This document shows positions 1 through 64,000 of a stretch of DNA of 64,000 nucleotides, piece by piece. The stretch is taken from the NCBI RefSeq assembly GCF_022869805.1, contig NZ_CP094974.1, positions 4,960,001 through 5,024,000 of the forward strand, given 5' to 3'. Both the position numbers and the translations under genes were made by a program. Source of the DNA: Halosolutus halophilus. Lineage in GTDB: Archaea; Halobacteriota; Halobacteria; Halobacteriales; Natrialbaceae. Position 1 is the stretch's first letter. Every line of letters begins with the position of its first letter. The notes below the pieces were generated by a model. That model had not been told where the DNA came from, did not search any database, and saw only the letters and a list, made by a program, of their open reading frames with translations.

Positions 1-496
1 CGGCGTCGATCACGCGACCCGAGAGCGCGAACTCGAGGGCGTCTCCCTCGCCGACCACCCGCGGCAGGCGGACGGTGCCGCCCCACGCGCCGAACAGGCC
101 GAACGTGACGCCGGGTTCGCCGTACGTCGAATCCGGCGTCCCGACGCGTACGTCGCAGGCGAGCGCCAGTTCGAGGCCGCCACCCCGGGCGGGGCCGTCG
201 ATCCCCGCCACGACAATCGCCGGCGAGTCCTCGATCGTCCGGGCGACGCGCTGTCCCAGTCGGGCGAACTCCGCGGCCCGGTCGCGATCGCCGTCGAGAT
301 CACCCACGACCTCGAGGTCGGCACCGGCACAGAAGGCCGGGCCGCGCCCCTGGAGGTAGATCACCGCTTCGTCGGCGTCGGCGATCGCCGCCTCGAGACC
401 CTCCAGTCCCGCGACGGTCAGCGCGTTCCGCGCGTCCGGGCGGTCGAGCGTCACGGTCCGGATCGATCGCCGATCCTCAGTATCGATCGTTATCAT
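1..496 (-). CDS. Enoyl-CoA hydratase/isomerase family protein (C-terminus cut by window edge)
   Basis: Crotonase-fold enzyme that hydrates or isomerises acyl-CoA thioesters in fatty-acid or amino-acid breakdown. Reading from the ATG at 494-496, the protein has the typical N-terminal strand pattern (VTLDRPDARNAL), the first oxyanion-hole segment (AFCAGADLEVV, near residue 50) and the second one (GIDGPARGGGLELALACDVR, near residues 98-117). The frame is still open at base 1, so only about 165 residues are visible and the C-terminal half lies outside. The glycine-rich GGGLELAL segment is the crotonase signature. Exact substrate cannot be told. Confidence 0.9.
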   Translation of the reverse strand, partial: MITIDTEDRRSIRTVTLDRPDARNALTVAGLEGLEAAIADADEAVIYLQGRGPAFCAGADLEVVGDLDGDRDRAAEFARLGQRVARTIEDSPAIVVAGIDGPARGGGLELALACDVRVGTPDSTYGEPGVTFGLFGAWGGTVRLPRVVGEGDALEFALSGRVIDA

Positions 497-557
497 ACCC
501 GGTCCCTCTCTGGCACTTTCCAAAGGTCTTTGCGTCCTCCGTCGTAACCCCCCGGTA

Positions 558-1397
558 ATGGACCAGGCCGACAGCTGTCGGCGTGCCGCCGCCGAGGCCG
601 TCGCGGACGTCGAACCGCCCCGGCTGCACGATCGCATCGACGCAGTGCTCGACGGTGCGTCGATGCTTCCCGGGGTTCTCACCCTCGAAAGCGCCGCCGC
701 GGCCGCCCCGGAGACGACCGGTGGGCTCGATCCGACACTCGATCACGGACACGACGGGGCCGTCGAACCCGACGCGAGGACTGGCGGACCCGGCGACGAT
801 CCGACCGACTCCGGCGACGACCCGACAGCGGCAGTCGTCACCCACGCCGCCGGGGTCCAACTCATCTACGAAGGACTCCGGCTGACGCGATCGCTCTCTC
901 ACGACCCGCCGTGGACTGGCCTCGACGACGCGGCCGAGGACGGCGATCTGGCGATTCTCGCCGCCGACATCCTCGTCGCTCGCGGGTTCTACCTCCTCGC
1001 CCGGACCGACGCCGCCGGCAAGGCGGTCCGGACCGTCCAGGCGTTCGGCCGCGACCAGACGCGCCGCGACGCCGTCCCTCGCGACGAACCGAGACACGAC
1101 GAGGAGTTCGGCCACGACGGATCCACCGCCGACGCCGACGCCGCCAGCCCCGTCGATTCCGCGTCGATCGACGCCAACCTCGAACGCGACGTCCTCGAAC
1201 TCGCCGTCCTCGCCGGGGCGGCCGCCATCGGCGAGACGCCCTCGCCACGACTGCTCGGGATCGCTGACCAACTCGCCGACACCGTCGGCACCTCCCTCCC
1301 ACCCGCTGGGGAGTGTCTGACCCGCTTCGAGACGTCCCCCGACCGATCGCTCGACGATCCGACGACCGATCGGGCGACGTCGGCGACCGATCCTTGA
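558..1397 (+). CDS. Conserved haloarchaeal hypothetical protein (DUF7114-like)
   Basis: A 279-residue soluble acidic protein. It resembles haloarchaeal proteins I know as DUF7114, which look distantly like polyprenyl synthetases. The segment around residues 135-160 (ILAADILVARGFYLLART) recalls the helix near the first aspartate region of prenyl synthases, but no DDxxD motif is present. An Asp/Gly-rich low-complexity insert lies at about residues 65-95. It starts 61 bases from the divergent hydratase gene. Function unknown; an inactive isoprenoid-synthase fold is only a guess. Confidence 0.65.
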   Translation: MDQADSCRRAAAEAVADVEPPRLHDRIDAVLDGASMLPGVLTLESAAAAAPETTGGLDPTLDHGHDGAVEPDARTGGPGDDPTDSGDDPTAAVVTHAAGVQLIYEGLRLTRSLSHDPPWTGLDDAAEDGDLAILAADILVARGFYLLARTDAAGKAVRTVQAFGRDQTRRDAVPRDEPRHDEEFGHDGSTADADAASPVDSASIDANLERDVLELAVLAGAAAIGETPSPRLLGIADQLADTVGTSLPPAGECLTRFETSPDRSLDDPTTDRATSATDP

Positions 1398-1438
1398 CGG
1401 GGTGGAATCGCCTGACACGGCACCCGTAGATGGAAAGC

Positions 1439-1446
1439 AATATAAC
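1439..1446 (+). promoter_or_regulatory. TATA-like box of the tRNA-Thr gene
   Basis: The A/T-only stretch AATATAAC is centred about 32 bases before the first base of the tRNA, in otherwise GC-rich DNA. This matches the spacing of archaeal TATA boxes when a short leader is allowed. Confidence 0.5.
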
Positions 1447-1474
1447 CCGTGGCACCACTCCATCTGAATGTAGC

Positions 1475-1546
1475 GCCTGGGTAGCTTAGCGGTAAAGCGC
1501 GTCCTTGGTAAGGACGAGAGCCCGGGTTCAAATCCCGGCCTAGGCT
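1475..1546 (+). tRNA. tRNA-Thr (anticodon GGU)
   Basis: A complete 72-base cloverleaf without encoded CCA. The acceptor strands GCCTGGG and CCTAGGC pair over seven positions with one G-U. The D arm contains AGCTTAGCGGTAAAGC. The anticodon stem CGTCC/GGACG encloses the loop TTGGTAA, giving anticodon GGT, which reads ACC threonine codons. The T arm is CCCGG-GTTCAAAT-CCCGG and the discriminator base is T. A T-rich tract follows at 1553-1560 and may end transcription. No intron is seen. Confidence 0.95.
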
Positions 1547-1691
1547 TGAATCGTTTTGTTGACAACCCCATGAGCGAGCCTCCGCTGTGGAGTCTCCAAG
1601 TGACGATTTCGACGGCCTCTGTCACCAATATCGTGTGAGCGGTTCATCGGCTATCCGGAGATGAACTGTCTGACCGACTCTGGCAGCGAGA

Positions 1692-2492
1692 TCAGTCGGT
1701 TGCGCGCGACGAATCACGTTGTAGCACCTCGGGATCTTCGACGAGTTCCTTCAGCCGTTGAACGAACCGAGTTGCGGGTGCGCCGTCAACGATGTCGTGA
1801 TCGAACGTCGCCGTGATGGAAAGGTACTCGCGGGGTTCGATCTCGCCGTCGACGACCCCCGGCTTCTGGCCGGTTCCGCCGACCGTGAGTTGAAGCGTGT
1901 AGTTCGTCGGAGTAATTCCCCACCCGCCGCCGGTACCAAACATTCCGACGGACGTCACAGCGACTGTGCCTGCGATACGTTTCCAGCGTCGAGGAAACCA
2001 CTGTGGGAGCCGAAAGAACAGCCGCCGTACAGGTCCGGGAAGGCGGACGGCCAGGGAGGCCAACCCCGGCCGTTGTCGTTCGTCCGGGTCCCGCTGGGCC
2101 GTCCGGATCTCGTCGTGAATCGACCGAAGTGTCCGCCGATTCGCCGCTCTGATGACGTGCGGAACGCCGATCCGTTTCCCGTCGATTTCGACCTCGATGA
2201 TGACCATCACGTCGACGTCATCGAACTGGACGATCCGCCCCCGCCAGTCACGGTATGCGTTGATGTGGGGATGATCTTCGAGGGCTCGGGCCAGAGCAAA
2301 CACGAGAAAGGCGGTGAACGAGAGTTCCGCTCCTGTCCGCTCTTCTCGCTCGTCAATGCGCCGTCGGGCCTCGGTTACGTCGAACTCGACGAGTCCGTGA
2401 ACGACGCTTCGTCGGCTGGCCATGCGCAGTGCGTCAACGGTCCCTCGCCGCTGTATCGGGAACGGTTCGATCGTGTCACGCTGGTCGGTCAT
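1692..2492 (-). CDS. Stand-alone 2-oxoacid dehydrogenase E2-type acyltransferase domain protein
   Basis: A 266-residue protein consisting only of the catalytic domain of E2 acyltransferases (chloramphenicol-acetyltransferase fold). The C-terminal active-site motif is present as DHDIVDGAPA, with His and Asp in the usual H-x3-D-G arrangement. There is no lipoyl domain and no E1-binding domain, and no dehydrogenase genes are nearby, so it is not a normal E2 subunit. The ATG at 2490-2492 is preferred over an upstream in-frame ATG at 2645 because family members begin near this point. Such orphan E2-like proteins occur in haloarchaea and mycobacteria; their substrates are unknown. Confidence 0.75.
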   Translation of the reverse strand: MTDQRDTIEPFPIQRRGTVDALRMASRRSVVHGLVEFDVTEARRRIDEREERTGAELSFTAFLVFALARALEDHPHINAYRDWRGRIVQFDDVDVMVIIEVEIDGKRIGVPHVIRAANRRTLRSIHDEIRTAQRDPDERQRPGLASLAVRLPGPVRRLFFRLPQWFPRRWKRIAGTVAVTSVGMFGTGGGWGITPTNYTLQLTVGGTGQKPGVVDGEIEPREYLSITATFDHDIVDGAPATRFVQRLKELVEDPEVLQRDSSRATD

Positions 2493-2930
2493 GTGTAGTA
2501 CTGGCCGACGAAACGCATAGATCTTGGTCCAACTCGGAAAACGCTCGTTCGCCTCGAAATCAAATCGCGTGCGGTATCGAACCCGAACCGACTCCGCGAT
2601 CGCCTGATCCGACTCGGACACTGGAGTACCGGGAGACCCTCGCACTGTTCCCCAATCCGGTAGATCAAATCACGCACCCAAACCGACGAGCTATTCCATC
2701 CGTACCGAACGCGTGTCACCGAATCAGATCAGTCCGTTCGTCGAGCGGGTCGGAATCCCCTCTGACAGAGGCGTAGACCCGAGTGTAACTCTACCCCGTA
2801 CGCGACCCGAAAGTCCTCTCACTATCTGAAACCCAATTCTCTCGGCCGAACGCTGTCCGATAGATGAGGTCAACGACCGTCACGTCGTACGATTTCGCAT
2901 GGCACAACAGTCGATCGACGACGACCAGAT
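2493..2930. other. Intergenic stretch without a recognisable gene
   Basis: About 440 bases with short open frames on both strands, none with protein-like composition. The last part (2880-2930) may be the worn upstream portion of the oxidase fragment that follows. I see no RNA gene or clear hairpin. Confidence 0.4.
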
Positions 2931-3098
2931 ACGTTCCTCGAAGAGGGTGACGACGTGATGTGGACCACGTTCGGGCCGACGTGCGAGCGATTGGTTGCGC
3001 TGAAGGACGAGTACGACCCGACGAATCCCTTCGGCCTCGATCAGAACACCGCACCGTCTGGAAGCGTTCGGACAGACGGTGGAGTGAACCATGAGTGA
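2931..3098 (+). pseudogene. C-terminal remnant of a BBE-type FAD-linked oxidase
   Basis: The frame reads TFLEEGDDVMWTTFGPTCERL and then LKDEYDPTNPFGLDQNT. The second motif is the highly conserved C-terminus of berberine-bridge-enzyme-like FAD oxidases (K-x2-YDP-x-N-x-F with a closing x-NQN). Nothing upstream in this frame encodes the FAD-binding part of about 400 residues, so this is a 5'-deleted remnant. It ends by overlapping the start of the next gene by eight bases. What is seen is only the tail; the loss event is inferred. Confidence 0.75.
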
Positions 3099-3336
3099 TC
3101 ACGACGGTGAACCCGGGGCAATCTCGCGGCGATCGTCGGTATTCGACCCCGTACTCGTGTGCCTGCTGGTGGTGCCGCTGGCCGTCCTGCTGATCGCGCC
3201 GGCACTCGGCGGGTCCGAACGGGCCGCTGTCACGATTGGACTCGTCTTGACGGAAGCGCTGGTGCTCTACGTCGGATACGGGGCGTTGATGCAGATCACT
3301 GGCCCGGTCGTCCGTGAGATGCTCGCGAGTCTCTGA
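3091..3336 (+). CDS. Small two-helix membrane protein next to TauE permease (DUF7512-like)
   Basis: An 81-residue protein with two hydrophobic helices, at about residues 20-41 and 46-66. The second segment (VLTEALVLYVGYGALMQITG) resembles short haloarchaeal proteins encoded beside sulfite-exporter-type permeases. It ends two bases before the TauE/SafE gene start, so the two are probably cotranscribed and may act together. Function unknown. Confidence 0.7.
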   Translation: MSDHDGEPGAISRRSSVFDPVLVCLLVVPLAVLLIAPALGGSERAAVTIGLVLTEALVLYVGYGALMQITGPVVREMLASL

Positions 3337-3338
3337 CC

Positions 3339-4325
3339 ATGGAAATCTTCGGCCTCGGTATCGTATCGATCGCGCTCTTCGCCGGATTCGGTCTGCTAAT
3401 CGGCGTGCTTTTCGGTTTCTTCGGGATGGGCGGGTCGTTTCTCGTGACGCCGGCGCTGCTCGTGGTAGGCTATCCGGTACCGGTGGCCGTCGGGAGCGGG
3501 CTCGCCTTTGTATTCGGTACTAGCGTCATCGGTGCGCTCGGACACCGCGCCCACGGTCAGATCGACTACAAACTGGCGACGTTGATGCTACTCGGAATGA
3601 CGATCGGTGTGGAGGTCGGTATGCGAGTCGTCTTCCTCCTCGAGAAGATCGGATCGGTTGATCTTGTGATCAGCGTCGCCTACGTCGGCCTGCTAGCACT
3701 CGTCGGGACGTTCACGTTGAGTGATGCACGCGGTGACCGTGATAGGTCTGATCGGTTCCACTTCGCCACCCTGGTGCAGGCGATTCGGCTTCCGCCGACG
3801 GTCACGCTGACTGGAGATCTCGTCGTCTCATCGTGGCTCGTCCTCGCCGTCGGAGGTATGATCGGAATCCTTTCCGGAGTCCTCGGCGTCGGGGGCGGAT
3901 TCTTCCTGCTGCCGGCGATGGTGTACGGATTTGGCGTTCCTGCCACGGTCGCGGTCGGGACCGACATTCTGCAGATCACCGTCTCCAGTGCATACGGTAC
4001 GTTCGTCTACGCGGACGCTAACGCGGTTGCGCTCCCGGCCGTCGGATCGCTGCTCGCTGGTAGCGCTCTCGGCGCTCGTATCGGAGTCGGCGCGACGAAG
4101 CACGTCGGCGAGGACGACGTCAAGGGCTACTTCGCGGCGACGTTATTCGCTGGTAGCCTTTCGATCGCCGCGAAGGAACTCAGCGATCACCTCGTCATCG
4201 AGGTGCTCGACACGGTCAGTATCGCGCTTATCTTCGGCGCACCCGTACTCGTCAGTGCTGTTATCGTGTTCACCGCTGTTTGTAGCCTCCAGAAAGAGAT
4301 AACGCACGGCACGAGCTCACCGTGA
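3339..4325 (+). CDS. TauE/SafE (DUF81) family anion permease
   Basis: A 328-residue polytopic membrane protein with about eight to nine predicted helices, arranged as two related halves. Each half starts with a glycine-rich helix: GFGLLIGVLFGFFGMGG near residue 17 and GGMIGILSGVLGVGGGF near residue 172, the hallmark of the family. Members export sulfite, sulfoacetate or other small organic anions, or move thiosulfate. A hydrophilic loop at about residues 125-155 separates the halves. The tight spacing to the small upstream membrane protein suggests an operon. Substrate not determinable. Confidence 0.9.
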   Translation: MEIFGLGIVSIALFAGFGLLIGVLFGFFGMGGSFLVTPALLVVGYPVPVAVGSGLAFVFGTSVIGALGHRAHGQIDYKLATLMLLGMTIGVEVGMRVVFLLEKIGSVDLVISVAYVGLLALVGTFTLSDARGDRDRSDRFHFATLVQAIRLPPTVTLTGDLVVSSWLVLAVGGMIGILSGVLGVGGGFFLLPAMVYGFGVPATVAVGTDILQITVSSAYGTFVYADANAVALPAVGSLLAGSALGARIGVGATKHVGEDDVKGYFAATLFAGSLSIAAKELSDHLVIEVLDTVSIALIFGAPVLVSAVIVFTAVCSLQKEITHGTSSP

Positions 4326-4765
4326 CAACCAGGGACAGGGAGCCCGCACGTTCCTGCGAGTAGTCCCGTGCCAGAATCGATCAGTATCTAGTCTCAGCGT
4401 TCCGGGGGGTTGTGATACTCTACTCACGAGATCGACCGTAAATTCCGGTTTCGGTCCCATTATTTTGCCGATACCCGCGTGAACTAGCTTCCGCTACGGT
4501 GGCGCTGCGTGTCGGCCCCGACAGGGTCCGGCTACGGTGGTGAGCGAAAATCTGCCATCCGATCACGAGAATCGTTCGGTCCAGCACCGATCGCGGACGC
4601 TGGCGACCGCACGGTAGCTCTCGGGGAGACCACGCGCGCGGCGAAAGCGCTCGCGATCCGTTCCCTTCGACGCCATCCTGGAATCGCACGCGTGTCACTT
4701 ACGTCCGACCCCAATCGTTTAGCGTCGCCCCGTAGTCGCACCGAAGAAGCGGGATCCCAGACGAC
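4326..4765. other. 440-base intergenic region with no supported gene
   Basis: Codon composition is not gene-like in any frame and the short frames present have no family resemblance. An A/T run (ATTATTTTGCC near 4460) is the most promoter-like element, but it is far from either neighbour. This may be decayed coding DNA, as in other parts of 2.5-8 kb. Confidence 0.4.
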
Positions 4766-5818
4766 ATGGAGCGGACGGTTATCCTCGGCTGTGGCGACGC
4801 GGGATTGATCGCGACGGCGTATTTAGCGCGGGATACGGAGACCGACGTGGTCGTTATCTCCGAGCGTGAGTACCACGTCTTCTCGTTTCTCCTCTACCGC
4901 GTGATAGCGGGCCGAACGTTCGACAGCGCGTGCCTCGACCTTCGACGCACGTTCCGAGGTACGGACGTCACCTTCGTTCAGGGGCTCGTCGAGACGCTGG
5001 ACCTGGCCGAGAATCGAATCCACCTTCGAAGCGGGTCACTGCATTTCGATACGCTCCTGATCACGGTCGGCGGAGTGACGAAGTACACAATCGACGATCG
5101 AAGGCACGTCCTGGATATTCGGACTGATGCCCGAGACATACGAAGCGCAGTGGCGTCCCCCGACGTTCGCGACGTCGTCATCGTCGGCGGGGGCCCGGTC
5201 GGCGTCGAGACGGGTGCAACGCTCTCGACCGCTCTCGAGGACGTCGACGTAACGCTCGTCACGTCCGACCGTCGTCCGTTATCTGACTTTCCGCCGCGCG
5301 CGAGCGAACTCGTCGAGCGGGAGTTACGACGACGAGGGATCGACCTTCGAGTGAATACGCGGGTGAGCGACGTGACAGAGAATCGCGTCGTGCTGGGCGG
5401 GGACCGCGTCGTGCGGACCGATCTAACCGTCTGGGCGGGTGGCGTGCAACCGAATCCGGTAATCGAACCCTTCGATCTCCCGCAAAACGAGCGAGGCTTG
5501 CGCGTGGATCCCTATCTGCGCTGCGATGGTACCAGTGACGTGTACGCCGCCGGTGACGTCATCGAGTACCCGGGCAAGGCGAAAGACGGCTACTCCGCGG
5601 GGCTGGAAGCCAGAACTGCGGCGAAGAACGTCCGTCGAGGGATTCGAGGACGTCGATTGAAAGAACACGACGTTCGGTGGCATCCGAGAGTCGTGTCCCT
5701 CGGACGGAACACCGCACTCTTCACGATGAACGGGGTCGTTCACCGCGGGCGGTGTCCAGCACTTCTGCGAGCGGTCGCCGTCAGGGGCTATCCGTTCTAC
5801 TGGAAGTACCTGTATTGA
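4766..5818 (+). CDS. FAD-dependent pyridine nucleotide-disulphide oxidoreductase family protein (NDH-2/SQR-like)
   Basis: A 350-residue flavoprotein. The N-terminal dinucleotide-binding motif (VILGCGDAGL, residues 5-14) binds FAD. A second Rossmann motif near residue 137 (VVIVGGGPVGVETG) binds NAD(P)H. The late FAD motif is YAAGDV near residue 268. The layout and length match type-II NADH dehydrogenases and sulfide:quinone reductases. The redox-active cysteine pair of SQR is not evident, which favours NADH or another donor. Close to a halocyanin gene and a TauE permease, so a membrane-side electron-transfer role is plausible but inferred. Confidence 0.8.
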   Translation: MERTVILGCGDAGLIATAYLARDTETDVVVISEREYHVFSFLLYRVIAGRTFDSACLDLRRTFRGTDVTFVQGLVETLDLAENRIHLRSGSLHFDTLLITVGGVTKYTIDDRRHVLDIRTDARDIRSAVASPDVRDVVIVGGGPVGVETGATLSTALEDVDVTLVTSDRRPLSDFPPRASELVERELRRRGIDLRVNTRVSDVTENRVVLGGDRVVRTDLTVWAGGVQPNPVIEPFDLPQNERGLRVDPYLRCDGTSDVYAAGDVIEYPGKAKDGYSAGLEARTAAKNVRRGIRGRRLKEHDVRWHPRVVSLGRNTALFTMNGVVHRGRCPALLRAVAVRGYPFYWKYLY

Positions 5819-6198
5819 TGGGGAATCGGGCTGATACTATCGTTCCAGCCACCGGGCAGCACGTCCGTCAGCCGCCGGCGACTGCGGTCGTCAGTACCGA
5901 TCGGATGACGGAATGACCGCGAGACTTTCGATCGGGGACGTGGTTCGTCTCCACGATTGCGCTCGTCGGTGGACTACGGTTCGAGGTGCGTCTTCCAGCG
6001 CCTCGACGACGCCCGGATGCGAGCAGGATACCAGGCGTCAGCAGAGCGGGATCGGGGGTCACAACCACCGACCGATAACCGATTCTCTTCGGAGGGGTAC
6101 GGAATAGTCACCGCGGGAGCTCTCTTGCAGGCTTGCAGGAGACGTTATAGACCAGATAAGGAAGTCAGTACAGCCGTATCGCCATTTTAGCGACGACA
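5819..6198. other. 380-base intergenic region upstream of halocyanin
   Basis: No supported gene. The stretch ACGTTATAGACC (about 6142-6153) looks like a TATA element 45-50 bases before the halocyanin start. A small direct repeat TTGCAGGC/TTGCAGGA lies just upstream of it. The remaining sequence has short frames without protein-like composition. Confidence 0.4.
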
Positions 6199-6924
6199 AT
6201 GAACGACCTGTCATCTCGACGGACCGTACTCGGTATCGCCAGCGGCGCAATCGTGACCGGACTGGCCGGGTGTCTGACTGGCAGCGACCAGCAGGGAAGC
6301 GACGGTCGAGACGCGGATACTGACGACCACAGCGAGGATACCGGCCACAGCGACGCGGAGGATACGCACGACGATTCTCACGAAGAGGACGAGCAGAGCC
6401 ACGGAGGCCACGGTGAGGAACTCGCCGGACCCTCGGCAGCAGCCGAGGTACTGATGACCGCTACCGATTCGGGGGACCACTTCGACCCACACGTCGTCTG
6501 GGTCGAGAAAGGCGGGAGCGTTAGCTGGACCAACGAGAGCGGCAGTCACTCTACGACGGTCTATCACGCAGCAAATGACGACCCGCAACTCGCCCCCGAC
6601 GAGGCAGCAGCGTGGGACAGCGGCGTCCTGTCGGAACAGGGGGCGACCTTCGATCACACGTTCGAAACCGAGGGCGTGTACCACTATTACTGTGCCCCAC
6701 ACGAGACGGCCGGAATGATCGGCAGTGTCGTCGTCGGCCGCCCCGATCCACACGACCAGCGTGCGCTGGCGGAACCACCTTCCGACAGGTCTGCGACCGT
6801 CCGTGAAAAACTGACAGAATTGAACGACGTGGTGAGAGACGCACTCGGCGACGATCACGATGAAACCGACGATCACGATGAGACCGACGATCACGATGAG
6901 ACCGACGATCACGACGATCGCTGA
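6199..6924 (+). CDS. Halocyanin-type blue copper lipoprotein with His/Asp-rich extensions
   Basis: A 241-residue exported electron carrier. The N-terminus carries a Tat motif (SRRTVL, residues 6-11) followed by a lipobox (LAGC, Cys25), so it should be a Tat-exported, lipid-anchored protein. Residues 40-75 are an Asp/Glu/His-rich linker. The plastocyanin-like domain occupies about 82-180, with type-1 copper ligands His117 (SGSHST), Cys165, His168 and Met173 (YYCAPHETAGM). After the fold comes a charged tail ending in a repeated DHDETD motif. It probably passes electrons between membrane complexes; a ba3 oxidase is the natural acceptor in haloarchaea. Confidence 0.9.
   Translation: MNDLSSRRTVLGIASGAIVTGLAGCLTGSDQQGSDGRDADTDDHSEDTGHSDAEDTHDDSHEEDEQSHGGHGEELAGPSAAAEVLMTATDSGDHFDPHVVWVEKGGSVSWTNESGSHSTTVYHAANDDPQLAPDEAAAWDSGVLSEQGATFDHTFETEGVYHYYCAPHETAGMIGSVVVGRPDPHDQRALAEPPSDRSATVREKLTELNDVVRDALGDDHDETDDHDETDDHDETDDHDDR
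6850..6914 (+). repeat. 18-base in-frame tandem repeat in the halocyanin gene
   Basis: Three full units of GACGATCACGATGARACC at 6850, 6868 and 6886, plus a partial fourth unit. One base differs between unit 1 and units 2-3. Each unit encodes DDHDET, so changes in copy number would keep the reading frame and alter the length of a His/Asp-rich tail. Confidence 0.9.
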
Positions 6925-7036
6925 GTCCGGCCGCAAAATCAGTCGGTATCGGGCGAGCAACTGACTCGGTGTCACGATCGCTGCCGGTTCCGTGGCTCGC
7001 CCCCGATTTATTCTCGTGGCTGTGGTACGCCGTGTG

Positions 7037-7378
7037 ATGGTCAGTAACGAGGAGAACATCGCACGTCGCCGGGTACTGCGCGCTGGCGGAGTCGTGGCGC
7101 TGGGAGGGACCACGGGACGTCGGACCGGGAACGGAGTTGGATCGGCCTCCAGCCAGCGGTCATTTCAGGACGATGGTACCGGCCCACGGGAAGTGACTTA
7201 CGTCGCCTCGGAAGGGCAGATCGAGGTCGTATCAGGTGAACTCGGCGACACCTGGCTGTACGACGACCAGTTTCCCGGGCCAGAACTCCGCGTGAGCGAG
7301 GGCGGACGTCCCCGGGCCGACGCCCGTCACCGGTGGCGAACTGCGGCGGCGTCCTCGCCGCGATCGCACTCCTCGTGA
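7037..7378 (+). pseudogene. N-terminal fragment of a Tat-exported multicopper oxidase
   Basis: The frame from ATG 7037 begins with a Tat-like signal (ARRRVLRAGG). It then reads REVTYVASEGQIEVVSGEL and WLYDDQFPGPELRVSEGG, which matches the start of the first cupredoxin domain of multicopper oxidases (WxYNGQxPGPxIRVxxGD). Resemblance stops near base 7305, before any copper-ligand motif, and the frame then runs through non-homologous sequence to a stop at 7376-7378. An intact protein would need roughly 350-500 further residues, so this is a truncated gene. Confidence 0.75.
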
Positions 7379-7449
7379 CGGGCGTCGGTGCCGTCGTCCT
7401 GACGTGTTTCGGACTCGCGCAGTTCGAACCGGTGACGTTTCCGGAGTGA
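7333..7449 (+). pseudogene. C-terminal tail of an unidentified membrane protein
   Basis: Overlapping the multicopper-oxidase fragment in another frame is a 38-codon stretch with a single strong transmembrane helix (GGVLAAIALLVTGVGAVVLT) ending FEPVTFPE and a stop. It has no own start codon context and looks like the last helix of a lost membrane gene. The family is not recognised; the call rests on hydrophobicity and frame composition only. Confidence 0.4.
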
Positions 7450-7989
7450 GCGCTCGCCGAAGAGTTGCAATTCCTCCAGCAGGTCGGCGTCGGCGACGTG
7501 CTCGCGCCGTTCGACAGTTACCTCGTGCTCCGCGGGCTGAAAACCCTCCACATGCGGATGCGCCAGCACGAACGCAACGCCGTGGCCATCGCGGAGTTCC
7601 TCGAGGGCCACGAGCGCGTTTCGGACGTCTACTACCCCGGTCTCGAGGGTCATCCACAGCACGACCTCGCCTGCGAGCGGATGGACGGCTTCGGTGGCAT
7701 TCTCTCGTTCGAACTCGAGGGCGATATCGACGACGCCGCGGCGTTCCTGGAGGCGCTCGAGGAGTTCACCCTCGCGGTGTCGGTCGGCGGCGTCGAGAGC
7801 CTGATCGAACTCCCGGCAGGGATGACCCACGAACCGCTTCCGAAGGGGGAACGCGAGGAGTTGGGGATCACCGACACGCTCGTTCGAGTCTCCGCCGGGG
7901 TGGAGGGGACCGCCGATCTGCTCGCCGACCTCGAGCGCGGGTTCGACGCGATCGAGCAGCGCTCGGCGGCAGTCGCGGACGACGATTGA
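7450..7989 (+). pseudogene. 5'-truncated cystathionine gamma-synthase/lyase (Cys/Met metabolism PLP enzyme)
   Basis: From the base after the preceding stop, a 179-codon frame reads ALAEELQFLQQ, YLVLRGLKTLHMRMRQHERN, VYYPGLEGHPQHDLA and LPAGMTHEPLP. This is the C-terminal half of the trans-sulfuration enzyme family. The N-terminal half, including the PLP-binding lysine (SxTKY motif), is missing, so it cannot be a functional aminotransferase-fold enzyme. The first in-frame start-like codon is TTG 7465. Good codon composition suggests recent truncation. Confidence 0.85.
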
Positions 7990-8014
7990 GCCGACGGCAC
8001 CGTCGGCGGGTCGA

Positions 8015-9409
8015 TCACTCTCGCTCGCGAACCCGGACGCGGACGTTCTCGGCGGGCCGTAACGTCGCGCCGGCCGCGAGTTCCGGATCGGGGTCGCTCA
8101 GGTGTTCGAATTCGAACCGCCGCGCCAGCGTCGCGACGACGAGTTGCAGTTCGAGCATGGCAAAGCGCATCCCGATGCAGTGTCGCGGACCGCCGCCGAA
8201 CGGGAAGTAGGCGTACTCCGGCCGATCGGCCGCGCGCTCGTCGGCCCATCGATCGGGCCGGAACGCGTCGGGGTCGTCGTAGAACCGATCGTCGGTGTGA
8301 ATGTGGAACTGGGGGAGCGTCAGGATCGTTCCCTCGGGGATCCGGTAGCCGCCGACGACGGCGTCCTCGGTCGCCCGGCGGAACATGATGAACGCGGGCG
8401 GGTACAGGCGAAGCGCTTCCGTGACGACCTGCTCCGTGTATTCCAGTTGCGGGACGTGCTCGAACCCCGGCGTATCGCCGTCCAGCACGGCGTCCAGTTC
8501 CTCGCGAAGGGCGACCGCGGCGTCGTCGTGCTCGGCGAGCAGCATGATCGTGTAGGTGAGTCCGAGCGCCGTCGTCTCGTGGCCCGCGAAGAGGAACGTC
8601 AGCAGGTTGTCGCGGATCTCCGCCTCCGAGAGTTCGTACCCGTCCGGCCCCTCCGCCTCGAGTAGCAACGAGAGCAGATCGTTCGCGTTCCGATCCGTCG
8701 CTCGCCGGTGCTCGAGTAGCTGATCGAGCACCTCGTCGACGTCGCTCATTGCCCGGTTGTACCGTCGATTCCCCGGCGTCGGCACCCAGTCCGGGACGAA
8801 CATCGTGAGGTTCCGCTCCGGACCGGTGCGCTCGTTGATCGCCCTGGCGGCGCGGGGGATCGCGCCCTCGGCCGACTCCGGATCGATCTCCAGGTCGAAC
8901 AGGGTCTTCGAGAGGATCGCCAGCGCGAGTTCCGAGAAGGCGTCGTCGAGCGCGACCGTCTGCCCGTCCGTCCATCCGTCGGCGACGCGATCGGCGATGT
9001 CGGCCATCACGTCGGCGTACGATCGGATCCGTTCCATCGTGAACATCGGTTGCATGAGCTGGCGCTGACCCTGCCACTGCTCGCGGTCGCTGGAGAGGAG
9101 TCCCTCCGGCGCGAACTCCACTCCGACGTCCGCGAACTCCCACCGTTCGAATCGCCACGGCTCCTCGACGAGGACGCGCTCGACGTACTCGGGCGCGAGC
9201 AGCGCCGTGAACGTCCGTCCGGCGACGTCGTAGCGCACGACGTCACCGTACTCGTCGAACGTCTCGTAGAACCCGAACGGATCGCGGAGCAACTGGACGA
9301 CGGTGCCGACGATCGGATACCCGTCCGGCCCGGGCGGGAGCGGACGCTTTTCGTCCGATCGGTGCGCGTCGCTCGGTCCGGTTCGATCCGTCGAACGCTG
9401 TGTTCCCAT
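8015..9409 (-). CDS. Cytochrome P450
   Basis: A 464-residue soluble haem monooxygenase. Visible motifs are the proline-rich N-terminal hinge (PLPPGPDGYPIVG), the I-helix oxygen-binding motif AGHETTA, the K-helix ExxR (EALRLYPP), and the haem loop FGGGPRHCIG with Cys near 411 as axial ligand. No membrane anchor is seen. The frame is open far upstream, but the ATG at 9407-9409 places the conserved hinge normally. It is divergent from a bacterio-opsin-activator-type regulator 90 bases away, which may control it. Redox partner and substrate unknown. Confidence 0.95.
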   Translation of the reverse strand: MGTQRSTDRTGPSDAHRSDEKRPLPPGPDGYPIVGTVVQLLRDPFGFYETFDEYGDVVRYDVAGRTFTALLAPEYVERVLVEEPWRFERWEFADVGVEFAPEGLLSSDREQWQGQRQLMQPMFTMERIRSYADVMADIADRVADGWTDGQTVALDDAFSELALAILSKTLFDLEIDPESAEGAIPRAARAINERTGPERNLTMFVPDWVPTPGNRRYNRAMSDVDEVLDQLLEHRRATDRNANDLLSLLLEAEGPDGYELSEAEIRDNLLTFLFAGHETTALGLTYTIMLLAEHDDAAVALREELDAVLDGDTPGFEHVPQLEYTEQVVTEALRLYPPAFIMFRRATEDAVVGGYRIPEGTILTLPQFHIHTDDRFYDDPDAFRPDRWADERAADRPEYAYFPFGGGPRHCIGMRFAMLELQLVVATLARRFEFEHLSDPDPELAAGATLRPAENVRVRVRERE

Positions 9410-9462
9410 GCAGTCGAGTTGTACGGCCGGGACAATCGTGATTCCGTCGAACCTCCTAGTCG

Positions 9463-9470
9463 ATTTATAC
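9463..9470 (+). promoter_or_regulatory. TATA-like box for the Bat-type regulator
   Basis: ATTTATAC sits about 30-37 bases before the GTG at 9500 in GC-rich surroundings. This supports a leaderless or near-leaderless message and decides in favour of that GTG over the long upstream extension of the open frame. Confidence 0.5.
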
Positions 9471-9499
9471 GAGTCACTCGCGTAGGACGTGACAGCCCC

Positions 9500-10219
9500 G
9501 TGAAGTACCTGGACGTGCGACTGCGCCAGCCAGACTGGATGCTCCACCCGATGCAGCGGTTCATCCGGGAGGAGGACGTCGTACGGTACGAGGAACTGCG
9601 CGCCTGGAGCATCCGACCCGAATCGGACGTGGAGTACGCGCTGTACTACGTCGAGGTGGCCGGTGATCCCGGGCGGTATCGGGACGCGATCGACCGGGTC
9701 GACTCGATCGTCGAGTACGAACTCGCACCGATCGACGACGACGCGCTCAACGTCTGGGTCTGCGAGGAGACCCGTCCCGAGAGCCGGGCGTGGCGCGGTG
9801 CCTTCGAGGACCGCCACCTGATCGTCGTCCCGCCGGTCCGATTCGACGACGAAGCCGCGATGGGAATGACGATCGTCGGGGACGGCGCGGATATCCAGGC
9901 CGTTCTCGCGGACCTCCCCGACGCCATCGACGTGACGATCGACGAAATCGGAACCTACGATCGCCGCGGCGGCACGGTCGCCGGTGCGCTCACGGAGCGA
10001 CAACTCGACGCGATCGACACGGCGCTCGCGATCGGCTACTACGCCGTGCCGCGGGACGCGTCGCTCGCCGACGTCGCAGACGCGCTCGACTGTGCGGAGA
10101 GCACCGCGTCGGTCCTGCTCCGGCGGGCCGAACGGGAACTGTTCTCCCGCGTCCTCGATCGGTACGGCGGTGCGATCGGCCGGGGTCGGCGAACGGATCG
10201 GTCCTCCCCGGCGCGATAG
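9500..10219 (+). CDS. Bacterio-opsin activator (Bat)-type HTH transcription factor
   Basis: A 239-residue regulator. The C-terminal third (about 165-225) is the HTH_10 domain typical of haloarchaeal Bat-like proteins: LTERQLDAIDTALAIGYY followed by SLADVADALDCAESTASVLLRRAE. The N-terminal 160 residues form the usual variable sensing domain with no recognisable ligand motif. It starts at GTG 9500, judged from the TATA box and conserved N-terminal VKYLDVRLRQP. Divergent arrangement with the P450 gene suggests local control; the signal is unknown. Confidence 0.85.
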   Translation: MKYLDVRLRQPDWMLHPMQRFIREEDVVRYEELRAWSIRPESDVEYALYYVEVAGDPGRYRDAIDRVDSIVEYELAPIDDDALNVWVCEETRPESRAWRGAFEDRHLIVVPPVRFDDEAAMGMTIVGDGADIQAVLADLPDAIDVTIDEIGTYDRRGGTVAGALTERQLDAIDTALAIGYYAVPRDASLADVADALDCAESTASVLLRRAERELFSRVLDRYGGAIGRGRRTDRSSPAR

Positions 10220-10291
10220 GTCCGCGGCGCAGCGGCGATCGAACCGTGACGGTGTGCGGCCCGCGGTGGGCGTTACCGTCCGGTCCAGCAG

Positions 10292-10798
10292 TTAGCTGCG
10301 GACCGCGGCGTCGACGATGCCGGCAGTCTGTCCGAGTCCGACGAGCGCGAATCCGGTGAGGGCGATCGAGTCGCCGACGCCGGCCAGCAACCAGGCGAGG
10401 TAGCAGCCGGCACCGAGCGTCGACGACAGCGCGGCTCCGGTGTAGCGAAACCGGGCGGCGTGGAGTTCGCGAGCGGTGTACGCCAGTCCGGCAGCCGGAA
10501 GGAGCATCCAGCCGACGAGACTGACCGCGAGTGCCGGCTCGGCGGACTCGAGAAAGCCGACGATACCGGTCAGCGTGATCCCGAACCCGACGACCATGAC
10601 GGCCCGCCAGCCGGCCAGTGCCCCCGTGGCCATCGCCGACCAGCCGGTAACGACGAACCCCGCGATGAAGACGGCCATCACCAGGTGGGCGACGAAGATC
10701 GCGTCGTCGCCGACGAGGTCCAGATGCGCGCCGGTGACGACGAGCCAGGCGAGCGGCACGAGGGCGACGGGCCCCCGTTCGCGGATTCGACGGAGCAT
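10292..10798 (-). CDS. Haloarchaeal integral membrane protein, five to six helices
   Basis: A 168-residue protein made almost entirely of hydrophobic segments (about residues 9-27, 33-58, 66-83, 91-108, 121-142, 147-163) joined by short charged loops. No enzymatic motif is visible. It stands alone between the Bat-type regulator, which runs towards it, and a methyltransferase. Family not recognised. Confidence 0.7.
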   Translation of the reverse strand: MLRRIRERGPVALVPLAWLVVTGAHLDLVGDDAIFVAHLVMAVFIAGFVVTGWSAMATGALAGWRAVMVVGFGITLTGIVGFLESAEPALAVSLVGWMLLPAAGLAYTARELHAARFRYTGAALSSTLGAGCYLAWLLAGVGDSIALTGFALVGLGQTAGIVDAAVRS

Positions 10799-11028
10799 TG
10801 CCGATCAGTACTGGGGAGTGATACAAGAGCGTGGGTGTTGGATCCAGCGGGTGACGGGTGTTTGCCCGTTGCCGGGGTTCGAGGAGACACCACTAAGGCG
10901 CGCTATATGGTACCACTATCCGTGATGTCCGGCTATCACCGCTCCGTCGACCGACGTCGCGGGACCGCTCGTCGGGATAGCGTACCGCCCATCCACGATC
11001 GTCGCTGCGGGGGACGGAGGTGACGGCG

Positions 11029-11745
11029 ATGGCGATCGATTCCCGCACGGCGTCGGAACCCAACGATCCGGCGGCGCGCCGTCCCATGTCGATCGAGGAG
11101 ATTCGCGCGTCCTACGCGGAGTGTGCCGACTGGGCCGCCCGATTCGACTGGCTCGAACGGCGTCTCACCGGCCGATACCGACGCGAACTCTTCGAGTCTG
11201 CGAGGGGCCGGGTCCTCGACGTCGCCTGCGGCACGGGACCGAACTTCGAGTACCTGCCGTCGACTGTCGACCTCGTCGGGATCGACGTCAGCCCGGAGAT
11301 GCTGGCGAAGGCGAACGAACGGCTCGATCGACTCGGGATCGACGGGCGCCTCCGGGAGATGGACGCGCAGGACCTCGCGTTCGCAGACGACAGCTTCGAC
11401 ACCGTCATCTCGTCGCTGTCGACCTGTACGTTTCCCGACCCCGTGGCCGCACTCGAAGAGATGGACCGGGTCTGCCGGCCCGACGGGCGGATCCTCCTGT
11501 TCGAACACGGCCGGAGCTACGTCGGGCCGATCGCCCGATTCCAGGACTGGCGGGCCGACGCCCACTACGCGCAGGCGGGGTGTCGGTGGAACCAGGAACC
11601 GCTCGAACTGCTCGTCGAGGCCGAACTGCCGGTTCGCGAGGTCAGCACCCGGGCACTGGGGATCGTCACCCTCGTCGAGGTCCGGCCGTCACGGGAGTCG
11701 CTGCTCGAGGCCGTTCGGGCGCACGTCGTCGATCGAAAAGGGTAA
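11029..11745 (+). CDS. Class I SAM-dependent methyltransferase
   Basis: A 238-residue enzyme with a Rossmann methyltransferase fold. Motif I is VLDVACGTGPN (about residues 59-69), the acidic residue after strand 2 lies in VGIDVSPEM, motif II is AFADDSFDTVISSLS and motif III follows in RPDGRILLFEHG. It most resembles the UbiE/COQ5 and phospholipid-methyltransferase group. An in-frame GTG lies at 11020, but GGAGGTGA at 11016-11023 is a good Shine-Dalgarno sequence five bases before ATG 11029, so that start is preferred. Acceptor substrate unknown. Confidence 0.9.
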   Translation: MAIDSRTASEPNDPAARRPMSIEEIRASYAECADWAARFDWLERRLTGRYRRELFESARGRVLDVACGTGPNFEYLPSTVDLVGIDVSPEMLAKANERLDRLGIDGRLREMDAQDLAFADDSFDTVISSLSTCTFPDPVAALEEMDRVCRPDGRILLFEHGRSYVGPIARFQDWRADAHYAQAGCRWNQEPLELLVEAELPVREVSTRALGIVTLVEVRPSRESLLEAVRAHVVDRKG

Positions 11746-11774
11746 CGGGTAACCGTCGGGCCGGCAGCGGCCGT

Positions 11775-12014
11775 TTACAGCCGTCCGAGTCGTACCTCGT
11801 CGTCCGTGATCCGCTCGACGCTGTCGGCATCGAGCGCGTAGGTCTCGTCGTCGGCATCGCCCCAGCCGAGTTTGGACTTGATCGTGTCCGTCATCCCCGG
11901 GTCGGGTTTGACGTGGGCCGTTCCTCGTTCGACGTCGTGGACGACGCCGATTTCGTCTCCTTGTGCGTTGACGACTCGTTTCCCCTCGTCGTCCGCTGTG
12001 AAGTTTGCGCTCAC
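11775..12014 (-). CDS. PRC-barrel domain protein
   Basis: A 79-residue single-domain protein of the common haloarchaeal PRC-barrel type. It reads VSANFTADDEGKRVVNAQGD at the start, followed by IKSKLGWGD and a TDDEVRL end. Starting at GTG 12012-12014 gives the family's usual length. An in-frame ATG at 12035 would add seven residues. PRC-barrels bind partner proteins or RNA; no specific role is known for these small versions. Confidence 0.85.
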   Translation of the reverse strand: MSANFTADDEGKRVVNAQGDEIGVVHDVERGTAHVKPDPGMTDTIKSKLGWGDADDETYALDADSVERITDDEVRLGRL

Positions 12015-12094
12015 GGGGATGCCTTTTCGGTCCATCGAGTAATAGCCGACACCGGCTACTGCAGGGGGCGAACCGACGCGTCGGCGTCTCGCTC

Positions 12095-15000
12095 TCACTC
12101 GAGGACGTCCCTGACCACGGCCAGATCGTGGCTCTCGTGAATCCGATCGACGGCCCAGTCGTCCGTGACGGCCACCGTCTCCGCGAGCACGTCCCGGATC
12201 GCGGGCCAGCGGGCCCCGGGGGTTCCGTCCGCTCTCGCGTACCGCTCGGCGTAGAACTCGTCGAAAAGCGTTTCGACCGCGGAGGCGGCAGGGCCGCGTC
12301 GCTCGAGGGCCGCCGTCCAGCGATCGCACAGTTCGTCACGCAGGTAACACGCGGCGACGAGCGCCTCCAGTGCGCGCTCGAGGTCCGCGGACACGTCTTC
12401 GAGGTCCCGGTCACCCGCGTCCACGGGTACGGTCACTTCCTCGACGCTCCCTCTTGCATCGGCGGCCGCGTCCATCGTGCCACGCTCGCGATCGACCGCC
12501 AGTTGCCGCGCGATCGTCAGCGTCCAGGCGAGTCGAGCGACCGCGGCTTCGGTCGCCCGGCCGGGATCGGGGACCGGAATCGGGCGGGAGTACTGGCCGT
12601 CGAGCACCCTGGCGGTCTCGGTCGTCTCCGAGAAGATCGTCTTCTGGAGGTAAAACGACGCGAACGGGTGGTTGCACACGGCGTAGACGAACGCGATCTC
12701 GCGCCCCTCGCGGCCGGTCAGCGGGACGTTCACCAGCTTTTCCGTCCCGACGAGCGCGCCGATCGGGTCGAGCCACGCCCGGAGTCGTGACCCCCGCAGC
12801 ACCTTCAGCATCACCCGCGGAACGGTGTAGCGCTCGACCGCGTCGTCGTAGTCGCTCAGATCCGCGTACCGGACGTCCGTCAGGTGGTAGCGGCTGACCC
12901 ACGGGACCTTCTCGACGTATGGGTCGGTCCCCTCGTCCAGGTTCGCCTTCGCGTCGTCCGGAACGTAGAGCTGGCGCGTCGTCTCGTCGGTCGACAGCAC
13001 CTCTCCCAGCCGCCGATCGGCGGCGACGATCCGATCGAGTACCGCGTCCTGGTCGTCGGTGATCGGGCGAAAGACGATCGTTCCCGCGTCCCGCACGTAC
13101 CGCCGCGGAACTCGCCCGAGGTGAACCGGTTCGTTCGCCGTCGGCTGCCGACAGTCGCGGCTGCGGTGGATCGTCGGCCCGATCGCGCCCTCGCGCTCGG
13201 CGGTATCCGCGACCGGACCGTCGCCGTCGTCGGCGCACGTTCCGACGAGTGCGATCGTCTCGAGGGTCACGCCGGCGAACCCGAGTCCGACGTCGAGGAC
13301 GTGTTTGATCGTCGTCTCCGCGAGGAGTCGTCCACGGACGTCGCTCCAGGAACCGTAGAACGCGACGCTCTTTGGGACGACGGCTGCGACGACGCCGGTC
13401 TCGCTCGCGAGGGTCAGCATCCGTTCGAGGAACCACTCGCAGGTGTCGCTGGCCCCCTGGCACGTGTAGGTCCCGCTTCGCTTCACCAGCGGCTCCGCTT
13501 CGGGGCCGAGTTCGGCCCCGTACGGTGGATTGGAGACGACGACGTCGAAGCCCCCGTCGTCGAAGACCTCCGGGAACTCGAGGGGCCAGTGGCAGGCGTC
13601 GAGCGCGTCCGGGGCGAAGTCCACGCCCGCGTACTCGCGTTCGACGACGACCGACCACGCGTCGCGGTCGCCGATCCGATCGCCCAGCAGCCCGAACAGG
13701 GCACCGAGGTCGCCCGGTTCGACTCCCGGCGGTGACTCCGCAAACGGCCGTTCGAGACGGGCCTTGTACGTGTAGGTGGTGAATCCGAGCGCGTTCAGGG
13801 CCGCGTCGACCCCGTCCGGAATCCCCGACGGGACCTCCACGCAGAGCGTCGTGGCGGCGGTCGAACCGGTCCGGAGACTCTCCCACGCCGCGCTGGCGGT
13901 GTCGACGCGGTCCTCGACCTCGAGTGGCGACCCCGTCTCGGCGTCGCACCGGGTGCTGGCGAACCGTTCGTCGAGTTCGGCCCGGACCGCGTCGTACTGC
14001 TCCGGGTCCTGCGGGTCCGGATCCGGCCGGTTCGGGACGGTCTCGGAGACGGCGTCCGGGTCGGTGATCCCGAACAGGCTGTTCCCCGATCGGATCCCGA
14101 TCGAACGCGCCGACAGCGCCGGGGGCGTCGGTCGATTCGCACCGGTCTCACTCTCTGCGTCGGGTCCGCAGTTCGCACTCGGCTCGCGGTCCGCGATCGG
14201 CGTCGCGGCGAGCACCCAGCACCGGAGTCGGCGTCTGCAGCGGGCCGCGACGTCGTCGCGCACGTCGACGCCGAAGACGTTGTCGGCGACGATCTCGCGC
14301 CGAAGCGTGGCCGCGTCGACGGTCGGGCGGCACATCGATCGCCACTCGAAGAGGACGTTCGCGACGGCGAGCACGAACGAGCCGCTGCCGACGGCCGGGT
14401 CACAGACGGTCAGGTCGCGGAGTTTCGCGTCCACGTACGCGAGTACGCGCTCGTCGTCCCCGCATGCCTCGTAGAGGGCGTCGAACCCGTCCCGCTGCGC
14501 GGCCTCGATCTCCCGTCGCCGTCCGCGTGCCGGCCGGTACAGCGGCGTCGACTCGAGGGCACTCGGTGCCGTTCCCGCCGCCAGGTCCTTGTCGATCGAC
14601 TCCCGGAGCGCCTCCCAGAGGGCACGTCGACCCACGAAGTCGGCGATCCGCTCGCCGGTGTAGTAGGCACCCAGTTCGTCGTTGCCCCCGGAGTGGGGCT
14701 CCGATCGGGCGGCGTCGTCGGGCTCGTCCAGCCGACCGTCGTCGAAGTCCCGGACGGCGACGACGAACCGCTCGCCGCAGTCGCCGAGTACCGCAGGCGT
14801 GATCGTCCCGTTCGCGGCCGGGTTGGATTCGACCCCGGACTCGCGTCCGTCTCCCCACGGGAAGCCGCTCAGTCGCCAGTCGTAGCCGTCGAGCCGATCG
14901 AGCAACCCGTCCCAGTCGAAGCCGTCGACGGTCGCGGTCGTGCGGTCGCCCGTCGGGTCGTCAACGCCGGGCCCACGGCCCGCCGATCGGCCGTCGTCGC

Positions 15001-15898
15001 GGCCGAGAAACGGTACGTGCAGCCGGCGGGAATCGGTCACCTGCAGGATCGCCGGCTCGGGGGCGTGCAGCGTCTCGACGATCGTCGCCAGCGTCGCCGC
15101 GACGTCGTCGCACTCGCGAACGATCGGCCGGAAGACCCGACTCGGCTGGTGCGACGCGGGCGTCCCGTCGCCGTCGACCGGCACGACGACGCCACCCGCC
15201 ACGAGAACGTAACAGTACAGCAGCCGATCGAGGAGCCGCTGGGCCGCGAGGAGCCGCTCCCGTCCCGTGGCGTCGCTCGCGTCGTCGATCGTCAGCGTCC
15301 GCGCGAGCCGCGCACGCTCCGCCCGGAGGTCGCCGGCGAACCGATCGACGACGTCGCTGCGGTCGAACAGCGCGGCAATGTCCTCCTCGGCGCGCTCGAG
15401 CCGGCCCCGTCTGGACGGCGGATCGGACGCCGGGTCGTAGTCGAACTGGGCGGGACGCCCGGCGGTTCGAACCACCCGGACGCGATCGGTCGCTGGGTCG
15501 ACAAACCAGCAGTACTGGAGCCGCGTTCGGCGGGCCAGCCCCCGAGCGATGCGGACGGGCGTCTCTCGCGGTACCGAACTGAACGGAAACTCGAAGTATC
15601 CGATTCGAACGGGGCCGGCGACGCTCGCCGTGTACCTGACGCTGCGGCCCGCCGCGTACGCCGTCTCCCGTTCGCGCGGCTCGGTCAGGTAGCCGGCAGT
15701 CTCGAGAAACCTGTGCCCGTACGTGGACGCAGCTTCGTTCCTGTCCGCTCCGGTGGCGGTTCCATCCCTGTCCGCCCCGGTGGCGCCCCCGTCCTCGTCG
15801 GCTCCGGTTGCTGGTCCGCGTCGGCCCCCGCTCGCGGGTGTCGCGTCGAGCCGCGACGGCAGGGCCGCGTCACGGGTTTCGCGCCGATCCCAATCCAT
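12095..15898 (-). CDS. Very large Eco57I-type DNA adenine methylase (possible type IIG or PglX-like protein)
   Basis: A 1267-residue protein. The SAM-binding motif I (CDPAVGSGSF) lies near residue 500 and the catalytic N6-adenine motif IV (NPPY) at 790-793, with a FGVDVRDD segment between. The wide gap between motifs and the C-terminal half resemble Eco57I-type methylases and the BREX/Pgl methylase PglX. The last 350 residues, with TIVFRPI and QLYVPDD segments, probably recognise DNA. The first 450 residues contain no PD-ExK nuclease motif that I can see. No BREX partner (PglZ, BrxC, BrxL) or nuclease gene is adjacent. A short tandem repeat lies near the N-terminus. Could be a solitary epigenetic or defence methylase. 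Confidence 0.85.
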   Translation of the reverse strand: MDWDRRETRDAALPSRLDATPASGGRRGPATGADEDGGATGADRDGTATGADRNEAASTYGHRFLETAGYLTEPRERETAYAAGRSVRYTASVAGPVRIGYFEFPFSSVPRETPVRIARGLARRTRLQYCWFVDPATDRVRVVRTAGRPAQFDYDPASDPPSRRGRLERAEEDIAALFDRSDVVDRFAGDLRAERARLARTLTIDDASDATGRERLLAAQRLLDRLLYCYVLVAGGVVVPVDGDGTPASHQPSRVFRPIVRECDDVAATLATIVETLHAPEPAILQVTDSRRLHVPFLGRDDGRSAGRGPGVDDPTGDRTTATVDGFDWDGLLDRLDGYDWRLSGFPWGDGRESGVESNPAANGTITPAVLGDCGERFVVAVRDFDDGRLDEPDDAARSEPHSGGNDELGAYYTGERIADFVGRRALWEALRESIDKDLAAGTAPSALESTPLYRPARGRRREIEAAQRDGFDALYEACGDDERVLAYVDAKLRDLTVCDPAVGSGSFVLAVANVLFEWRSMCRPTVDAATLRREIVADNVFGVDVRDDVAARCRRRLRCWVLAATPIADREPSANCGPDAESETGANRPTPPALSARSIGIRSGNSLFGITDPDAVSETVPNRPDPDPQDPEQYDAVRAELDERFASTRCDAETGSPLEVEDRVDTASAAWESLRTGSTAATTLCVEVPSGIPDGVDAALNALGFTTYTYKARLERPFAESPPGVEPGDLGALFGLLGDRIGDRDAWSVVVEREYAGVDFAPDALDACHWPLEFPEVFDDGGFDVVVSNPPYGAELGPEAEPLVKRSGTYTCQGASDTCEWFLERMLTLASETGVVAAVVPKSVAFYGSWSDVRGRLLAETTIKHVLDVGLGFAGVTLETIALVGTCADDGDGPVADTAEREGAIGPTIHRSRDCRQPTANEPVHLGRVPRRYVRDAGTIVFRPITDDQDAVLDRIVAADRRLGEVLSTDETTRQLYVPDDAKANLDEGTDPYVEKVPWVSRYHLTDVRYADLSDYDDAVERYTVPRVMLKVLRGSRLRAWLDPIGALVGTEKLVNVPLTGREGREIAFVYAVCNHPFASFYLQKTIFSETTETARVLDGQYSRPIPVPDPGRATEAAVARLAWTLTIARQLAVDRERGTMDAAADARGSVEEVTVPVDAGDRDLEDVSADLERALEALVAACYLRDELCDRWTAALERRGPAASAVETLFDEFYAERYARADGTPGARWPAIRDVLAETVAVTDDWAVDRIHESHDLAVVRDVLE
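15731..15811 (-). repeat. Three 27-base in-frame repeats at the methylase N-terminus
   Basis: Encodes three nine-residue units ATGADEDGG, ATGADRDGT and ATGADRNEA (residues 30-56 of the methylase). The units are imperfect but clearly related in DNA. They form a flexible acidic linker ahead of the folded part and could change in number without frameshift. Confidence 0.85.
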
Positions 15899-16001
15899 GC
15901 GACGGTCTCACACTCCGACGGCACCCCTCCTAATCGTTTGCCCCGTTCGCCGATCGGGATCGACCGATCGTCGCTGCGGTCCGGGAACGATGTGGAGCCG
16001 G

Positions 16002-16295
16002 TCAACTCACGTACAGCGAGTACGCGATCACCAGGAAACCGGCGAGCATCAGGAGACTCTCGAACAGAATCCCGAGGTACAGCGAAATGTCCAGCAGTTC
16101 GTACAGCACGCCCGCGAGGACGAACCCGAGCGTGACGAGCCCGAACCCGGCGGCGAGCAGCCCGAGTGCCCGCTGTTCCGTGCGACGGTAGGCCTTGTAC
16201 GCGAAAAACGTGATGGTGCCGCCGACGAGCAACACGAGCGTCTTGACGACTGCGAGGGCGATCGCCATCGTCGCTCCGCTGCTGTGCAGGCTCAT
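16002..16295 (-). CDS. Small haloarchaeal three-helix membrane protein (DUF7521-like)
   Basis: A 97-residue protein with three hydrophobic helices at about residues 13-32, 42-62 and 73-95, and a conserved FAYKAYRRT loop. It matches short membrane proteins widespread in haloarchaea and often encoded near regulators. The start is either ATG 16295 or ATG 16268 (MAIALAVVK). It is divergent from the CDGSH gene. Function unknown. Confidence 0.75.
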   Translation of the reverse strand: MSLHSSGATMAIALAVVKTLVLLVGGTITFFAYKAYRRTEQRALGLLAAGFGLVTLGFVLAGVLYELLDISLYLGILFESLLMLAGFLVIAYSLYVS

Positions 16296-16437
16296 CCCTT
16301 CGTACGTTCGAGATGATAGACGGGGGCCAAGTAGTTTGCCGTTTCGACGGGTGAACCGCTGCAAACGGCCACCGATTTCCTCCCGGTTACGGGCATCCGG
16401 GCGAAGCTTTTCGGTGTCGTGGTTCCGACCACGTCCC

Positions 16438-16668
16438 ATGACGCGACTGGTCGAACTCGACGCGACAGGACCGCGGAAACTGACCACAGCGGACATCGAC
16501 GACGAGAAGGGCGACGTCGCGGTCTGCCAGTGCGGGCTCTCCGAGTCGTTCCCGTTCTGTGACGGCAGCCACCGGCGGACGACCGACGAGGACGACGAGA
16601 CGTACGTCTACGAGGACGGGGAGCGGCGGGTGGTCGATCGCGTCGTCACCGACGAGGAGTCCGAGTAA
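16438..16668 (+). CDS. CDGSH iron-sulfur domain protein
   Basis: A 76-residue protein with the metal-binding sequence CQCGLSESFPFCDGSH (about residues 33-48). Three cysteines and one histidine hold a [2Fe-2S] cluster, as in mitoNEET-type proteins. There is no membrane segment. The open frame extends upstream, but ATG 16438 gives the conserved MTRLVELDATGPRK start. Probably a redox or Fe-S transfer protein; the partner is unknown. Confidence 0.9.
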   Translation: MTRLVELDATGPRKLTTADIDDEKGDVAVCQCGLSESFPFCDGSHRRTTDEDDETYVYEDGERRVVDRVVTDEESE

Positions 16669-16695
16669 CGGCGATTCTGGGTCCGATCGACCCCA

Positions 16696-19152
16696 TCAGA
16701 TCGATCGCGAGGAGTTCACAACGACGATCACGCTGCTGCCCGCCATCGCGACGGCGGCGAACAGCGGATTCAGCAGGCCCGCGATCGCCAGCGGGATCGC
16801 GACCGCGTTGTAGGCGAACGCCCACGCGAGGTTCTGTCGAATCCGTCGGTGCGTGCCGGCCGCGACCGCGAACGTCTCCGCGACGGCCCCGAGGTCGTCG
16901 CCGACGATCACCGCGTCCGCGGCTTCGGTCGCGAGTTTCGTCCCGCTGCCCATCGCGATTCCCACGTCCGCCGCCGCGAGTGCGGGCGCGTCGTTGCTCC
17001 CGTCGCCGACCATCGCGACGGTCCCTCTGGAGCGGAGTCGGCGGACCGTCTCCGCCTTCGCTTCTGGGGGGACCCCGGCGAAGACCTCGTCGACGGCGTC
17101 GACGTCCCGGAACCGATCGGCCGCCGCGCCCTCGTCGCCCGTGAGGACGACGATCTCTCGGCCGGCCGAGAGCGTCTCGACGGCCTCGCGCCACTCCTCG
17201 CGGGGCGCGTCGCCGACGACGATCACGCCGCGGGCGCGACCGTCCCAGCCGACGACGACCGGCACGTCGCCGTTCGATCGGGCGCGCTCGACGTGGGGCT
17301 CGAGGGTCCCGGGAACGGACAGGCCCCGCTCCCGGAGGTAGTCGGGGTGGCCGACGACGACGCGATCGTCGTCCTCGTCCGCGTTCACGATCGCGCTGAC
17401 GCCGCGGCTATCACGCTCGAAGGTGTTCACGTCGGCCTCGACGGGATCCGTTCCGTCTGCGGCCGTCTCGGCGATCGCGGCCCCGATCGGGTGCTCGGAG
17501 AGGGTTTCGACCGCCCCGGCGCGGGCGAGGACCGTCTCGGCGTCTGCGTCCGCGTCGACGTGGACGTCCGCGACGGTCATCGACCCGGTCGTGAGCGTCC
17601 CCGTCTTGTCGAGGACGACGACGTCGACCTCGGGGGCGTCCTCGAAGATCGACTCCGCGGCGACGACGATCCGCCGTTTCGCGGCCGACTGGACGCCCGA
17701 GGCGATCGCGAGCGGGGTCGCGAGCCCGAGCGCGCACGGACAGGAGACGATGACGACGGTGAGGCCGACGAGCAGCGCCGTCGAGGGTGCCGAGCCGGTG
17801 GCGAGCAGGACGGCGGCCACGCCCGTCGCGATGGCGAGCACGAGCGGGACGAAGATCGTCGCGAGTTTGTCCGCGAGACGCTGGACGCCGGGGCGGGCGC
17901 TCTGGATCGACCACAGCAGGGAGACGAGGTGATCCAGGGTGCTCTCGGCGTCCTCGCCGACTTCGACGACGACCGGGGCGTCGGTGACGACGGTCCCGCC
18001 ACGGACCGCGTCGCCGGGCCCCTTCTCGATCGGTACCGACTCGCCGGTGACGAGCGATTCGTCGATCGCCGCCTCGCCCTTGACGACGTCGCCATCCAGG
18101 GGGATCCGTTCGCCGGGGCGGACGAGGAGTCGGTCTCCGGGCTCGATCTCGGAGCGCGGAACGGTCTCGCCGTCCGCCCGACGCGCCTCGTCGACCTGCT
18201 GTTCGGTCAGGTCCGAGAGGAGTCCGGTCGCCCGGCGCTTGATACGATCCTCGTAGTAGTTGCCGGCGGTGACCGCGAGGATGATCGCGACGCTGACGTC
18301 GAAGTACAGGTCCGTCCGGCCGAGCCCCATCGCGAGCGTGCTGTAGGCGTACGAGCCGACGGCGGCGACGGCGATCAGCAGGTCCATGTTCGGCATCCCG
18401 GCCCGGAGACTCACGTACGCGCCCCGGAGGATCGGGTAGCCGGTGTAGAAGAGGACGAACGACGTCATGAGCCAGATGTTCGCGGCCACGTAGTAGCCGT
18501 CGTAGCTCCCGAAGTCGGCGATCGGCTCGTAGCCGAAGTAGGTCGGGTACAGAAAGAGCGCGTACCAGATCATCACCATCATCCCGAACATCCCGCCGCC
18601 GACGAGGAACTTCACGAGCGCGGCGTCGCGGGGCTCCTCGTCACGGCTCTCGGTCCGATCGTGGGCGTCGTAGCCGTAGCCGGAGACGACCTCGGGGAGG
18701 TCCGCGGGGTCGATCTCGTCCGGGTCGTACGTCACCCGTACCGTGTCCGTGGCGTAACTCGCCGCCGCACCTCGCACGCCATCGGTGTTCGTCGCCCGGG
18801 TCTCGAGAAACGCCTCGCAGGTCGCACAGTGCATCCCGTCGACCGCGAGGAACGCGTCCTCGCCGTCGATGTCGTCCGAGTCGGTCGACCCGTCGTCGAT
18901 CCGATCGCGGACGGCGTCGGCCGAGACGTCGTCGACCTCGTCGAGCGTTCGGTGGACCTCGAGACACCCCTGACAGCAGAAGGTGCCGTCGACGTCCGGT
19001 GCGGTGTGGGGTTCGGCCGGCGTCGGGAACGAACAGAGAGTACACGTGCCGTCGTCGGCCGCGTCGGGGCCGGCGGGGACGGCGCCACCGCTCGGCGTGT
19101 CGGTCTCGCCGGCGAGTTCGTCTCGCGAGTCGTTGGCGTTGGGGTAGCTCAT
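16696..19152 (-). CDS. Copper-translocating P1B-type ATPase, CcoI/FixI-like
   Basis: An 818-residue metal pump. The N-terminus has a cysteine-rich module (CTLC at 37-40, FCCQGC at 58-63) as in CcoI/FixI, then a heavy-metal domain with GMHCATC (106-112). Membrane helices follow, with the CPC ion-binding motif in VSCPCALGLATP, the phosphorylation motif DKTGTLTTG, the HP motif (SEHPIG) and GDGSNDAPAL. FixI-type pumps export copper for assembly of haem-copper oxidases. It is cotranscribed with a SafE-type gene 14 bases upstream and divergent from the cbaDBAE oxidase operon, so a role in copper delivery to that oxidase is likely. Start is ATG 19152. Confidence 0.93.
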   Translation of the reverse strand: MSYPNANDSRDELAGETDTPSGGAVPAGPDAADDGTCTLCSFPTPAEPHTAPDVDGTFCCQGCLEVHRTLDEVDDVSADAVRDRIDDGSTDSDDIDGEDAFLAVDGMHCATCEAFLETRATNTDGVRGAAASYATDTVRVTYDPDEIDPADLPEVVSGYGYDAHDRTESRDEEPRDAALVKFLVGGGMFGMMVMIWYALFLYPTYFGYEPIADFGSYDGYYVAANIWLMTSFVLFYTGYPILRGAYVSLRAGMPNMDLLIAVAAVGSYAYSTLAMGLGRTDLYFDVSVAIILAVTAGNYYEDRIKRRATGLLSDLTEQQVDEARRADGETVPRSEIEPGDRLLVRPGERIPLDGDVVKGEAAIDESLVTGESVPIEKGPGDAVRGGTVVTDAPVVVEVGEDAESTLDHLVSLLWSIQSARPGVQRLADKLATIFVPLVLAIATGVAAVLLATGSAPSTALLVGLTVVIVSCPCALGLATPLAIASGVQSAAKRRIVVAAESIFEDAPEVDVVVLDKTGTLTTGSMTVADVHVDADADAETVLARAGAVETLSEHPIGAAIAETAADGTDPVEADVNTFERDSRGVSAIVNADEDDDRVVVGHPDYLRERGLSVPGTLEPHVERARSNGDVPVVVGWDGRARGVIVVGDAPREEWREAVETLSAGREIVVLTGDEGAAADRFRDVDAVDEVFAGVPPEAKAETVRRLRSRGTVAMVGDGSNDAPALAAADVGIAMGSGTKLATEAADAVIVGDDLGAVAETFAVAAGTHRRIRQNLAWAFAYNAVAIPLAIAGLLNPLFAAVAMAGSSVIVVVNSSRSI

Positions 19153-19166
19153 TGGCCGAAAACCGG

Positions 19167-20015
19167 TTAGAGAGGCTGGTAGAACGGCACTGGCGGGTGC
19201 GGGAGGTGGATGCCGTACAGCATCAGCCCGTGCTGGAGCGGGAGGTAGCCCAGCAGGAGGAAGGCCGCGCCGAGTCCCCGGTGGAGCCGAACCCGGTTCG
19301 CCGTCCCGATCGAGGTGAGGATCGTGCCGTACAGGAACAGCGTCGGGATCGTGCCGATCCCGAGGACGGCCAGCGAGAGTGCCCCCCGGAGCGGATCGCC
19401 GAGCGCGAACGCGTAGAGGTACGCGGGGTAGATGATCGGACACGGCAACAGCCCGTGGACCGCGCCGAGGCCGACGATGCCGGGCGACCCGGCGAGTCGA
19501 TCGACGCGGCTCGCGAGCAGGCCCGAGAGCCACCCGAAGACGGTGCCGACGACGGGCAGACCGTGCGGGACGCCGGCCCGGCCCCGCAGGTAGTAGAGAC
19601 CGCTGGCGATGATCGCGATCCCGACGAGGATGCCCATCGCCCCCCGGACCGTGTCGCCGACCGCCGCGACGGTGTCTGCCGACGTAAACGCCAGCCCGCC
19701 GAGCAGGCCGAACAGGCCGCCGAGCAGCCCGTAACTCGCGGCCCGACCGAGGTTGAAGAGGCCGTGCTGGCGGACCTCGAACAGCGTCAGCGTGTCCTCG
19801 TGCGTTCTCCCGGTTCGGCCGCCGTCGGCCTTTGCCTTGCGCATCCGATCGGCGTAGGTCGTCACGAGCGGGCCGCACATGCCCAGGCAGTGGGCCCCTG
19901 CGAGCAGGCCGACGACCAGGAACACCAGCAGGTCGGCGTGTTCGGCGGTTCCGGTCGCCGCGTGATCGTGTGTCGCAACGAGCGTCCCGATAACGACTGC
20001 CGCGTGCCCGGTCAT
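19167..20015 (-). CDS. SafE/DsbD-like transmembrane protein (cytochrome oxidase maturation neighbour)
   Basis: A 282-residue protein with about six helices of the DsbD_2 type. The first conserved motif GAHCLGMCGPLV (residues 39-50) contains the signature HCxGMCGP, and a second, HGLLPCP, lies near 195. In bacteria, homologues sit beside ccoI/ccoS and help cytochrome cbb3 oxidase or copper/thiol handling. Here it lies between a small oxidase-linked membrane protein and the CcoI-like ATPase with gaps of 6 and 14 bases, a clear operon. Confidence 0.85.
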   Translation of the reverse strand: MTGHAAVVIGTLVATHDHAATGTAEHADLLVFLVVGLLAGAHCLGMCGPLVTTYADRMRKAKADGGRTGRTHEDTLTLFEVRQHGLFNLGRAASYGLLGGLFGLLGGLAFTSADTVAAVGDTVRGAMGILVGIAIIASGLYYLRGRAGVPHGLPVVGTVFGWLSGLLASRVDRLAGSPGIVGLGAVHGLLPCPIIYPAYLYAFALGDPLRGALSLAVLGIGTIPTLFLYGTILTSIGTANRVRLHRGLGAAFLLLGYLPLQHGLMLYGIHLPHPPVPFYQPL

Positions 20016-20021
20016 GCGGGA

Positions 20022-20225
20022 TTACGCGTCGTTCGGTTCGTGACCGTGGTGGGTGTCGGGGACGGGTTCGAACGCGACGTAGAGTGCGGTGACGATGATG
20101 AGGACGTTGATGCCGGAGACGACGCCCGCCGAGAGGGAACTCCCGAGCCCGTACCACGTGACCGGCAAGAGCGCCAGCAATCCGACGACGAGTGCGGTCC
20201 GCGGTGAGAGATCCTCGAGTACCAT
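20022..20225 (-). CDS. Small membrane protein linked to ba3 oxidase genes
   Basis: A 67-residue protein with two helices (about 10-28 and 33-52) and a His-rich C-terminus (DTHHGHE). Similar short proteins are annotated in haloarchaea as ba3 oxidase-associated subunits. It is the first gene of the SafE-ATPase operon and is divergent from cbaD. Whether it is a true oxidase subunit is inferred only from context. Confidence 0.7.
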   Translation of the reverse strand: MVLEDLSPRTALVVGLLALLPVTWYGLGSSLSAGVVSGINVLIIVTALYVAFEPVPDTHHGHEPNDA

Positions 20226-20249
20226 ACTGGGTCGTTACCAGAGCCAGTG

Positions 20250-20260
20250 TATAATAATAA
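20250..20260 (-). promoter_or_regulatory. A/T-rich promoter element between the two copper-respiration operons
   Basis: TATAATAATAA lies 25-35 bases upstream of the leftward start at 20225, at the spacing of an archaeal TATA box. The same 100-base gap must also hold the promoter of the rightward cba operon; a weaker candidate is ATTGATTAAGG near 20291. Confidence 0.55.
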
Positions 20261-20324
20261 CCCCCGTTCCTACGGGGCGGGAATTGGTCCATTGATTAAG
20301 GAGTGACTTTCCCAATACGGGCAT

Positions 20325-20531
20325 ATGAGTCAGGTATCGGAAGAACGAGACGGGGTACGCACTCCGGAAGAGACGCAGGAGATCGGCCACGACGAGTACG
20401 ATCCGATCGGGACGCTCGTCCTGATCGGGCTGTACTTCCTGATCCTGGTCGCCCTGTGGTTCTTCATGTACTTCGTCGAATTCCTCGGAAACGATCCGAC
20501 GGTCGTCGGAATGGTGATGGGGGGACTATGA
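20325..20531 (+). CDS. cbaD: ba3-type terminal oxidase small subunit CbaD, copy 1
   Basis: A 68-residue single-helix protein of the cytochrome oxidase subunit IIa type. The helix is at residues 30-52 (LVLIGLYFLILVALWFFMYFVEFLG). It overlaps the next gene by four bases (ATGA), showing tight translational coupling. The order cbaD-cbaB-cbaA-cbaE matches ba3 oxidase operons known from Natronomonas. A second copy lies at 47404-47586. Confidence 0.85.
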   Translation: MSQVSEERDGVRTPEETQEIGHDEYDPIGTLVLIGLYFLILVALWFFMYFVEFLGNDPTVVGMVMGGL

Positions 20532-21331
20532 ACATACACACGTACGAGAAAATCTGGCTGGTCGCGGCACTGCTCCTGATCGTCGCGTTCATCGGGACGA
20601 TCACCTACGGCTCGGTCGGACTCGGTATCGCGATGATCGACGACAGCGAGGAAACGATCGATCCGAGCGCGCTCAGCGAGGACGATCGGTTCAGCGAACC
20701 GCGCGTCGAGCAGGTCGGCGAGAACGAGTACGAGGCGTACGTCGTCGCCCGGACGTTCATGTTCCAGCCCGACCCGATCGAGATACCGGCCGGTAGCGAG
20801 GTGACCTTCTACGTGACGAGTCCGGACGTCATTCACGGCTTCAGCGTCGTCGGGACGAACGTCAACACGATGGTCATTCCCGGCGAGGTGTCGACGATGA
20901 CGGCCGAATTCGACGAGCCCGAGGAGTACGGAATCGTCTGCAACGAGTACTGCGGCTCCGGACACCACACCATGGAAGGACAGATCACCGTCGTCCCCGA
21001 AGACGAGTTCGACCTGACCGAACTGTCGGTCGAGGCTCCCGACGAGGTCGAACCCGGGAACGAAACCGAGTTCGAGGTCACGGTCGAGAACGGCCAACTC
21101 GAGGACCTCGAGACCACGATCGCGCTCGAAATCGGTAACGAAACGTTCGAAGAGGACGTCACGGTCCCTGGCGACGACAGCGAGACGGTGACGTTCACGG
21201 TCGACACGGCCGACCTCGGCGAGGGCGACCACGACTGGACGGTCACCGTCGACGACTACGAGGAGAGCGGGACCCTGACCGTGGTCGATCCGGACGCCGA
21301 GAACGGCGACGGAGGTGACACCGATGAGTAA
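20528..21331 (+). CDS. cbaB: Cytochrome ba3 oxidase subunit II CbaB, copy 1, with extra C-terminal domain
   Basis: A 267-residue membrane-anchored subunit. One helix at about 9-30 is followed by the cupredoxin domain with the CuA site: His in DVIHGF, two Cys in CNEYCG and His/Met in GHHTM. Residues of about 155-250 form an extra beta-rich domain (SVEAPDEVEPGNETEFEV and TFTVDTADLGEGDH) that resembles CARDB-like Ig folds and is absent from compact ba3 subunits II. That extra domain is nearly identical in DNA to copy 2. Receives electrons from a carrier such as halocyanin. Confidence 0.92.
   Translation: MNIHTYEKIWLVAALLLIVAFIGTITYGSVGLGIAMIDDSEETIDPSALSEDDRFSEPRVEQVGENEYEAYVVARTFMFQPDPIEIPAGSEVTFYVTSPDVIHGFSVVGTNVNTMVIPGEVSTMTAEFDEPEEYGIVCNEYCGSGHHTMEGQITVVPEDEFDLTELSVEAPDEVEPGNETEFEVTVENGQLEDLETTIALEIGNETFEEDVTVPGDDSETVTFTVDTADLGEGDHDWTVTVDDYEESGTLTVVDPDAENGDGGDTDE
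20989..21284 (+). repeat. Inverted 296-base near-identical copy shared with 46651-46946
   Basis: The C-terminal domain of cbaB copy 1. Aligned by eye with the reverse complement of 46651-46946 there are about six mismatches in 296 positions, and several of these are silent. Adjacent N-terminal parts of the same genes differ much more. This looks like a gene-conversion tract. Confidence 0.85.
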
Positions 21332-23111
21332 CGCGTACATCGACGACTTCCCAGCGGAAGCGAAGGTCGTCCGGGCGACGTTCTACAGTTCCTTCCTCGC
21401 GCTCGCGATCGGGGGACTGTTCGGGATCATCCAGACGCTCCACCGGACCAACGTCTTCCGGTTCATCGACTCGACGGACTACTACACCGTCCTCACGGCC
21501 CACGGGGTGTTGCTCGCGCTCACGTTCACGATCTTCTTCCTCGTCGGGATCTTCACCTGGGCGGTGACGACCAGTCTCGATCGGGGCGTCGAGGACCTCC
21601 GGTTCACCTGGGGCTGGTACGGCCTGATGGTCGTCGGGACCGTGTTCGCCGGGATCCCGATCTTCGCCGGCTTCGTCGATTCGATCGACATGAGCGCCTC
21701 GGTGCTGTTCACGTTCTACGCGCCGCTGCAGGGCCACCCGCTGTTCTACCTCGGCCTCGTGCTGTTCGTGGTCGGGTCGTGGCTCGCGGGCGTCGACTGG
21801 TTCCGCTCGTGGTGGGCCTGGAAGCAGGAGAATCCCGACGAGCGGATCCCGCTGCCGACGTTCATGGCGCTGACGACGACGCTGATGTGGTATCTCGCCA
21901 CGCTCGGCGTCGCTTCGGCGATCCTGCTGTTCCTGTTGCCGTGGTCGCTCGGCCTGATCGAGACAGTCAATCCGCTGCTGACCAGGACGCTGTTCTGGTT
22001 CTTCGGCCACCCGGTCGTCTACTTCTGGCTGATGCCGGCGTACATGATGTGGTACATCATGCTGCCGAAGATTTCAGGTGGAAAACTGTTCAGCGATCCG
22101 CTGGCCCGCGTCGTGTTCGTGCTGTTCCTGGTGCTGTCGGTGCCGACGGGCATCCACCACCAGTACCTCGATCCGGGGATCGCGGAGGGGTTCAAGTTCA
22201 TCGCGATGACGAACACGATGTTCCTGCTGTTGCCGAGCCTGCTGACGGCGTTCACCGTCGTCGCCAGCATGGAACACGGCGCTCGCCAGCGCGGCGGCGA
22301 GGGCTATCTCGGCTGGCTGACCGCACTGCCGTGGCGCGATCCCGTCTTCACGGGGATGGCGCTCGCCGGCCTGATGTTCGCGGCCGCCGGCTTCTCCGGG
22401 ATGATCAACGCCGGGATGAACATCAACTACCTCGTCCACAACACGTTCTGGGTCGTCGGTCACTTCCACCTCACCGTCGGCACCGCCGTCGCGCTGACGT
22501 TCATGGCCGCCACCTACTGGTTCCTCCCGCAGGTGACCGGCAAGGCGCTGTGGAACCGATCGGTCGCCCTCGCACAGGTCGTGATCTGGTTCCTCGGGAT
22601 GACGTTCATGTCCAACGCGATGCACCGTGCCGGCCTGCTCAGCATACCGCGCCGGACTGCCGAACCGCAGTACGAGGGCGTGACCTTCGACGCCGCCGTC
22701 GGGAGCGTCGGCGAACTCAACGCCCAGATCGCGCTCGGCGGCACCCTGCTGTTCCTCTCGCTCGTGCTGTTCTTTACGAACGTGATCGGCACGGCGTTCA
22801 ACGGCCGGAGCGACGATCTCCCGGCGAACGAGTACGCTGAAACGCTCTCGGGTCCCGAGGACGCCCCGCTCGTGCTCGACAACCTGAAACTCTGGACCGC
22901 GATCGCGATCGTGCTCGTGATCTTCGCGTACACGTTCCCCCTCATGAGCATCATCCAGCGCGGTGGGCTGTTCGGCCCCGACATCAACCCGTTCCCGGCC
23001 AGCGTCGACTCGCTGACGCTGCTCGCGACGGCGATCGAACACTCGGCCACGGGCGCGCTCGCGTCCGCCGGCGACCTCGCCCGCTCGACCCTCGTGGGGG
23101 TGATCCGATAG
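21324..23111 (+). CDS. cbaA: Cytochrome ba3 oxidase subunit I CbaA, copy 1
   Basis: A 595-residue family-B haem-copper oxidase catalytic subunit with about 13 helices. Low-spin haem ligand region is LTAHGVLLALTF. CuB ligands are in FFGHPVVYFW and GIHHQY. The haem-binding pair lies in HNTFWVVGHFHLTVG. It reduces oxygen to water and pumps protons. GGAGGTGA at 21311-21318 stands five bases before ATG 21324, which decides the start over the frame opening at 21315. Overlaps cbaB by eight bases and cbaE by one. Paralogue at 44779-46533. Confidence 0.95.
   Translation: MSNAYIDDFPAEAKVVRATFYSSFLALAIGGLFGIIQTLHRTNVFRFIDSTDYYTVLTAHGVLLALTFTIFFLVGIFTWAVTTSLDRGVEDLRFTWGWYGLMVVGTVFAGIPIFAGFVDSIDMSASVLFTFYAPLQGHPLFYLGLVLFVVGSWLAGVDWFRSWWAWKQENPDERIPLPTFMALTTTLMWYLATLGVASAILLFLLPWSLGLIETVNPLLTRTLFWFFGHPVVYFWLMPAYMMWYIMLPKISGGKLFSDPLARVVFVLFLVLSVPTGIHHQYLDPGIAEGFKFIAMTNTMFLLLPSLLTAFTVVASMEHGARQRGGEGYLGWLTALPWRDPVFTGMALAGLMFAAAGFSGMINAGMNINYLVHNTFWVVGHFHLTVGTAVALTFMAATYWFLPQVTGKALWNRSVALAQVVIWFLGMTFMSNAMHRAGLLSIPRRTAEPQYEGVTFDAAVGSVGELNAQIALGGTLLFLSLVLFFTNVIGTAFNGRSDDLPANEYAETLSGPEDAPLVLDNLKLWTAIAIVLVIFAYTFPLMSIIQRGGLFGPDINPFPASVDSLTLLATAIEHSATGALASAGDLARSTLVGVIR
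22148..22316 (+). repeat. Inverted 169-base near-identical copy shared with 45541-45709
   Basis: Within cbaA copy 1, covering GIHHQY to GGEGYLGW. The reverse complement of 45541-45709 differs at a single position by eye (GAT/GAC). Flanking codons for identical residues differ at third positions, so selection on protein alone does not explain the identity. Confidence 0.85.
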
Positions 23112-23341
23112 TGCGCATCTCGAAAGGGGCACTGCTCGTCGTCCTCGCGCTGCTCGCCCCGCTCCTCGTCGAACTCCGGACGGTACTCGCCTGGTTCGAC
23201 GTCGAACTGAGCGTGGCTCAGACGGCACTGATCGGCCTCGTCCTCGTGAGCGTGATCCTCGTCTGGGCGTTCCTGCCCGAAGACGAGAACGGCGAAAGCG
23301 ACGACGACACAACGGCCCGCGACCTCTCGAACGGCGACTGA
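23111..23341 (+). CDS. cbaE: CbaE-like small membrane subunit, copy 1
   Basis: A 76-residue protein with two helices (about 5-28 and 34-55) and an acidic C-terminal tail. It starts at GTG 23111, sharing one base with the cbaA stop, so it is the last gene of the oxidase operon. It aligns with the 63-residue protein at 44571-44762 (both have LVELRT followed by A-W/F-F). Likely an accessory subunit of the ba3 oxidase. Confidence 0.75.
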   Translation: MRISKGALLVVLALLAPLLVELRTVLAWFDVELSVAQTALIGLVLVSVILVWAFLPEDENGESDDDTTARDLSNGD

Positions 23342-23369
23342 TCGATCGTCCGCGGGCGACGCGTTCACT

Positions 23370-23398
23370 GGTCCCCAGTCCCGTTCGTGACGGGGACC
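23370..23398 (+). terminator. Possible hairpin terminator after the first cba operon
   Basis: GGTCCCC (23370-23376) can pair with GGGGACC (23392-23398) around a 15-base loop, 29 bases after the cbaE stop and between convergent genes. There is no T-tract, so the role is uncertain. Confidence 0.35.
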
Positions 23399-23465
23399 AC
23401 GAGGTCGCGAGGTCACGTCGACGCGCCCTCGCCGGCCGTGCGCGGGCAGAACGGAGTCGGTTCGT

Positions 23466-23777
23466 CTACCAGGTCTCGATTCGCCCCGCTCGCACGTCCT
23501 CAGCACACCCCTCGCAGTCGGGGTGGCCCGCCTCGTAACAGGCCGGCCGGTACTCGTCGTCCAGCGTCGCCGCCCGCCGTTCGGCGTAGCGCCGACAGAC
23601 GATCTTCGCCCGTCCCTCCTCGTCCGACGGCAACTCGCGGGCGTTTCTCGCCACCCGGTAGGCCTCCCGGGCCTCGTCGAGTTGCGCGTCGGTCGACGTG
23701 CGTAGCTCCTCGTACTGCTCGCCCGCTTCCCGAAGTTTCGATCGCAGGAACCGCTCGAGCCGGCGACGATCCGCCAT
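23466..23777 (-). CDS. Haloarchaeal conserved protein with C-terminal cysteines (DUF7091-like)
   Basis: A 103-residue protein. The N-terminal half is helical and charged (RRRLERFLRSKLREAGEQYE). The C-terminal half carries AKIVCRRYAERRA, YRPACYEAGHPDCEGCAEDV and ends ETW. The four cysteines and one histidine could bind zinc. The start is ATG 23777. Function unknown; convergent with the cba operon. Confidence 0.75.
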   Translation of the reverse strand: MADRRRLERFLRSKLREAGEQYEELRTSTDAQLDEAREAYRVARNARELPSDEEGRAKIVCRRYAERRAATLDDEYRPACYEAGHPDCEGCAEDVRAGRIETW

Positions 23778-23851
23778 TGGGCTCCTGTTTGGTCGCCGGT
23801 CACATAGTCTCGTCGCCGGGACGTCACGAGTCGAACGACGGCTCGATCGGC

Positions 23852-25462
23852 TTACCGACCGTCGTAGACGACCTCGCCGTCGACCAGCGTCAGCGCCACG
23901 TCGATCGCGTCGATTCGATCGGCCTGGTCCCACGGCGACGCCTCGAGGACGACCAGGTCGGCCCGCTTCCCGGCCTCGATCGTCCCCAGCCGATCCTCGT
24001 CGAAACCGGCGTAGGCCGCGCCCCGCGTGTAGGCCCGGAGCGCCTCGGTGACCGACAGTCGCTGGGCGTCGACGGGCGCGTTCACCGCGTGGTGGATCCC
24101 GAGCAGCGGATCGAGCGGCATGCAGTCCGACCCGAACGCGAGCGGGACGTCGTACTCGAGGGCGCGCCGGAACCGGTTCGTTCGCTCCCGGCGCTCCACC
24201 CCGAGGCGCTGGTCGTAGAGGCCGCCCGCTCCCGCCCAGCGGTGGAAGTTCGGCTGCATCGACGCCACGATGCCGGCCTCGGCCATCCGCTCGAACTGGT
24301 CGTCGGTCGCCAGTTCCGCGTGTTCGATCCGGTGGCGATCTCCGCCGGGATCGGACGTGGCCTCGAGGGCCGACAGCGTCTCCGCGATCGCCGCGTCGCC
24401 GATCGCGTGGATCGAGAGCTGGTAGCCGTGGCCGTCGGCTCGATCGACGAGCGCGGCGAGTTCCCCGGGGTCGACGACCCACTGGCCGCGGTCGTCGTCC
24501 GCGTCGCCGTCGCTGGTCGCGATCCTGTCCCCGCTGTCGGCCGCACCGACGTACGGCTCCCACAGCTTCGCCGTCTCGCTGCCGATGCTGCCGTCCGAGA
24601 AGGACTTGATGGCCCCGGTCTGGACGAATCCGCCGGTCGCCGCGGCTCCGGTCCCCGCGCCGGCTTCGGTATCGGTCGCCAGCCCGACCTCCACGAGGGC
24701 GTCGAGGTGATCGCTCCAGTAGTCGATCCGCACCCGCAACGGCAGGTCGCCGTCGGCGGCCATGTCTCGATACACTCGCGGGGCCATCGATCCCCGGACC
24801 TTGTCGTGGACGCCGGTGACGCCGAGGGCGACGGCGTGATCCGCCGCGGCTGCGATCACCTCGCGCATCTCCGCCCGATCGGCCGTGATCTCGCGCCGGA
24901 CAGCCTCGGCGGCGTCCTCGACGGCGACGCCGGTCGGCTCCCCGTCCGCGGAGCGCAGGTCGGACTCGGGCATCTCGTCCCGGAGCCGTTCTAACGCCGT
25001 CGAGTTCAGCGAGGCGGTGTGCAGGTCGACCCGCATGGCGACGACCGGCCGCTCCTCGCTCACCCTGTCGAGGTCGTCGCGGGTGAGATTTCGGGACTCG
25101 TCCCACTCGCTCTCGTCGTAACCGAACCCGAGGACCCACTCTCGATCGGGGTCGCTCGCCGCCTGTTCGGCCAGCAGGTCGAGACACTCCGCGCGGCTCC
25201 GGGCGGCCGAGAGGTCCGCGTGCACGAGGTGCTGGCCCAGTTGCTCGAGGTGGGTGTGTGCGTCGATAAAGCCCGGCAGGACGACTCGTCCCTCGCAGTC
25301 GATCCGATGGGTCTCGACTCCCTCGAGGAACGCGATCTCGTACGTATCGCCCACGCGGACGATCTCGCCGTCCCGGATCGCGACGGCCTCGTGGGTCCGA
25401 TCGGGCTCCGTCAGGGTGTGTACCTCCGCGTTCGTCAGCAGGAGATCCGCAGCCGCGGTCAT
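23852..25462 (-). CDS. Amidohydrolase family protein (YtcJ-like)
   Basis: A 536-residue metal-dependent hydrolase. The N-terminal metal motif is GFIDAHTHLEQLG (near residues 62-74), the middle has IKSFSDGSIGS, then YQLSIHAIGDAAI and HRIEHAEL carry metal-site histidines, and FGSDCMPLDPL lies near the C-terminal metal aspartate. The short beta-sandwich parts flank the barrel (LLLTNAEVHTL and ADLVVLE). Order and length match the YtcJ/N-substituted formamide deformylase group. The start at ATG 25462 removes nine upstream residues. Substrate unknown. Confidence 0.9.
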   Translation of the reverse strand: MTAAADLLLTNAEVHTLTEPDRTHEAVAIRDGEIVRVGDTYEIAFLEGVETHRIDCEGRVVLPGFIDAHTHLEQLGQHLVHADLSAARSRAECLDLLAEQAASDPDREWVLGFGYDESEWDESRNLTRDDLDRVSEERPVVAMRVDLHTASLNSTALERLRDEMPESDLRSADGEPTGVAVEDAAEAVRREITADRAEMREVIAAAADHAVALGVTGVHDKVRGSMAPRVYRDMAADGDLPLRVRIDYWSDHLDALVEVGLATDTEAGAGTGAAATGGFVQTGAIKSFSDGSIGSETAKLWEPYVGAADSGDRIATSDGDADDDRGQWVVDPGELAALVDRADGHGYQLSIHAIGDAAIAETLSALEATSDPGGDRHRIEHAELATDDQFERMAEAGIVASMQPNFHRWAGAGGLYDQRLGVERRERTNRFRRALEYDVPLAFGSDCMPLDPLLGIHHAVNAPVDAQRLSVTEALRAYTRGAAYAGFDEDRLGTIEAGKRADLVVLEASPWDQADRIDAIDVALTLVDGEVVYDGR

Positions 25463-25647
25463 GGGAGAGTGCGCGCGGGCGAGGAGCAAAACAGTTGGGT
25501 TCGATCGGTGCGCCGGTCCTGACCGGGGGACGATTCTCTCGGTTCATCCGCGACTGCGGCGGGAACGTTCAGCCCGTGGTGATCGTCACGGCGGCCCCGG
25601 AACTGATACTTTCATGGTGGGTGCTACCATACCATACCTCATCCCCA

Positions 25648-25842
25648 ATGGCGAGCAGAGACGACGTGACCAGAGTTCTCGCGTCCTGCGTCGAGTGCGG
25701 TTCCATCTACGCCGCGCGGCAGTGGCCAGACGGATCGGTTAAACTGATCGGACAGGAGGGGTGCAGTTGCGGCTCGACCGCGTTCGCCGTCATCGACGAC
25801 GCCGATGACCCCGGTTCGGAACCGTCGTCGAGCGGCGGCTAG
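25648..25842 (+). CDS. Small zinc-ribbon-like protein
   Basis: A 64-residue protein with CVECGSIY near residue 14 and CSCGSTAF near 39, two cysteine pairs spaced as in small zinc ribbons. The C-terminal 15 residues are Asp/Ser-rich and disordered. The A/T-poor region upstream contains ATACCATACC about 20-30 bases before ATG 25648. Such micro zinc-finger proteins are common in haloarchaea, with partners unknown. Confidence 0.75.
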   Translation: MASRDDVTRVLASCVECGSIYAARQWPDGSVKLIGQEGCSCGSTAFAVIDDADDPGSEPSSSGG

Positions 25843-25927
25843 CCGGTCGCCTCGACGTCTACCCGGACGATCGAGTCGGCCGATCGAGGACCACAGCTAC
25901 TTAGCTGTCAGCGCGTGAACCGTTCGT

Positions 25928-26320
25928 ATGGTCTCCCGCGAGAACCGCGTCATCCTCGGCTCGTTCCTCCTCTTCGTGGCCGTCGTCGCCGGTATCGCCT
26001 TCGCAGACCGCCGGCTGGGAGTCTCGATCGGCGACGCCCCGCTGGTCGGGTATCTTCTGCTCGCCGGCGTGGCGATCGTCCTCCCACAGCTCTACCTCGC
26101 GAGGACGGACGACGACGTCTCACCGCGATACCGGATCTGGTTCGCGACCGTCGCCGCGGTTGGCTTGGCGTTCTCGATCGTCTCGGACGCGACGGGGCTA
26201 CAGCGGGCGTCGATCTACGCCATCGCCGGGACCGTGTTCCTGGGAGCCGTCTGCTACGAGGTCGTCACCGGCTATCGGGCGGCGCGGACGGACGAGTCAC
26301 CGCTCGATTCCGGTGGGTGA
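25928..26320 (+). CDS. Four-helix membrane protein
   Basis: A 130-residue protein with hydrophobic helices at about 8-27, 38-58, 70-88 and 93-113, separated by short charged loops. No catalytic motif is recognised. It lies 52 bases before hmgA in the same direction and could be cotranscribed with it. Confidence 0.7.
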   Translation: MVSRENRVILGSFLLFVAVVAGIAFADRRLGVSIGDAPLVGYLLLAGVAIVLPQLYLARTDDDVSPRYRIWFATVAAVGLAFSIVSDATGLQRASIYAIAGTVFLGAVCYEVVTGYRAARTDESPLDSGG

Positions 26321-26372
26321 CGCGTCGCGACGATCAGCAACTGTTAGGACCCACGGCTGTCATGGCCAACCT

Positions 26373-27599
26373 ATGACGGACCCCCAGGACCTCGCCGATC
26401 GCGTCCGCGAGGGCGATCTCCGGATTCACGAACTCGAGGCGCACGCCGACGCAGACACCGCCGCCGAAGCCCGACGGCTGTTCGTCGAGCGCGAGACAGG
26501 CACCGATCTCGAGGCGATCGGCGACTACACCTTCCCGGCCGAAGCCGCGGAGCCGAACATCGAGAACATGATCGGGGCGGCCCAGGTCCCGATGGGCGTC
26601 GTCGGTCCCGTCCCCGTGGCGGGCGGCGCGGCCGACGGCGAGTACCACCTGCCGCTCGCAACCACGGAGGGCGCGTTGCTCGCGTCGGTCAACCGCGGGC
26701 TCTCGGTGATCCGCTCCGCGGGGGGTGCAGACGCTCGCGTCACGAAGAACGGGATGACCCGCGCGCCGGTGTTCCGGGTCGACGGCGTGGCCGAGGCGGC
26801 CGAGACGGTCGACTGGGTCGAGGGGAACGTCGACGCACTGCGCGAGGCCGCCGAGTCCACCACGAGCCACGGCGAACTGCTGGCCGTCGAACCCTACGTC
26901 GTCGGCGACTCCGTCTACCTGCGCTTCGCCTACGACACCAAGGACGCGATGGGGATGAACATGGCCACGATCGCGACCGAGGCGGCCTGCGAGGTCGTCG
27001 AGCGCGAAACCCCCGCCTCGCTCGTCGCCCTCTCGGGGAACCTCTGTTCGGACAAGAAACCTGCCGCGATCAACGCCGTCGAGGGCCGGGGCCGATCGGT
27101 CACCGCGGACGTCGTGATCCCCGGCGACGTCGTCGCGGATCGGCTGCACACCACGGCGGACGCGATCGTCGAGGCCAACACCCGTAAGAACCTCGTCGGG
27201 AGCGCCAAGGCGGGCAGCCTGGGCTTTAACGCTCACGCGGCGAACGTCGTCGGCGCGGCGTTCCTCGCGACCGGGCAAGACGAGGCCCAGGTCGTCGAGG
27301 GGGCGAACGCGATCACGACGATGGACGCTCGAGCGTCCGACGACGGGGGAACCGACCTCTACGCCAGCGTCTCGCTGGCCTCGCTCGAGGTCGGTACCGT
27401 CGGCGGCGGGACGAAACTCCCCACGCAGTCCGAGGCCCTCGACGTTCTCGGCCTCCGCGGCGGCGGCGATCCGCCGGGGTCGAACGCGGACGCGCTCGCC
27501 GAGATCGTCGCCGTCGGTGCGCTCGCCGGCGAACTCTCCCTGCTCGCCGCACTCGCGTCGAACCACCTCGCGAGCGCACACGAGGATCTCGGGCGGTAG
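26373..27599 (+). CDS. hmgA: Hydroxymethylglutaryl-CoA reductase (NADPH)
   Basis: A 408-residue class I enzyme that reduces HMG-CoA to mevalonate, the committed step for archaeal isoprenoid lipids. Signatures are ENMIGAAQVPMGVVGP (substrate loop), TTEGALLASVNRG (catalytic Glu), DAMGMNM (NADPH-binding), SDKKPAAIN (catalytic Lys) and the C-terminal NHLASAHEDLG, where His assists CoA release. Length fits halophilic HMG-CoA reductases, the well-known statin target. The start ATG 26373 comes just after CCAACCT; the frame upstream is not conserved. Confidence 0.97.
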   Translation: MTDPQDLADRVREGDLRIHELEAHADADTAAEARRLFVERETGTDLEAIGDYTFPAEAAEPNIENMIGAAQVPMGVVGPVPVAGGAADGEYHLPLATTEGALLASVNRGLSVIRSAGGADARVTKNGMTRAPVFRVDGVAEAAETVDWVEGNVDALREAAESTTSHGELLAVEPYVVGDSVYLRFAYDTKDAMGMNMATIATEAACEVVERETPASLVALSGNLCSDKKPAAINAVEGRGRSVTADVVIPGDVVADRLHTTADAIVEANTRKNLVGSAKAGSLGFNAHAANVVGAAFLATGQDEAQVVEGANAITTMDARASDDGGTDLYASVSLASLEVGTVGGGTKLPTQSEALDVLGLRGGGDPPGSNADALAEIVAVGALAGELSLLAALASNHLASAHEDLGR

Positions 27600-27630
27600 T
27601 CGTTTTCGGGGGTCCTCGTCTCTGTACTGG

Positions 27631-27987
27631 TCAGCCGGGCGCGTCGCCGCTCTCCCGCCGGGTCCGGATCGTCACGACCGCGACGTACGACCCGCCGGCG
27701 ACGAGCAGGAGCAAGCCGCCCGCGACCTGCCGGCCGCTGGCGGCGGTCGAGACCAGGAGGAGTCCGACTCCCGCGAGGGCGTACGCGCCGGCGAGGTCAC
27801 GCCGGCCGTAGGCCCCGTGGAGGATGGCAATCGCGAGGACGGTCAGGGCGAACGTTCCCGTCGCCAGCGTCGTCGTCTCGATCCCGAAGATCGACTGGCT
27901 GACGAGCGTGCCGTAGGCGAGGAACGCGACGGCGACGACCGTCCCGACGCCGATCGTCACTTCCTGCACGTCGACCGTTTCGTCCAT
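27631..27987 (-). CDS. Small four-helix membrane protein
   Basis: A 118-residue protein with helices at about 12-30, 38-58, 64-82 and 86-106, starting MDETVDVQEVTIGVG at ATG 27987. The frame opens further upstream, but that part is charged and not conserved in style. Convergent with hmgA with a 31-base gap. No function can be assigned. Confidence 0.7.
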   Translation of the reverse strand: MDETVDVQEVTIGVGTVVAVAFLAYGTLVSQSIFGIETTTLATGTFALTVLAIAILHGAYGRRDLAGAYALAGVGLLLVSTAASGRQVAGGLLLLVAGGSYVAVVTIRTRRESGDAPG

Positions 27988-28088
27988 GGGTGTCTCTGTC
28001 CCGTGGCGACCCAAAGCCCTGCCGTTCGATCGCTCACGGACCGACACGTCCCGGATCGTCACGCCGGGGACGACAGGCTACGCCGGGA

Positions 28089-28613
28089 CTACAGGCGGCG
28101 GTATCGGCCACGGCTCTCGCTCACCGCACCGCGTCTGGTGAGTTTCTCGAGGGCGTTCCTGACGTACGCGGCCGAGACGCCGCGTTCGCTCGCGTACTCG
28201 ACGATCTCGTCTTCCGTCGGCCGATCGAGGTCCGCGAGTGCCGCCTCGACGATTTCCTTCTTGCTGCCGCTGCGGTTCGGCCCGCGCGGATCCCGCTCGC
28301 CCGCGTCCGCGACCTCGTCGACGTCGAGGCCCGACTCGTCGAGGTACTCCTCGTCGTCGACGACGCCGTCCGCGACGTCGTCTTCGAGGGCCGCGAAGGA
28401 GTCCAGTTCGGCGAACGTCTCGCCCTCGCCCTGCCGGTTCGCCAGCATCGAAGCCCGGACCTCGCGAGCCTCGTCGGCGTCGTCGGTCTCGACGAACTTC
28501 TTGCGCTTCTCGTAGGCTTTCCGCGACCCACAGCGGGGACACTGCGTCGTCTCCGATCGACCCTCGATGAGCCAGAGGTGTGAACACTCGCTGCAGCCGA
28601 CGACGGCGTACAT
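28089..28613 (-). CDS. Zinc ribbon plus winged-helix protein (DUF5817-like)
   Basis: A 174-residue protein. Residues 1-40 form a zinc ribbon (CSECSHLW and CPRCGSRKAYEKR). A long acidic segment (about 60-110) follows, then a C-terminal helix-turn-helix (EIVEYASERGVSAAYVRNALEKLTRRG). The combination is typical of a haloarchaeal family labelled DUF5817 and suggests a DNA-binding or replication/transcription accessory role. Start ATG 28613. Confidence 0.8.
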   Translation of the reverse strand: MYAVVGCSECSHLWLIEGRSETTQCPRCGSRKAYEKRKKFVETDDADEAREVRASMLANRQGEGETFAELDSFAALEDDVADGVVDDEEYLDESGLDVDEVADAGERDPRGPNRSGSKKEIVEAALADLDRPTEDEIVEYASERGVSAAYVRNALEKLTRRGAVSESRGRYRRL

Positions 28614-28950
28614 GCCCCGAGATCCGGGCGGGCCGTAGTTCAAGGTTCGGCAAGCGCGGTGGAAGTGATCACGCACCGTCGCCGCGATCGTGTCGCCGAC
28701 CGGAACGTTTTCGGTATCTGACTGATACTGTCCGCCGATGCCAGTTCCCGAGGGACCGGTTAGCGGCGCGCTGCTACTGGACGGCATCGTCGTCGTATTT
28801 CTGCTCCTGTTCGTCGGCGTTCCGGCCGTTCTCCTGGCGACGTACTACGGCCTGGCGTCCGAAGTACGGTCCGATCGGGCGTCTCGGCTGCCACCGCGTC
28901 GCCGATCGCACTCCGGAAACTATGAGGGGCGCTACCCCGTGTCGAGACGT

Positions 28951-29289
28951 ATGGAACGCGTTCCCCTGTCCGACCTCGATCCGTCAGAAGCCGCCGACGG
29001 CGTTCACCTGGCGCTGATGGCGGGCACCGAATCGATGAACGTCCAGCACTTCGAGATCGAACCCGGCGCGACCGTCGAGGAACACAGCCACCCCCACGAG
29101 CAGACGGGGTTCATCTACGAGGGCGAACTGGTCTTTCTCACGGACGGCGAAGAGATCGTCTGCGAGCCCGGTGACTCCTACGCGATCCCGGGCGAGCAGC
29201 CCCACGCGGCCGAGAACCGGGGCGACGAGACGGTCCGCGGCATCGACATCTTCAGCCCGCCGCGCGAGAACCCGAACTGGCAGGCGTAG
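28951..29289 (+). CDS. Single-domain cupin protein
   Basis: A 112-residue cupin. Motif 1 is VEEHSHPHEQTGFIYEGEL, with His residues and Glu as metal ligands, and motif 2 is PGDSYAIPGEQPHAAEN with the last metal His. Such small cupins are sugar isomerase or dioxygenase-like; the role here is unknown. The same frame stays open back to ATG 28738 and would add a membrane helix. ATG 28951 is preferred because AAACTAT at 28917-28923 lies about 30 bases upstream, as in leaderless genes, and homologous cupins begin near MERVPLSDLDPS. Confidence 0.8.
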   Translation: MERVPLSDLDPSEAADGVHLALMAGTESMNVQHFEIEPGATVEEHSHPHEQTGFIYEGELVFLTDGEEIVCEPGDSYAIPGEQPHAAENRGDETVRGIDIFSPPRENPNWQA

Positions 29290-29410
29290 GGGGTCTCGGC
29301 ACGACCAGCCGTTCGCGTCGAGTGCATCGTCGCTCGTGATCGGTCGGCGTGGACGCCGGAACTATCTCTTTTAATATGTATATTCCAACGAGAACAACTC
29401 GGGGGAGGAT

Positions 29411-29462
29411 GCGATAAACTATAATCAAGTTTATAGTAGTGTAATAAAGAAAACATATATTC
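29411..29462 (+). promoter_or_regulatory. A/T-rich promoter with a palindromic operator candidate
   Basis: In very AT-rich DNA, ACTATAA (29418-29424) and TTATAGT (29431-29437) form an inverted repeat with a six-base spacer. ACATATATTC (29453-29462) lies about 30 bases before the CoA-transferase start and is a good TATA box. The palindrome sits just upstream, where an activator or repressor dimer would bind. Confidence 0.6.
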
Positions 29463-29487
29463 GTCAGGACGACGAACGCCTAGAACG

Positions 29488-30972
29488 ATGACAAACGATC
29501 GAATCGCGGACGGACTACCGGTCGTCTCGGCCGCCGACGCAGCGGCGTCGATACCGAACGAGGCGACCCTCTACACCGGCGGTATCGGCACGGGACCGAA
29601 GGAGTTGCCGCTCGCGCTCGCCCGCTCGGACCGAGACCTATCGCTGTCGATCATCAGCAGCGCCGACGCGGGCTTTCTCACAGACACGCAGGTCGTGGGC
29701 AGCGGCGGCGTCGACTTCCGGTATCCCTTCGCCGTCTGGCCGGATCATCGACAGGCGGCAAATGGGGGCGAACTGACGTTCGTCGACGACCACTTCTCCT
29801 CGATCTCCCGGACGGTCCAGCAGGACGTGTTCACACCCGAGTTCGGGTTCGACGGGCCGACCGTCGCCATCGTCGAAGCGGTGGCGGTCGACGACGACCG
29901 ATTCGTGCCGACGACGGCTATCGGAGCCATACCGACGTTCGTCGAACACGCGGATCGGGTGATCGTCGAGGTGAACGAAGCCGTTCCCCTCGCGGTCGGG
30001 GAGTTCCACGACGTCTACCGGCCCGGCACCCCGCCGCGAGATCCGATCCCGCTTTCCGCCCCCGACGACCGACTCGGCGATCGGTACGTCGAACTCCCCG
30101 ACGGTCCGGACGCCGTCGTCCGATCCGATCAGCCGCCGATGCCGTATCCGTTCCGCGATCTCACCGGGGACGAACGGGAGATCGCGGATGCGACCGTCGA
30201 TTTCCTCAAACGCGAGGTCGAGCGCAACCCCGCGTTCGAGGACCGACTGACAGTAGAGGTCGGCGTCGGTACGCTCGGCGACGAGATCATGCGTCGGCTG
30301 GACGGACTCGCCGCGCCGGGTCGTGAACTCGCGTACTACGGTGAAGTGATCCAGGACGGACTGCTCGAGTTGCTCGCCGACGGAACGCTCGAGGCCGCAA
30401 GCGGTACCGGGATCGTCATCTCTCAGAAGTGGATAGACCGACTGTACGACGAGGCAGAGACGTTCACTGACCGCCTTCGCGTTCGGCCCGTCGACGTCGC
30501 GAACGAGCCGTCGGTGATCCGACGGCTCGGCCTCGTCGGCATCAACAGCGCCGTCGAAGTCGACGTCTACGGCAACGCGAATTCCTCACACGTCCGGGGC
30601 TCACAGGTCCTTCAGGGGATCGGCGGGAGCGGCGACTTCGCACGGAACGCGCTCGTGTCGGTGATCGTTCTCCCCTCGACGGCTCGCGACGGTACCGTGT
30701 CGCGAATCGTCCCGATGGCAACCCACGTCGATCACCCGGATCACGACATCGACATCGTCGTGACGGAACAGGGCGTCACGGACCTTCGCGGACTCGGGCC
30801 GAGCGACCGCGCCGACCGGCTGATCGAGGAGTGTGCCCATCCCGCCTTCCGCGACGACCTCCGGGAGTACCTCGAGCGGGCGACCGCGGGGGACGATCCG
30901 GGCCATCTCCCACACGACCTGCAGACGGCGTTCGACCCGCTCGAACGGGAAGCTTCGCAGTTGAACAGGTAA
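29488..30972 (+). CDS. Acetyl-CoA hydrolase/CoA-transferase family protein
   Basis: A 494-residue class I CoA-transferase (AcH/Cat1 group), which moves CoA between carboxylic acids such as acetate and succinate, or hydrolyses acyl-CoA. The N-terminal domain contains YTGGIGTGPKELPLAL, and the C-terminal domain has INSAVEVDVYGNANSSHV with the likely catalytic Glu in EVDVYG, followed by GGSGDFARNA for CoA binding. It is monocistronic with an AT-rich promoter. The convergent HTH gene downstream may be its regulator. Donor and acceptor acids unknown. Confidence 0.88.
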   Translation: MTNDRIADGLPVVSAADAAASIPNEATLYTGGIGTGPKELPLALARSDRDLSLSIISSADAGFLTDTQVVGSGGVDFRYPFAVWPDHRQAANGGELTFVDDHFSSISRTVQQDVFTPEFGFDGPTVAIVEAVAVDDDRFVPTTAIGAIPTFVEHADRVIVEVNEAVPLAVGEFHDVYRPGTPPRDPIPLSAPDDRLGDRYVELPDGPDAVVRSDQPPMPYPFRDLTGDEREIADATVDFLKREVERNPAFEDRLTVEVGVGTLGDEIMRRLDGLAAPGRELAYYGEVIQDGLLELLADGTLEAASGTGIVISQKWIDRLYDEAETFTDRLRVRPVDVANEPSVIRRLGLVGINSAVEVDVYGNANSSHVRGSQVLQGIGGSGDFARNALVSVIVLPSTARDGTVSRIVPMATHVDHPDHDIDIVVTEQGVTDLRGLGPSDRADRLIEECAHPAFRDDLREYLERATAGDDPGHLPHDLQTAFDPLEREASQLNR

Positions 30973-31065
30973 TCGCCGAACGATTGCGGAGTCCTGCCAC
31001 CTCGACGCGCAGTCGATTCCGCCCAGACGTGGGAGAGGCGGTTCGGTTGAACGCGTGATCCGGAA

Positions 31066-31449
31066 TTAGCTATATTCCTCGATCGCGTCCCACTCGCGGG
31101 CCATGAGTTCGCGGACGCCGTGATCGAGAATTCCCTCACCGAGCGACGTCGCCCGGTAATAGGAATAGAGCCCGTCGGTGTCGGGTTCCTTGCGTTTTCG
31201 GTTCTCGACGAGACCGACGTCGACGAGTTCGTCGAGGTGGTAGTGGAGGACGTTCGACTCGACGTCGAGTCGGTCACGCAGTTCGCTCGCGCTTTGCGGT
31301 CCCGCCTCGACCAGCGCGTTCAGCACGCGAAACCGCGTCTCGTTCCCGATCGATCGCTGCATCGCGAGGTACTCTTCGAGCGAGAGGACGCTGTGTTCGG
31401 GCAGTAACTCGTCCCCCGATCGTCGTACGGAGCGCTCGGATTCGGCCAT
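31066..31449 (-). CDS. Winged-helix ArsR-like transcriptional regulator
   Basis: A 127-residue protein. The HTH spans about residues 35-95: IGNETRFRVLNALVEAG, then SASELRDRLDVESNVLHYHLDELVDVGLVENRKR, the pattern of ArsR/helix_turn_helix_20 family proteins. No metal-binding cysteines are present. The start ATG 31449 omits fifteen upstream residues that pass through its promoter. It lies between a CoA-transferase (convergent) and a DUF7509-like gene (divergent, 95-base gap). Confidence 0.85.
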   Translation of the reverse strand: MAESERSVRRSGDELLPEHSVLSLEEYLAMQRSIGNETRFRVLNALVEAGPQSASELRDRLDVESNVLHYHLDELVDVGLVENRKRKEPDTDGLYSYYRATSLGEGILDHGVRELMAREWDAIEEYS

Positions 31450-31510
31450 ACATCTATTTTGAATCCCCTCCTGTTTAAGCGTTCGCTGAGTCAAGAATCA
31501 CTGAAACAAC

Positions 31511-31523
31511 CCATATTTATATA
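31511..31523 (+). promoter_or_regulatory. TATA box for the DUF7509-like gene
   Basis: CCATATTTATATA is centred about 28 bases before ATG 31545, the standard leaderless geometry, and supports that start over an in-frame GTG at 31530. Confidence 0.6.
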
Positions 31524-31544
31524 CGGTCGGTGAGCACCCGAGGT

Positions 31545-32165
31545 ATGCGCGACCGGATCATCGACGAACTGGGTGATCTTCCACGATCGCGGTTTCTCGT
31601 CTACCTGATGGGCCCGTACGAGGCGTTCGACGTCGAGCGTGCGGTCGCAGACGTCGATCCCGACGCGATCCCCGAATCGGTCGATTTCGGGTCGCTCGTC
31701 GGGTCGGATCACGAACTCGGCCGGGACGAGGCGGCACTCGACCTGTTGCTGGACGTTCGCGACCATCTTCGGACGTCAGCGGGCGTCAATGCGTTCCTCG
31801 CGATCGACGTCGGTGTAGAGCTGTCCGAGATGGACGCCGCGAGCCAGAGCATCGCATTCGCCCGAGCGAGCAATGCGGTCGTGTACGTGGTCCCCGCCGT
31901 TGGCGACAACCTCGGTGTCGGAATCGAGGTCGGATCGGTCCTCGAGGCCCTTTTCAACGAGGAGACCGCGGCCCGCCGCCGCGAGCGGGTCATGTTCGTC
32001 CACGAGTCGGGCGTCCGCAGCGCGATGATCGCCGCCGTCCGTGATCGCTGGGAGGCACGGATCTACTCCTACGACGATCGGGCGGATCTGGAGCGCCAGC
32101 TCCGGTTGTTCGTGCGCGACCTCATTCGGAAGGAGCGAACGGGCGAGTTGCCGCGACTCGGGTAG
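31545..32165 (+). CDS. Haloarchaeal conserved protein (DUF7509-like)
   Basis: A 206-residue protein beginning MRDRIIDELGDLPRSRFLVYLMGPYEAFD. The alternating hydrophobic strands (FLVYLMGPY, NAFLAIDVGV, AVVYVVPAVG, RVMFVHESG) and helices suggest a Rossmann-like or TIR/nucleoside-2-deoxyribosyltransferase-like fold, with GPYEAFD resembling the nucleotide-binding start of such proteins. This similarity is inference. It matches a conserved haloarchaeal family of unknown role. Confidence 0.75.
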   Translation: MRDRIIDELGDLPRSRFLVYLMGPYEAFDVERAVADVDPDAIPESVDFGSLVGSDHELGRDEAALDLLLDVRDHLRTSAGVNAFLAIDVGVELSEMDAASQSIAFARASNAVVYVVPAVGDNLGVGIEVGSVLEALFNEETAARRRERVMFVHESGVRSAMIAAVRDRWEARIYSYDDRADLERQLRLFVRDLIRKERTGELPRLG

Positions 32166-32187
32166 CACTTCCGTTCAGTCGTGGGCG

Positions 32188-32619
32188 TCACTCCAGGGAC
32201 TTGCGCATCTCGACGTGGGGGATCCCCGCCTCCTCGAACTCCTCGCCGCGGCGTTCGTAGCCGAGCCGGCGGTAGAACTCGGCGGCGCGGGTCTGGGAGT
32301 GGAGTTTGAGCGCCGTCAGTCCCTGCTCGCGGGCCTCGTCTTCGACGGCGTCCATCAGCTCCCGGCCGATCCCCTCCTCGCGTCGCGACTCCAGGACGGC
32401 GACGCGTTCGACCTTGCCGAGTCCCGGTTCCGTCTCGCGGAGGCGGGCGGCCCCGATCGGTTCGCCCTCGTCGTAGGCGACGAAGTGAACCGACTCGTCC
32501 TCGTGCTCGTCGTACTCGATCGCCTCGTCGACGCCCTGTTCCTCGACGAACACCGTCTGTCGGACGTCGTAGGCGTCTTCTCGTTGCTCTTCCGAGTCGA
32601 CTGCGCGTACCTCGGCCAT
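32188..32619 (-). CDS. GNAT family N-acetyltransferase
   Basis: A 143-residue acetyltransferase. Strand 4 and the acetyl-CoA-binding loop read KVERVAVLESRREEGIGRELM (about 70-90), with the Q/RxxGxG/A signature as RREEGIG. The early VRQTVFVEEQGV segment is typical of the YjcF/ElaA-like branch. The C-terminal part has AAEFYRRLGYERRGEEFEEAGIPH. Likely substrates are small amines or protein N-termini; none can be assigned. Confidence 0.88.
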   Translation of the reverse strand: MAEVRAVDSEEQREDAYDVRQTVFVEEQGVDEAIEYDEHEDESVHFVAYDEGEPIGAARLRETEPGLGKVERVAVLESRREEGIGRELMDAVEDEAREQGLTALKLHSQTRAAEFYRRLGYERRGEEFEEAGIPHVEMRKSLE

Positions 32620-32708
32620 CGCGAGGGTGTAGGCAACGCCGTGCCGAGAGCGTTTCGACCCGTCCGCATCCCGTCCGGAAACGACGGGCGCACCTCACCG
32701 CCCGCGTC

Positions 32709-33227
32709 CTACGCCGTCGATCGATCGAGGACCGCTCGTACGTCAGCCGCGACGCCGTCCGTCCCCGCTTCCGGGGCCCGATCGAGCCAGAGGAGATCCG
32801 CCACGTCGTCACCGGCGAGGGTTGGTTCGTCCGCGATCGGCCGGCCGGTGACCGTGGCTCGGACGAGGACGTCGTACGTCGTCACGACCCGATTCGCGTG
32901 GTCGTCCTGTCTGAACTCGACGCGGCGAACGCGAACTGGCTCGTCGAGGCTCGCCTCGGCGCCGGTCGTCGTCGTGATCGCCCGTCGCCCAGCCGCGGCC
33001 CAGTCCTCGTCGGGGTCGACGGGAACGGCTGGCAGGGTCCACCCGCGGGCGCCGTCGCTCACCAGCAGTACCTCCCCGTCGTCGTTTGTGATCCCGACCG
33101 TCACGTGGTGTTCGAGTTCGCGCGCCGTCTCGAACTCCGATCGAGTACCGGTCCGCGTCTCGGTCTGGACGGCGACCTCGTCGCGATCGCACAGGGACTC
33201 CGGATCGAGGTCGAGACCGGATGTCAT
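32709..33227 (-). CDS. NUDIX-fold protein with a degenerate Nudix box
   Basis: A 172-residue protein. The fold is suggested by HHVTVGITNDDGEVLLVSDG and GWTLPAVPVDPDEDW followed by a helix. The canonical GX5EX7REUXEEXGU box is badly changed: the REUXEE part reads RRAITTTTGA, so the metal-binding glutamates are missing. Many haloarchaeal relatives share this loss and may bind nucleotides without hydrolysing them. Starts at ATG 33227. Confidence 0.75.
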   Translation of the reverse strand: MTSGLDLDPESLCDRDEVAVQTETRTGTRSEFETARELEHHVTVGITNDDGEVLLVSDGARGWTLPAVPVDPDEDWAAAGRRAITTTTGAEASLDEPVRVRRVEFRQDDHANRVVTTYDVLVRATVTGRPIADEPTLAGDDVADLLWLDRAPEAGTDGVAADVRAVLDRSTA

Positions 33228-33467
33228 GTGTGAGATGGGGGGATGCCGGGCCGAAAAGCTGCTGGTTTCGACCGCGGTGCGCGCCGACCGGGTACTGGTT
33301 CCTGCTCGACGTACTGCCGTCGAAGAACGAACGGAAATCTCGGCGGCACCGAGAGGGCACGAGAATAGTGTTCCGAGAGATAGAGCGCGGCGGTTCTGAC
33401 TGCTCGAAAACCGTCTACGACGGCCTTTCGATGCGTTCGGCGCGAGCCGAACGACCGAGAAGCGAGC

Positions 33468-34730
33468 TTACGCGAGCGTCTCGATATTGCTGACGACTTC
33501 GTCGGCGAACTCGCTGGTGGCGAGTTTCTCGGCGTCGTCGAGCTGGCGTTCGAGGTCGTAGGTGACCTTGCCGGAGGAGATGGTCTCCTCGACGGCGTCG
33601 CGGACGAGGTCGGCGGCGTCGCTCCAGCCGAGGTACTCGAGCATCATGCGCCCCGAGAGGATCATGGCGGTCGGGTTGACCTTGTCCTGGCCCTCGTACT
33701 TGGGTGCGGAGCCGTGGACGGGTTCGGCGAGCATGCGACCGTCGCCGAAGTTAGAACCGGGGGCGATACCGAGCCCACCGATCTGGGCACCGCAGGCGTC
33801 GGACATGTAGTCCCCGTTCAGGTTCATCGTCGCGACGACGTCGTACTCGTCGGTGCGGGTGAGGATCTGCTGGAGCATGTTGTCCGCGATGCGATCGTTG
33901 ACGACCACGGCGTCCTCGGGGGCCTCGCCGTCGCGTTCCTCCCAGAGGGTGTCCTCGGTGATGACCTCGTCGCCGTACTCCTCTTCGGCGACCTCGTAGC
34001 CCCAGTCGCGGAACTGGCCCTCGGTGAACTTCATGATGTTACCCTTGTGGACCAGCGTGACCGAGTCGCGGTCGTGTTCGAGGGCGTAGTCGATCGCACG
34101 GCGGACGAGACGCTTGGATCCGAACTCCGTGATCGGCTTGACGCCGATGCCGACGGGGCCGTCGTGGATGACGCCCGTCGCGCCCATCTCGTCTTCGACG
34201 AACTCCTTGACCTGCTCGACTTCGTCGGTGCCGGCCTCCCACTCGATGCCGGCGTAGACGTCTTCCGTGTTCTCACGGAAGGTGATCATGTCCATCTGTT
34301 CGGGGTCTTTGACCGGCGACGGGACGCCGTCGAGGTGGTAGGTCGGACGGACGTTCGCGTAGAGGTCGAGTTTCTTCCGCAGCGCGACGTTGAGCGATCG
34401 GAAGCCGGCGCCGACGGGCGTCGTCAGCGGGCCCTTGATCGCGACGCGGTGTTCCTTGATCGCCTCGACGGTCTCCTCGGGGAGGTTCTCGTCGTACTTC
34501 TCGCGAGCGCTCGCGCCGGCGTAGACCCGCATCCAGTTGATCTCGCGGCCGGTTTCCTCCGCGGCGGCCTCGAGGACCTTCTGTGCGGCGGGGCCGACGT
34601 CGCTCCCCACACCGTCACCGTGGATGATCGGGATGATCGGGTTGTCGGGAACCTCGAGCTCGTCGTCGGTTCCCTCTTTCAGCGTAATCTTCTCCCCCGC
34701 GTCGGGGACCTCGATCTTGTCGTAGCTCAT
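33468..34730 (-). CDS. icd: Isocitrate dehydrogenase (NADP+)
   Basis: A 420-residue enzyme of the citric acid cycle that makes 2-oxoglutarate. Visible motifs are the substrate-binding RSLNVALRKKLDLYANVRP, the metal and cofactor region NLNGDYMSDACGAQIGGLGIAPG, and HGSAPKYEGQDKVNP, where Lys-Tyr after AP is the pair that selects NADP in the E. coli enzyme. The start is ATG 34730 (MSYDKIEVPD); an upstream ATG at 34790 would add twenty residues. Strongly acidic, as in halophilic homologues. Confidence 0.96.
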   Translation of the reverse strand: MSYDKIEVPDAGEKITLKEGTDDELEVPDNPIIPIIHGDGVGSDVGPAAQKVLEAAAEETGREINWMRVYAGASAREKYDENLPEETVEAIKEHRVAIKGPLTTPVGAGFRSLNVALRKKLDLYANVRPTYHLDGVPSPVKDPEQMDMITFRENTEDVYAGIEWEAGTDEVEQVKEFVEDEMGATGVIHDGPVGIGVKPITEFGSKRLVRRAIDYALEHDRDSVTLVHKGNIMKFTEGQFRDWGYEVAEEEYGDEVITEDTLWEERDGEAPEDAVVVNDRIADNMLQQILTRTDEYDVVATMNLNGDYMSDACGAQIGGLGIAPGSNFGDGRMLAEPVHGSAPKYEGQDKVNPTAMILSGRMMLEYLGWSDAADLVRDAVEETISSGKVTYDLERQLDDAEKLATSEFADEVVSNIETLA

Positions 34731-35068
34731 CTCGTCTGTACGGTGCTCCGATGGGGGTAAAAGGTCTACCATTTCCATCGACGGCGGCAAAAATTGTACG
34801 AGAACGAATTCGACGTCACCCCGGGAGCGAGGAGAACCGATGCGGTCGAGCGGCTATACGCGCCGAAATATTCCCCTCGTTCCATCATAAACATTCGTTG
34901 AATGAACGATGGGATACCGACAAAACCGCAATTTCGTACCGGGAATCGATCGGTCCCGATTCGGCCCGCGCCCACAGAACGGGCCCGCACCCGCCGGTCG
35001 AGACGGTACTCCGGTGGCCGATCGGGGTGGTGCTCCCGGCGGTTCAGGACGGATCCTCGCGCGGCCGC
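34731..35068. other. Intergenic region upstream of isocitrate dehydrogenase
   Basis: About 340 bases. Short A-rich blocks (GGTAAAAGG near 34756 and GGCAAAAATTG near 34785) are candidate promoter elements for icd. No gene or RNA fold is supported. Confidence 0.4.
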
Positions 35069-35347
35069 TCAGGACGGGTACTCCGGAGGCGGGGTCAGGT
35101 ATCGGAACAGCAGTACCGTCCCGGCAACGACGAGGACGCTGCCGACGCTCGCGAGTACGGATCGGCCGATCGTCGTCGTCCAGGATTCCGTGAGACTCAT
35201 CCACAGGAGCGACAGCGACGTGCTGCCGACGACGATCAGTACGACCCCGACGTCGACGGGATCCCGCTCGTCGTCGACCGCCAGCCGTGCGGTTGCGATC
35301 GCTGCCATCGCGGCACAGAACGCGACGAGCAGGAAGGCCGGCGTCAT
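35069..35347 (-). CDS. Small three-helix membrane protein
   Basis: A 92-residue protein with helices at about 3-20, 30-49 and 63-82 and a PPPEYPS end. The open frame extends far upstream over the asparaginase gene, but only the part from ATG 35347 has membrane-protein character. Divergent from the asparaginase gene with a 115-base gap. Function unknown. Confidence 0.65.
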   Translation of the reverse strand: MTPAFLLVAFCAAMAAIATARLAVDDERDPVDVGVVLIVVGSTSLSLLWMSLTESWTTTIGRSVLASVGSVLVVAGTVLLFRYLTPPPEYPS

Positions 35348-35462
35348 CGTCGTCGCGGTATTCGGGCCGCCATCGTAAGTCCCGGTGGTTCGACCGCGCC
35401 GGACGCCCGCGTCGGACCCGGGGTAGAAAACCACAAGGGCCGCCGTCCGAGAGGGAACGCGT

Positions 35463-36407
35463 ATGCAGGTACTCGTCCACGGTGGTGCAGGAAGCGATCC
35501 CGACGATCCCGGCTCGCGGCGCGAGGTCCTCGAAGCGGCGGCCGACGCCGGCGCAGCGGCTCCGTCGGCCGTCGACGCGGTGGAGACGGCCGTCAATCGG
35601 CTGGAGTCTTCGCCGCGGTTCAACGCGGGCGTCGGGAGCGCCGTCCAGAGCGACGGCCGGATCCGGACCGACGCGGGGCTCATGACCGACGACCGATCGG
35701 TCGGGGCGGCGTGTTCGATGCCGGACGTCGAGCACGCGGTCAGCGTCGCCCGCGTCGTCTTGGAGGAAACGCCGCACGGATTCGTCTCTGGCGACCACGC
35801 CGTCTCGCTGGCCGAGGCGTTCGGTGTCGAGACGGGGGTCGACTGCTGGACCGATCGGACGCGCGAGCGGTGGTCGGAACTCGACCCGCCGACCGGAGGC
35901 ACTCGCGACGAACTCGCGTGGATCCGCGACCGGTACGGCCGATCGGATCCCGACGGGCGGGACGAACGGGCAGACGGGAGCGGACGACCCGGCGACCACG
36001 GGACGGGGCCGGTCGACGAGTACGACCACGACACAGTCGGAGCGGTCGCGTTCGATGGGGAGTCGCTCGCCGCGGCGACGTCGACGGGCGGGCGCTGGCT
36101 CGCGCTCGCAGGCCGGGTCGGCGACGTTCCGCAGGTCGGGGCCGGATTCTACTGTTCGCCCGCCGCCGCGGTCAGCGCGACGGGTGCCGGCGAGGACATC
36201 GCCCGCGTCACGCTCTCGCGACGGGTCGCTCGTCACGTCGAGCGCGGCCACGACGCGTCCGCGGCGGCGGAACTCGCGATCGAGGAGTTCGCGGAACTCA
36301 CGGGCTCGACGGCAGGAGTGATCGTTCTCGACGCGCGTGGTACTCTCGGGTCGGCGTACAACAGTGCCGCGATGCAGACCGCTCGCGCGACGTCCTCTAC
36401 GGGGTAA
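35463..36407 (+). CDS. Plant-type L-asparaginase / isoaspartyl peptidase (Ntn hydrolase)
   Basis: A 314-residue precursor. It starts MQVLVHGGAG, the family hallmark. The autocleavage site is Asp190-Thr191 in YDHDTVGAVAFD; after cleavage Thr191 becomes the N-terminal nucleophile. Substrate-binding GGRWLALAGRVGDVP and ATGAGEDIAR follow. The region before the cleavage site (about 140-188) is a long Asp/Gly-rich linker. It hydrolyses asparagine or beta-aspartyl peptides, helping repair or nitrogen recycling. Confidence 0.92.
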   Translation: MQVLVHGGAGSDPDDPGSRREVLEAAADAGAAAPSAVDAVETAVNRLESSPRFNAGVGSAVQSDGRIRTDAGLMTDDRSVGAACSMPDVEHAVSVARVVLEETPHGFVSGDHAVSLAEAFGVETGVDCWTDRTRERWSELDPPTGGTRDELAWIRDRYGRSDPDGRDERADGSGRPGDHGTGPVDEYDHDTVGAVAFDGESLAAATSTGGRWLALAGRVGDVPQVGAGFYCSPAAAVSATGAGEDIARVTLSRRVARHVERGHDASAAAELAIEEFAELTGSTAGVIVLDARGTLGSAYNSAAMQTARATSSTG

Positions 36408-36429
36408 CGCCCTCGTCCACGGGGTACCG

Positions 36430-36480
36430 CCCTCGAGACCGGCTGCCTCCCGCCGGGTACGGTACCGTCGGTCTCGAGGG
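36430..36480 (+). terminator. Strong hairpin downstream of asparaginase
   Basis: CCCTCGAGACCG (36430-36441) is perfectly complementary to CGGTCTCGAGGG (36469-36480) with a 27-base loop. A 17-base direct repeat with one mismatch, ACGGGGTAACGCCCTCG/ACGGGGTACCGCCCTCG, precedes it and spans the stop codon. Likely a transcription end or RNA-stability element. Up to 36720 nothing else is seen. Confidence 0.5.
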
Positions 36481-36723
36481 GCCCCTCGCCTGGACGGCCC
36501 GGTAACCGACTCGATCGAGGGCTGTGGCGTCTCTCACGCCATCCGGGACGGAGGTGGTCGACGGGAATAATTCGTCACGACCGTTTCACAGAATTCGACC
36601 CCGTTACGAGTCGTTTCCGAAAGAAACAGTCGACGCCGGGTTTACCGGGGCGGATCTCGTTCTCGGAAATTCGACGATCGTCGTCACATAGTTTTATTAT
36701 TGACGTGACCTTCTCCAGAACTG

Positions 36724-36849
36724 ATGCTCGAACCCTCATATCACGCGGCGCGACAGTGTCCGGAGTGTGCAGCGACGCTCTCGAACGTCCAGGGCGTCGA
36801 CACCTGTCCCGACTGCAACTGGATCGACGACCGACGGGCCGAACGCTGA
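36724..36849 (+). CDS. Very small zinc-ribbon protein (41 residues)
   Basis: The reading frame from ATG 36724 encodes [19 protein letters not shown] and [11 protein letters not shown], with two CPxC knuckles as in haloarchaeal micro zinc-finger proteins. GTTTTATTATTG (36691-36702) lies about 27 bases upstream and makes a good leaderless promoter. The gene ends 57 bases before map. Confidence 0.8.
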
Positions 36850-36906
36850 TCCGTCGCGTCGACCGGAGGCGGAACCTCTTTTTGTCGACCGATACAACCC
36901 AGTTGC

Positions 36907-37803
36907 ATGGCCGAATCCGAGGTGGACCTGGAGTCCGAGCAGTACGAGAAACACCGGGAAGCCGGCGAGATCCTCTCGCAGGTACGCGAAGAGACGGTCG
37001 ACCGCGTCGAGGTCGGTGCGAGCCACCTCGAGGTCGCCGAGTTCGCCGAGGACCGGATCCGGGAACTCGGCGGCAAACCGGCGTTCCCGGTGAACATCTC
37101 GATCGACGAGGAGGCGGCCCACGCCACGCCGTCGATCGACGACGAGACGACCTTCGGTGAGGAGATGATCAACCTGGACATCGGCGTCCACGTCGACGGC
37201 TGGCTCGCCGACACGGCGATCACGGTCGACCTCTCGGGGAACCCGGAACTCGCCGAGGCCTCCGAAGAGGCCCTCGAGGCGGCGCTCGAGGTGGTCGAAC
37301 CGGGCGTCGAGACCGGCGAGATCGGTGCCGAGATCGAGGACGTCATCGACGGCTACGGCTTCAACCCGGTCGTCAACCTCACCGGCCACGGCCTGGGCCA
37401 CTGGGAACAACACACCAGCCCGAACATCCCCAACCGCGCCGTCTCGCAGGGGACGACGCTCGAGGTCGGCGACGTCGTCGCGATCGAACCGTTCGCGACC
37501 GACGGCGGCGGGAAGGTTTCCGAGGGGGCCAGCGAGGAAATCTTCGCCCTCGAGCGCGAGGGGACCGTCCGCAACCGGCAGGCCCGCGACGCGCTCGACC
37601 AGATCACCGAGGAGTTCCGCACGCTCCCCTTCGCGACGCGCTGGCTCGAGACCGATCGGGCCGAGATGGCGCTGCGCCGACTCAAGCGCAACGACATCGT
37701 CCACGGCTATCCGGTGCTCAAGGAGGACGACGGATTCCTCGTCAGCCAGAAGGAACACACGCTCATCGTCACCGAAGACGGCTGTGAAGTGACGACGAGG
37801 TAG
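36907..37803 (+). CDS. map: Type II methionine aminopeptidase
   Basis: A 298-residue metalloprotease that removes N-terminal methionine. Metal ligands are the two Asp in LDIGVHVDGWLADTAIT (about residues 89-105), His in GHGLGHWEQH, Glu in VAIEPFAT and Glu in SQKEHTLIVTEDG near the C-terminus. The roughly 60-residue helical insertion before the last ligand marks type II enzymes. Start ATG 36907, with CTCTTTTTGTC about 30 bases upstream. Confidence 0.95.
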   Translation: MAESEVDLESEQYEKHREAGEILSQVREETVDRVEVGASHLEVAEFAEDRIRELGGKPAFPVNISIDEEAAHATPSIDDETTFGEEMINLDIGVHVDGWLADTAITVDLSGNPELAEASEEALEAALEVVEPGVETGEIGAEIEDVIDGYGFNPVVNLTGHGLGHWEQHTSPNIPNRAVSQGTTLEVGDVVAIEPFATDGGGKVSEGASEEIFALEREGTVRNRQARDALDQITEEFRTLPFATRWLETDRAEMALRRLKRNDIVHGYPVLKEDDGFLVSQKEHTLIVTEDGCEVTTR

Positions 37804-37946
37804 GGAGGAAAACGGGAGGGACCGAACGTCGTCCGTTCTGCGATCGCGAATTCCTGTGAGAGCACCGATCGCGATCGGTTCGAATTCGAGTCGAGGATCG
37901 TCGGATTCGCGTCGGCGATCGTCGGGTCGGAGTCGACGGTCGTCGG

Positions 37947-38147
37947 TCAGGCGTTGTTCATCCGCTGGCTGGTCCGGTTACCACACCGCTGGCACTCGGC
38001 CACGCGGTAGGGTTCGCGGGAGAACTCGGCGTTCTCGTTTTTGAGGCTCTCGGTCCGGATTTGAACGGACACCTCGTGGAGAGTTTCGAGGCCACAGTCG
38101 TCACAGCGCTCGGTTATCCCGTCGAACGGATCGTCTGTCGTTGCCAT
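37947..38147 (-). CDS. Zinc beta-ribbon protein (DUF7835-like)
   Basis: A 66-residue protein with CDDCGLETLH (near residue 15) and CQRCGNRTSQRMNNA at the end, two zinc knuckles. SVQIRTES and FSREPYRV between them are conserved in haloarchaeal relatives. TTTAAG at about 38172-38177 on the minus strand gives a leaderless promoter 27 bases upstream. Convergent with map. Between the two genes lies a 16-base palindrome ACCGATCGCGATCGGT (37864-37879). Confidence 0.8.
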   Translation of the reverse strand: MATTDDPFDGITERCDDCGLETLHEVSVQIRTESLKNENAEFSREPYRVAECQRCGNRTSQRMNNA

Positions 38148-38483
38148 TACTGGAGCCGTTGGAATAGTACCGTCTTAAACCCCTGCTTCGTCTCGAAACA
38201 CGAGTTTAGCAGATTACAAGTCGGCATCACCGTCCCTGCAAAACGTACTGAGGGCGTTCAGTGCTGCTTAGTATCAGTTCTCGGTGATTTTCGACCGGCG
38301 ATCGGGCGTCGTGACAGTCTCGGTACGCTGGAGTATCCGGTAGCTGTCGCGTCTCTCCTGACGTACGGGTCGCGGGGACCAGTTCGCCGCCTCCGTCTCG
38401 TCACGTCCGGTCTCCGACGGGTTCGTTCTCTGGTGGCAGTGACGTGGCGAAGACGACTTACCGACGTGGGGAGACTCGCGACT
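38148..38483. other. 336-base intergenic region with two outward promoters
   Basis: Holds the promoter of the zinc beta-ribbon gene at its left end and GACTTACCG about 30 bases before the HIT gene at its right end. A long frame opposite (from 38274) has no family character. Nothing else is supported. Confidence 0.4.
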
Positions 38484-39023
38484 ATGGAGCAGGTGTTCGC
38501 ACCGTGGCGGATCGAGTGGATCGAACGCGAGGAGAAAAACCCCGACGTCGAGGAGTGCGTTTTCTGCGAACTCCCGGCGCTGGACGCCGATCGGAATCAC
38601 CTGATCGTCGCGCGCAGCGACCGCGCCGTCGTCATGCTGAACAACTACCCGTACAACCCGGGTCACGCGATGGTGATCCCCGACGCACACACCGGCGACT
38701 ACGGCGACCTCGACGACGAGCAACTGCTCGATCACGCCCGTCTGAAACAGCGGACGTTCGACGCACTCGAGACGGCCCTCGAACCGGACGGCTTCAACGC
38801 CGGCCTCAACCTCGGCGAGGGGGCCGGGGGCTCGATCGGAGATCACCTCCACACGCACGTCGTCCCGCGCTGGAAGGGTGACACCAACTTCATGCCCGTC
38901 CTCAGTGATACGTCGGTGATCGTCCAGGCACTCGAGGACACCTACGATCGGGTCCACGAGGCGTTCGCCGAGCAGGCGGGGACGACGGTCCCGGGCGACG
39001 ACGCCGCGGTCGTCGTGGAGTAG
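38484..39023 (+). CDS. HIT family nucleotide hydrolase/transferase
   Basis: A 179-residue protein. The histidine triad reads GDHLHTHVVPRW (about residues 117-128), with the middle His as nucleophile. The N-terminal CVFCELPALDADRN resembles the zinc-binding part of HIT proteins (CxxC), and MLNNYPYNPGHAMVIPDAH is the conserved strand region. Closest in style to Ap4A hydrolase/phosphorylase-like proteins. Start ATG 38484. Confidence 0.92.
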   Translation: MEQVFAPWRIEWIEREEKNPDVEECVFCELPALDADRNHLIVARSDRAVVMLNNYPYNPGHAMVIPDAHTGDYGDLDDEQLLDHARLKQRTFDALETALEPDGFNAGLNLGEGAGGSIGDHLHTHVVPRWKGDTNFMPVLSDTSVIVQALEDTYDRVHEAFAEQAGTTVPGDDAAVVVE

Positions 39024-39077
39024 TTCGATAGCTGTCGAGTGCCGGGAGTTTTGGGCACTCGCACACAACGGGTTCCC

Positions 39078-39848
39078 GTGACGACCGACGAGACCCTCGC
39101 GACCGCTGCACGGGCGATTCGCGACGCCGACGAAACCGTCGCCCTGACCGGTGCGGGCGTCTCCACCGCGTCGGGGATCCCGGACTTCCGGGGTGACGAC
39201 GGACTCTGGCAGCAGTACGACCCGGGTGACTTCCACGTCGATCGGTTCCGATCGGATCCGGGCGGTTACTGGGACCAGCACCTCGACCTGCACGACGAAT
39301 TCTTCGACGACGACGTCGAACCGAACGGCGCCCACGAGGCGCTTTCCGACCTCGAGGCCGCGGGCCACCTCGACACGCTCGTCACGCAGAATATCGACGG
39401 CCTCCACGCCGACGCCGGCTCCGATTCCGTGGTCAGACTCCACGGAACCGCGGCGAAAGCGGTCTGCCAGTCGTGCCGGCAGCGGTACGACGCCGACCCG
39501 ATCCTCGAGCGGGCCCGCGACGGCGAACTGCCGCCGACCTGCGACGAGTGCGACGGCACTCTCAAACCGGATACCGTCCTCTTCGGCGAACCGCTCCCCG
39601 AACACGCCCTGTTGCGATCGCAGGCTGCCGCCCGGTCGGCCGACGCCTTCCTCGCGATCGGTTCCTCGCTGACCGTCGAACCGGCCGCCTCGCTCCCGAA
39701 GACGGCCGCCGATCGCGGCGCGACGCTCGTGATCGCGAACCTCGATCGGACGCCGCTGTCGCGCCGGGCGACCCACGAGTTCCGGGCGGACGTGACCGAG
39801 GTCGTGCCACGGCTCAGGGACGCGATCGTCGGTGACGCGGAGCAGTAG
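39078..39848 (+). CDS. Sirtuin (NAD-dependent protein deacylase)
   Basis: A 256-residue Sir2 enzyme. NAD-binding motifs GAGVSTASGIPDFRG, TQNIDGLH and GSSLTVEPAA are complete. The catalytic His is in VRLHGTA. Zinc cysteines are CQSC and CDEC. The preferred start is GTG 39078, with GAGTTTTGGG about 28 bases upstream; the ATG at 39039 would pass through that element. In archaea such enzymes deacetylate proteins, e.g. Alba in Sulfolobus. Confidence 0.95.
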   Translation: MTTDETLATAARAIRDADETVALTGAGVSTASGIPDFRGDDGLWQQYDPGDFHVDRFRSDPGGYWDQHLDLHDEFFDDDVEPNGAHEALSDLEAAGHLDTLVTQNIDGLHADAGSDSVVRLHGTAAKAVCQSCRQRYDADPILERARDGELPPTCDECDGTLKPDTVLFGEPLPEHALLRSQAAARSADAFLAIGSSLTVEPAASLPKTAADRGATLVIANLDRTPLSRRATHEFRADVTEVVPRLRDAIVGDAEQ

Positions 39849-39952
39849 GCCGAAAACGCGGGTTCGGCGTCCGATTCGCCCGTTTCGGCGGACGGTGGAA
39901 ACCTTGAATAGAACCGTCGTGTCATGCTATAACGTAACAGGGTGTGAAACAC

Positions 39953-40186
39953 ATGACCGACGCATACGTCAATATCCTGGTCGACCCGGGTGCCGTCACT
40001 GCCGCCGCGAACGAGATCGGCGACCTCGACGCGGTCAGTACAGTCCACGTCGTTACCGGCGAATACGACGTCGTCGCACAACTCGAACTCGACGATTCCG
40101 ACGATCTCCCCCGGGTCGTTGCCGACGAAATCCACGGCGTTGCGGGCGTCGTGGATACGGTGACGAACGTCGCCTTCGAGCCGTAA
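39953..40186 (+). CDS. Stand-alone Lrp/AsnC ligand-binding (RAM) domain protein
   Basis: A 77-residue protein with the alpha-beta RAM fold only: YVNILVDPGA, VHVVTGEYDVVAQLELDD and VDTVTNVAFEP. It has no DNA-binding HTH. Such proteins bind amino acids and modulate full-length Lrp regulators. GCTATAAC (39926-39933) is centred about 24 bases before ATG 39953. Confidence 0.88.
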   Translation: MTDAYVNILVDPGAVTAAANEIGDLDAVSTVHVVTGEYDVVAQLELDDSDDLPRVVADEIHGVAGVVDTVTNVAFEP

Positions 40187-40331
40187 CTCCACGGATCACG
40201 AAGGCGGAGCCCTCGTACCGCCTCTCGGGAGCGAGTGGCGTCTCGATCGGCGGGTCCGCCGATCCGTGAGCCAGCAAAACGGTCCGCCTGTCCATACGCT
40301 TTTGAGTGAATGGGTCGTGTTCTCGAGCGAC

Positions 40332-40745
40332 ATGGAGTACGAAGTCGTCCACACGGAGGACGTCCCGATCACGGATCTCTCGGAGATCGACGAGGTGCCG
40401 CCGGACCTGCAGATCCGAGCGATCGACGAGGTACTACCCACCGAGAACGTCCAGCTCAAGCTCTGGTACTTCGAGCCCGGCGAGGAGATCCAGTATCACG
40501 CCCACGCCGAACAGGAGGAACTGTACTTCGTCGTCGAGGGGGAGTTCTCGCTTAAACTCGGCCGATCGGGCGAGGAAGAGTACGTCGAGGCCGGGCCGGG
40601 CACGTTCTGGATGGCCCGGCCGGAGATCGGCCACGGCCACCGTAACGTCGGCGACGAGGAGGGGGTCGTCCTCGCGATCGGCGCGCCGGCCGTCGAGGAC
40701 CCGGGGCTCGATCCGCACAGTCTCGACGACGAGGCCGACGAGTAA
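40332..40745 (+). CDS. Cupin domain protein
   Basis: A 137-residue protein. Motif 1 is YHAHAEQEELYFVVEGEF and motif 2 is GTFWMARPEIGHGHRNVG, giving a His/Glu metal site. Starts at ATG 40332 (MEYEVVHTED); the frame is open from GTG 40266 but the earlier part is non-conserved. Resembles haloarchaeal cupins annotated as phosphomannose-isomerase-like, with no proven reaction. Confidence 0.85.
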   Translation: MEYEVVHTEDVPITDLSEIDEVPPDLQIRAIDEVLPTENVQLKLWYFEPGEEIQYHAHAEQEELYFVVEGEFSLKLGRSGEEEYVEAGPGTFWMARPEIGHGHRNVGDEEGVVLAIGAPAVEDPGLDPHSLDDEADE

Positions 40746-40766
40746 CCGCGGGCGATCGGTCGGTTC

Positions 40767-41003
40767 TCAGGCGTACGTCGACTCGAGATAGTCCAGGATC
40801 CGCTCCGATTCGGCCATCGTGACCCCGTACTCCTCGTCGACGACGACGGGGACCTGCCGCTGGCCGGAGACGCGCCTGACCTCGTTTCGTTTCGAGTGCA
40901 GCCCCTCGACCCAGACGCTCTCGTAGTCGACGTCGAGTTCCTCGAGCCGATCGACGACGACCTCGCAGTACGGACAGCCTTCGAGGCGGTACAGGGTGAC
41001 CAT
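40767..41003 (-). CDS. Glutaredoxin-like thiol protein (CPYC)
   Basis: A 78-residue thioredoxin-fold protein with the CPYC active site (residues 10-13) and the cis-proline motif QVPVVVDEEYG. The end (MAESERILDYLESTYA) resembles the N-terminal domain of glutathione S-transferases. Haloarchaea use gamma-glutamylcysteine rather than glutathione, so it probably works with that thiol. Convergent with the cupin gene. Confidence 0.88.
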   Translation of the reverse strand: MVTLYRLEGCPYCEVVVDRLEELDVDYESVWVEGLHSKRNEVRRVSGQRQVPVVVDEEYGVTMAESERILDYLESTYA

Positions 41004-41238
41004 GCGGCGTCGTTCGCACCGAACGGGCAAAAGCGTGGGTGAGGCCCACGTCTCGTTCCGGTTGTTCCGCCGCGGCTGGTCCCGTCGGATTTTGCTGCCG
41101 CGACTGGTCCCGTCCGGTTTCCCGCCGATCGCTCCCCCGTTCCGTCGTCGGGCGACGGCCCGATCCGTCGTCGTTCCGTCGTTCGCCCCATCGTTCCGGT
41201 GTGCGGAGATTTTTGGTCCCCGCGTGCGAGTCCCGGGT

Positions 41239-41718
41239 ATGCCACCGTCAGAGGGTGAGACGCTCCCCGACTTCGAGGCACCGCTGTGTGACGGCGAGAC
41301 GTTCCGATCGACGACTCTCTCCGGGGCGCTCGGCGATCGGGGTGGCATCGTCGTCTGTACCGGCTTCGCGTTCAGCGCGATCGCCCAGAATTGGTGGAAG
41401 CGATTCCTCCGCGCCGACTGGGACGAGTTTGAGGAGGTTCCGGTGCTCGGTGTAAGCCGGGACGGCCCGTACGCCCAGAACGAGTTCCTCCGCTGGCTGG
41501 ACCGGCCCGACTTTCGGTTCTTTGCGGACGTAAACGGGACCGTGAGCGAGTCGCTCGATCTACTCGCCGACCGCGATCACATGGCGAACGTCTCGACGCC
41601 GTGGCGATCGGCGTTCGTCGTCGACCCCGACCGCGAGGTGCAGTACGCGTTCGTCGCGGACGACTGGATCTCGCCGCTCCCCCGATCGGATATCGAAACC
41701 GCTGTCGGGGACCTCTGA
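41239..41718 (+). CDS. Redoxin-fold protein lacking the peroxidatic cysteine
   Basis: A 159-residue AhpC/TSA-like protein: LPDFEAPLCDGETFR, VLGVSRDGPYAQNEFL and FRFFADVNGTVSESLDL fit the family. In active peroxiredoxins the segment after strand 3 carries Pxxx(T/S)xxC; here it reads CTGFAFSAIAQNWW, with no Cys at the catalytic place and one Cys shifted before it. Peroxidase activity is doubtful. Start ATG 41239. Confidence 0.75.
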   Translation: MPPSEGETLPDFEAPLCDGETFRSTTLSGALGDRGGIVVCTGFAFSAIAQNWWKRFLRADWDEFEEVPVLGVSRDGPYAQNEFLRWLDRPDFRFFADVNGTVSESLDLLADRDHMANVSTPWRSAFVVDPDREVQYAFVADDWISPLPRSDIETAVGDL

Positions 41719-41802
41719 TCGACGTCGGCGGTTCGCGTGAGGCGATCCCTAGGGGCAGGTGCCGTCGAAACGAACGGTGGGACCGGGTGCCAGGGGATGT
41801 TC

Positions 41803-42402
41803 TCAGTCGATCTGCACACGACGTTGTCTCAACTGTACTTCGTGCGAACACTCGTACTCGTCCCGTTCGGTCGCGATCCGGAGGGTAACTGTCACGTCAC
41901 TCGGGATGGACTCGATCGCCTCGTCGTAGTCGAACTCGCGGTCCGGGCAGACCGTGTACGACCCATCACCCGTTGCCTCGCTGCGTTTTATCGCCCTGAC
42001 GTCGATCGTAACCGCGTACTGGCCGTCGGATCGCCGCCACCCCGCCGTGATCCACTTCGATTCGGGATCGGTAAGGCCGAGACCGAGTCGCTCTTCCAGT
42101 CGACCGAGAACGACCTCGGACGCGGCGCTGAGACAGGCTTCCGTTTCGTCGTCCGCCCGATCGATCTCGACGATCGTTTCGAGTGGATCCGCCTGCCCCC
42201 GCGGATTCGAGAGCGAAGGTCACATTCGTCGGGAGTGTCGTCTGCGTCGTCGCCCGCTCGCTCTCGATCCGCTGCCTTCTCTCGTTCGCCGTCACTCGTC
42301 TCGACGTTGTCGTCGGTCCGATCGCCGAGACAACCCGCAGTCACGACTGCTGACTGCTCCCGCGCTCCCGAGAAGTGTGCGGCGAGGGAGATCTGGTGCC
42401 AT
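41803..42402 (-). pseudogene. Frameshifted Tat/lipoprotein-type exported protein
   Basis: The gene is split over frames. It starts MAPDLPRRTLLGSAGA at ATG 42402 with a Tat signal, then a +1 shift leads to VTAGCLGDRTDDNVETS with lipobox TAGC. Near 42200 another shift leads to ADPLETIVEIDRADDE, GLTDPESKWITAGWRRSDG and a typical acidic end before TGA 41803. Joined, these give a lipoprotein of about 195 residues. At least two frame changes are needed, so it is a decaying gene or contains sequencing errors. Family not recognised. Confidence 0.65.
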
Positions 42403-42580
42403 AAGATGCCGCTCTGGCGTGACGATAATACGTTTTGGGAGGGGGGCGCCGCTGACTACACACTGGTTCGTGACACGCAACTCGGCAGTGAAAGCGGTCC
42501 GCCAGTAACTCTCGACGGTCGCCGTTGCGTGCCGGCGGAACGGGAACTGATCCGGAGAGGGGAAGGTTCTCGGGATGGGC

Positions 42581-42949
42581 TCACTCGGGTTCACACCAGA
42601 GGGTCGCCCCGTTGCGGGAGCACTCGATCTGGACGGGATCGTCGTAGGTCACCGAGACGGCGTCCATCGACTGGACGTAGTGGGCGGGCAGCCCGCCCTT
42701 GGAACGCTCGTTGAGTTGCCGGAGTAATCCGGCCTCCTGAAGCCGCTCGACTTTCCTGTACGCCGTCGATCGCGGCAGGTCGAGTTCCTCGGCGATTTCA
42801 CGGACCGTCACCGGTTCTTCCGCACGCAGATATACGTCTCGCGTGTCGCCGGCGGCGAGCAGTTCGATTATCGAGTGGGGATCACACCCCATCGGGCCGT
42901 CCTGCTCGGCGTACGTACACCGGGGTCGGTTGTCGGCTGTCTCGCTCAT
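42581..42949 (-). CDS. Winged-helix transcriptional regulator with N-terminal cysteines
   Basis: A 122-residue protein. The HTH lies at about 40-75: EPVTVREIAEELDLPRSTAYRKVERLQEAGLL, like ArsR/TrmB-type regulators of haloarchaea. Near the N-terminus CTYAEQDGPMGCDPHS and near the C-terminus IECSRNGATLWCEPE add four cysteines that could hold metal or sense redox state. Located between the frameshifted lipoprotein and the mtaB gene. Confidence 0.8.
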   Translation of the reverse strand: MSETADNRPRCTYAEQDGPMGCDPHSIIELLAAGDTRDVYLRAEEPVTVREIAEELDLPRSTAYRKVERLQEAGLLRQLNERSKGGLPAHYVQSMDAVSVTYDDPVQIECSRNGATLWCEPE

Positions 42950-43091
42950 ATCTGCCCGTTGTACGTCCGGAAAGGTGTATCTCGCACACTACTCCCAGTC
43001 TGCGGGAATTGACGACGAGGACGACGTGGACCGGAACACCGGGCCGGCGGCCGCTGCGATGCTGTCTGGATGGCTATCCCGTCTCGACCAG

Positions 43092-43122
43092 TATACCGCC
43101 TGCACCGCTATACCGCCTGCAC
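43092..43122. repeat. Short tandem repeat TATACCGCCTGCAC
   Basis: TATACCGCCTGCAC occurs at 43092-43105 and again at 43109-43122, a 17-base period, directly downstream of the mtaB stop. It may be replication slippage or a binding site pair. Function unknown. Confidence 0.6.
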
Positions 43123-43123
43123 A

Positions 43124-44377
43124 CTACGCCGGTTCGCCAAAGGCGTACATCGTCTCGTGGGCCGTTACCTCGAGATCGACGAAATCGCCGGGTTCGAGCC
43201 CGTACTCGTCCGCATTCCGGACGATGAGTTGTCGGTAGGCCGAGTCGCGACACTTCACGGAGTCGGCGGTTCCCTCCTCGACGACGAGCACGTCCTCGCG
43301 GGTCTTCCCGACCATGTCCGCGTAGGCCTCGCCGACGATCTCGCGTTTCACCGCGCTCATCTCCTTCGATCGCTCCTTCTTGATCGTGCCACCCAGTCCC
43401 TTCATCTCGGCGGCGTCGGTACCCGGGCGCTTCGAGAAGCGGGTGACGTTGATCTTCTCCGGCCGCGTTTCCCGGAGGAGGGCCATCGACTGTTCGTGGT
43501 CGTGGTCGGTCTCGGTGGGGAAGCCGACGATGAAGTCCGTCGAGAGCGTCCAGTAGTCCAGCGCCTCGTCGAACGTTTCGACGACTTCGAGGTACTCTTC
43601 GACCTGGTGCTGGCGGCGCATGTCGCCGAGCACGTCGTCGCTGCCCGACTGGACGGGCGCGTGAAGGAAGTCGTAGAGTTCCTCGTTTTCGGCGAAGACC
43701 TCGGCCAGTTCCTCGCGGATGCCGTGGACGCCCTTCGGGTTGGCCATCCCCACGCGGACTCGGAAGTCACCGTCGATGTCACAGATCCGATCGAGCAGGC
43801 GGTGGAGTTTGCGCTCGCCCTCGTCCCAGCCGTAGACGCCGGTGTCCTGGCCCGTGATCCGAATCTCCGTCGCGCCGGCGTGGATCAGCGCCCGGGCTTT
43901 CTCGACGTTGTCCTCGATCGACGGCGACTCGATCTTGCCCGTCGCGTGCTTGGTGATGCAGTACGAACAGTCGGACATACAGCCCCGCGCGATCGGGAGG
44001 ATGCCGACGACGCCGTCGAGGACGGGTTCGGCGTCGGGAGTCGTCGTCGGGCACTCGCCGTTGGTGACCGCTTCCGGGACCTCGTCCCAGTGGAGGACCT
44101 GGCCGTCGACGTCGGCCTTCGCGAACTCCTCGCCCTGTGCGAGGGCCATACAGCCCGTGATGAAGAGGTCCGCGGTCTCGTCGGCCAGTTCCTCGGCCCG
44201 GCGGAGCATGTTCCGCTCGGTCTTCTCGACGACGGTACAGGTGTTGAGGATGGCGACGTCCGCCTCCCCGGGGCCGTCGACCCGGTAATGGCCCGCGTCG
44301 CGGAGTCGCCGCTCGATCTCGCGACTCTCTCCGCGGTTGGACGTACAGCCGTACGTCTCGATGTGGTACCGGGCCAT
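43124..44377 (-). CDS. tRNA (t6A37) methylthiotransferase, MtaB/CDKAL1 type
   Basis: A 417-residue radical-SAM enzyme that adds a methylthio group to t6A37 of ANN-decoding tRNAs. The N-terminal UPF0004 domain holds cysteines in TYGCTSN, ILNTCTVV and TGCMAL for one [4Fe-4S] cluster. The radical-SAM motif is RGCMSDCSYC. A C-terminal TRAM domain ends the protein (KCRDSAYRQLIVRNA). Start ATG 44377 gives MARYHIETYGC. An ATG at 44392 is also possible because the only TATA-like element (TTTT near 44411) lies between 20 and 35 bases from the two. Confidence 0.93.
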   Translation of the reverse strand: MARYHIETYGCTSNRGESREIERRLRDAGHYRVDGPGEADVAILNTCTVVEKTERNMLRRAEELADETADLFITGCMALAQGEEFAKADVDGQVLHWDEVPEAVTNGECPTTTPDAEPVLDGVVGILPIARGCMSDCSYCITKHATGKIESPSIEDNVEKARALIHAGATEIRITGQDTGVYGWDEGERKLHRLLDRICDIDGDFRVRVGMANPKGVHGIREELAEVFAENEELYDFLHAPVQSGSDDVLGDMRRQHQVEEYLEVVETFDEALDYWTLSTDFIVGFPTETDHDHEQSMALLRETRPEKINVTRFSKRPGTDAAEMKGLGGTIKKERSKEMSAVKREIVGEAYADMVGKTREDVLVVEEGTADSVKCRDSAYRQLIVRNADEYGLEPGDFVDLEVTAHETMYAFGEPA

Positions 44378-44570
44378 TCGTCGTTGCACCATCGTCGGGT
44401 CCGGGAGGGCAAAAGCCCGACGGATTACGGTTGCGACGGCGGTACCGCGGTCGGATCGACTCGCACGCCGATCGCACTCGAACGGTCGTCGCCGTCGGCG
44501 CGATCGAGGAACGCGAACGGGCGTTCACCGACTGCTGGGACCGATCGGAGGGGCGATCGGCAGGCCTCGT

Positions 44571-44762
44571 TCACTCCTTCGATCGGTCGTCGGTCGGACT
44601 CACAGCCCAGAGGACGATCAGGCCGATCACGACGGCGCCGACGATGATCGTCGTCGTAAACGACACCCGCACGCCGAAGAACGCGAGCGCGGTCCGGAGT
44701 TCGACGAGGAGTACGAGGAGAATCGCGATCACGATCAACAGCCGAGGGAGCGTGGTTCGCAT
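44571..44762 (-). CDS. CbaE-like small membrane subunit, copy 2
   Basis: A 63-residue, two-helix protein (LLIVIAILLVLLVELRT and TIIVGAVVIGLIVLWAV). It is the last gene of the second oxidase operon, 16 bases after cbaA copy 2, and corresponds in place and sequence style to 23111-23341. The frame opens upstream, but ATG 44762 matches the first copy's layout. Confidence 0.75.
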   Translation of the reverse strand: MRTTLPRLLIVIAILLVLLVELRTALAFFGVRVSFTTTIIVGAVVIGLIVLWAVSPTDDRSKE

Positions 44763-44778
44763 CGATCGATCACTCGCA

Positions 44779-46533
44779 CTATCCGTAGCCGACGCTCGCG
44801 AGTCCACCCTCGACGGTCGCACGGAGGAGGGCGACGAGACTCGCCGGTTCGGTCAGGACGGGGAACGGCCCGATATCCGGACCGAACAGTCCGCCTCTCG
44901 AGACGATACTGGCGAGCGGGAACCCGTAAGCGAGCACCAGCAGGACGATCGCGATGCCGGCCCACAGCTTCAGGTTGTCGAGCACCCGCGGCGAGTCCTC
45001 GGGACCCGACAGCGGACGCGGGATCCGGTGATCGTCGATCGGCTCGGTACCCCCGTTGAACGCCGTCAGGAGCATCAACGCGAGAAACAGCATCGCCGAG
45101 ACGAACAGGAGGATGCCGCCGATCGCGAGCTGGGCGTTGAGTTCCCCGATCGAGCCGGCGGCGATCTCGTACTCGAACCCCTCGTACTGCGGTTCGGCCG
45201 TTCGGCGGGGTATCCCGGCCAGCCCGCCGCGGTACATCGAGTTCGTCATGAAGACGATGCCGACGAACCAGAGGAGGACCTGGACCAGCCCGAGGCCCCG
45301 TCCGACGAGGCGGTTCCCGGTCAGTTGCGGGACGAGCCAGTAGGAGCCGGCCATGAACGTCAGCGCGGCGGCGGTTCCCACCTGCGTGTGGATGTGACCG
45401 GGTATCCAGAGCGTGTTGTGGACGAGGTAGTTGATGTTCATCCCGGCGTTGACGATGCCGGTGAATCCGCCGAACGCGAAGACGGCACCGGCCAGCGCCA
45501 TCCCGGTGAACGCCGGCTCTCGCCACGGCAGCGCCGTCAACCAGCCGAGATAGCCCTCGCCGCCGCGCTGGCGAGCGCCGTGTTCCATGCTGGCGACGAC
45601 GGTGAACGCCGTCAGCAGGCTCGGCAACAGCAGGAACATCGTGTTCGTCATCGCGATGAACTTGAACCCCTCCGCGATCCCCGGGTCGAGGTACTGGTGG
45701 TGGATGCCCACCGGGGTTCCCAGCAGGACGAACAGGATGAAGACGACGCGAGCCAGCGGGTCGCTGAACAGCCGTCCCCCGGAGAGCTTCGGCAGCAGGA
45801 TGTACCACAGCAGGTACGCCGGCAGCAGCCAGAAGTAGACGACGGAGTGGCCGAAGTACCAGAACAGCGTCCGCGTCAGCAGCGGGTTGATCGACTCGAC
45901 GATGCCGAGCGACCACGGCAAGATGAACGCCAGAATCGCCACGGCGACGCCGATCGACGAGAGGTACCACATGATCATCGTCGTCAGTACCATGAACGTC
46001 GGCAGCGGGATCCGCTCGCCGGGGTGGTCCCCCTTCCAGGCCCACCACGAGCGGAACCAGTCGACGCCCGCGAGCCACGTCCCGACGACGAAGACGACGA
46101 GGCCGACGTAAAAGATCGGATGCCCCTGCAGCGGCGCGTAAAAGGTAAAGAGCGTGTCCGAATCCACGTTGATCCAGTCGACGAAGCCGGCCAGGATCGC
46201 GAACGCCGCGAGTAGGGTCCCGGTGACCATCAGGCCGTACCAGACCCAGGTGACCCGCATGTCGACGGGACCGCGCCCGAGGCTGTCGGTGACCGCCCAC
46301 TGATAGACGCCCACGAGGAAGAAGATCGTGAACGTAACCACGAGGAAGACGCCGTGGCCCGTCAACACGGTGTAGTAGGCCTCCGACTCGATGAACCTGT
46401 ACACGTCCGTCCGGTGGAGCGCCTGGATGAGTCCGAAGATCGCACCGACGCCGAACGCGACGAACGAGGACGTAAACACCAGTCGAACGAGACGCGCCTG
46501 GACGGGATACTCGTCGGCGAACGTCTCACGCAT
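44779..46533 (-). CDS. cbaA: Cytochrome ba3 oxidase subunit I CbaA, copy 2
   Basis: A 584-residue family-B haem-copper oxidase subunit, clearly paralogous to the copy at 21324-23111. Haem and CuB ligands are present in LTGHGVFLVVTF, YFGHSVVYFW, GIHHQY and HNTLWIPGHIHTQVG. In this copy the usual HPxVY of the CuB site is HSVVY. Start ATG 46533 makes the N-terminus align residue by residue with copy 1; upstream ATGs at 46539 and 46542 exist. Overlaps cbaB copy 2 by eight bases. Either copy could serve different oxygen or salinity conditions. Confidence 0.93.
   Translation of the reverse strand: MRETFADEYPVQARLVRLVFTSSFVAFGVGAIFGLIQALHRTDVYRFIESEAYYTVLTGHGVFLVVTFTIFFLVGVYQWAVTDSLGRGPVDMRVTWVWYGLMVTGTLLAAFAILAGFVDWINVDSDTLFTFYAPLQGHPIFYVGLVVFVVGTWLAGVDWFRSWWAWKGDHPGERIPLPTFMVLTTMIMWYLSSIGVAVAILAFILPWSLGIVESINPLLTRTLFWYFGHSVVYFWLLPAYLLWYILLPKLSGGRLFSDPLARVVFILFVLLGTPVGIHHQYLDPGIAEGFKFIAMTNTMFLLLPSLLTAFTVVASMEHGARQRGGEGYLGWLTALPWREPAFTGMALAGAVFAFGGFTGIVNAGMNINYLVHNTLWIPGHIHTQVGTAAALTFMAGSYWLVPQLTGNRLVGRGLGLVQVLLWFVGIVFMTNSMYRGGLAGIPRRTAEPQYEGFEYEIAAGSIGELNAQLAIGGILLFVSAMLFLALMLLTAFNGGTEPIDDHRIPRPLSGPEDSPRVLDNLKLWAGIAIVLLVLAYGFPLASIVSRGGLFGPDIGPFPVLTEPASLVALLRATVEGGLASVGYG
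45541..45709 (-). repeat. Partner of the inverted 169-base repeat in cbaA copy 1
   Basis: Reverse complement of 22148-22316 with one mismatch by eye. The sequence on either side of the tract shows many third-position differences. Confidence 0.85.
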
Positions 46534-47407
46534 CGTCATCACCTTCGCCGTCGGTCCCGGTCTCGTCGCCGGTTTCGTTCCCGTCGCCGGCCCCGGTCTC
46601 GTTCCCGTCGCCGCCGTCGTCGCCCTGCTCGCCCTCGTCCCCGGCTTCCGCCACGGTCAGGGTCCCGCTCTCCTCGTGGTCGTCGACGATGACCGTCCAG
46701 TCGTGGTCGCCCTCGCCGAGATCGGCCGTGTCGACCGTGAACGTCACCGTCTCGCTGTCGTCGCCAGGGACCGTGACGTCCTCCTCGAACGTTTCGTTGC
46801 CGATTTCGAGCGCGATCGTGGTCTCGAGGTCCTCGAGTTGGCCGTTCTCGACCGTGACCTCGAACTCGGTTTCGTTCCCGGGTTCGACCTCGTCGGGAGC
46901 CTCGACCGACAGTTCGGTCAGGTCGAACTCGTCTTCGGGAACGACGTTGAGTTTCCCCTCCATGGTGTGGTGTTGGGAGCCGCAGTACTCGTGACAGATC
47001 ACCCCGTACTCCTCGGGCTCGTCGAACTCGACCGTCATCGTCGACACCTCGCCGGGGATGACCATCGTGTTGGTGTTCGTCCCGACGACGCTGAAGCCGT
47101 GGATGACGTCCGCGCTCGTCACGTAGAACGTCACTTCGCTGTTCGCCGGCACCTCGATCGGGTCGGGCTGGAAGATGAACGTCCGGGCGACGACGTACGC
47201 CTCGTACTCGTTCTCGCCGACCTGCTCGACGCGCGGTTCGCTGAACCGATCGTCCTCGCTGATGTCGTCGGGGGGCAGCACTTCCTCGCTGTCGTCGATC
47301 ATCGAGATGCCGAGCCCGATCGAGCCGTACGTGATCGTCACGATGAACGCGACGATCAACACCAGCGCTGCAACGAGCCACAACTTCTCGTACGTGTGGA
47401 TCCTCAT
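46526..47407 (-). CDS. cbaB: Cytochrome ba3 oxidase subunit II CbaB, copy 2, with Ig-like domain and acidic tail
   Basis: A 293-residue subunit. The anchor helix, the CuA site (DVIHGF, CHEYCGSQHHTM) and the extra beta-rich domain match copy 1. It adds a C-terminal low-complexity tail with repeated GNETG and Asp/Gly. The extra domain differs from copy 1 at about six bases in 296. Start ATG 47407 overlaps the end of cbaD copy 2 by four bases. Confidence 0.92.
   Translation of the reverse strand: MRIHTYEKLWLVAALVLIVAFIVTITYGSIGLGISMIDDSEEVLPPDDISEDDRFSEPRVEQVGENEYEAYVVARTFIFQPDPIEVPANSEVTFYVTSADVIHGFSVVGTNTNTMVIPGEVSTMTVEFDEPEEYGVICHEYCGSQHHTMEGKLNVVPEDEFDLTELSVEAPDEVEPGNETEFEVTVENGQLEDLETTIALEIGNETFEEDVTVPGDDSETVTFTVDTADLGEGDHDWTVIVDDHEESGTLTVAEAGDEGEQGDDGGDGNETGAGDGNETGDETGTDGEGDDDA
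46651..46946 (-). repeat. Partner of the inverted 296-base repeat in cbaB copy 1
   Basis: Reverse complement of 20989-21284 with about six mismatches by eye. It covers exactly the extra C-terminal domain of subunit II. Confidence 0.85.
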
Positions 47408-47586
47408 GCGATCACCAGCGGTGTCGGGCCGCTCCCGAGAAACTCGACGAAGTACGTGAACAGCCACATCAACATGAGTACCAGAAAGTACAGCGCGATC
47501 AGCACCAGCGTTCCAACCGGATCGAACTCCTCGTGACTGACCGTTTCGTCCGGTGCCGACATTTTGTGGACGTTCGCGTCTGACAT
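47404..47586 (-). CDS. cbaD: ba3-type terminal oxidase small subunit CbaD, copy 2
   Basis: A 60-residue single-helix subunit: DPVGTLVLIALYFLVLMLMW and FTYFVEFLGSGPT correspond closely to copy 1. First gene of the second cbaDBAE operon, overlapping cbaB copy 2 by four bases. The helix spans about residues 26-48. Confidence 0.83.
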   Translation of the reverse strand: MSDANVHKMSAPDETVSHEEFDPVGTLVLIALYFLVLMLMWLFTYFVEFLGSGPTPLVIA

Positions 47587-47687
47587 ACTGGCCTCCCGAC
47601 CACGACTGGACGTATAAATCGTAGGCCCGATTTCACTGCTATATCGAAGCTAACGCCCGAAATCACCGATACGTGTCCGACTTTTGA

Positions 47688-48053
47688 TCACGCGATGTAA
47701 CCGGGACTTCCAGCGGTAATTGCGATATTATCGACGGGATAGTAGCCATTGATCCCCGGGCGCCGCCAACGGTCGGTGTACGCCGTCTCGACCATTCCCT
47801 CGACTCGATCGCGAGTCCCGCCGACCGGACGGGTGGTGCGGATCGCCTCGTCCCGGTGGGCTGCCGCGGCCACACCCCGGTAGTCGTCGCTCTCGTCCTC
47901 GTCGTCCTCGTCCTCGTCGCCCTCGTCGCGATCGGCGAAGCGATCGAGAACGGCCGCGACGTGCTCGTCGAAGGTTCGGCGCCGCTCGGAACGTGACTGA
48001 CGAGACGATCGGTCACGGAAAATTTTTGTCCGTACGGTAAGAAGACCAACCAA
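47688..48053 (-). CDS. Hypothetical acidic protein with uncertain start
   Basis: The frame has strong G/C third-position bias and protein-like content: FDEHVAAVLDRFADRD, a run of Asp/Glu, AVGG-like TTRPVGGTRDRVEGMVETAY and an end DNIAITAGSPGYIA. No ATG or GTG occurs where a start is expected. TTG 48053 is possible (121 residues) but would lie at the start of the opposite htpX gene. It may be 5'-truncated or start elsewhere. No family recognised. Confidence 0.45.
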   Translation of the reverse strand: MVGLLTVRTKIFRDRSSRQSRSERRRTFDEHVAAVLDRFADRDEGDEDEDDEDESDDYRGVAAAAHRDEAIRTTRPVGGTRDRVEGMVETAYTDRWRRPGINGYYPVDNIAITAGSPGYIA

Positions 48054-48061
48054 TTCCCTCC

Positions 48062-49147
48062 ATGACCCTCCGACTGCGGATCTGTGCCGTCCTCGGAGTG
48101 TTCGTCGCGGTAAACGCCCTGTTCGCCTTCGCGCTGCTGTGGGCGTACGGCGTTCTGCTCCCGGGGATCGTCGCCGGGAGCATCGTCTACGCCCGCCACG
48201 GCACCGTCGGATTCGACCTCCTCCAGGCCCCCGTCTCGTGGCCCGCATTCCTGCTCCTGGTCGCGGGCTTCCTCGCGGCGCAGACGTACTACGGGTATCG
48301 GCGCGTCCTCTCGGGCACCAGCGGCGACACCGGCGACGCTGAGCACGCGGTCGCGCGGATCGTCCGCCGACTGGCGATGACCGCCGACGTGCCCGACCCG
48401 GCCGTTCGCGTCGTCGACGACGACGCACCGAGCTGTTACACCGTCGGTCGGCTCACCGACGCGACGATCGTTGTCACGACGGGGCTGGTCGACCGACTCG
48501 ACGCCGACGAACTCGAGGCCGTCCTCGCCCACGAGATCGCCCACGTCGCGAACCGCGACGTGACGCTGATGACGATCACGACGCTGTTCGTCGAAATCGC
48601 GGATCGAGCCTATCACGCGGCACGGCTCGCCCGTCGGGCGCTGTCCGACCCGGACGCGCTGTCGACCCGGGGAACCGTCGCGATCCAGTGGTTTCTCCCA
48701 CTGGTCGCGCTAACGTACGTCTTCGTCGCGCCGATCCTGTGGGCGTTTCCCGCCATCGCTAACCGGGCGACCCGAACCCTCTCGCACGCCCGGGAGTTCG
48801 CCGCGGACGCGGCGGCCGCGCGGATCACCGGCGAGCCACTCGCGCTCGCGACCGCACTGGTGACGCTCGCCGAGACGACGACCACGCCGGAGACGGACCT
48901 CCGCGTGGCGGGCCTGCGCGCGTTGTGTATCGTGCCGGCGGACCCCGTCACCGGCGACGGGACGACGTCGGTCCCGGATCTCGATCGGCCGATCGACGCC
49001 GCACGGCGGCGCGAGCGCGTAACGTCGTGGCTCGAGGGAACCACGCCGTCGGATCCCGTCGACGCGGGGTCCGACACGCACCCGCCCGTCGACGCCCGCG
49101 TCCGGCGACTCCAGGCACTGGCCGCCGAACTGGAGGGGGTATCGTGA
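48062..49147 (+). CDS. M48 family membrane metalloprotease (HtpX-like)
   Basis: A 361-residue protein. Two helices at the N-terminus (about 2-35 and 55-75) are followed by the zinc motif HEIAHVANRD, where HExxH and a downstream Glu (in FAADAAAARITGE) bind zinc, and further helices near 215-240. HtpX proteases remove damaged membrane proteins. Its stop overlaps the next gene's GTG by four bases, so it heads the DUF4129-DUF58 operon. Confidence 0.9.
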   Translation: MTLRLRICAVLGVFVAVNALFAFALLWAYGVLLPGIVAGSIVYARHGTVGFDLLQAPVSWPAFLLLVAGFLAAQTYYGYRRVLSGTSGDTGDAEHAVARIVRRLAMTADVPDPAVRVVDDDAPSCYTVGRLTDATIVVTTGLVDRLDADELEAVLAHEIAHVANRDVTLMTITTLFVEIADRAYHAARLARRALSDPDALSTRGTVAIQWFLPLVALTYVFVAPILWAFPAIANRATRTLSHAREFAADAAAARITGEPLALATALVTLAETTTTPETDLRVAGLRALCIVPADPVTGDGTTSVPDLDRPIDAARRRERVTSWLEGTTPSDPVDAGSDTHPPVDARVRRLQALAAELEGVS

Positions 49148-50793
49148 CCGGAACGCGACGAGTGCTGTTCGCCCTCGGCTGTGTCGTGTGTCTGCTCGCC
49201 GTCGCCACCGCGCTCCCCGCGGCCGATCCGCGACTCGACCCGCCCGGGGATCCCGGCGGGGAACCGACCGCCGGCGAGTGGGACTCGATCGACGGAACGC
49301 CCGAGTTCGATACGACGCCGCCGGACGATCGGGCGGGCGCGACCGATACGGACGACGCGGACGACGATCCGATCTCCCCCGACATCGAGATCGACGGCCC
49401 GATCGAACCGGGCAACGAGGTGCGGGTCGAGATCGACGACATCGGCCCGTTCAACGAGCGGACCGTCGAGGTGAACGGCCAACCGGCCGGAAAGACGGAC
49501 TGGAGACGGATAGATCTCGTCGTGCCGTACGCCGAGGAGATGACCGTCTCGGTTCCCGAGGACAACGTCTCGCGAACGGTCGACGTCGAGACGGACGCGA
49601 CGATCGAGACGCACGACGGGGCGGTCCCGGACCGCGAGTTCGAACTCTCGGCCGCGGTCGGATCGACGCCGGTCACAAACGCGACCGTGTCGCTCGACGG
49701 CCATCCCGTCGCGACCACAGACGAGGACGGACGGGCCACCGTGACGCTCCCCGAGACGGCCGGTCCGGCCCACCTGCGCGTCGAACGCGGGCCGGTCGAG
49801 GGCAACCACACCGTCGACGTCGCCGAACCGACGGTGCGGTTCGTCTCTCCCCTGCTGTTCCCCGGCTCTCCGGCCCCCGTGCAGGTGTCGGCGGACGGAG
49901 ACGCCGTCCCGGACGCGACGGTATCGCTCGCGGACGGCGGCACGAGCACGACCGGCGCAGACGGTCGGGCGCGAGTGTGGCTGCCGATCGAGGACGAGGC
50001 GACCGTGACCGCCGAGGTCGGGGCCGAAACCGCGACGGCGACCGTCGGGAACCTCTACCGTCGGCTGGCCGCGCTGGTCGTGCTCGTCCCCGGATTCCTC
50101 GTCGGCGGATCGATGACCTACCTGCGGTTCGTCGCGACTCGCGAGCGCCGTCGGGGGGCGGCGCTCGTTGGAACGTTCGTCGTACTCGCGGACGTCCTCG
50201 CGGGGCTCTCCGACGCGTTCGCGGCACTCGCCGACCTGCTCCGGGGGATCGACCGGCCGTCGATATCGCTGCCCGCGTTCACGGTTCCGCGGCCGGGATT
50301 CGAGTGGCAGTTCCCGTCAGTCGGCCCGGCTCTCGCGTCGTTCGGCAGCGCGCTCGGGACGGTACCGTCGCTCGGATCGCTCCTCAGTTCGCCGGGGCGG
50401 GGCGGCGGATCGCCGCTCCCCGAGTCGCCACTCCGCAAGGTCTTCGGCTCCGACGACGCCGAATCCGACGCTCCGACCGATTCCGCGGCGGCCGGTCCCG
50501 CGCTGGCGGACGAACCGCTCGCTCCCCGCGGGCCGCGTGCGGAGATCCGGGCGGCGTGGCACGCGGTCCTCGATCGGCTCGACGTGGTCGACCGCGAGAC
50601 GGCGACGCCGGGAGCGGTCGCCCGCCGTGCGCTCGCCGACGGGTTCCCGGCCGAACCCGTCTCCCGACTCGTCACGGTCGTCCGCGAGGTCGAGTACGGT
50701 GGCCGCGACCCGTCGCCGGATCGGGTGGCGCGTGCACGGGCGGCGGCGACCGAGTTGCTCGATCACGATCCTGACGAGGGGGGATCGACGTGA
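49144..50793 (+). CDS. Exported membrane protein with Ig-like domains and a C-terminal DUF4129
   Basis: A 549-residue protein starting at GTG 49144, overlapping htpX. An N-terminal signal helix (VLFALGCVVCLLAVATALPAA) is followed by an Asp-rich linker, two or three beta-rich modules (ATVSLDGHPVATTDEDGRAT and ATVSLADGGTSTTGADGRAR), a single transmembrane helix near 305-325 and a long linker. The last 90 residues are DUF4129-like (AWHAVLDRLDVVDRETATPGAVARRALADG). It is a fixed partner of DUF58/MoxR genes. Surface localisation is inferred. Confidence 0.78.
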   Translation: MTGTRRVLFALGCVVCLLAVATALPAADPRLDPPGDPGGEPTAGEWDSIDGTPEFDTTPPDDRAGATDTDDADDDPISPDIEIDGPIEPGNEVRVEIDDIGPFNERTVEVNGQPAGKTDWRRIDLVVPYAEEMTVSVPEDNVSRTVDVETDATIETHDGAVPDREFELSAAVGSTPVTNATVSLDGHPVATTDEDGRATVTLPETAGPAHLRVERGPVEGNHTVDVAEPTVRFVSPLLFPGSPAPVQVSADGDAVPDATVSLADGGTSTTGADGRARVWLPIEDEATVTAEVGAETATATVGNLYRRLAALVVLVPGFLVGGSMTYLRFVATRERRRGAALVGTFVVLADVLAGLSDAFAALADLLRGIDRPSISLPAFTVPRPGFEWQFPSVGPALASFGSALGTVPSLGSLLSSPGRGGGSPLPESPLRKVFGSDDAESDAPTDSAAAGPALADEPLAPRGPRAEIRAAWHAVLDRLDVVDRETATPGAVARRALADGFPAEPVSRLVTVVREVEYGGRDPSPDRVARARAAATELLDHDPDEGGST

Positions 50794-51488
50794 GCCGCCG
50801 ATCGTCCGGGGGATCGGGACTGGCCGACCGGTTCGTCGAGATCGATCCGGATCGAGTCGCAACCGCGGTCGTCGTCGGTGGGACCGGGCTGGCGATCGGC
50901 GCGGTGCTACTCGGGGGCTTCGTTCCGACCGGGCGATTGCTCGTCGGATTGCTGTATTCGCTTGCGGCGCTGTTCCCGATTCTCGGACTCGCGATCGCGG
51001 GCTACGCGCTCGGGTGGGTCTGGACCGTCGGCCCGTCGAGCCGCGGTGCGATGCTCGAGGACGACCCCCCCGAGGCGGGCGTCACGCGTACCGACTACCG
51101 GGTCGGTCGCGAGACGGCGCAGCTCCTCGACACCGCGGCGGGTGACTGGTATCGGTGTTGGCCGTCCGAGTCGACCGCGGACGTTCGCCGCCGCCTCGTC
51201 GACGGCGCGACTCGCGTTCTCACCACGAAACGCGGCTTCGCGCCGGAGGCGGCCCGCGAGGCCGTAGAGTCGGGGACGTGGACCGGTGACCCGGTCGCCG
51301 CCGCGTTCCTCGCGGACGACCTGCGCCAGCCGGTCCGCGAACGGTTGCACGCGGCGATCGATCCCGGGGCGGCGTATCAGCGCCGCGTCCGGCGCACGCT
51401 CGCCGCGATCGAGGCGATCGACGACGGCAGATCGGGGATCGAGTCGGCCGACGCGGACTCGCGGGACGGGCCGGAGGTGGCTCGATGA
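50790..51488 (+). CDS. Membrane protein of the DUF58/MoxR cluster (DUF7269-like)
   Basis: A 232-residue protein starting at GTG 50790, with two helices near 25-48 and 52-78 and a helical cytoplasmic part containing YRVGRETAQLLDTAAGDWY and ADVRRRLVDGATRVLTTKRG. Overlaps both neighbours by four bases. Relatives always occur between DUF4129 and DUF58 genes in haloarchaea. Function unknown. Confidence 0.75.
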   Translation: MSRRSSGGSGLADRFVEIDPDRVATAVVVGGTGLAIGAVLLGGFVPTGRLLVGLLYSLAALFPILGLAIAGYALGWVWTVGPSSRGAMLEDDPPEAGVTRTDYRVGRETAQLLDTAAGDWYRCWPSESTADVRRRLVDGATRVLTTKRGFAPEAAREAVESGTWTGDPVAAAFLADDLRQPVRERLHAAIDPGAAYQRRVRRTLAAIEAIDDGRSGIESADADSRDGPEVAR

Positions 51489-52801
51489 GCGACCGCGCCG
51501 TCGACAGGCTCGATCGCGGCGAGTGGGCCGTCGCCACCGCGCTCGCGCTCGCGGGCGTCGGGATCGCCGTCGGGAGTCAGTTACTCGTCGTCGCTGCCAC
51601 GCTCCCGCTGTGGTACGTCGCTGCGACCGTCCTCGGGAGCCGCCAGCGGGCGATGGTTCGGGTTCGCCGACGGCTCGTCGACGGTGACGAGGCCGTCGGA
51701 TCGGAATCCGCTCTCGTCGGCGATCCCGGTGACACCGTTACGGTGCGGACGACCGTCCAGAACGCCGGCTCGGACCCGATCGTCGACCTGCGCGTCGTCG
51801 ACGGCGTTCCCGAGACGCTGCCGGTCGTTTCCGGCACCCCGAGAGCGTGTGTCACCCTCGACCCGCTCGAGACGGCGACCCTCGAGTACGAGGTCGAACT
51901 TCGCCGCGGCGAGCATCGCTTCGACGACGCGACGATCCGAACGCGGGACCTCACGGGAACGGTGGCCGAGACGTGGACGGCGAGCGTGATGGGTGACGAG
52001 GCGGTCCGCTGTTCGCCGGTCGTCGAGTCGGTGCCACTCGGGGGTGGGACGAACGACTACGCGGGCGAGGTGCCGACGGACGAGGGCGGCAGCGGCGTCG
52101 AGTTCTACTCCGTCCGGGAGTACGAACCGGGCGATCCGGTCGGCGCGATCGACTGGCGGCGGTACGCCGGAACCCGGGACCTGGCGACCGTCGAGTACCG
52201 CGCCGAACGGGCGACGCGGATCGTCTGCGTCGTCGACGCCCGCCCGAGCCAGTTTCGCGCGGCGACGACCGCTCACCTCCCCGCGGTCGACCTGTCGGCC
52301 GACGCTGCCGAGCGAACGGTCGAGACGCTGGTCGACGCGGGCCACCCGACCGGCGTCGTCGGCATCGGTGATCGGCGACTGGCGACCGTCCCGCCGGGGA
52401 CCGACCCCGCGACGCGACGGCGCGCGACGGACCTGCTGGCCGCGACGCGGCGATCGGGTGGGATCCGCGGGGAGTCCGTCCGGAAGCGAGTCTGCGACCC
52501 GGTCGAGGAACTCCCCCGGACGCTTCCCGGGGAAGCGCAGGTGTACCTCTTCTCCTCGTTCGTGGACGACGCACCGATCGACCTCGTCGAACGGCTCCGA
52601 ACGCACGGGTACGCCGTTCGCGTCGTCGCGCCGGACGTCACCGACGACGCCGACGACGTCGCGACGCGACTGCAGGCGCTCGATCGCGGGACCCGACTCG
52701 CGAGGGCTCGCGCCACCGGTGCCCGGGTCGTCGACTGGGATCTCGACCGTCCGCTCGGGCTGGTACTGGGCGATGCCATCGGGGAGGTGGGTGACCGATG
52801 A
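51485..52801 (+). CDS. DUF58 domain protein (vWA-like, MoxR partner)
   Basis: A 438-residue protein. Two helices near the N-terminus are followed by a beta-sandwich part and the DUF58 signature GVEFYSVREYEPGDPVGAIDWRRYAGTR (near 200-228). The VVDARPS segment then occupies the MIDAS-like position of vWA domains, with Asp but an incomplete DxSxS. DUF58 proteins work with MoxR AAA+ ATPases in assembling or maturing extracellular or metal-binding complexes. Start overlaps the previous stop by four bases. Confidence 0.88.
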   Translation: MSDRAVDRLDRGEWAVATALALAGVGIAVGSQLLVVAATLPLWYVAATVLGSRQRAMVRVRRRLVDGDEAVGSESALVGDPGDTVTVRTTVQNAGSDPIVDLRVVDGVPETLPVVSGTPRACVTLDPLETATLEYEVELRRGEHRFDDATIRTRDLTGTVAETWTASVMGDEAVRCSPVVESVPLGGGTNDYAGEVPTDEGGSGVEFYSVREYEPGDPVGAIDWRRYAGTRDLATVEYRAERATRIVCVVDARPSQFRAATTAHLPAVDLSADAAERTVETLVDAGHPTGVVGIGDRRLATVPPGTDPATRRRATDLLAATRRSGGIRGESVRKRVCDPVEELPRTLPGEAQVYLFSSFVDDAPIDLVERLRTHGYAVRVVAPDVTDDADDVATRLQALDRGTRLARARATGARVVDWDLDRPLGLVLGDAIGEVGDR

Positions 52802-54183
52802 GCGCCCCCGACGACCGGATCCCGCCGACGACGGCGTGGACGATCGCGCTCGCCGCCGTCGTCGGGACGCTCGCGATGGTCGTCCAGGAACCGTCGGCCG
52901 CCGTCGGGGCCGTCTTCGGGATCGCGGCCGTGGCCGTAACGCGCTGGTTCGATGGCTCCTACCGCCGCGTGACGGTCGCGGCGGCGCTCCTGCCAGTCGT
53001 CGTCCTCGGCGCGATCGCCGTCGCCGGCGTCGCCGTCGGAGCCGACCCGGTCGGCGGCGTCCTGACGATCCTGAGTGCGATCGTCGGCATCGGCGTCGCG
53101 GTGGTCGTCGGCCGGCCGACGCCGGTCGCGATCGAGCGCGCGGGATCGACCGCGCTGTACGCGGCGGGCGCTGCCGGCGGGATGGCTGTGCTCGTGTTCA
53201 GCGTCTCCACGGCGGGAGGTCTCCGATCGGGGCTCGCGTCGGCGCTGTGGCTCACCGGCGACGGCGTTTCCGGCCTACTCGTCGGGTGTCTCGTCGCCGC
53301 GGCCGCGGTGGTGGGCGGCCTGTTCGCCGTCCCGCCCGCCGCGCTCGCGACGCCCGCCGACCGCGATTCGTACGCGACGGTCCGGGCCGCGATCGCGTGG
53401 TCGATCGGGTACACGACCCTGCTCGCGGTCGCGCTGCTGGTGGCGGCGACGGTCCTGTCCTGGTTCGTCCCCCCGATCGACACGGTCGTCGGGGCGATCG
53501 CCGACAGTACCATCGTTCGCGGGCTTATCGCGGCGCTGACGGGGGGGAGCCTCGCGATTGCCGTCGTCGGGACGGTCGTCCGCGGATCGTGGGTCCAGAC
53601 GTCCGGCCGGGACAACGCCATCGTTCCCCTCGTCGTCGTCGCGATCTGCGGGGTGGTCCTGCCGGCTCCGATCGCGATCGGGGCCAGTGGGGGCAGGATC
53701 GGCCTCGTGGCCGGGCTCTTCGGCGCGGCGACGATCGTTCTCGGCCTGAGCTATGTCGCGGTAGGAGTCGCTCTCGAGGCGACGCGGACGGAAGACGTGC
53801 CCGGCCCGGCGACCGCGATCGCCGCCGCGCTCGTGGCCGGCGGGCTTACCGTCGGCGCGACCGTCGATGCCGCCCCCGGACTGGCGACGATTCGCGTCGG
53901 GGCGGGACCGCTCGTCGCGATCGCAGCCGGGCTGTTCGCGTACGACGCCGGCCGCTACGGACGGACGCTCGCACGCGAGATCGGTCCCGAGGGTGCGTTG
54001 CGACGGCCACAGCTCGTCCAGCTCGGCTGGCGTGGCACGGTAGCGGCCGTCGGCGTCCCCGTCGCCGTGGTCGGCTTCCTGGGCGCGACGGTTCTCGCGC
54101 CGACGCTGTCGGTGCCGGCGACGGCGGGCGTCCTCGGCGGCGTCGCTGCGCTCGTGGCCGGGGCCTGGTTACTGTTCCGCTGA
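52798..54183 (+). CDS. Polytopic membrane protein closing the cluster (DUF7519-like)
   Basis: A 461-residue protein with roughly twelve to fourteen helices and very short loops. No transporter signature is recognised. It starts inside the DUF58 stop (four-base overlap) and its 3' end overlaps the convergent moxR gene by 15 bases. The family accompanies DUF58 operons in haloarchaea; function unknown. Confidence 0.75.
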   Translation: MSAPDDRIPPTTAWTIALAAVVGTLAMVVQEPSAAVGAVFGIAAVAVTRWFDGSYRRVTVAAALLPVVVLGAIAVAGVAVGADPVGGVLTILSAIVGIGVAVVVGRPTPVAIERAGSTALYAAGAAGGMAVLVFSVSTAGGLRSGLASALWLTGDGVSGLLVGCLVAAAAVVGGLFAVPPAALATPADRDSYATVRAAIAWSIGYTTLLAVALLVAATVLSWFVPPIDTVVGAIADSTIVRGLIAALTGGSLAIAVVGTVVRGSWVQTSGRDNAIVPLVVVAICGVVLPAPIAIGASGGRIGLVAGLFGAATIVLGLSYVAVGVALEATRTEDVPGPATAIAAALVAGGLTVGATVDAAPGLATIRVGAGPLVAIAAGLFAYDAGRYGRTLAREIGPEGALRRPQLVQLGWRGTVAAVGVPVAVVGFLGATVLAPTLSVPATAGVLGGVAALVAGAWLLFR

Positions 54184-55137
54184 CGGCGGCTCCATCGCCG
54201 GTACCTCGACGTCGTCCAGCACGGCGTCGACGACCGTGCGTCGGGAGACGCCGTCGACGCTGGCCTCGGGCGTCAGGACGAGTCGATGGGCGAGCGCGGG
54301 AGCGGCGATGTGCGCGACGTCGTCCGGAACGACGTAGTCGCGCCCCTCGAGGACGGCTCGCGCCCGACTCACCTCGAACAGCCGCTGGACGCCGCGGGGC
54401 GAGACGCCGACGTCGACGCGACCGTCGGTCCGGGTGGCGCGACAGACCGCGCCGATGTAGTCGCGCACCGGCCCCTCGACGGTGACGGCCTCTGGGACGC
54501 GCTGGAGTTCGCGGACGGTCTCGCGATCGACGATCGGTTCGACGGTCGGATCCGGGCGGTCGCGGTCGGCCCGCCGGTCGATCAGTTCGCGCGTCCCGTC
54601 GGCGTCGGGGTAGCCCAGCGAGGTCTTGATCATGAAGCGATCGCGCTGGGCTTCCGGGAGTTCGAACGTTCCCTCCTGTTCGACGGGGTTTTGCGTCGCG
54701 ATGACGACGAACGGGTCCGGGAGATCGTGGGTCTCGCCGTCGACCGTCACCTGCCGTTCCTCCATCGCTTCCAGCAGCGCGGACTGCGTCTTGGGCGGGG
54801 CGCGGTTGATCTCGTCGGCGAGGACGACGTTCGCGAACACCGGGCCGGGGGTGAAGTGGAACTCGCCGGTCTCCTCCTCGAAGACGTACGAGCCGGTGAC
54901 GTCGGAGGGCATGAGGTCGGGCGTGAACTGAATTCGGGAGAACTTCAGTCCGAGCGCGGTGGCGAGCGACCGGGCCGTTAGCGTCTTGCCCGTCCCGGGA
55001 ACGTCCTCGAGTAGGACGTGACCGCGGGCGAGGATCCCGGCGGTTACCTCCTCGAGGACGGTTCGATCGGCGACGACTGCGGAGAGCACTTCGTCGACGA
55101 CGGCCTCCGCCGTCGATGCGGTGTCGGCGATTGACAT
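54169..55137 (-). CDS. MoxR family AAA+ ATPase
   Basis: A 322-residue ATPase. Walker A is LEDVPGTGKTLTARS (near 38-52), Walker B VVLADEINRAPPKTQ, sensor 1 VIATQNPVEQEGTFELPEAQ, and the C-terminal lid has DVGVSPRGVQRLFEVSRA. MoxR ATPases act as chaperones with DUF58/vWA proteins. Here the gene faces the DUF58 operon and overlaps its last gene by 15 bases at the 3' end, whereas it is often at the head of such operons. Start ATG 55137. Confidence 0.93.
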   Translation of the reverse strand: MSIADTASTAEAVVDEVLSAVVADRTVLEEVTAGILARGHVLLEDVPGTGKTLTARSLATALGLKFSRIQFTPDLMPSDVTGSYVFEEETGEFHFTPGPVFANVVLADEINRAPPKTQSALLEAMEERQVTVDGETHDLPDPFVVIATQNPVEQEGTFELPEAQRDRFMIKTSLGYPDADGTRELIDRRADRDRPDPTVEPIVDRETVRELQRVPEAVTVEGPVRDYIGAVCRATRTDGRVDVGVSPRGVQRLFEVSRARAVLEGRDYVVPDDVAHIAAPALAHRLVLTPEASVDGVSRRTVVDAVLDDVEVPAMEPPSAEQ

Positions 55138-55242
55138 ATCGGGTACGCGGACTCCGTGAACTTATAATTCTCGTGAATCGACGCGCCAGAAACGATCGCG
55201 GACGGACCGGAACGAAATCCGTACCGGCCCGATCGCCCGCGA

Positions 55243-56337
55243 TCAGGGATCGGACCGGTCGTCGTAGGCGGTTTCCCGGTCGCCGTCCAGGACGAACGGG
55301 CCTTCCTCGGGCGTCCGTTTGGTCACGGTCGCGGCGCGCAGGACGTACGCGGTGAGCACGGCGTACGGTGCGAGCGCGATCGTGTACGCGAGGCTGATGA
55401 ATACGGTCAACGGGGTGTACCCGAAGAAACTGACGTCCGGGAAGAAGCCGGAGTCGATGGCGAGCAACACGTACGTGATGAAGACGATGATCGGCAGGGA
55501 GACGGTCAACAGCGTCGTCGAGAGGTCGGAGAGTTCGAGCTTGTAGTACAGCGTCTTGAAGTATTCCCGGCTGGCCATGAGCTTGCGGAGCGTGTCCGTG
55601 ATGTTCTCGATCTCGGCCCGTTCGTCGTCGGTGAGGTCCTCCCCGTACTTCGTCAGGATGCGCCGCGCCTGGTAGAGTTGCCACGACGAGTCGTAGTTCA
55701 ACCCCGTCAGGAGTTCGTCCGTCGACCCGGCCGGAACCCGGGAGAGGGTTGTCAACACCTCCTCGGTGTTCGCCTGAATGTCGGTCCGGAGCCGATCGAC
55801 CTCCTCGCGGTAGGCTCGCCCTTCCCGTTCGTCTCGCGTCGCGGCGGCGTCGAGTCGCTGGAGGTCGTCCGCACGCCGTTTGATCGACCGGGGGACGACG
55901 GCCGTGAACTGGCCCGGGCGCGCCGGGCTCACGTCGACGATGTCGCTGGTTTCGATCTCGCCCTGGAACTCGATGATCGTCTCGACGCGTTCGGACTGGT
56001 TGCCGAGCGAGGTCAGTTCCTGGAAAATCCCGACGGCTGCGATCGAGACGACGATCGAGACCAGCAGGATCGTGCCGGAGAGGAGCGTGTTGAACACGGT
56101 CTGTACAACCGTCGTCTCGCCGAGCAGTTCCTGGTACTCGATCGGCCAGATCCCGCCCATCACGAGCAGGACGACGAACACGGTTCCGAGCAGCGCGGTG
56201 GCGACCCGTTCGCGATCGCCGTCGAACAGGAGCCAGCGCTTCACCCGGTTCTCGCTCGAGCGGTCGATCCGCCTGGGCGAGGTGCCGGTTTCGACGCGAT
56301 CCCGGACCGATTCGAGTCGGGATTCACCGTCGACCAT
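55243..56337 (-). CDS. Four-helix membrane protein with long cytoplasmic coil
   Basis: A 364-residue protein. Helices lie near 46-64, 83-108, 277-296 and 307-333. Between them, residues of about 110-270 form a long charged helical region (VVPRSIKRRADDLQRLDAAATRDEREG and RLRTDIQANTEEVLTTLSRVP). This pattern occurs in haloarchaeal membrane proteins without a known role. Start ATG 56337. Confidence 0.7.
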   Translation of the reverse strand: MVDGESRLESVRDRVETGTSPRRIDRSSENRVKRWLLFDGDRERVATALLGTVFVVLLVMGGIWPIEYQELLGETTVVQTVFNTLLSGTILLVSIVVSIAAVGIFQELTSLGNQSERVETIIEFQGEIETSDIVDVSPARPGQFTAVVPRSIKRRADDLQRLDAAATRDEREGRAYREEVDRLRTDIQANTEEVLTTLSRVPAGSTDELLTGLNYDSSWQLYQARRILTKYGEDLTDDERAEIENITDTLRKLMASREYFKTLYYKLELSDLSTTLLTVSLPIIVFITYVLLAIDSGFFPDVSFFGYTPLTVFISLAYTIALAPYAVLTAYVLRAATVTKRTPEEGPFVLDGDRETAYDDRSDP

Positions 56338-56422
56338 CGGACGATGGCCGACACCCCCGACGGATAAATAGACTCCGTGGGTCAGACGACTGTCCGGTTC
56401 CGATGCCGTCTCCGGAGCGCGG

Positions 56423-57442
56423 TCAGATCGTGTCCGACTCGTTCTCGAGTCGATCGTAGTTGTCGTCGACGACGTTGACCGTCGCGATCAGCGCGCCGGC
56501 GATGACGGGCCCGAAGAAGAGGCCCATGATACCGAAGCCGTAGATCCCGCCGAGCACGCCGAGCATGATGACGGCGGGGCTGATCTGGGCGTACCGATCG
56601 ACGACGATCGGACGCAGATAGTCGTCAGAGATCCCGACGACGATAGTGCTGTAGACGGCGAGTGCCAGCGCGAGGAGTGGCTCCCCTATCACCAGCAGGT
56701 AGCCGACCGCGGGGAGCCACACGAGCGGTGCACCGACCAGCGGGATCAGCGAGAGGATCACCATGATGAACGTCCAGAACGCCGCGTTCGGAATCCCGGT
56801 GGCGAACAGCCCGAACCCCGCGATGACGCCCTGGATGAGCGCGATCAGGACGTGGCCGGCGAGCACGGCCCACATCACCTCGCTCAGTTCGCTGTAGAGG
56901 TCGTTCTGGACGTCGTCGGGAAGCGGCGTCACCGTCCTGATCCACCCCATGAGTCGAGTGCCGTCTTTCAGCAGGTAATAGAGCAGAAAGAGCATGACGC
57001 CGAGACCGACCAGAGCGTGGGTGGCCGCGCTGAACCACGTCGTCGTCTGGTCGAGCAGGATCGTCCCGATCTGCTCTGCCGACCCGGTTAGTTGCTCCGC
57101 CAGGTCGACCTCCCGCCCCGTCTCCTCCGCGATCAGTCTCTCGATTTCCGCCAACTGCAGCGCTTCGGGGTCGATCCCCTGGAGGAGCCGGGCGACGTCG
57201 CCGGCGATCGCCGTCGCCACGACGACGAACGGGACGATGAAGCCGACGATCGCGAGGACGAGGAGCGCGAACGCGGCGACCGTCGGCGAGACGTAGTTCT
57301 CGAGTCGCACCTGGAGGGGAAAGAGGATGAACGCGATGAGGAGGGCACCGAGGACGTACTGGAGGAACGGAAGGACCAGTTGTAACGAGAGGTACGCGAA
57401 GATGCCGACGAGCGCGAGGAGATACCCCTTGCTGAGGTTCAC
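56423..57442 (-). CDS. AI-2E family transporter (PerM/YdiK-like)
   Basis: A 339-residue protein with about eight helices. Typical features are the N-terminal hairpin (YLLALVGIFAYLSLQLVLPF), the long outside loop with HALVGLGVMLFLLYYLLKDG, and the C-terminal block YLRPIVVDRYAQISPAVIMLGVLGGIYGFGIMGLFFGPV, a family signature. Starting at GTG 57442 fits a TATA element (57466-57474); the ATG at 57520 would read through it. The family includes quorum-signal exporters and Na+/H+ antiporters. Role here unknown. Confidence 0.88.
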   Translation of the reverse strand: MNLSKGYLLALVGIFAYLSLQLVLPFLQYVLGALLIAFILFPLQVRLENYVSPTVAAFALLVLAIVGFIVPFVVVATAIAGDVARLLQGIDPEALQLAEIERLIAEETGREVDLAEQLTGSAEQIGTILLDQTTTWFSAATHALVGLGVMLFLLYYLLKDGTRLMGWIRTVTPLPDDVQNDLYSELSEVMWAVLAGHVLIALIQGVIAGFGLFATGIPNAAFWTFIMVILSLIPLVGAPLVWLPAVGYLLVIGEPLLALALAVYSTIVVGISDDYLRPIVVDRYAQISPAVIMLGVLGGIYGFGIMGLFFGPVIAGALIATVNVVDDNYDRLENESDTI

Positions 57443-57465
57443 ACCCGAGGTGACAACGGTCTCCC

Positions 57466-57474
57466 GAATAAAAC
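57466..57474 (-). promoter_or_regulatory. TATA-like element deciding the AI-2E gene start
   Basis: On the minus strand GTTTTATTC is centred about 28 bases before GTG 57442. It lies inside the frame if the upstream ATG 57520 is used, so the shorter protein is preferred. Confidence 0.55.
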
Positions 57475-57557
57475 CGACGCAGACGTGTTCCCAGTCAAGA
57501 CTGTCGTAGGTAGTCGCCACACGGCTTCAAGGACCTCCTTGGAGAATTCACGACCGA

Positions 57558-58286
57558 ATGTCGACCCAGCTCGACCCCCTCTCACTCTCGGCCGATCTCC
57601 TGTACACGGTCAAAACGGAGGGTGACACCGACTGGTTGCGAACGCGGCTCGCGTCGCTCGATCGATCACGGCTCGGGCGGGCACTGTCGACGCGCGAGCG
57701 CAAACTCTCCTTCTGGCTCAACTGCTACAACGCGTACACCCAGTTACTGCTGGAGGAAGACGACGATCGGGCGTTGCTCGAGGGCGGACTCCTCGATCGC
57801 TGGCGGTTCGTCGTCCGCGATCGAATTCCCGTCGGCGGCGTCTGGCTCAGTCTCAACGACATCGAACACGGCATGCTCCGCAGTTCGAAACACCCCTGGG
57901 GGTTCGGCTACGTCCCCCGGCCGTTCCCGTCGACGTTCGAGCGCCGGTTCCGGCTTGCGGAGTGTGACTCGCGAATCCACTTCGCGTTGCCGCGGAGTGC
58001 CGAGCACTGTCCGCCGATCACCGTTTACTCTCCCGCCGACGTCGACGAGGACTTGGACATCGCGATCGAGTGGTATCTGGAGGAGAACGTCCACTACGAC
58101 CCCGATCGGCACGTCGCGACGGTCCCGCGACTCTTTCGGCGCTACCGCGGCGACTTCGGCGGGAAACGCGGCGTGGTGGAGTTCCTGCGGGAGTACAACG
58201 CCATCCCGGACGACGCGATGCCGTCGCTCGACTACGAGCGGGGTGGCCGGACCTCGTCGATCGACGCCGAGGTACTTCGACGCTGA
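57558..58286 (+). CDS. DUF547 domain protein
   Basis: A 242-residue protein with the family marks SFWLNCYNAYTQLLL (about residues 50-64), VWLSLNDIEHGMLR and RIHFALPRSAEHCPPITVYS, where Cys-His in NCYN and ALxxxxxxCP are conserved and resemble a papain-like or transglutaminase-like active site. No signal peptide. It starts at ATG 57558, 37 bases after ATG 57520. Reaction unknown. Confidence 0.88.
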   Translation: MSTQLDPLSLSADLLYTVKTEGDTDWLRTRLASLDRSRLGRALSTRERKLSFWLNCYNAYTQLLLEEDDDRALLEGGLLDRWRFVVRDRIPVGGVWLSLNDIEHGMLRSSKHPWGFGYVPRPFPSTFERRFRLAECDSRIHFALPRSAEHCPPITVYSPADVDEDLDIAIEWYLEENVHYDPDRHVATVPRLFRRYRGDFGGKRGVVEFLREYNAIPDDAMPSLDYERGGRTSSIDAEVLRR

Positions 58287-58365
58287 TCGTCGTCCCGTCC
58301 GTCGGCCGACTCGCTCGGCGAGAGCAGCGCGACGCCTCGCGATCCTCGATCGGACGGCGCGGCGA

Positions 58366-58998
58366 CTACGACTCCGTCTCCTCGATCGTGGCGGTCGGTA
58401 CTGCTCGCATGACGCCCCTGGCTGCGCGTTTCGCGTTCGATCGCGAGGTGTAGCCCTCGCCGCTGTCGGCGAGGATGTTGCCGTTCCAGTGAACGAGTCG
58501 CCAGCGCCACTCGCCGGCCCGATCCTGGTACACCTCGAAGCGACTGGTTCGCTCGGTTCCGGACGACTGGCGGTCGTCCGGTTCGTCAGCGGACTCGCCC
58601 CGTCGATCGCCGGTCACTGCCTCCGGCGGCATCATCGCCGCCGCCGGGTCCTCCGACTGGTCATCGCTGCCCGTCGTCGGCTCGTCGGGTTCGCCGGTCG
58701 TCTCGTCCTCCGCGACGGTCTCGACGCGAATACTCGACCCGCCGGGATCGTCCCACTCGAGTGCGAGTTCGAGATCGGCCGTCGCCGGTTCGGCGTCGTC
58801 GGCCCGTTCGGCCCGGAGTTCGGCGACCAGCCGGCGCGGGAAGTCGACGTTGAGCCGTCGCGCTGGCGTGTGAAGCTGGAGCGTGTGCCCGCCGTCGAGG
58901 GCGGCCGCGATCTCGTCGACGACTGCAGCCAGCTCCTCTCGATCGTACGCCTGCTCGAGTTCGAACTCCGGCTCTGGCTCCGGCTCCGGATCGGACAT
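58366..58998 (-). CDS. Amphi-Trp plus DUF1508/HVO_2922-type fusion protein
   Basis: A 210-residue protein. Residues 10-95 form an amphi-Trp domain (YDREELAAVVDEIAAALDGG, LELALEWDDP). An Asp/Glu/Ser-rich linker covers 95-155. The last 50 residues (RFEVYQDRAGEWRWRLVHWNG, SRSNAKRAARGVM) match the DUF1508 (YegP) repeat in the form known from haloarchaeal HVO_2922-like proteins. Both domains are also found alone; the fusion may connect them in stress response, which is speculation. Confidence 0.83.
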   Translation of the reverse strand: MSDPEPEPEPEFELEQAYDREELAAVVDEIAAALDGGHTLQLHTPARRLNVDFPRRLVAELRAERADDAEPATADLELALEWDDPGGSSIRVETVAEDETTGEPDEPTTGSDDQSEDPAAAMMPPEAVTGDRRGESADEPDDRQSSGTERTSRFEVYQDRAGEWRWRLVHWNGNILADSGEGYTSRSNAKRAARGVMRAVPTATIEETES

Positions 58999-59158
58999 GC
59001 CTGCTCCTACGCGACGGGACGTGTTAGCGTTGGGGGCGGTTCGGAACTGCCCGGCCGCAGATCACCGACGGATCGTCGGTCGCGTGCCACGCGAGTTCGC
59101 GTCGCCGGGACCGAGTGCTGCCGGAGCGTTTTTGACGCCCCGCCGTGATCCACTGGCC

Positions 59159-59986
59159 GTGACTTCCCGCGAGTGGCGTGGCGATCGGCGAGCCGTGTTC
59201 GAACGAGACGAGTACACGTGCCGCAACTGCGGTGCGACCGGCGGCGACGAGGAACCGACGACCGTCCGGACGTACCCGGTCGGCGACGTCCCGCTGGAAG
59301 GGACGGTCCACGAGAGTTCACTCGTGACGGTCTGCTCACGGTGTTTCACGGCGCTACAGGAGTCGGACGCGCTCTCGGGACTGTCGGCCGATCGGGACGA
59401 CCTGTTTCGACTCGTCCGCGATACGACCCGCACGCAGGGGGCGACCATCTCCGACGTCGCCTCGTTCGCGTCGCTCGTGACGTCGTTGCCGACCGCACTC
59501 GCCGAGACCGATGCGGACGACGACGGACCCCGCGACCACGCCTCCGAGTACGTCGAGACTCGCCAGGACGTCCTGCTGGCGATCGACGTCGTCGACGCGC
59601 GACTCGATCGTCTCCGGGCGGTCGAGACGGCCGAACTGGATCCCGAAGTGGCGTCACCGCTCGAGACGGTGTCGGAGACGGCCACGACCCTCCAGTCGGA
59701 CCTCCGCGAGGTCGTCGACCTGGGCGAGACGGTCGTCTCTGGACTCGATCGGTGCTACGGCTGTTTCGTGCCGCTCGAGGAATCCGCCGGGAACGGGTCC
59801 GGGACCTGTGGAACGTGCGGGCTCGAGCCGCGTGCGACCGACGACTGGCACCGATCCGAGGGGGACGGAGTGGCGTTCGAGCGCCTCTTTTCGTCGATCA
59901 ACGATCGGCTCCGGGGGACCTCCACGACGACCGAGGCGCTGACCGATCGGACGATGGCACTGGCCGAGACGCTCCTCGAGGAGTGA
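59159..59986 (+). CDS. HNH-like zinc protein with degenerate active site
   Basis: A 275-residue protein starting at GTG 59159. The N-terminal 60 residues resemble HNH endonucleases: RRAVFERDEYTCRNCGATGG and VTVCSRCFTAL form the two zinc pairs. The catalytic HH of the middle strand is replaced (VRTYPVGD), so cleavage is doubtful. The middle is helical (about 80-200). A second zinc ribbon is CYGCFVPLEES with CGTCGLEP. It may bind nucleic acid. Confidence 0.72.
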   Translation: MTSREWRGDRRAVFERDEYTCRNCGATGGDEEPTTVRTYPVGDVPLEGTVHESSLVTVCSRCFTALQESDALSGLSADRDDLFRLVRDTTRTQGATISDVASFASLVTSLPTALAETDADDDGPRDHASEYVETRQDVLLAIDVVDARLDRLRAVETAELDPEVASPLETVSETATTLQSDLREVVDLGETVVSGLDRCYGCFVPLEESAGNGSGTCGTCGLEPRATDDWHRSEGDGVAFERLFSSINDRLRGTSTTTEALTDRTMALAETLLEE

Positions 59987-60408
59987 GTTCGATCGGTCCG
60001 TCGATTTATCGTCCGATCCGGCGAACCGGTATCACTACGCGCGCAACATCGACAAACCTCGTGATAGATCCGTTCTCTTTATTCAGTACGCGGTTCTTGC
60101 CAGGAGTGGGCCGACGACGTTTCCCAGCGTTACATCGTTCACCTGTACATGCCACGACCGCCGAGTACCTATCAACAACAGAGTGTTTTTCGGAGTAGGG
60201 CTGGGACGGCCCGAATCCGCGCCTGTGGAGACTGCACTCCCTGTGGATACCACGTCGGTGTCTGCAAAGCGCGTTCGTGATATCGCCTCTCACGGGCTGT
60301 TTGACGACGTCGTCAGACGTCGTCGAAACAGGTGTCCGCAACGAAGCGACGAGCGTCGCGGAGTCGGGGCCGGTCCCGCTTCCCGAGGACGGCGACGGTA
60401 GCGATCAA
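59987..60408. other. Intergenic region holding a strong hairpin
   Basis: No gene is supported in 422 bases. Features seen are an AT-rich block (TTCTCTTTATTCAG near 60073), a T-tract in GTGTTTTTCGG near 60186 and the hairpin listed at 60297-60331. A small RNA gene is possible but not shown. Confidence 0.4.
60297..60331. repeat. Near-perfect inverted repeat, stem of 15 base pairs
   Basis: CTGTTTGACGACGTC (60297-60311) pairs with GACGTCGTCGAAACAG (60316-60331) around the loop GTCA, with one bulged G. It is far from either gene end (about 310 bases after the HNH-like gene stop and 78 bases after the convergent gene's stop). It could be a terminator for the convergent gene, an operator or part of a small RNA. 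Confidence 0.7.
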
Positions 60409-60660
60409 CTACTCGTACAGGTAGTTGAGGAGGTACATGGCCAGGGCCATCCCGATCATGTACGGAATCGCTCCGAAGAAGTACGTGATCGATCGGTTCG
60501 CGTCGAACCAGGCGTCGATGGTGAAGTAGACGAACCCCACCAACATCATGACGAGTATCGCTGCCAGCGTAAACTGGAGGACGAGGATCAGCCCGACAAC
60601 GGACTCCTCGTACTTGCCTGCGTCAAACCGTAGCGTTGGATCTGTGTGGTCGGTGGACAT
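60409..60660 (-). CDS. Small membrane protein, two helices
   Basis: An 83-residue protein with helices at about 21-45 (SVVGLILVLQFTLAAILVMMLVGFV) and 58-80 (FFGAIPYMIGMALAMYLLNYL). The start ATG 60660 gives MSTDHTDPTLRFD; four more in-frame residues are possible. Family not recognised. An A/T block TATAAAAAT at 60717-60725 may serve its promoter with a leader. Confidence 0.65.
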   Translation of the reverse strand: MSTDHTDPTLRFDAGKYEESVVGLILVLQFTLAAILVMMLVGFVYFTIDAWFDANRSITYFFGAIPYMIGMALAMYLLNYLYE

Positions 60661-60977
60661 AGACACACCCAACTCATTTCATCCCCTTGAATGTTGTCGC
60701 GTTCCGAGGTGATCTGTATAAAAATCTTTCGGTGTCTGACTCGCTCACTTCGGACACGGTTGTTCCTCCACCCCGGCAGTCCGGACCCCGCCCTGTCGAG
60801 CGAACTCGACGCAGAACTCGTCCGAGGGCTCGAGGAAGCGGCCACGAAACGATGGCCCATTCGGCGGTGGTCGGACGGTTCCACACAGATTTCTGGCGAG
60901 TAGCGATCGATCCGTCTCGCCCTCGGAACGTGCGACGGGGTACAATCGAGCGTCTATCGTCGTCGCGCCGGATCCGG
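60661..60977. other. Intergenic region, 317 bases
   Basis: Contains the A/T block TATAAAAATCTTTC near 60717. Short frames on both strands show no protein family. No RNA gene recognised. Confidence 0.4.
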
Positions 60978-61754
60978 TTACAGTTCCGTCGCGGCCGCGA
61001 GCGCGATGTCGATCGCGCGACCGACGTTGTTCTTCGCCTTCTCCGGGAGTTCGTCGTCCTCGGTGTCGGTGCCCTTCTGGGTGCCCTCGACGAGGTTGCC
61101 GTCGGCGGTACAGATCGCGCCGGCGCGAAGCCCCTTCCGCCGGGCCAGCGAGAAGACGGCGGCGGCTTCCATCTCGACCGACAGGAGCCCCGCGGCCTCC
61201 CAGTCGTCGACGTAGGACTCGGTTTCGGCGTAGTAGGCGTCGTCCGAGGCGATCGGGCCGACGTGGACTCGGCCCGCGGCTTCGCCGCTCGCCCCATCCG
61301 CGGCCTGAGCGGCCGCGCGCTCCTCGTGCGCTTCGGCGGAGTCGACGAGCGCCGACAGCACGTCGTAGTCCGGCACGGCGGGGTACTCGACCGCTTCGTA
61401 CCGCTTCGAGGTCCCCTCGTTCTTCGCGGCCCCGGTCGCGACGATCATGTCGCCGATCTCGATCTCCGACTGGAGGGCCCCGGTCGTCCCGACGCGGATG
61501 AACGTCTCGACCCCGACGTTCGCCAGTTCCTCGATCGCGATCGCTGCCGACGGACAGCCGATGCCCGTCGAACAGATCGTCAGCTCCCGCCCCTCGTAGG
61601 TCGCGTTGACGACCTTGTACTCGCGGTTCTGGGCGATCGTCTCGGCCCGGTCACAGTGGTCGGCGATCCGATCGACGCGTCCGGGGTCCCCCGGAATGAG
61701 GGCGATGTCTGCGACGTCCCCGTCGTCGACCAGCAGGTGTGGTTGGGTTGCCAT
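60978..61754 (-). CDS. Nucleoside phosphorylase (uridine/purine nucleoside phosphorylase family)
   Basis: A 258-residue PNP_UDP_1 enzyme that splits nucleosides with phosphate into base and ribose 1-phosphate. The phosphate-binding PGDPGRVDRIADHC lies near residue 21, ICSTGIGCPSAAIAIEEL and FIRVGTTGAL bind ribose phosphate, and SVEMEAAAVFSLARRKG contains the substrate-binding Glu-Met-Glu. The start at ATG 61754 removes 58 upstream residues of non-homologous frame. The PfkB kinase 650 bases upstream may use its product. Confidence 0.92.
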   Translation of the reverse strand: MATQPHLLVDDGDVADIALIPGDPGRVDRIADHCDRAETIAQNREYKVVNATYEGRELTICSTGIGCPSAAIAIEELANVGVETFIRVGTTGALQSEIEIGDMIVATGAAKNEGTSKRYEAVEYPAVPDYDVLSALVDSAEAHEERAAAQAADGASGEAAGRVHVGPIASDDAYYAETESYVDDWEAAGLLSVEMEAAAVFSLARRKGLRAGAICTADGNLVEGTQKGTDTEDDELPEKAKNNVGRAIDIALAAATEL

Positions 61755-61962
61755 ACCCCCGCGTTCCGCCGGGGACGAGAAAAAAGATTCTACTGTCGGA
61801 CGACGGTCGGAGAACGTTCGATCGCGTCTCGCGGATCGTCGGCGGCGACGATCGTTCGAGTGCGATCGGCGTGTACGTCGCGTCGTCCGACGGTATCGAC
61901 GGGCCCTGACCGTCCGCGCTGTCGGCACTTTCCTTTACCTGGAACCGTCTCCCCCGCCGTCG

Positions 61963-62265
61963 TCAGTCCGCCGACCTCACCTCGACGCGCTCGGGCGTAA
62001 TCGTCATCACCAGTCCATCGGCGTCGAACTCGACCGATCCGTTCGACCGAGTGGTCCCGTTGCAGGTGTCGGCGAAGAGGGCGTCGAGCGCTTCCGGGTC
62101 GACGTAATCGTAGAGCCGCGTACTGGCGGTCGTGACGTCTTCGTCGTGGTAGCGTGCCAGCGCCGTCGCAGCGGCGATACTCAGCGGTTCGTCTGGACTC
62201 GGCTCGTAGCGGATGCGACGACCGAGTTCGCATCCGTGGGACTTGCTTCTCCTTCGTTCCGTCAT
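61963..62265 (-). CDS. HalOD1 output domain protein
   Basis: A 100-residue protein that is almost entirely the haloarchaeal output domain HalOD1: SPDEPLSIAAATALARYHDEDVTT, LYDYVDPEALDALFAD, GSVEFDADGLVMTITPERVEV. Such domains occur alone or behind response regulators and are thought to pass signals; mechanism unknown. Lies between the phosphorylase and PfkB genes, all three on the same strand. Confidence 0.88.
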   Translation of the reverse strand: MTERRRSKSHGCELGRRIRYEPSPDEPLSIAAATALARYHDEDVTTASTRLYDYVDPEALDALFADTCNGTTRSNGSVEFDADGLVMTITPERVEVRSAD

Positions 62266-62401
62266 GTCTCTCCGTCACGTCTCCGTGACGTTCTGTTCGT
62301 GTGACCAACGGCGCCGGTGATATAAGTATCGTCAGACAGCACCCCCTGAGAACCTCCGGACGGCGTCGGAATCACCCGGTCCGACTTCGGAACCGACCCC
62401 T

Positions 62402-63301
62402 TCAAAACCGATCGGCGAGAAACGCCTCGATCTCCGACCGCGTCGGCGCGCTGCGAGCCCCCTCCCGTGCTGCGGTGAGCGCCCCGCAGGCGTTCGCGAA
62501 CTCGAGCGCCCGCTCGACATCGGCGTCGCCGCGTCGAAGGTCTTCCGCCAGCGTGGACGCGATGAACCCCGCGGCGAAGGCGTCGCCTGCCCCGGTCGTA
62601 TCGAGGGGATCGACGTCGAACCCCGGATGCGCGTACGAGCCGTTCGGCGTGTGTACCTCCGCGCCGTCACCGCCGGACTTGACGACGACGATCCGATCGC
62701 TGAAGTCAGACCCGACGTACTCGTCCTCGAGCATCGCCTCGGCCTCGCGACCGTTCGCGAAGACGACGTCGGCCGCCGCGAGCGCCTCGCCGTAGTCGCG
62801 ATCGCCGAGTCGACGTCCGGGATCGAAGCTGACGGTAACCCCGGCCTCGCGTGCAGTCCGGGCGATCGCGGCGGCGGTGTCGGGCCGCTGTCCGGTGAGG
62901 TGGACGTGGCGGGCCGATCGGACGCGATCCCGATCGAGATCCGCGGGGGTGACCGCTTCGTTGACGCCGTCGTTTCCCAGCACGGCGACCTCGCCGCCGT
63001 CGTCGACCAGCAGGTACTTGACGGCCGTCGGGGCGCCCTCGACGACCCGGACTCCGTCGAGTGAGACGCCCGCGTCCTCGAGTTCGCGTCGCGCCAGCAG
63101 TCCGTTGTCGTCGTCGCCGACGCTGCCGATCAGCCCGGTATCGACGGCGAGTCCCGCGAGGGCGGCCGCGACGTTCGCGGCGCTGCCGCCGCCGGACTGG
63201 TGCTGTGAGCGGATCGCGGACTCGCCGTCGGCGACCGGGAGCCTGTCGACGCGTAGCGTCACGTCCCAGTTGACGTGACCGGCAGTGAGCACGGAGACCA
63301 T
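62402..63301 (-). CDS. PfkB family carbohydrate kinase
   Basis: A 299-residue ribokinase-fold kinase. Signature 1 is GGGSAANVAAALAGLAVDTGLIGSVGDDDNG (near residues 37-67), signature 2 the anion hole and catalytic Asp in DTTGAGDAFAAGF (near 235-247). With a nucleoside phosphorylase nearby, ribose-1-phosphate kinase of the haloarchaeal non-carboxylating pentose bisphosphate pathway is an attractive but unproven assignment. Ribokinase or a 2-keto-3-deoxygluconate kinase are alternatives. Confidence 0.88.
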   Translation of the reverse strand: MVSVLTAGHVNWDVTLRVDRLPVADGESAIRSQHQSGGGSAANVAAALAGLAVDTGLIGSVGDDDNGLLARRELEDAGVSLDGVRVVEGAPTAVKYLLVDDGGEVAVLGNDGVNEAVTPADLDRDRVRSARHVHLTGQRPDTAAAIARTAREAGVTVSFDPGRRLGDRDYGEALAAADVVFANGREAEAMLEDEYVGSDFSDRIVVVKSGGDGAEVHTPNGSYAHPGFDVDPLDTTGAGDAFAAGFIASTLAEDLRRGDADVERALEFANACGALTAAREGARSAPTRSEIEAFLADRF

Positions 63302-63340
63302 ATCGATACTATCGGGACGACGGCCTCCGACGGGAAAAGT

Positions 63341-64000
63341 CTAGCCGAGGGTGAACAGCAAGACGTTGTGCACGCCCGGTCCGAGCCCCACTGCGGCGAC
63401 CAGTCCGAGGATCGTCCGCGCCTGTCGGGGAGCCTCCTGGACGTACTCCTTGAACAGCCCGAGGATCAGGAGCGCCAGCGCCACTTTCACGAGGACGAAC
63501 AGCCAGCCGCTGCCGATGTACTCGGCCGTCGGGAGGTTACTGCCGACCTCGAGGATCAGCAGGGACAGCGGAACGTTCTCGCTGACGCCGAGTACGTCGT
63601 AACCGATCGCGGTCGAGACGCCGTCCAGCGTGTGACTGAAGACGACGAGCACGCCGGTGATGCTCGTGACGGCGGCGACCTCGGTGAACCAGAGGCTGAG
63701 CGCGAGCCACGCGATCGCCGTGACGAGTCCGGCGACGACGACCCCGATGACGGGCCAGAAGGGGTCGAGCGCCCCCTCGCCCGACCGGCTGACGATGGCG
63801 AACGTCGCGAACGCGACGAAAAACGCCGTTCCGGTGATGCCGACGAATTGGGAGACCGACGACTGGAGGCCGGCAGCGTAGAGGAACACCCCGAGCAGCC
63901 AGATCCCGCCCGCGAGGGTGGCCGTCACGAGGTAGACGCTCGGCGTGGTAAACAGGACTGCGATCCCGTCCGGGTACACCCCGATCTGGTAGAGCACGTG
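63341..64000 (-). CDS. DUF63 family integral membrane protein (N-terminus outside window)
   Basis: At least 220 residues with seven or so helices. The visible sequence has GVLVVFSHTLDGVSTAIGYDVLGVSE, PTAEYIGSGWLFVLVKVALALLI and a GLGPGVHNVLLFTLG end, which match archaeal DUF63 proteins (usually close to 290 residues), so about 70 residues are missing at the edge. The ATG at 63997 is inside the open frame. Function of the family is unknown. Confidence 0.83.
   Translation of the reverse strand, partial: HVLYQIGVYPDGIAVLFTTPSVYLVTATLAGGIWLLGVFLYAAGLQSSVSQFVGITGTAFFVAFATFAIVSRSGEGALDPFWPVIGVVVAGLVTAIAWLALSLWFTEVAAVTSITGVLVVFSHTLDGVSTAIGYDVLGVSENVPLSLLILEVGSNLPTAEYIGSGWLFVLVKVALALLILGLFKEYVQEAPRQARTILGLVAAVGLGPGVHNVLLFTLG

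Follow-up and report, generated by a model that had tools for sequence, protein, structure and literature searches.

Three genes lying back-to-back with a ba3-type terminal oxidase operon in Halosolutus halophilus probably form a dedicated copper-loading unit of that oxidase, judging from their sequences and surroundings. The window analysed is a stretch of 64,000 nucleotides (NZ_CP094974.1, positions 4,960,001-5,024,000), and all coordinates below, unless given in Mb, are positions within it. The leftward unit (16696-20225, minus strand) is led by a small membrane protein of 67 aa (20022..20225) with two hydrophobic stretches and a His-rich tail (HHGH), followed by a DsbD_2/TauE-SafE-annotated membrane protein of 282 aa, here called SafE (19167..20015, HCLGMCGP and LLPCPIIY motifs), and by a P1B-type copper ATPase of 818 aa (16696..19152) with an N-terminal CxxC/FCCxGC module, an HMA CxxC domain and CPC, YN and MxxSS membrane motifs. 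The divergent oxidase operon (20325-23341, plus strand) opens with a CbaD-like small subunit of 68 aa (20325..20531), continues with subunit II (CbaB, 20528..21331), which has a CuA site (H...CNEYCGSGHHTM) and a weakly CARDB-like C-terminal extension, and subunit I (CbaA, 21324..23111), a family-B ba3-type heme-copper oxidase protein with the helix-VI GHPVVY that includes the oxidase tyrosine, and closes with a small hydrophobic protein of 76 aa (23111..23341) whose label, CbaE-like, was taken from the first-pass annotation. The 99 bases between the two starts (20226..20324) form a shared divergent promoter region with a 17-bp inverted repeat, TTCCTACGGGGCGGGAA, at 20267..20283, 41 bases from each start codon and so at the exact midpoint. 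Every part of the arrangement first described, an FCCxGC-bearing copper ATPase and a SafE (HCxGMCGP) divergent from a family-B ba3 operon, was found, the gap being 99 bases against a claimed 100. Because the copper pump stands back-to-back with the ba3 genes over what looks like a shared switch, it is likely to be the copper supplier of ba3.

Comparison of the oxidase subunits with known structures pointed to Thermus ba3 as the closest relative, subunit I matching it at 1e-121 and the first family-A chain at 1e-12, and the alignment of subunit II with the CuA domain of Thermus takes in the CuA ligands. Together with the GHPVVY tyrosine and the CuA-bearing subunit II, this identifies the rightward operon as a predicted family-B ba3 oxidase; the ccoN model gave only 43.7 bits with the window proteins against a cut-off of 583, and the enzyme is therefore not a cbb3 (family C) oxidase.

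The ATPase matched the E1-E2_ATPase (2e-46) and HMA (7e-13) profiles and scored 428.6 bits against a cut-off of 397 with the NCBIfam copper-translocating P-type ATPase model. It carries CTLC...FCCQGC, GMHCATC, CPC, N-x6-YN-x4-P and P-x6-M-x2-SS, and the last three, the Cu+ membrane motifs that mark the P1B-1 class, occurred in all 133 haloarchaeal ATPases examined, the window protein included; five of 80 cba loci (L039, L047, L051, L061 and L089) were omitted from this set as truncated or split. All 133 also had the CxxC plus FCCxGC-type module (pattern C..C.{8,25}[FYM]C[CS].GC), the extra N-terminal metal site of CcoI/FixI (CopA2), which was present in four and absent from two of six bacterial ATPases taken as CcoI/FixI-type. 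A fold for the module could not be assigned, the leading structural matches being HMA-type domains. Shewanella CcoI, with CxxC...MCCPGC, matched PF12156 at 2e-28, and the window ATPase stayed below threshold at E 0.13. The FixI/CcoI-like label of the first-pass annotation thus holds for the module, which resembles that of the Shewanella cbb3 gene set, but not for membership of the CcoI/FixI clade: five proteobacterial CcoI/FixI proteins (two unannotated and taken by similarity) formed one clade at 100/99 that excluded 17 haloarchaeal rows. Grouping of the haloarchaeal and CcoI-type ATPases to the exclusion of CopA reached a support of only 42/26, and placement with either CcoI or CopA was dropped, the trees showing only a separate haloarchaeal clade.

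Scattering of the three leftward genes relative to oxidase genes had been set beforehand as the outcome that would refute the proposal, and the genes were not scattered. Among the best 80 of 109 haloarchaeal ba3 loci, nine of the 80 from Haloferax, the divergent ATPase was found at 78 (both misses at contig ends) and the small gene at 79 (the miss again at a contig end). Across 145 sampled genomes of the class, and among the matches listed, all 100 genomes with CbaA also had the ATPase and SafE; of the 45 without CbaA, 14 had the ATPase and 12 SafE. The ATPase adjoined the ba3 oxidase in 99 of the 100 CbaA genomes, divergently within 10 kb in 92 and on the same strand in four among the matches listed, with three more recovered from fetched DNA; adjacency counts drawn from the ATPase and SafE listings are lower bounds. 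The arrangement of ATPase and ba3 oxidase is general in haloarchaea, beyond chance. The linkage also persists through rearrangement: in Halomicrobium the small gene, SafE, ATPase and cba genes all lie on one strand. In one genome (G124) the small gene and ATPase are still together, both away from the oxidase. We found no report of ATPase, SafE or small-gene linkage to ba3 in the available text of the open-access literature, a scope outside which most subscription journals lie, and the available text of PMC3475470, PMC8498564 and PMC9145763 holds nothing on such an ATPase.

The claim that all three leftward genes are tied to the cba operon stands for the ATPase and the small gene but only partly for SafE, which was found at 53 of the same best 80 of 109 loci and missing from 27, one of them a contig end; genes in unannotated DNA were called mechanically as long, GC3-rich frames, a procedure that may have missed SafE or COX1 neighbours. 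Among the matches listed, SafE lay within 1 kb of 26 of the 54 ATPases situated away from CbaA, and it is the ATPase, not the oxidase, that SafE accompanies. The 67-aa protein has no family in Pfam or NCBIfam and ends in DTHHGHEPNDA. It is indeed the first leftward gene, as had been proposed, but its His tail is common rather than general among relatives: of 80 rows (best 80 of 109 loci), 67 have one or more His among the final 14 residues and 46 have two or more. Comparison with Shewanella CcoS (E 0.25 over 13 residues) revealed no recognisable similarity, and its assignment as CcoS was rejected.

The promoter region proved as regular as the gene order. Of 72 loci measured, 38 have a divergent gap of 99-103 bases, and a central inverted repeat of like type occurred in 62 of 77 regions (from 80 small-gene rows) against a shuffled mean of 1.3. 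Conserved at the midpoint of the gap, the repeat is a candidate operator that may co-regulate both arms. Another copy of the repeat has a Bat-type HTH gene next to it, and the product of that gene is the leading candidate for the regulator. It was not found upstream of the second ba3 operon in the window at two or fewer mismatches, and over the whole window a loose two-mismatch pattern was no commoner than in shuffles (8 versus 7.1). Identity with the published denitrification motif CGAAYATDKTYG, as given in PMC11218638, was rejected since the sequence differs.

Among known systems, the bacterial cbb3 clusters (CcoI/FixI, CcoS and SafE; e.g. Shewanella baltica pSbal01) come closest, with the same kinds of ATPase and SafE adjoining a heme-copper oxidase. 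The Shewanella cluster runs ccoNOQP-fixH-ccoI-ccoS-SafE; its ATPase and SafE are each 31% identical to those of the window, and its CcoI shares the CxxC, CCxGC and HMA sites and the Cu+ membrane motifs, with an alignment that begins at the CCxGC site and reaches the C terminus. Given this like gene set, the description of the leftward genes as cbb3-style assembly partners is fair. The haloarchaeal unit differs in its partner, a family-B ba3 oxidase with CuA, in being divergent rather than part of one operon, in having an ATPase clade of its own (by comparison with the five proteobacterial CcoI/FixI) and in a small protein that is not CcoS-like; neither CcoG nor FixH was recognised beside it. 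CcoI is described as exporting Cu(I) for cbb3 (PMC8475189), and deletion of ccoI or ccoS as nearly abolishing Cco activity, with partial rescue by copper (PMC8267372). Thermus thermophilus ba3 belongs to the same oxidase family and gave the best structural match to both subunit I and subunit II. The account of its CuA assembly in PMC6696091 involves PCuAC and Sco and, in the available text, names no P-type ATPase for it; neither chaperone is among the genes of the window unit. Neither ATPase nor SafE was found within about 8 kb of five bacterial ba3 loci (tblastn at E 1e-3, and annotation), which indicates that the unit is not a need of family-B oxidases in general; a pump adjoining such oxidases as a rule was accordingly discarded (0/5). 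Haloarchaeal cbaDBA genes, the same oxidase, are listed by annotation in PMC8305020 (Haloferax volcanii HVO_0943 and HVO_0945, Natronomonas NP_2966A), the available text of which makes no mention of the divergent ATPase, SafE or small gene, and in a survey of Haloferax mediterranei copper genes the cba oxidase and the copper ATPases appear as separate entries (PMC9240420).

In the mechanism that we propose, the ATPase would take cytoplasmic Cu(I) through its two N-terminal sites and pump it to the outer membrane face, where the copper centres of the oxidase would be filled, namely CuA of subunit II and perhaps CuB of subunit I. SafE, a polytopic membrane protein with an invariant HCxGMCGP, and the 67-aa protein would be helpers, their likeliest tasks being to hand copper over or to maintain both copper and cysteines in the reduced state close to the pump, and one operator midway in the 99-base region would switch both arms together. 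In this model we infer which way copper is moved and to what end, what SafE and the small protein contribute, and which regulator acts in response to which signal.

ATPases of this type also occur away from ba3, which bears on whom the pump serves. Among the matches listed, 7 of the 54 ATPases away from CbaA lay beside eNOR and 5 beside A-type oxidases (COX1); at one of these 54 loci (L140) there was no ATPase gene call, and seven fetched stretches were cut by contig ends. eNOR is described as a NO reductase with a cupredoxin/CuA-type subunit, marked by a helix-VI Gln instead of Tyr (PMC8756737). Two eNOR loci of this genome have that Gln and an ATPase of the same type, which differs from the ba3-side pump in standing 3' and convergent and in belonging to a separate clade; the eNOR cluster at 1.57 Mb also carries a SCO1 gene. 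The window itself holds a second ba3 operon (44571-47586, minus strand) with no adjoining ATPase or DsbD_2 gene, so the remark that only one of two oxidase operons carries the unit is right for ba3 but overlooks the two further ATPases beside eNOR-type operons. Second ba3 copies of other genomes likewise had no ATPase of their own among the matches listed, the window copy being the one checked directly, and they presumably share one. With these observations, a common supply of every CuA enzyme in the cell (ba3, eNOR and aa3), rather than of the adjoining oxidase specifically, has a real though minority chance. Against it, the ATPases group by neighbour type on the tree, which suggests specialisation: the seven eNOR-side proteins form one clade (SH-aLRT 100), and the 30 of 80 cba rows used require 3 changes versus 25 when shuffled. 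The same sorting counts against an ordinary copper-efflux pump (the CopA1 role) kept beside the oxidase through a common copper or oxygen signal, as do the near-universal oxidase linkage that survives rearrangement and the absence of the CxxC/FCCxGC module from both CueR/MerR-linked ATPases examined (0/2; the MerR of the second is our reading). We regard efflux as improbable, even though public annotation calls the haloarchaeal proteins merely cation-translocating P-type ATPases and 41 of the 150 ATPases listed, some with SafE only, had no heme-copper gene in the several kb fetched (at least 22 of the 41 with SafE; some stretches truncated at contig ends), so that some members may be devoted to efflux or to copper proteins of other kinds.

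The unit might instead carry out redox or thiol chemistry, SafE delivering the electrons for reduction of Cu(II) or of the CuA cysteines, with copper supply by the ATPase being indirect only. The SafE of the window matched Pfam DsbD_2 at 9e-43, HCxGMCGP was present in 73 of 73 relatives (part of this set having been chosen by the looser HCxGMC pattern), the cysteines of this motif and of PC are invariant, and an eNOR cluster of the same genome contains a redoxin/TlpA-like gene and a membrane gene read as CcdA-like, a name without a Pfam match. However, SafE is missing from 27 of the 80 loci and the ATPase only from two, both at contig ends, and the predicted SafE fold found no convincing PDB match: with an AlphaFold model of mean pLDDT 82.5, Foldseek returned no match at E 0.001, the best VIA-align hit (Z 8.3 to 9a52_A) fell in the range that its documentation calls common, and no CcdA or DsbD was among the matches listed, for which reason a CcdA/DsbD fold was not assigned. 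We therefore consider a primarily redox role rather doubtful.

If the dedicated copper-loading reading is true, cbb3-type copper assembly genes would not be bound to family-C oxidases. In their available text, the papers found do not describe copper insertion into archaeal terminal oxidases. More tentatively, lineages of an FCCxGC ATPase family that evolved in haloarchaea may have become private loaders of different CuA heme-copper enzymes (ba3, eNOR and aa3), working together with SafE and a novel small membrane protein, and in the ba3 case pump and enzyme would be tied by a new operator that NO-reductase genes also have. Such loading of CuA would begin with an export pump, which sets it apart from the CcoI route, whose target cbb3 lacks CuA. 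The candidate operator may link the supply of the oxidase with further respiratory and NO genes. The gene set is compact and near-universal and occurs in genera with working genetics (Haloferax), which opens it to a direct deletion experiment, and a possible use is offered for several unannotated haloarchaeal genes.

In the window (4,960,001-5,024,000 of the 5.06-Mb haloarchaeal contig), the leftward unit comprises minus-strand genes for an 818-aa P1B ATPase (16696-19152), a 282-aa DsbD_2 protein of the type called TauE/SafE in databases (19167-20015) and a 67-aa membrane protein (20022-20225). The ba3 operon on the plus strand encodes a CbaD-like protein (20325-20531), subunit II with CuA (20528-21331), subunit I (21324-23111) and a small CbaE-like protein (23111-23341). 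Subunit I matched Thermus ba3 at 1e-121 and the best family-A chain only at 1e-12, and the alignment of subunit II with Thermus ba3 runs through the CuA ligands. All parts described in the first-pass annotation, a copper ATPase with FCCxGC and a SafE divergent from a family-B ba3 operon, were found at 16696-23341, and the shared promoter region, estimated at about 100 bases, measured 99. The ccoN model scored 43.7 bits (cut-off 583), so a cbb3 identity of the oxidase was rejected. Subunit II has a C-terminal extension past the CuA domain (21014-21331), weakly CARDB-like and under the Pfam cut-off, and a DUF7521 membrane gene (16002-16295) adjoins the ATPase 3′ end.

Using subunit I (CbaA) as query, we took the best 80 of 109 loci, in named records, and scanned their neighbourhoods with profiles. 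This revealed a divergent ATPase in 78/80 haloarchaeal ba3 loci, the small gene in 79/80 and SafE in 53/80; every miss falls at a contig end, L051 and L089 for the ATPase and L051 for the small gene. Among 145 genomes of the class (≥90% complete), 100 contained CbaA at a threshold of E 1e-100. Among the matches listed, the ATPase was divergent and within 10 kb of CbaA in 92 of these 100 and adjoined it on the same strand in four; in G043, G076 and G098 an adjoining ATPase, below the cut of the match list, was seen in fetched DNA, and in G124 the ATPase lies ~200 kb from CbaA with a profile-matching small gene still at its side. All 100 CbaA genomes have the ATPase (E 1e-130 or better) versus 14 of the 45 without CbaA, and all 100 have SafE (weakest best E 2e-56) versus 12 of 45, although Fisher values on this co-occurrence are not usable as probabilities since the sampled species are related. 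The ATPase-ba3 linkage survives rearrangement, for in Halomicrobium a single strand carries the cba genes together with the small gene, SafE and the ATPase. The suggested co-occurrence of the leftward genes with cba is borne out, and their linkage to the oxidase is near-universal for the ATPase and small gene but partial for SafE.

A second ba3 operon lies on the minus strand at 44571-47586, and a search of the window found no ATPase, SafE or candidate operator adjoining it. Among the matches listed, 13 of 14 genomes with two CbaA copies have the ATPase beside exactly one, and in the two-copy genome G043 the fetched DNA has it beside the one copy looked at. The earlier remark that only one of two oxidase operons carries the unit therefore looks like a rule among these matches, and one pump presumably serves both ba3 enzymes. 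Between the two operons, the genes for the CuA subunit (20528-21301 and 46634-47407) form an inverted repeat and are 85-93% alike, whereas the corresponding stretches of subunit I reach 72-85%; subunit II may have undergone gene conversion.

The divergent intergenic region spans 99-103 bases in 38 of 72 loci measured. At its exact midpoint in the window, 41 bases from either start codon, lies the inverted repeat TTCCTACGGGGCGGGAA (20267-20283). A TTC-N9..13-GAA inverted repeat, most commonly TTCYYAS-N4-YRRGAA, whose start lies 33-50 bases away from the small gene, occurs in 62/77 loci (mononucleotide shuffles: mean 1.3, maximum 5), a count that describes rather than tests because these loci, which are related, are the ones in which the form was first spotted by eye. 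More independent is the count of RTTCYHASNNNNYRRGAAY, with 94 occurrences in 21 genomes versus 4 for the reversed control, summed over both strands with palindromic sites counted twice; three of the 21 genomes had none. A shorter pattern gave 10 sites in the whole H. halophilus genome versus 1 for the control. One is in the ba3/ATPase promoter region, one ~43 bases upstream of a globin gene, behind which lies a NorB-type NO reductase (fetched locus L190, 1501-3017); a third separates a Bat-type HTH gene from a DUF2249-CtaA/CtaB-NirK-like-eNOR cluster, and a fourth separates an HTH/DUF7521 pair (DUF7521 gene at 818-1114 of L183) from a weakly YtkA-like/cupredoxin pair. The remaining six lie by a universal stress protein, an HTH gene and genes without plain respiration link. 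Among 26 sites in DNA fetched from H. halophilus and relatives, one is a cba promoter, seven (two in H. halophilus) have an HTH gene start 14-69 bases off, and many others are near unrelated genes. The window HTH gene at 42581-42949 has a one-mismatch copy (42991-43009) ~42 bases upstream. Identity with the published denitrification motif CGAAYATDKTYG was rejected, as the sequences differ (PMC11218638, in excerpt). A natural guess is that the candidate operator would be bound by a regulator of oxygen, NO or copper supply.

The nearest annotated model of the unit is the Shewanella baltica plasmid cluster ccoN-ccoO-ccoQ-ccoP-fixH-ccoI-ccoS-SafE, to which the window ATPase (versus CcoI, aligned from CC-x-GC through to the C-terminus) and SafE each show 31% identity. 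The 67-aa protein had no match to Shewanella CcoS, and that identity was rejected. On a Sinorhizobium fredii plasmid, a COX1-family gene read as CcoN-like precedes a DsbD_2/SafE gene and an FCCxGC ATPase gene, all three sharing a strand and a stretch of 7 kb; of the latter two (L171, 9953-12840), the ATPase has no HMA match. In the excerpts available, CcoI of R. capsulatus carries two sites at its N terminus and acts as a Cu(I) exporter for cbb3 (PMC8475189), and Caulobacter FixI serves cbb3 and not aa3 (PMC12617631). All 133 haloarchaeal ATPases examined carry CxxC, an FCCxGC-type site, the HMA site, CPC, YN and MxxSS. In a 26-sequence core tree, five proteobacterial CcoI/FixI form a clade (100/99) excluding the haloarchaeal ATPases, which form their own (100/100). 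The haloarchaeal ATPase may thus work like CcoI, with parts of the same kind, while not being placed inside the CcoI/FixI clade; the label "cbb3-style" suits the ATPase and SafE by their resemblance to the Shewanella cluster, but neither the 67-aa protein nor the tree position. No match to the ATPase or SafE came up within ~8 kb at five ba3 loci of bacteria (two Methylobacterium, two Deinococcus, one Caballeronia), and within this sampling the pump-ba3 pairing is a haloarchaeal trait.

The H. halophilus genome has 13 E1-E2 ATPase matches, with two further FCCxGC ATPases at 1.57 and 3.43 Mb, each adjoining another heme-copper operon. In these operons subunit II is CuA-like by ligand motif reading, with a weak COX2 match, and GHxTQQ in subunit I replaces the GHPxxY of oxidases; Gln instead of that Tyr is given as the mark of eNOR, reported from Natronomonas and other Halobacteria (PMC8756737, in excerpt). 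The 1.57-Mb cluster (L103, 531-12934), which looks like a copper-enzyme assembly island, encodes a CtaA-CtaB fusion, a two-domain multicopper protein read as NirK-like, a cupredoxin, SCO1/SenC, a redoxin/TlpA-like protein, eNOR-type subunits and the ATPase, and L103 also has a membrane protein read as CcdA-like with no Pfam match. The 3.43-Mb locus (L102, 5755-11263) holds another eNOR-type operon and, convergent with it, an FCCxGC ATPase of its own. Elsewhere, at L104-L109, L115, L123, L134 and others, SafE is paired with an FCCxGC ATPase and no oxidase was found nearby, and SafE genes of the same kind are also on named haloarchaeal plasmids. At L119 (6576-12206), an A-type oxidase has as neighbours an ATPase, a SafE and a small membrane protein of the DUF7333 family, the three-part layout seen at ba3 with a different oxidase, and the DUF7333 protein fails the small-gene profile.

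The most likely reading of these sequences is that the ATPase would export Cu(I) to the outer side of the membrane to supply CuA, and perhaps CuB, in the ba3 oxidase; SafE and the small protein would assist it, and both divergent arms would be expressed together. Counting against export for ba3 are ATPase family members without an oxidase near, the absence of SafE at 27/80 loci, though it is somewhere in every sampled CbaA genome, and the pump-less bacterial ba3 loci. The SafE cysteines of HCxGMCGP and PC are invariant; its predicted model is helical, and a search for structural relatives found no convincing one. The oxidase, ATPase type and SafE are already known kinds, while the near-universal pump-ba3 pairing, partner-sorted ATPase clades and central candidate operator were not met in searches of an open-access literature library. 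By gene calls, the 54 ATPases away from CbaA among the matches listed neighbour eNOR (7), A-type COX1 (5), SafE only (22), neither (19) or have no call (1), the 22 being a lower bound because the match lists place SafE within 1 kb of 26/54. The eNOR-linked ATPases form a single clade (SH-aLRT 100), and the 30 cba-linked ATPases on the tree need 3 changes versus 25 in shuffles. Since ba3, eNOR and aa3 have CuA in common, there are hints that CuA may be the main customer of this ATPase family.
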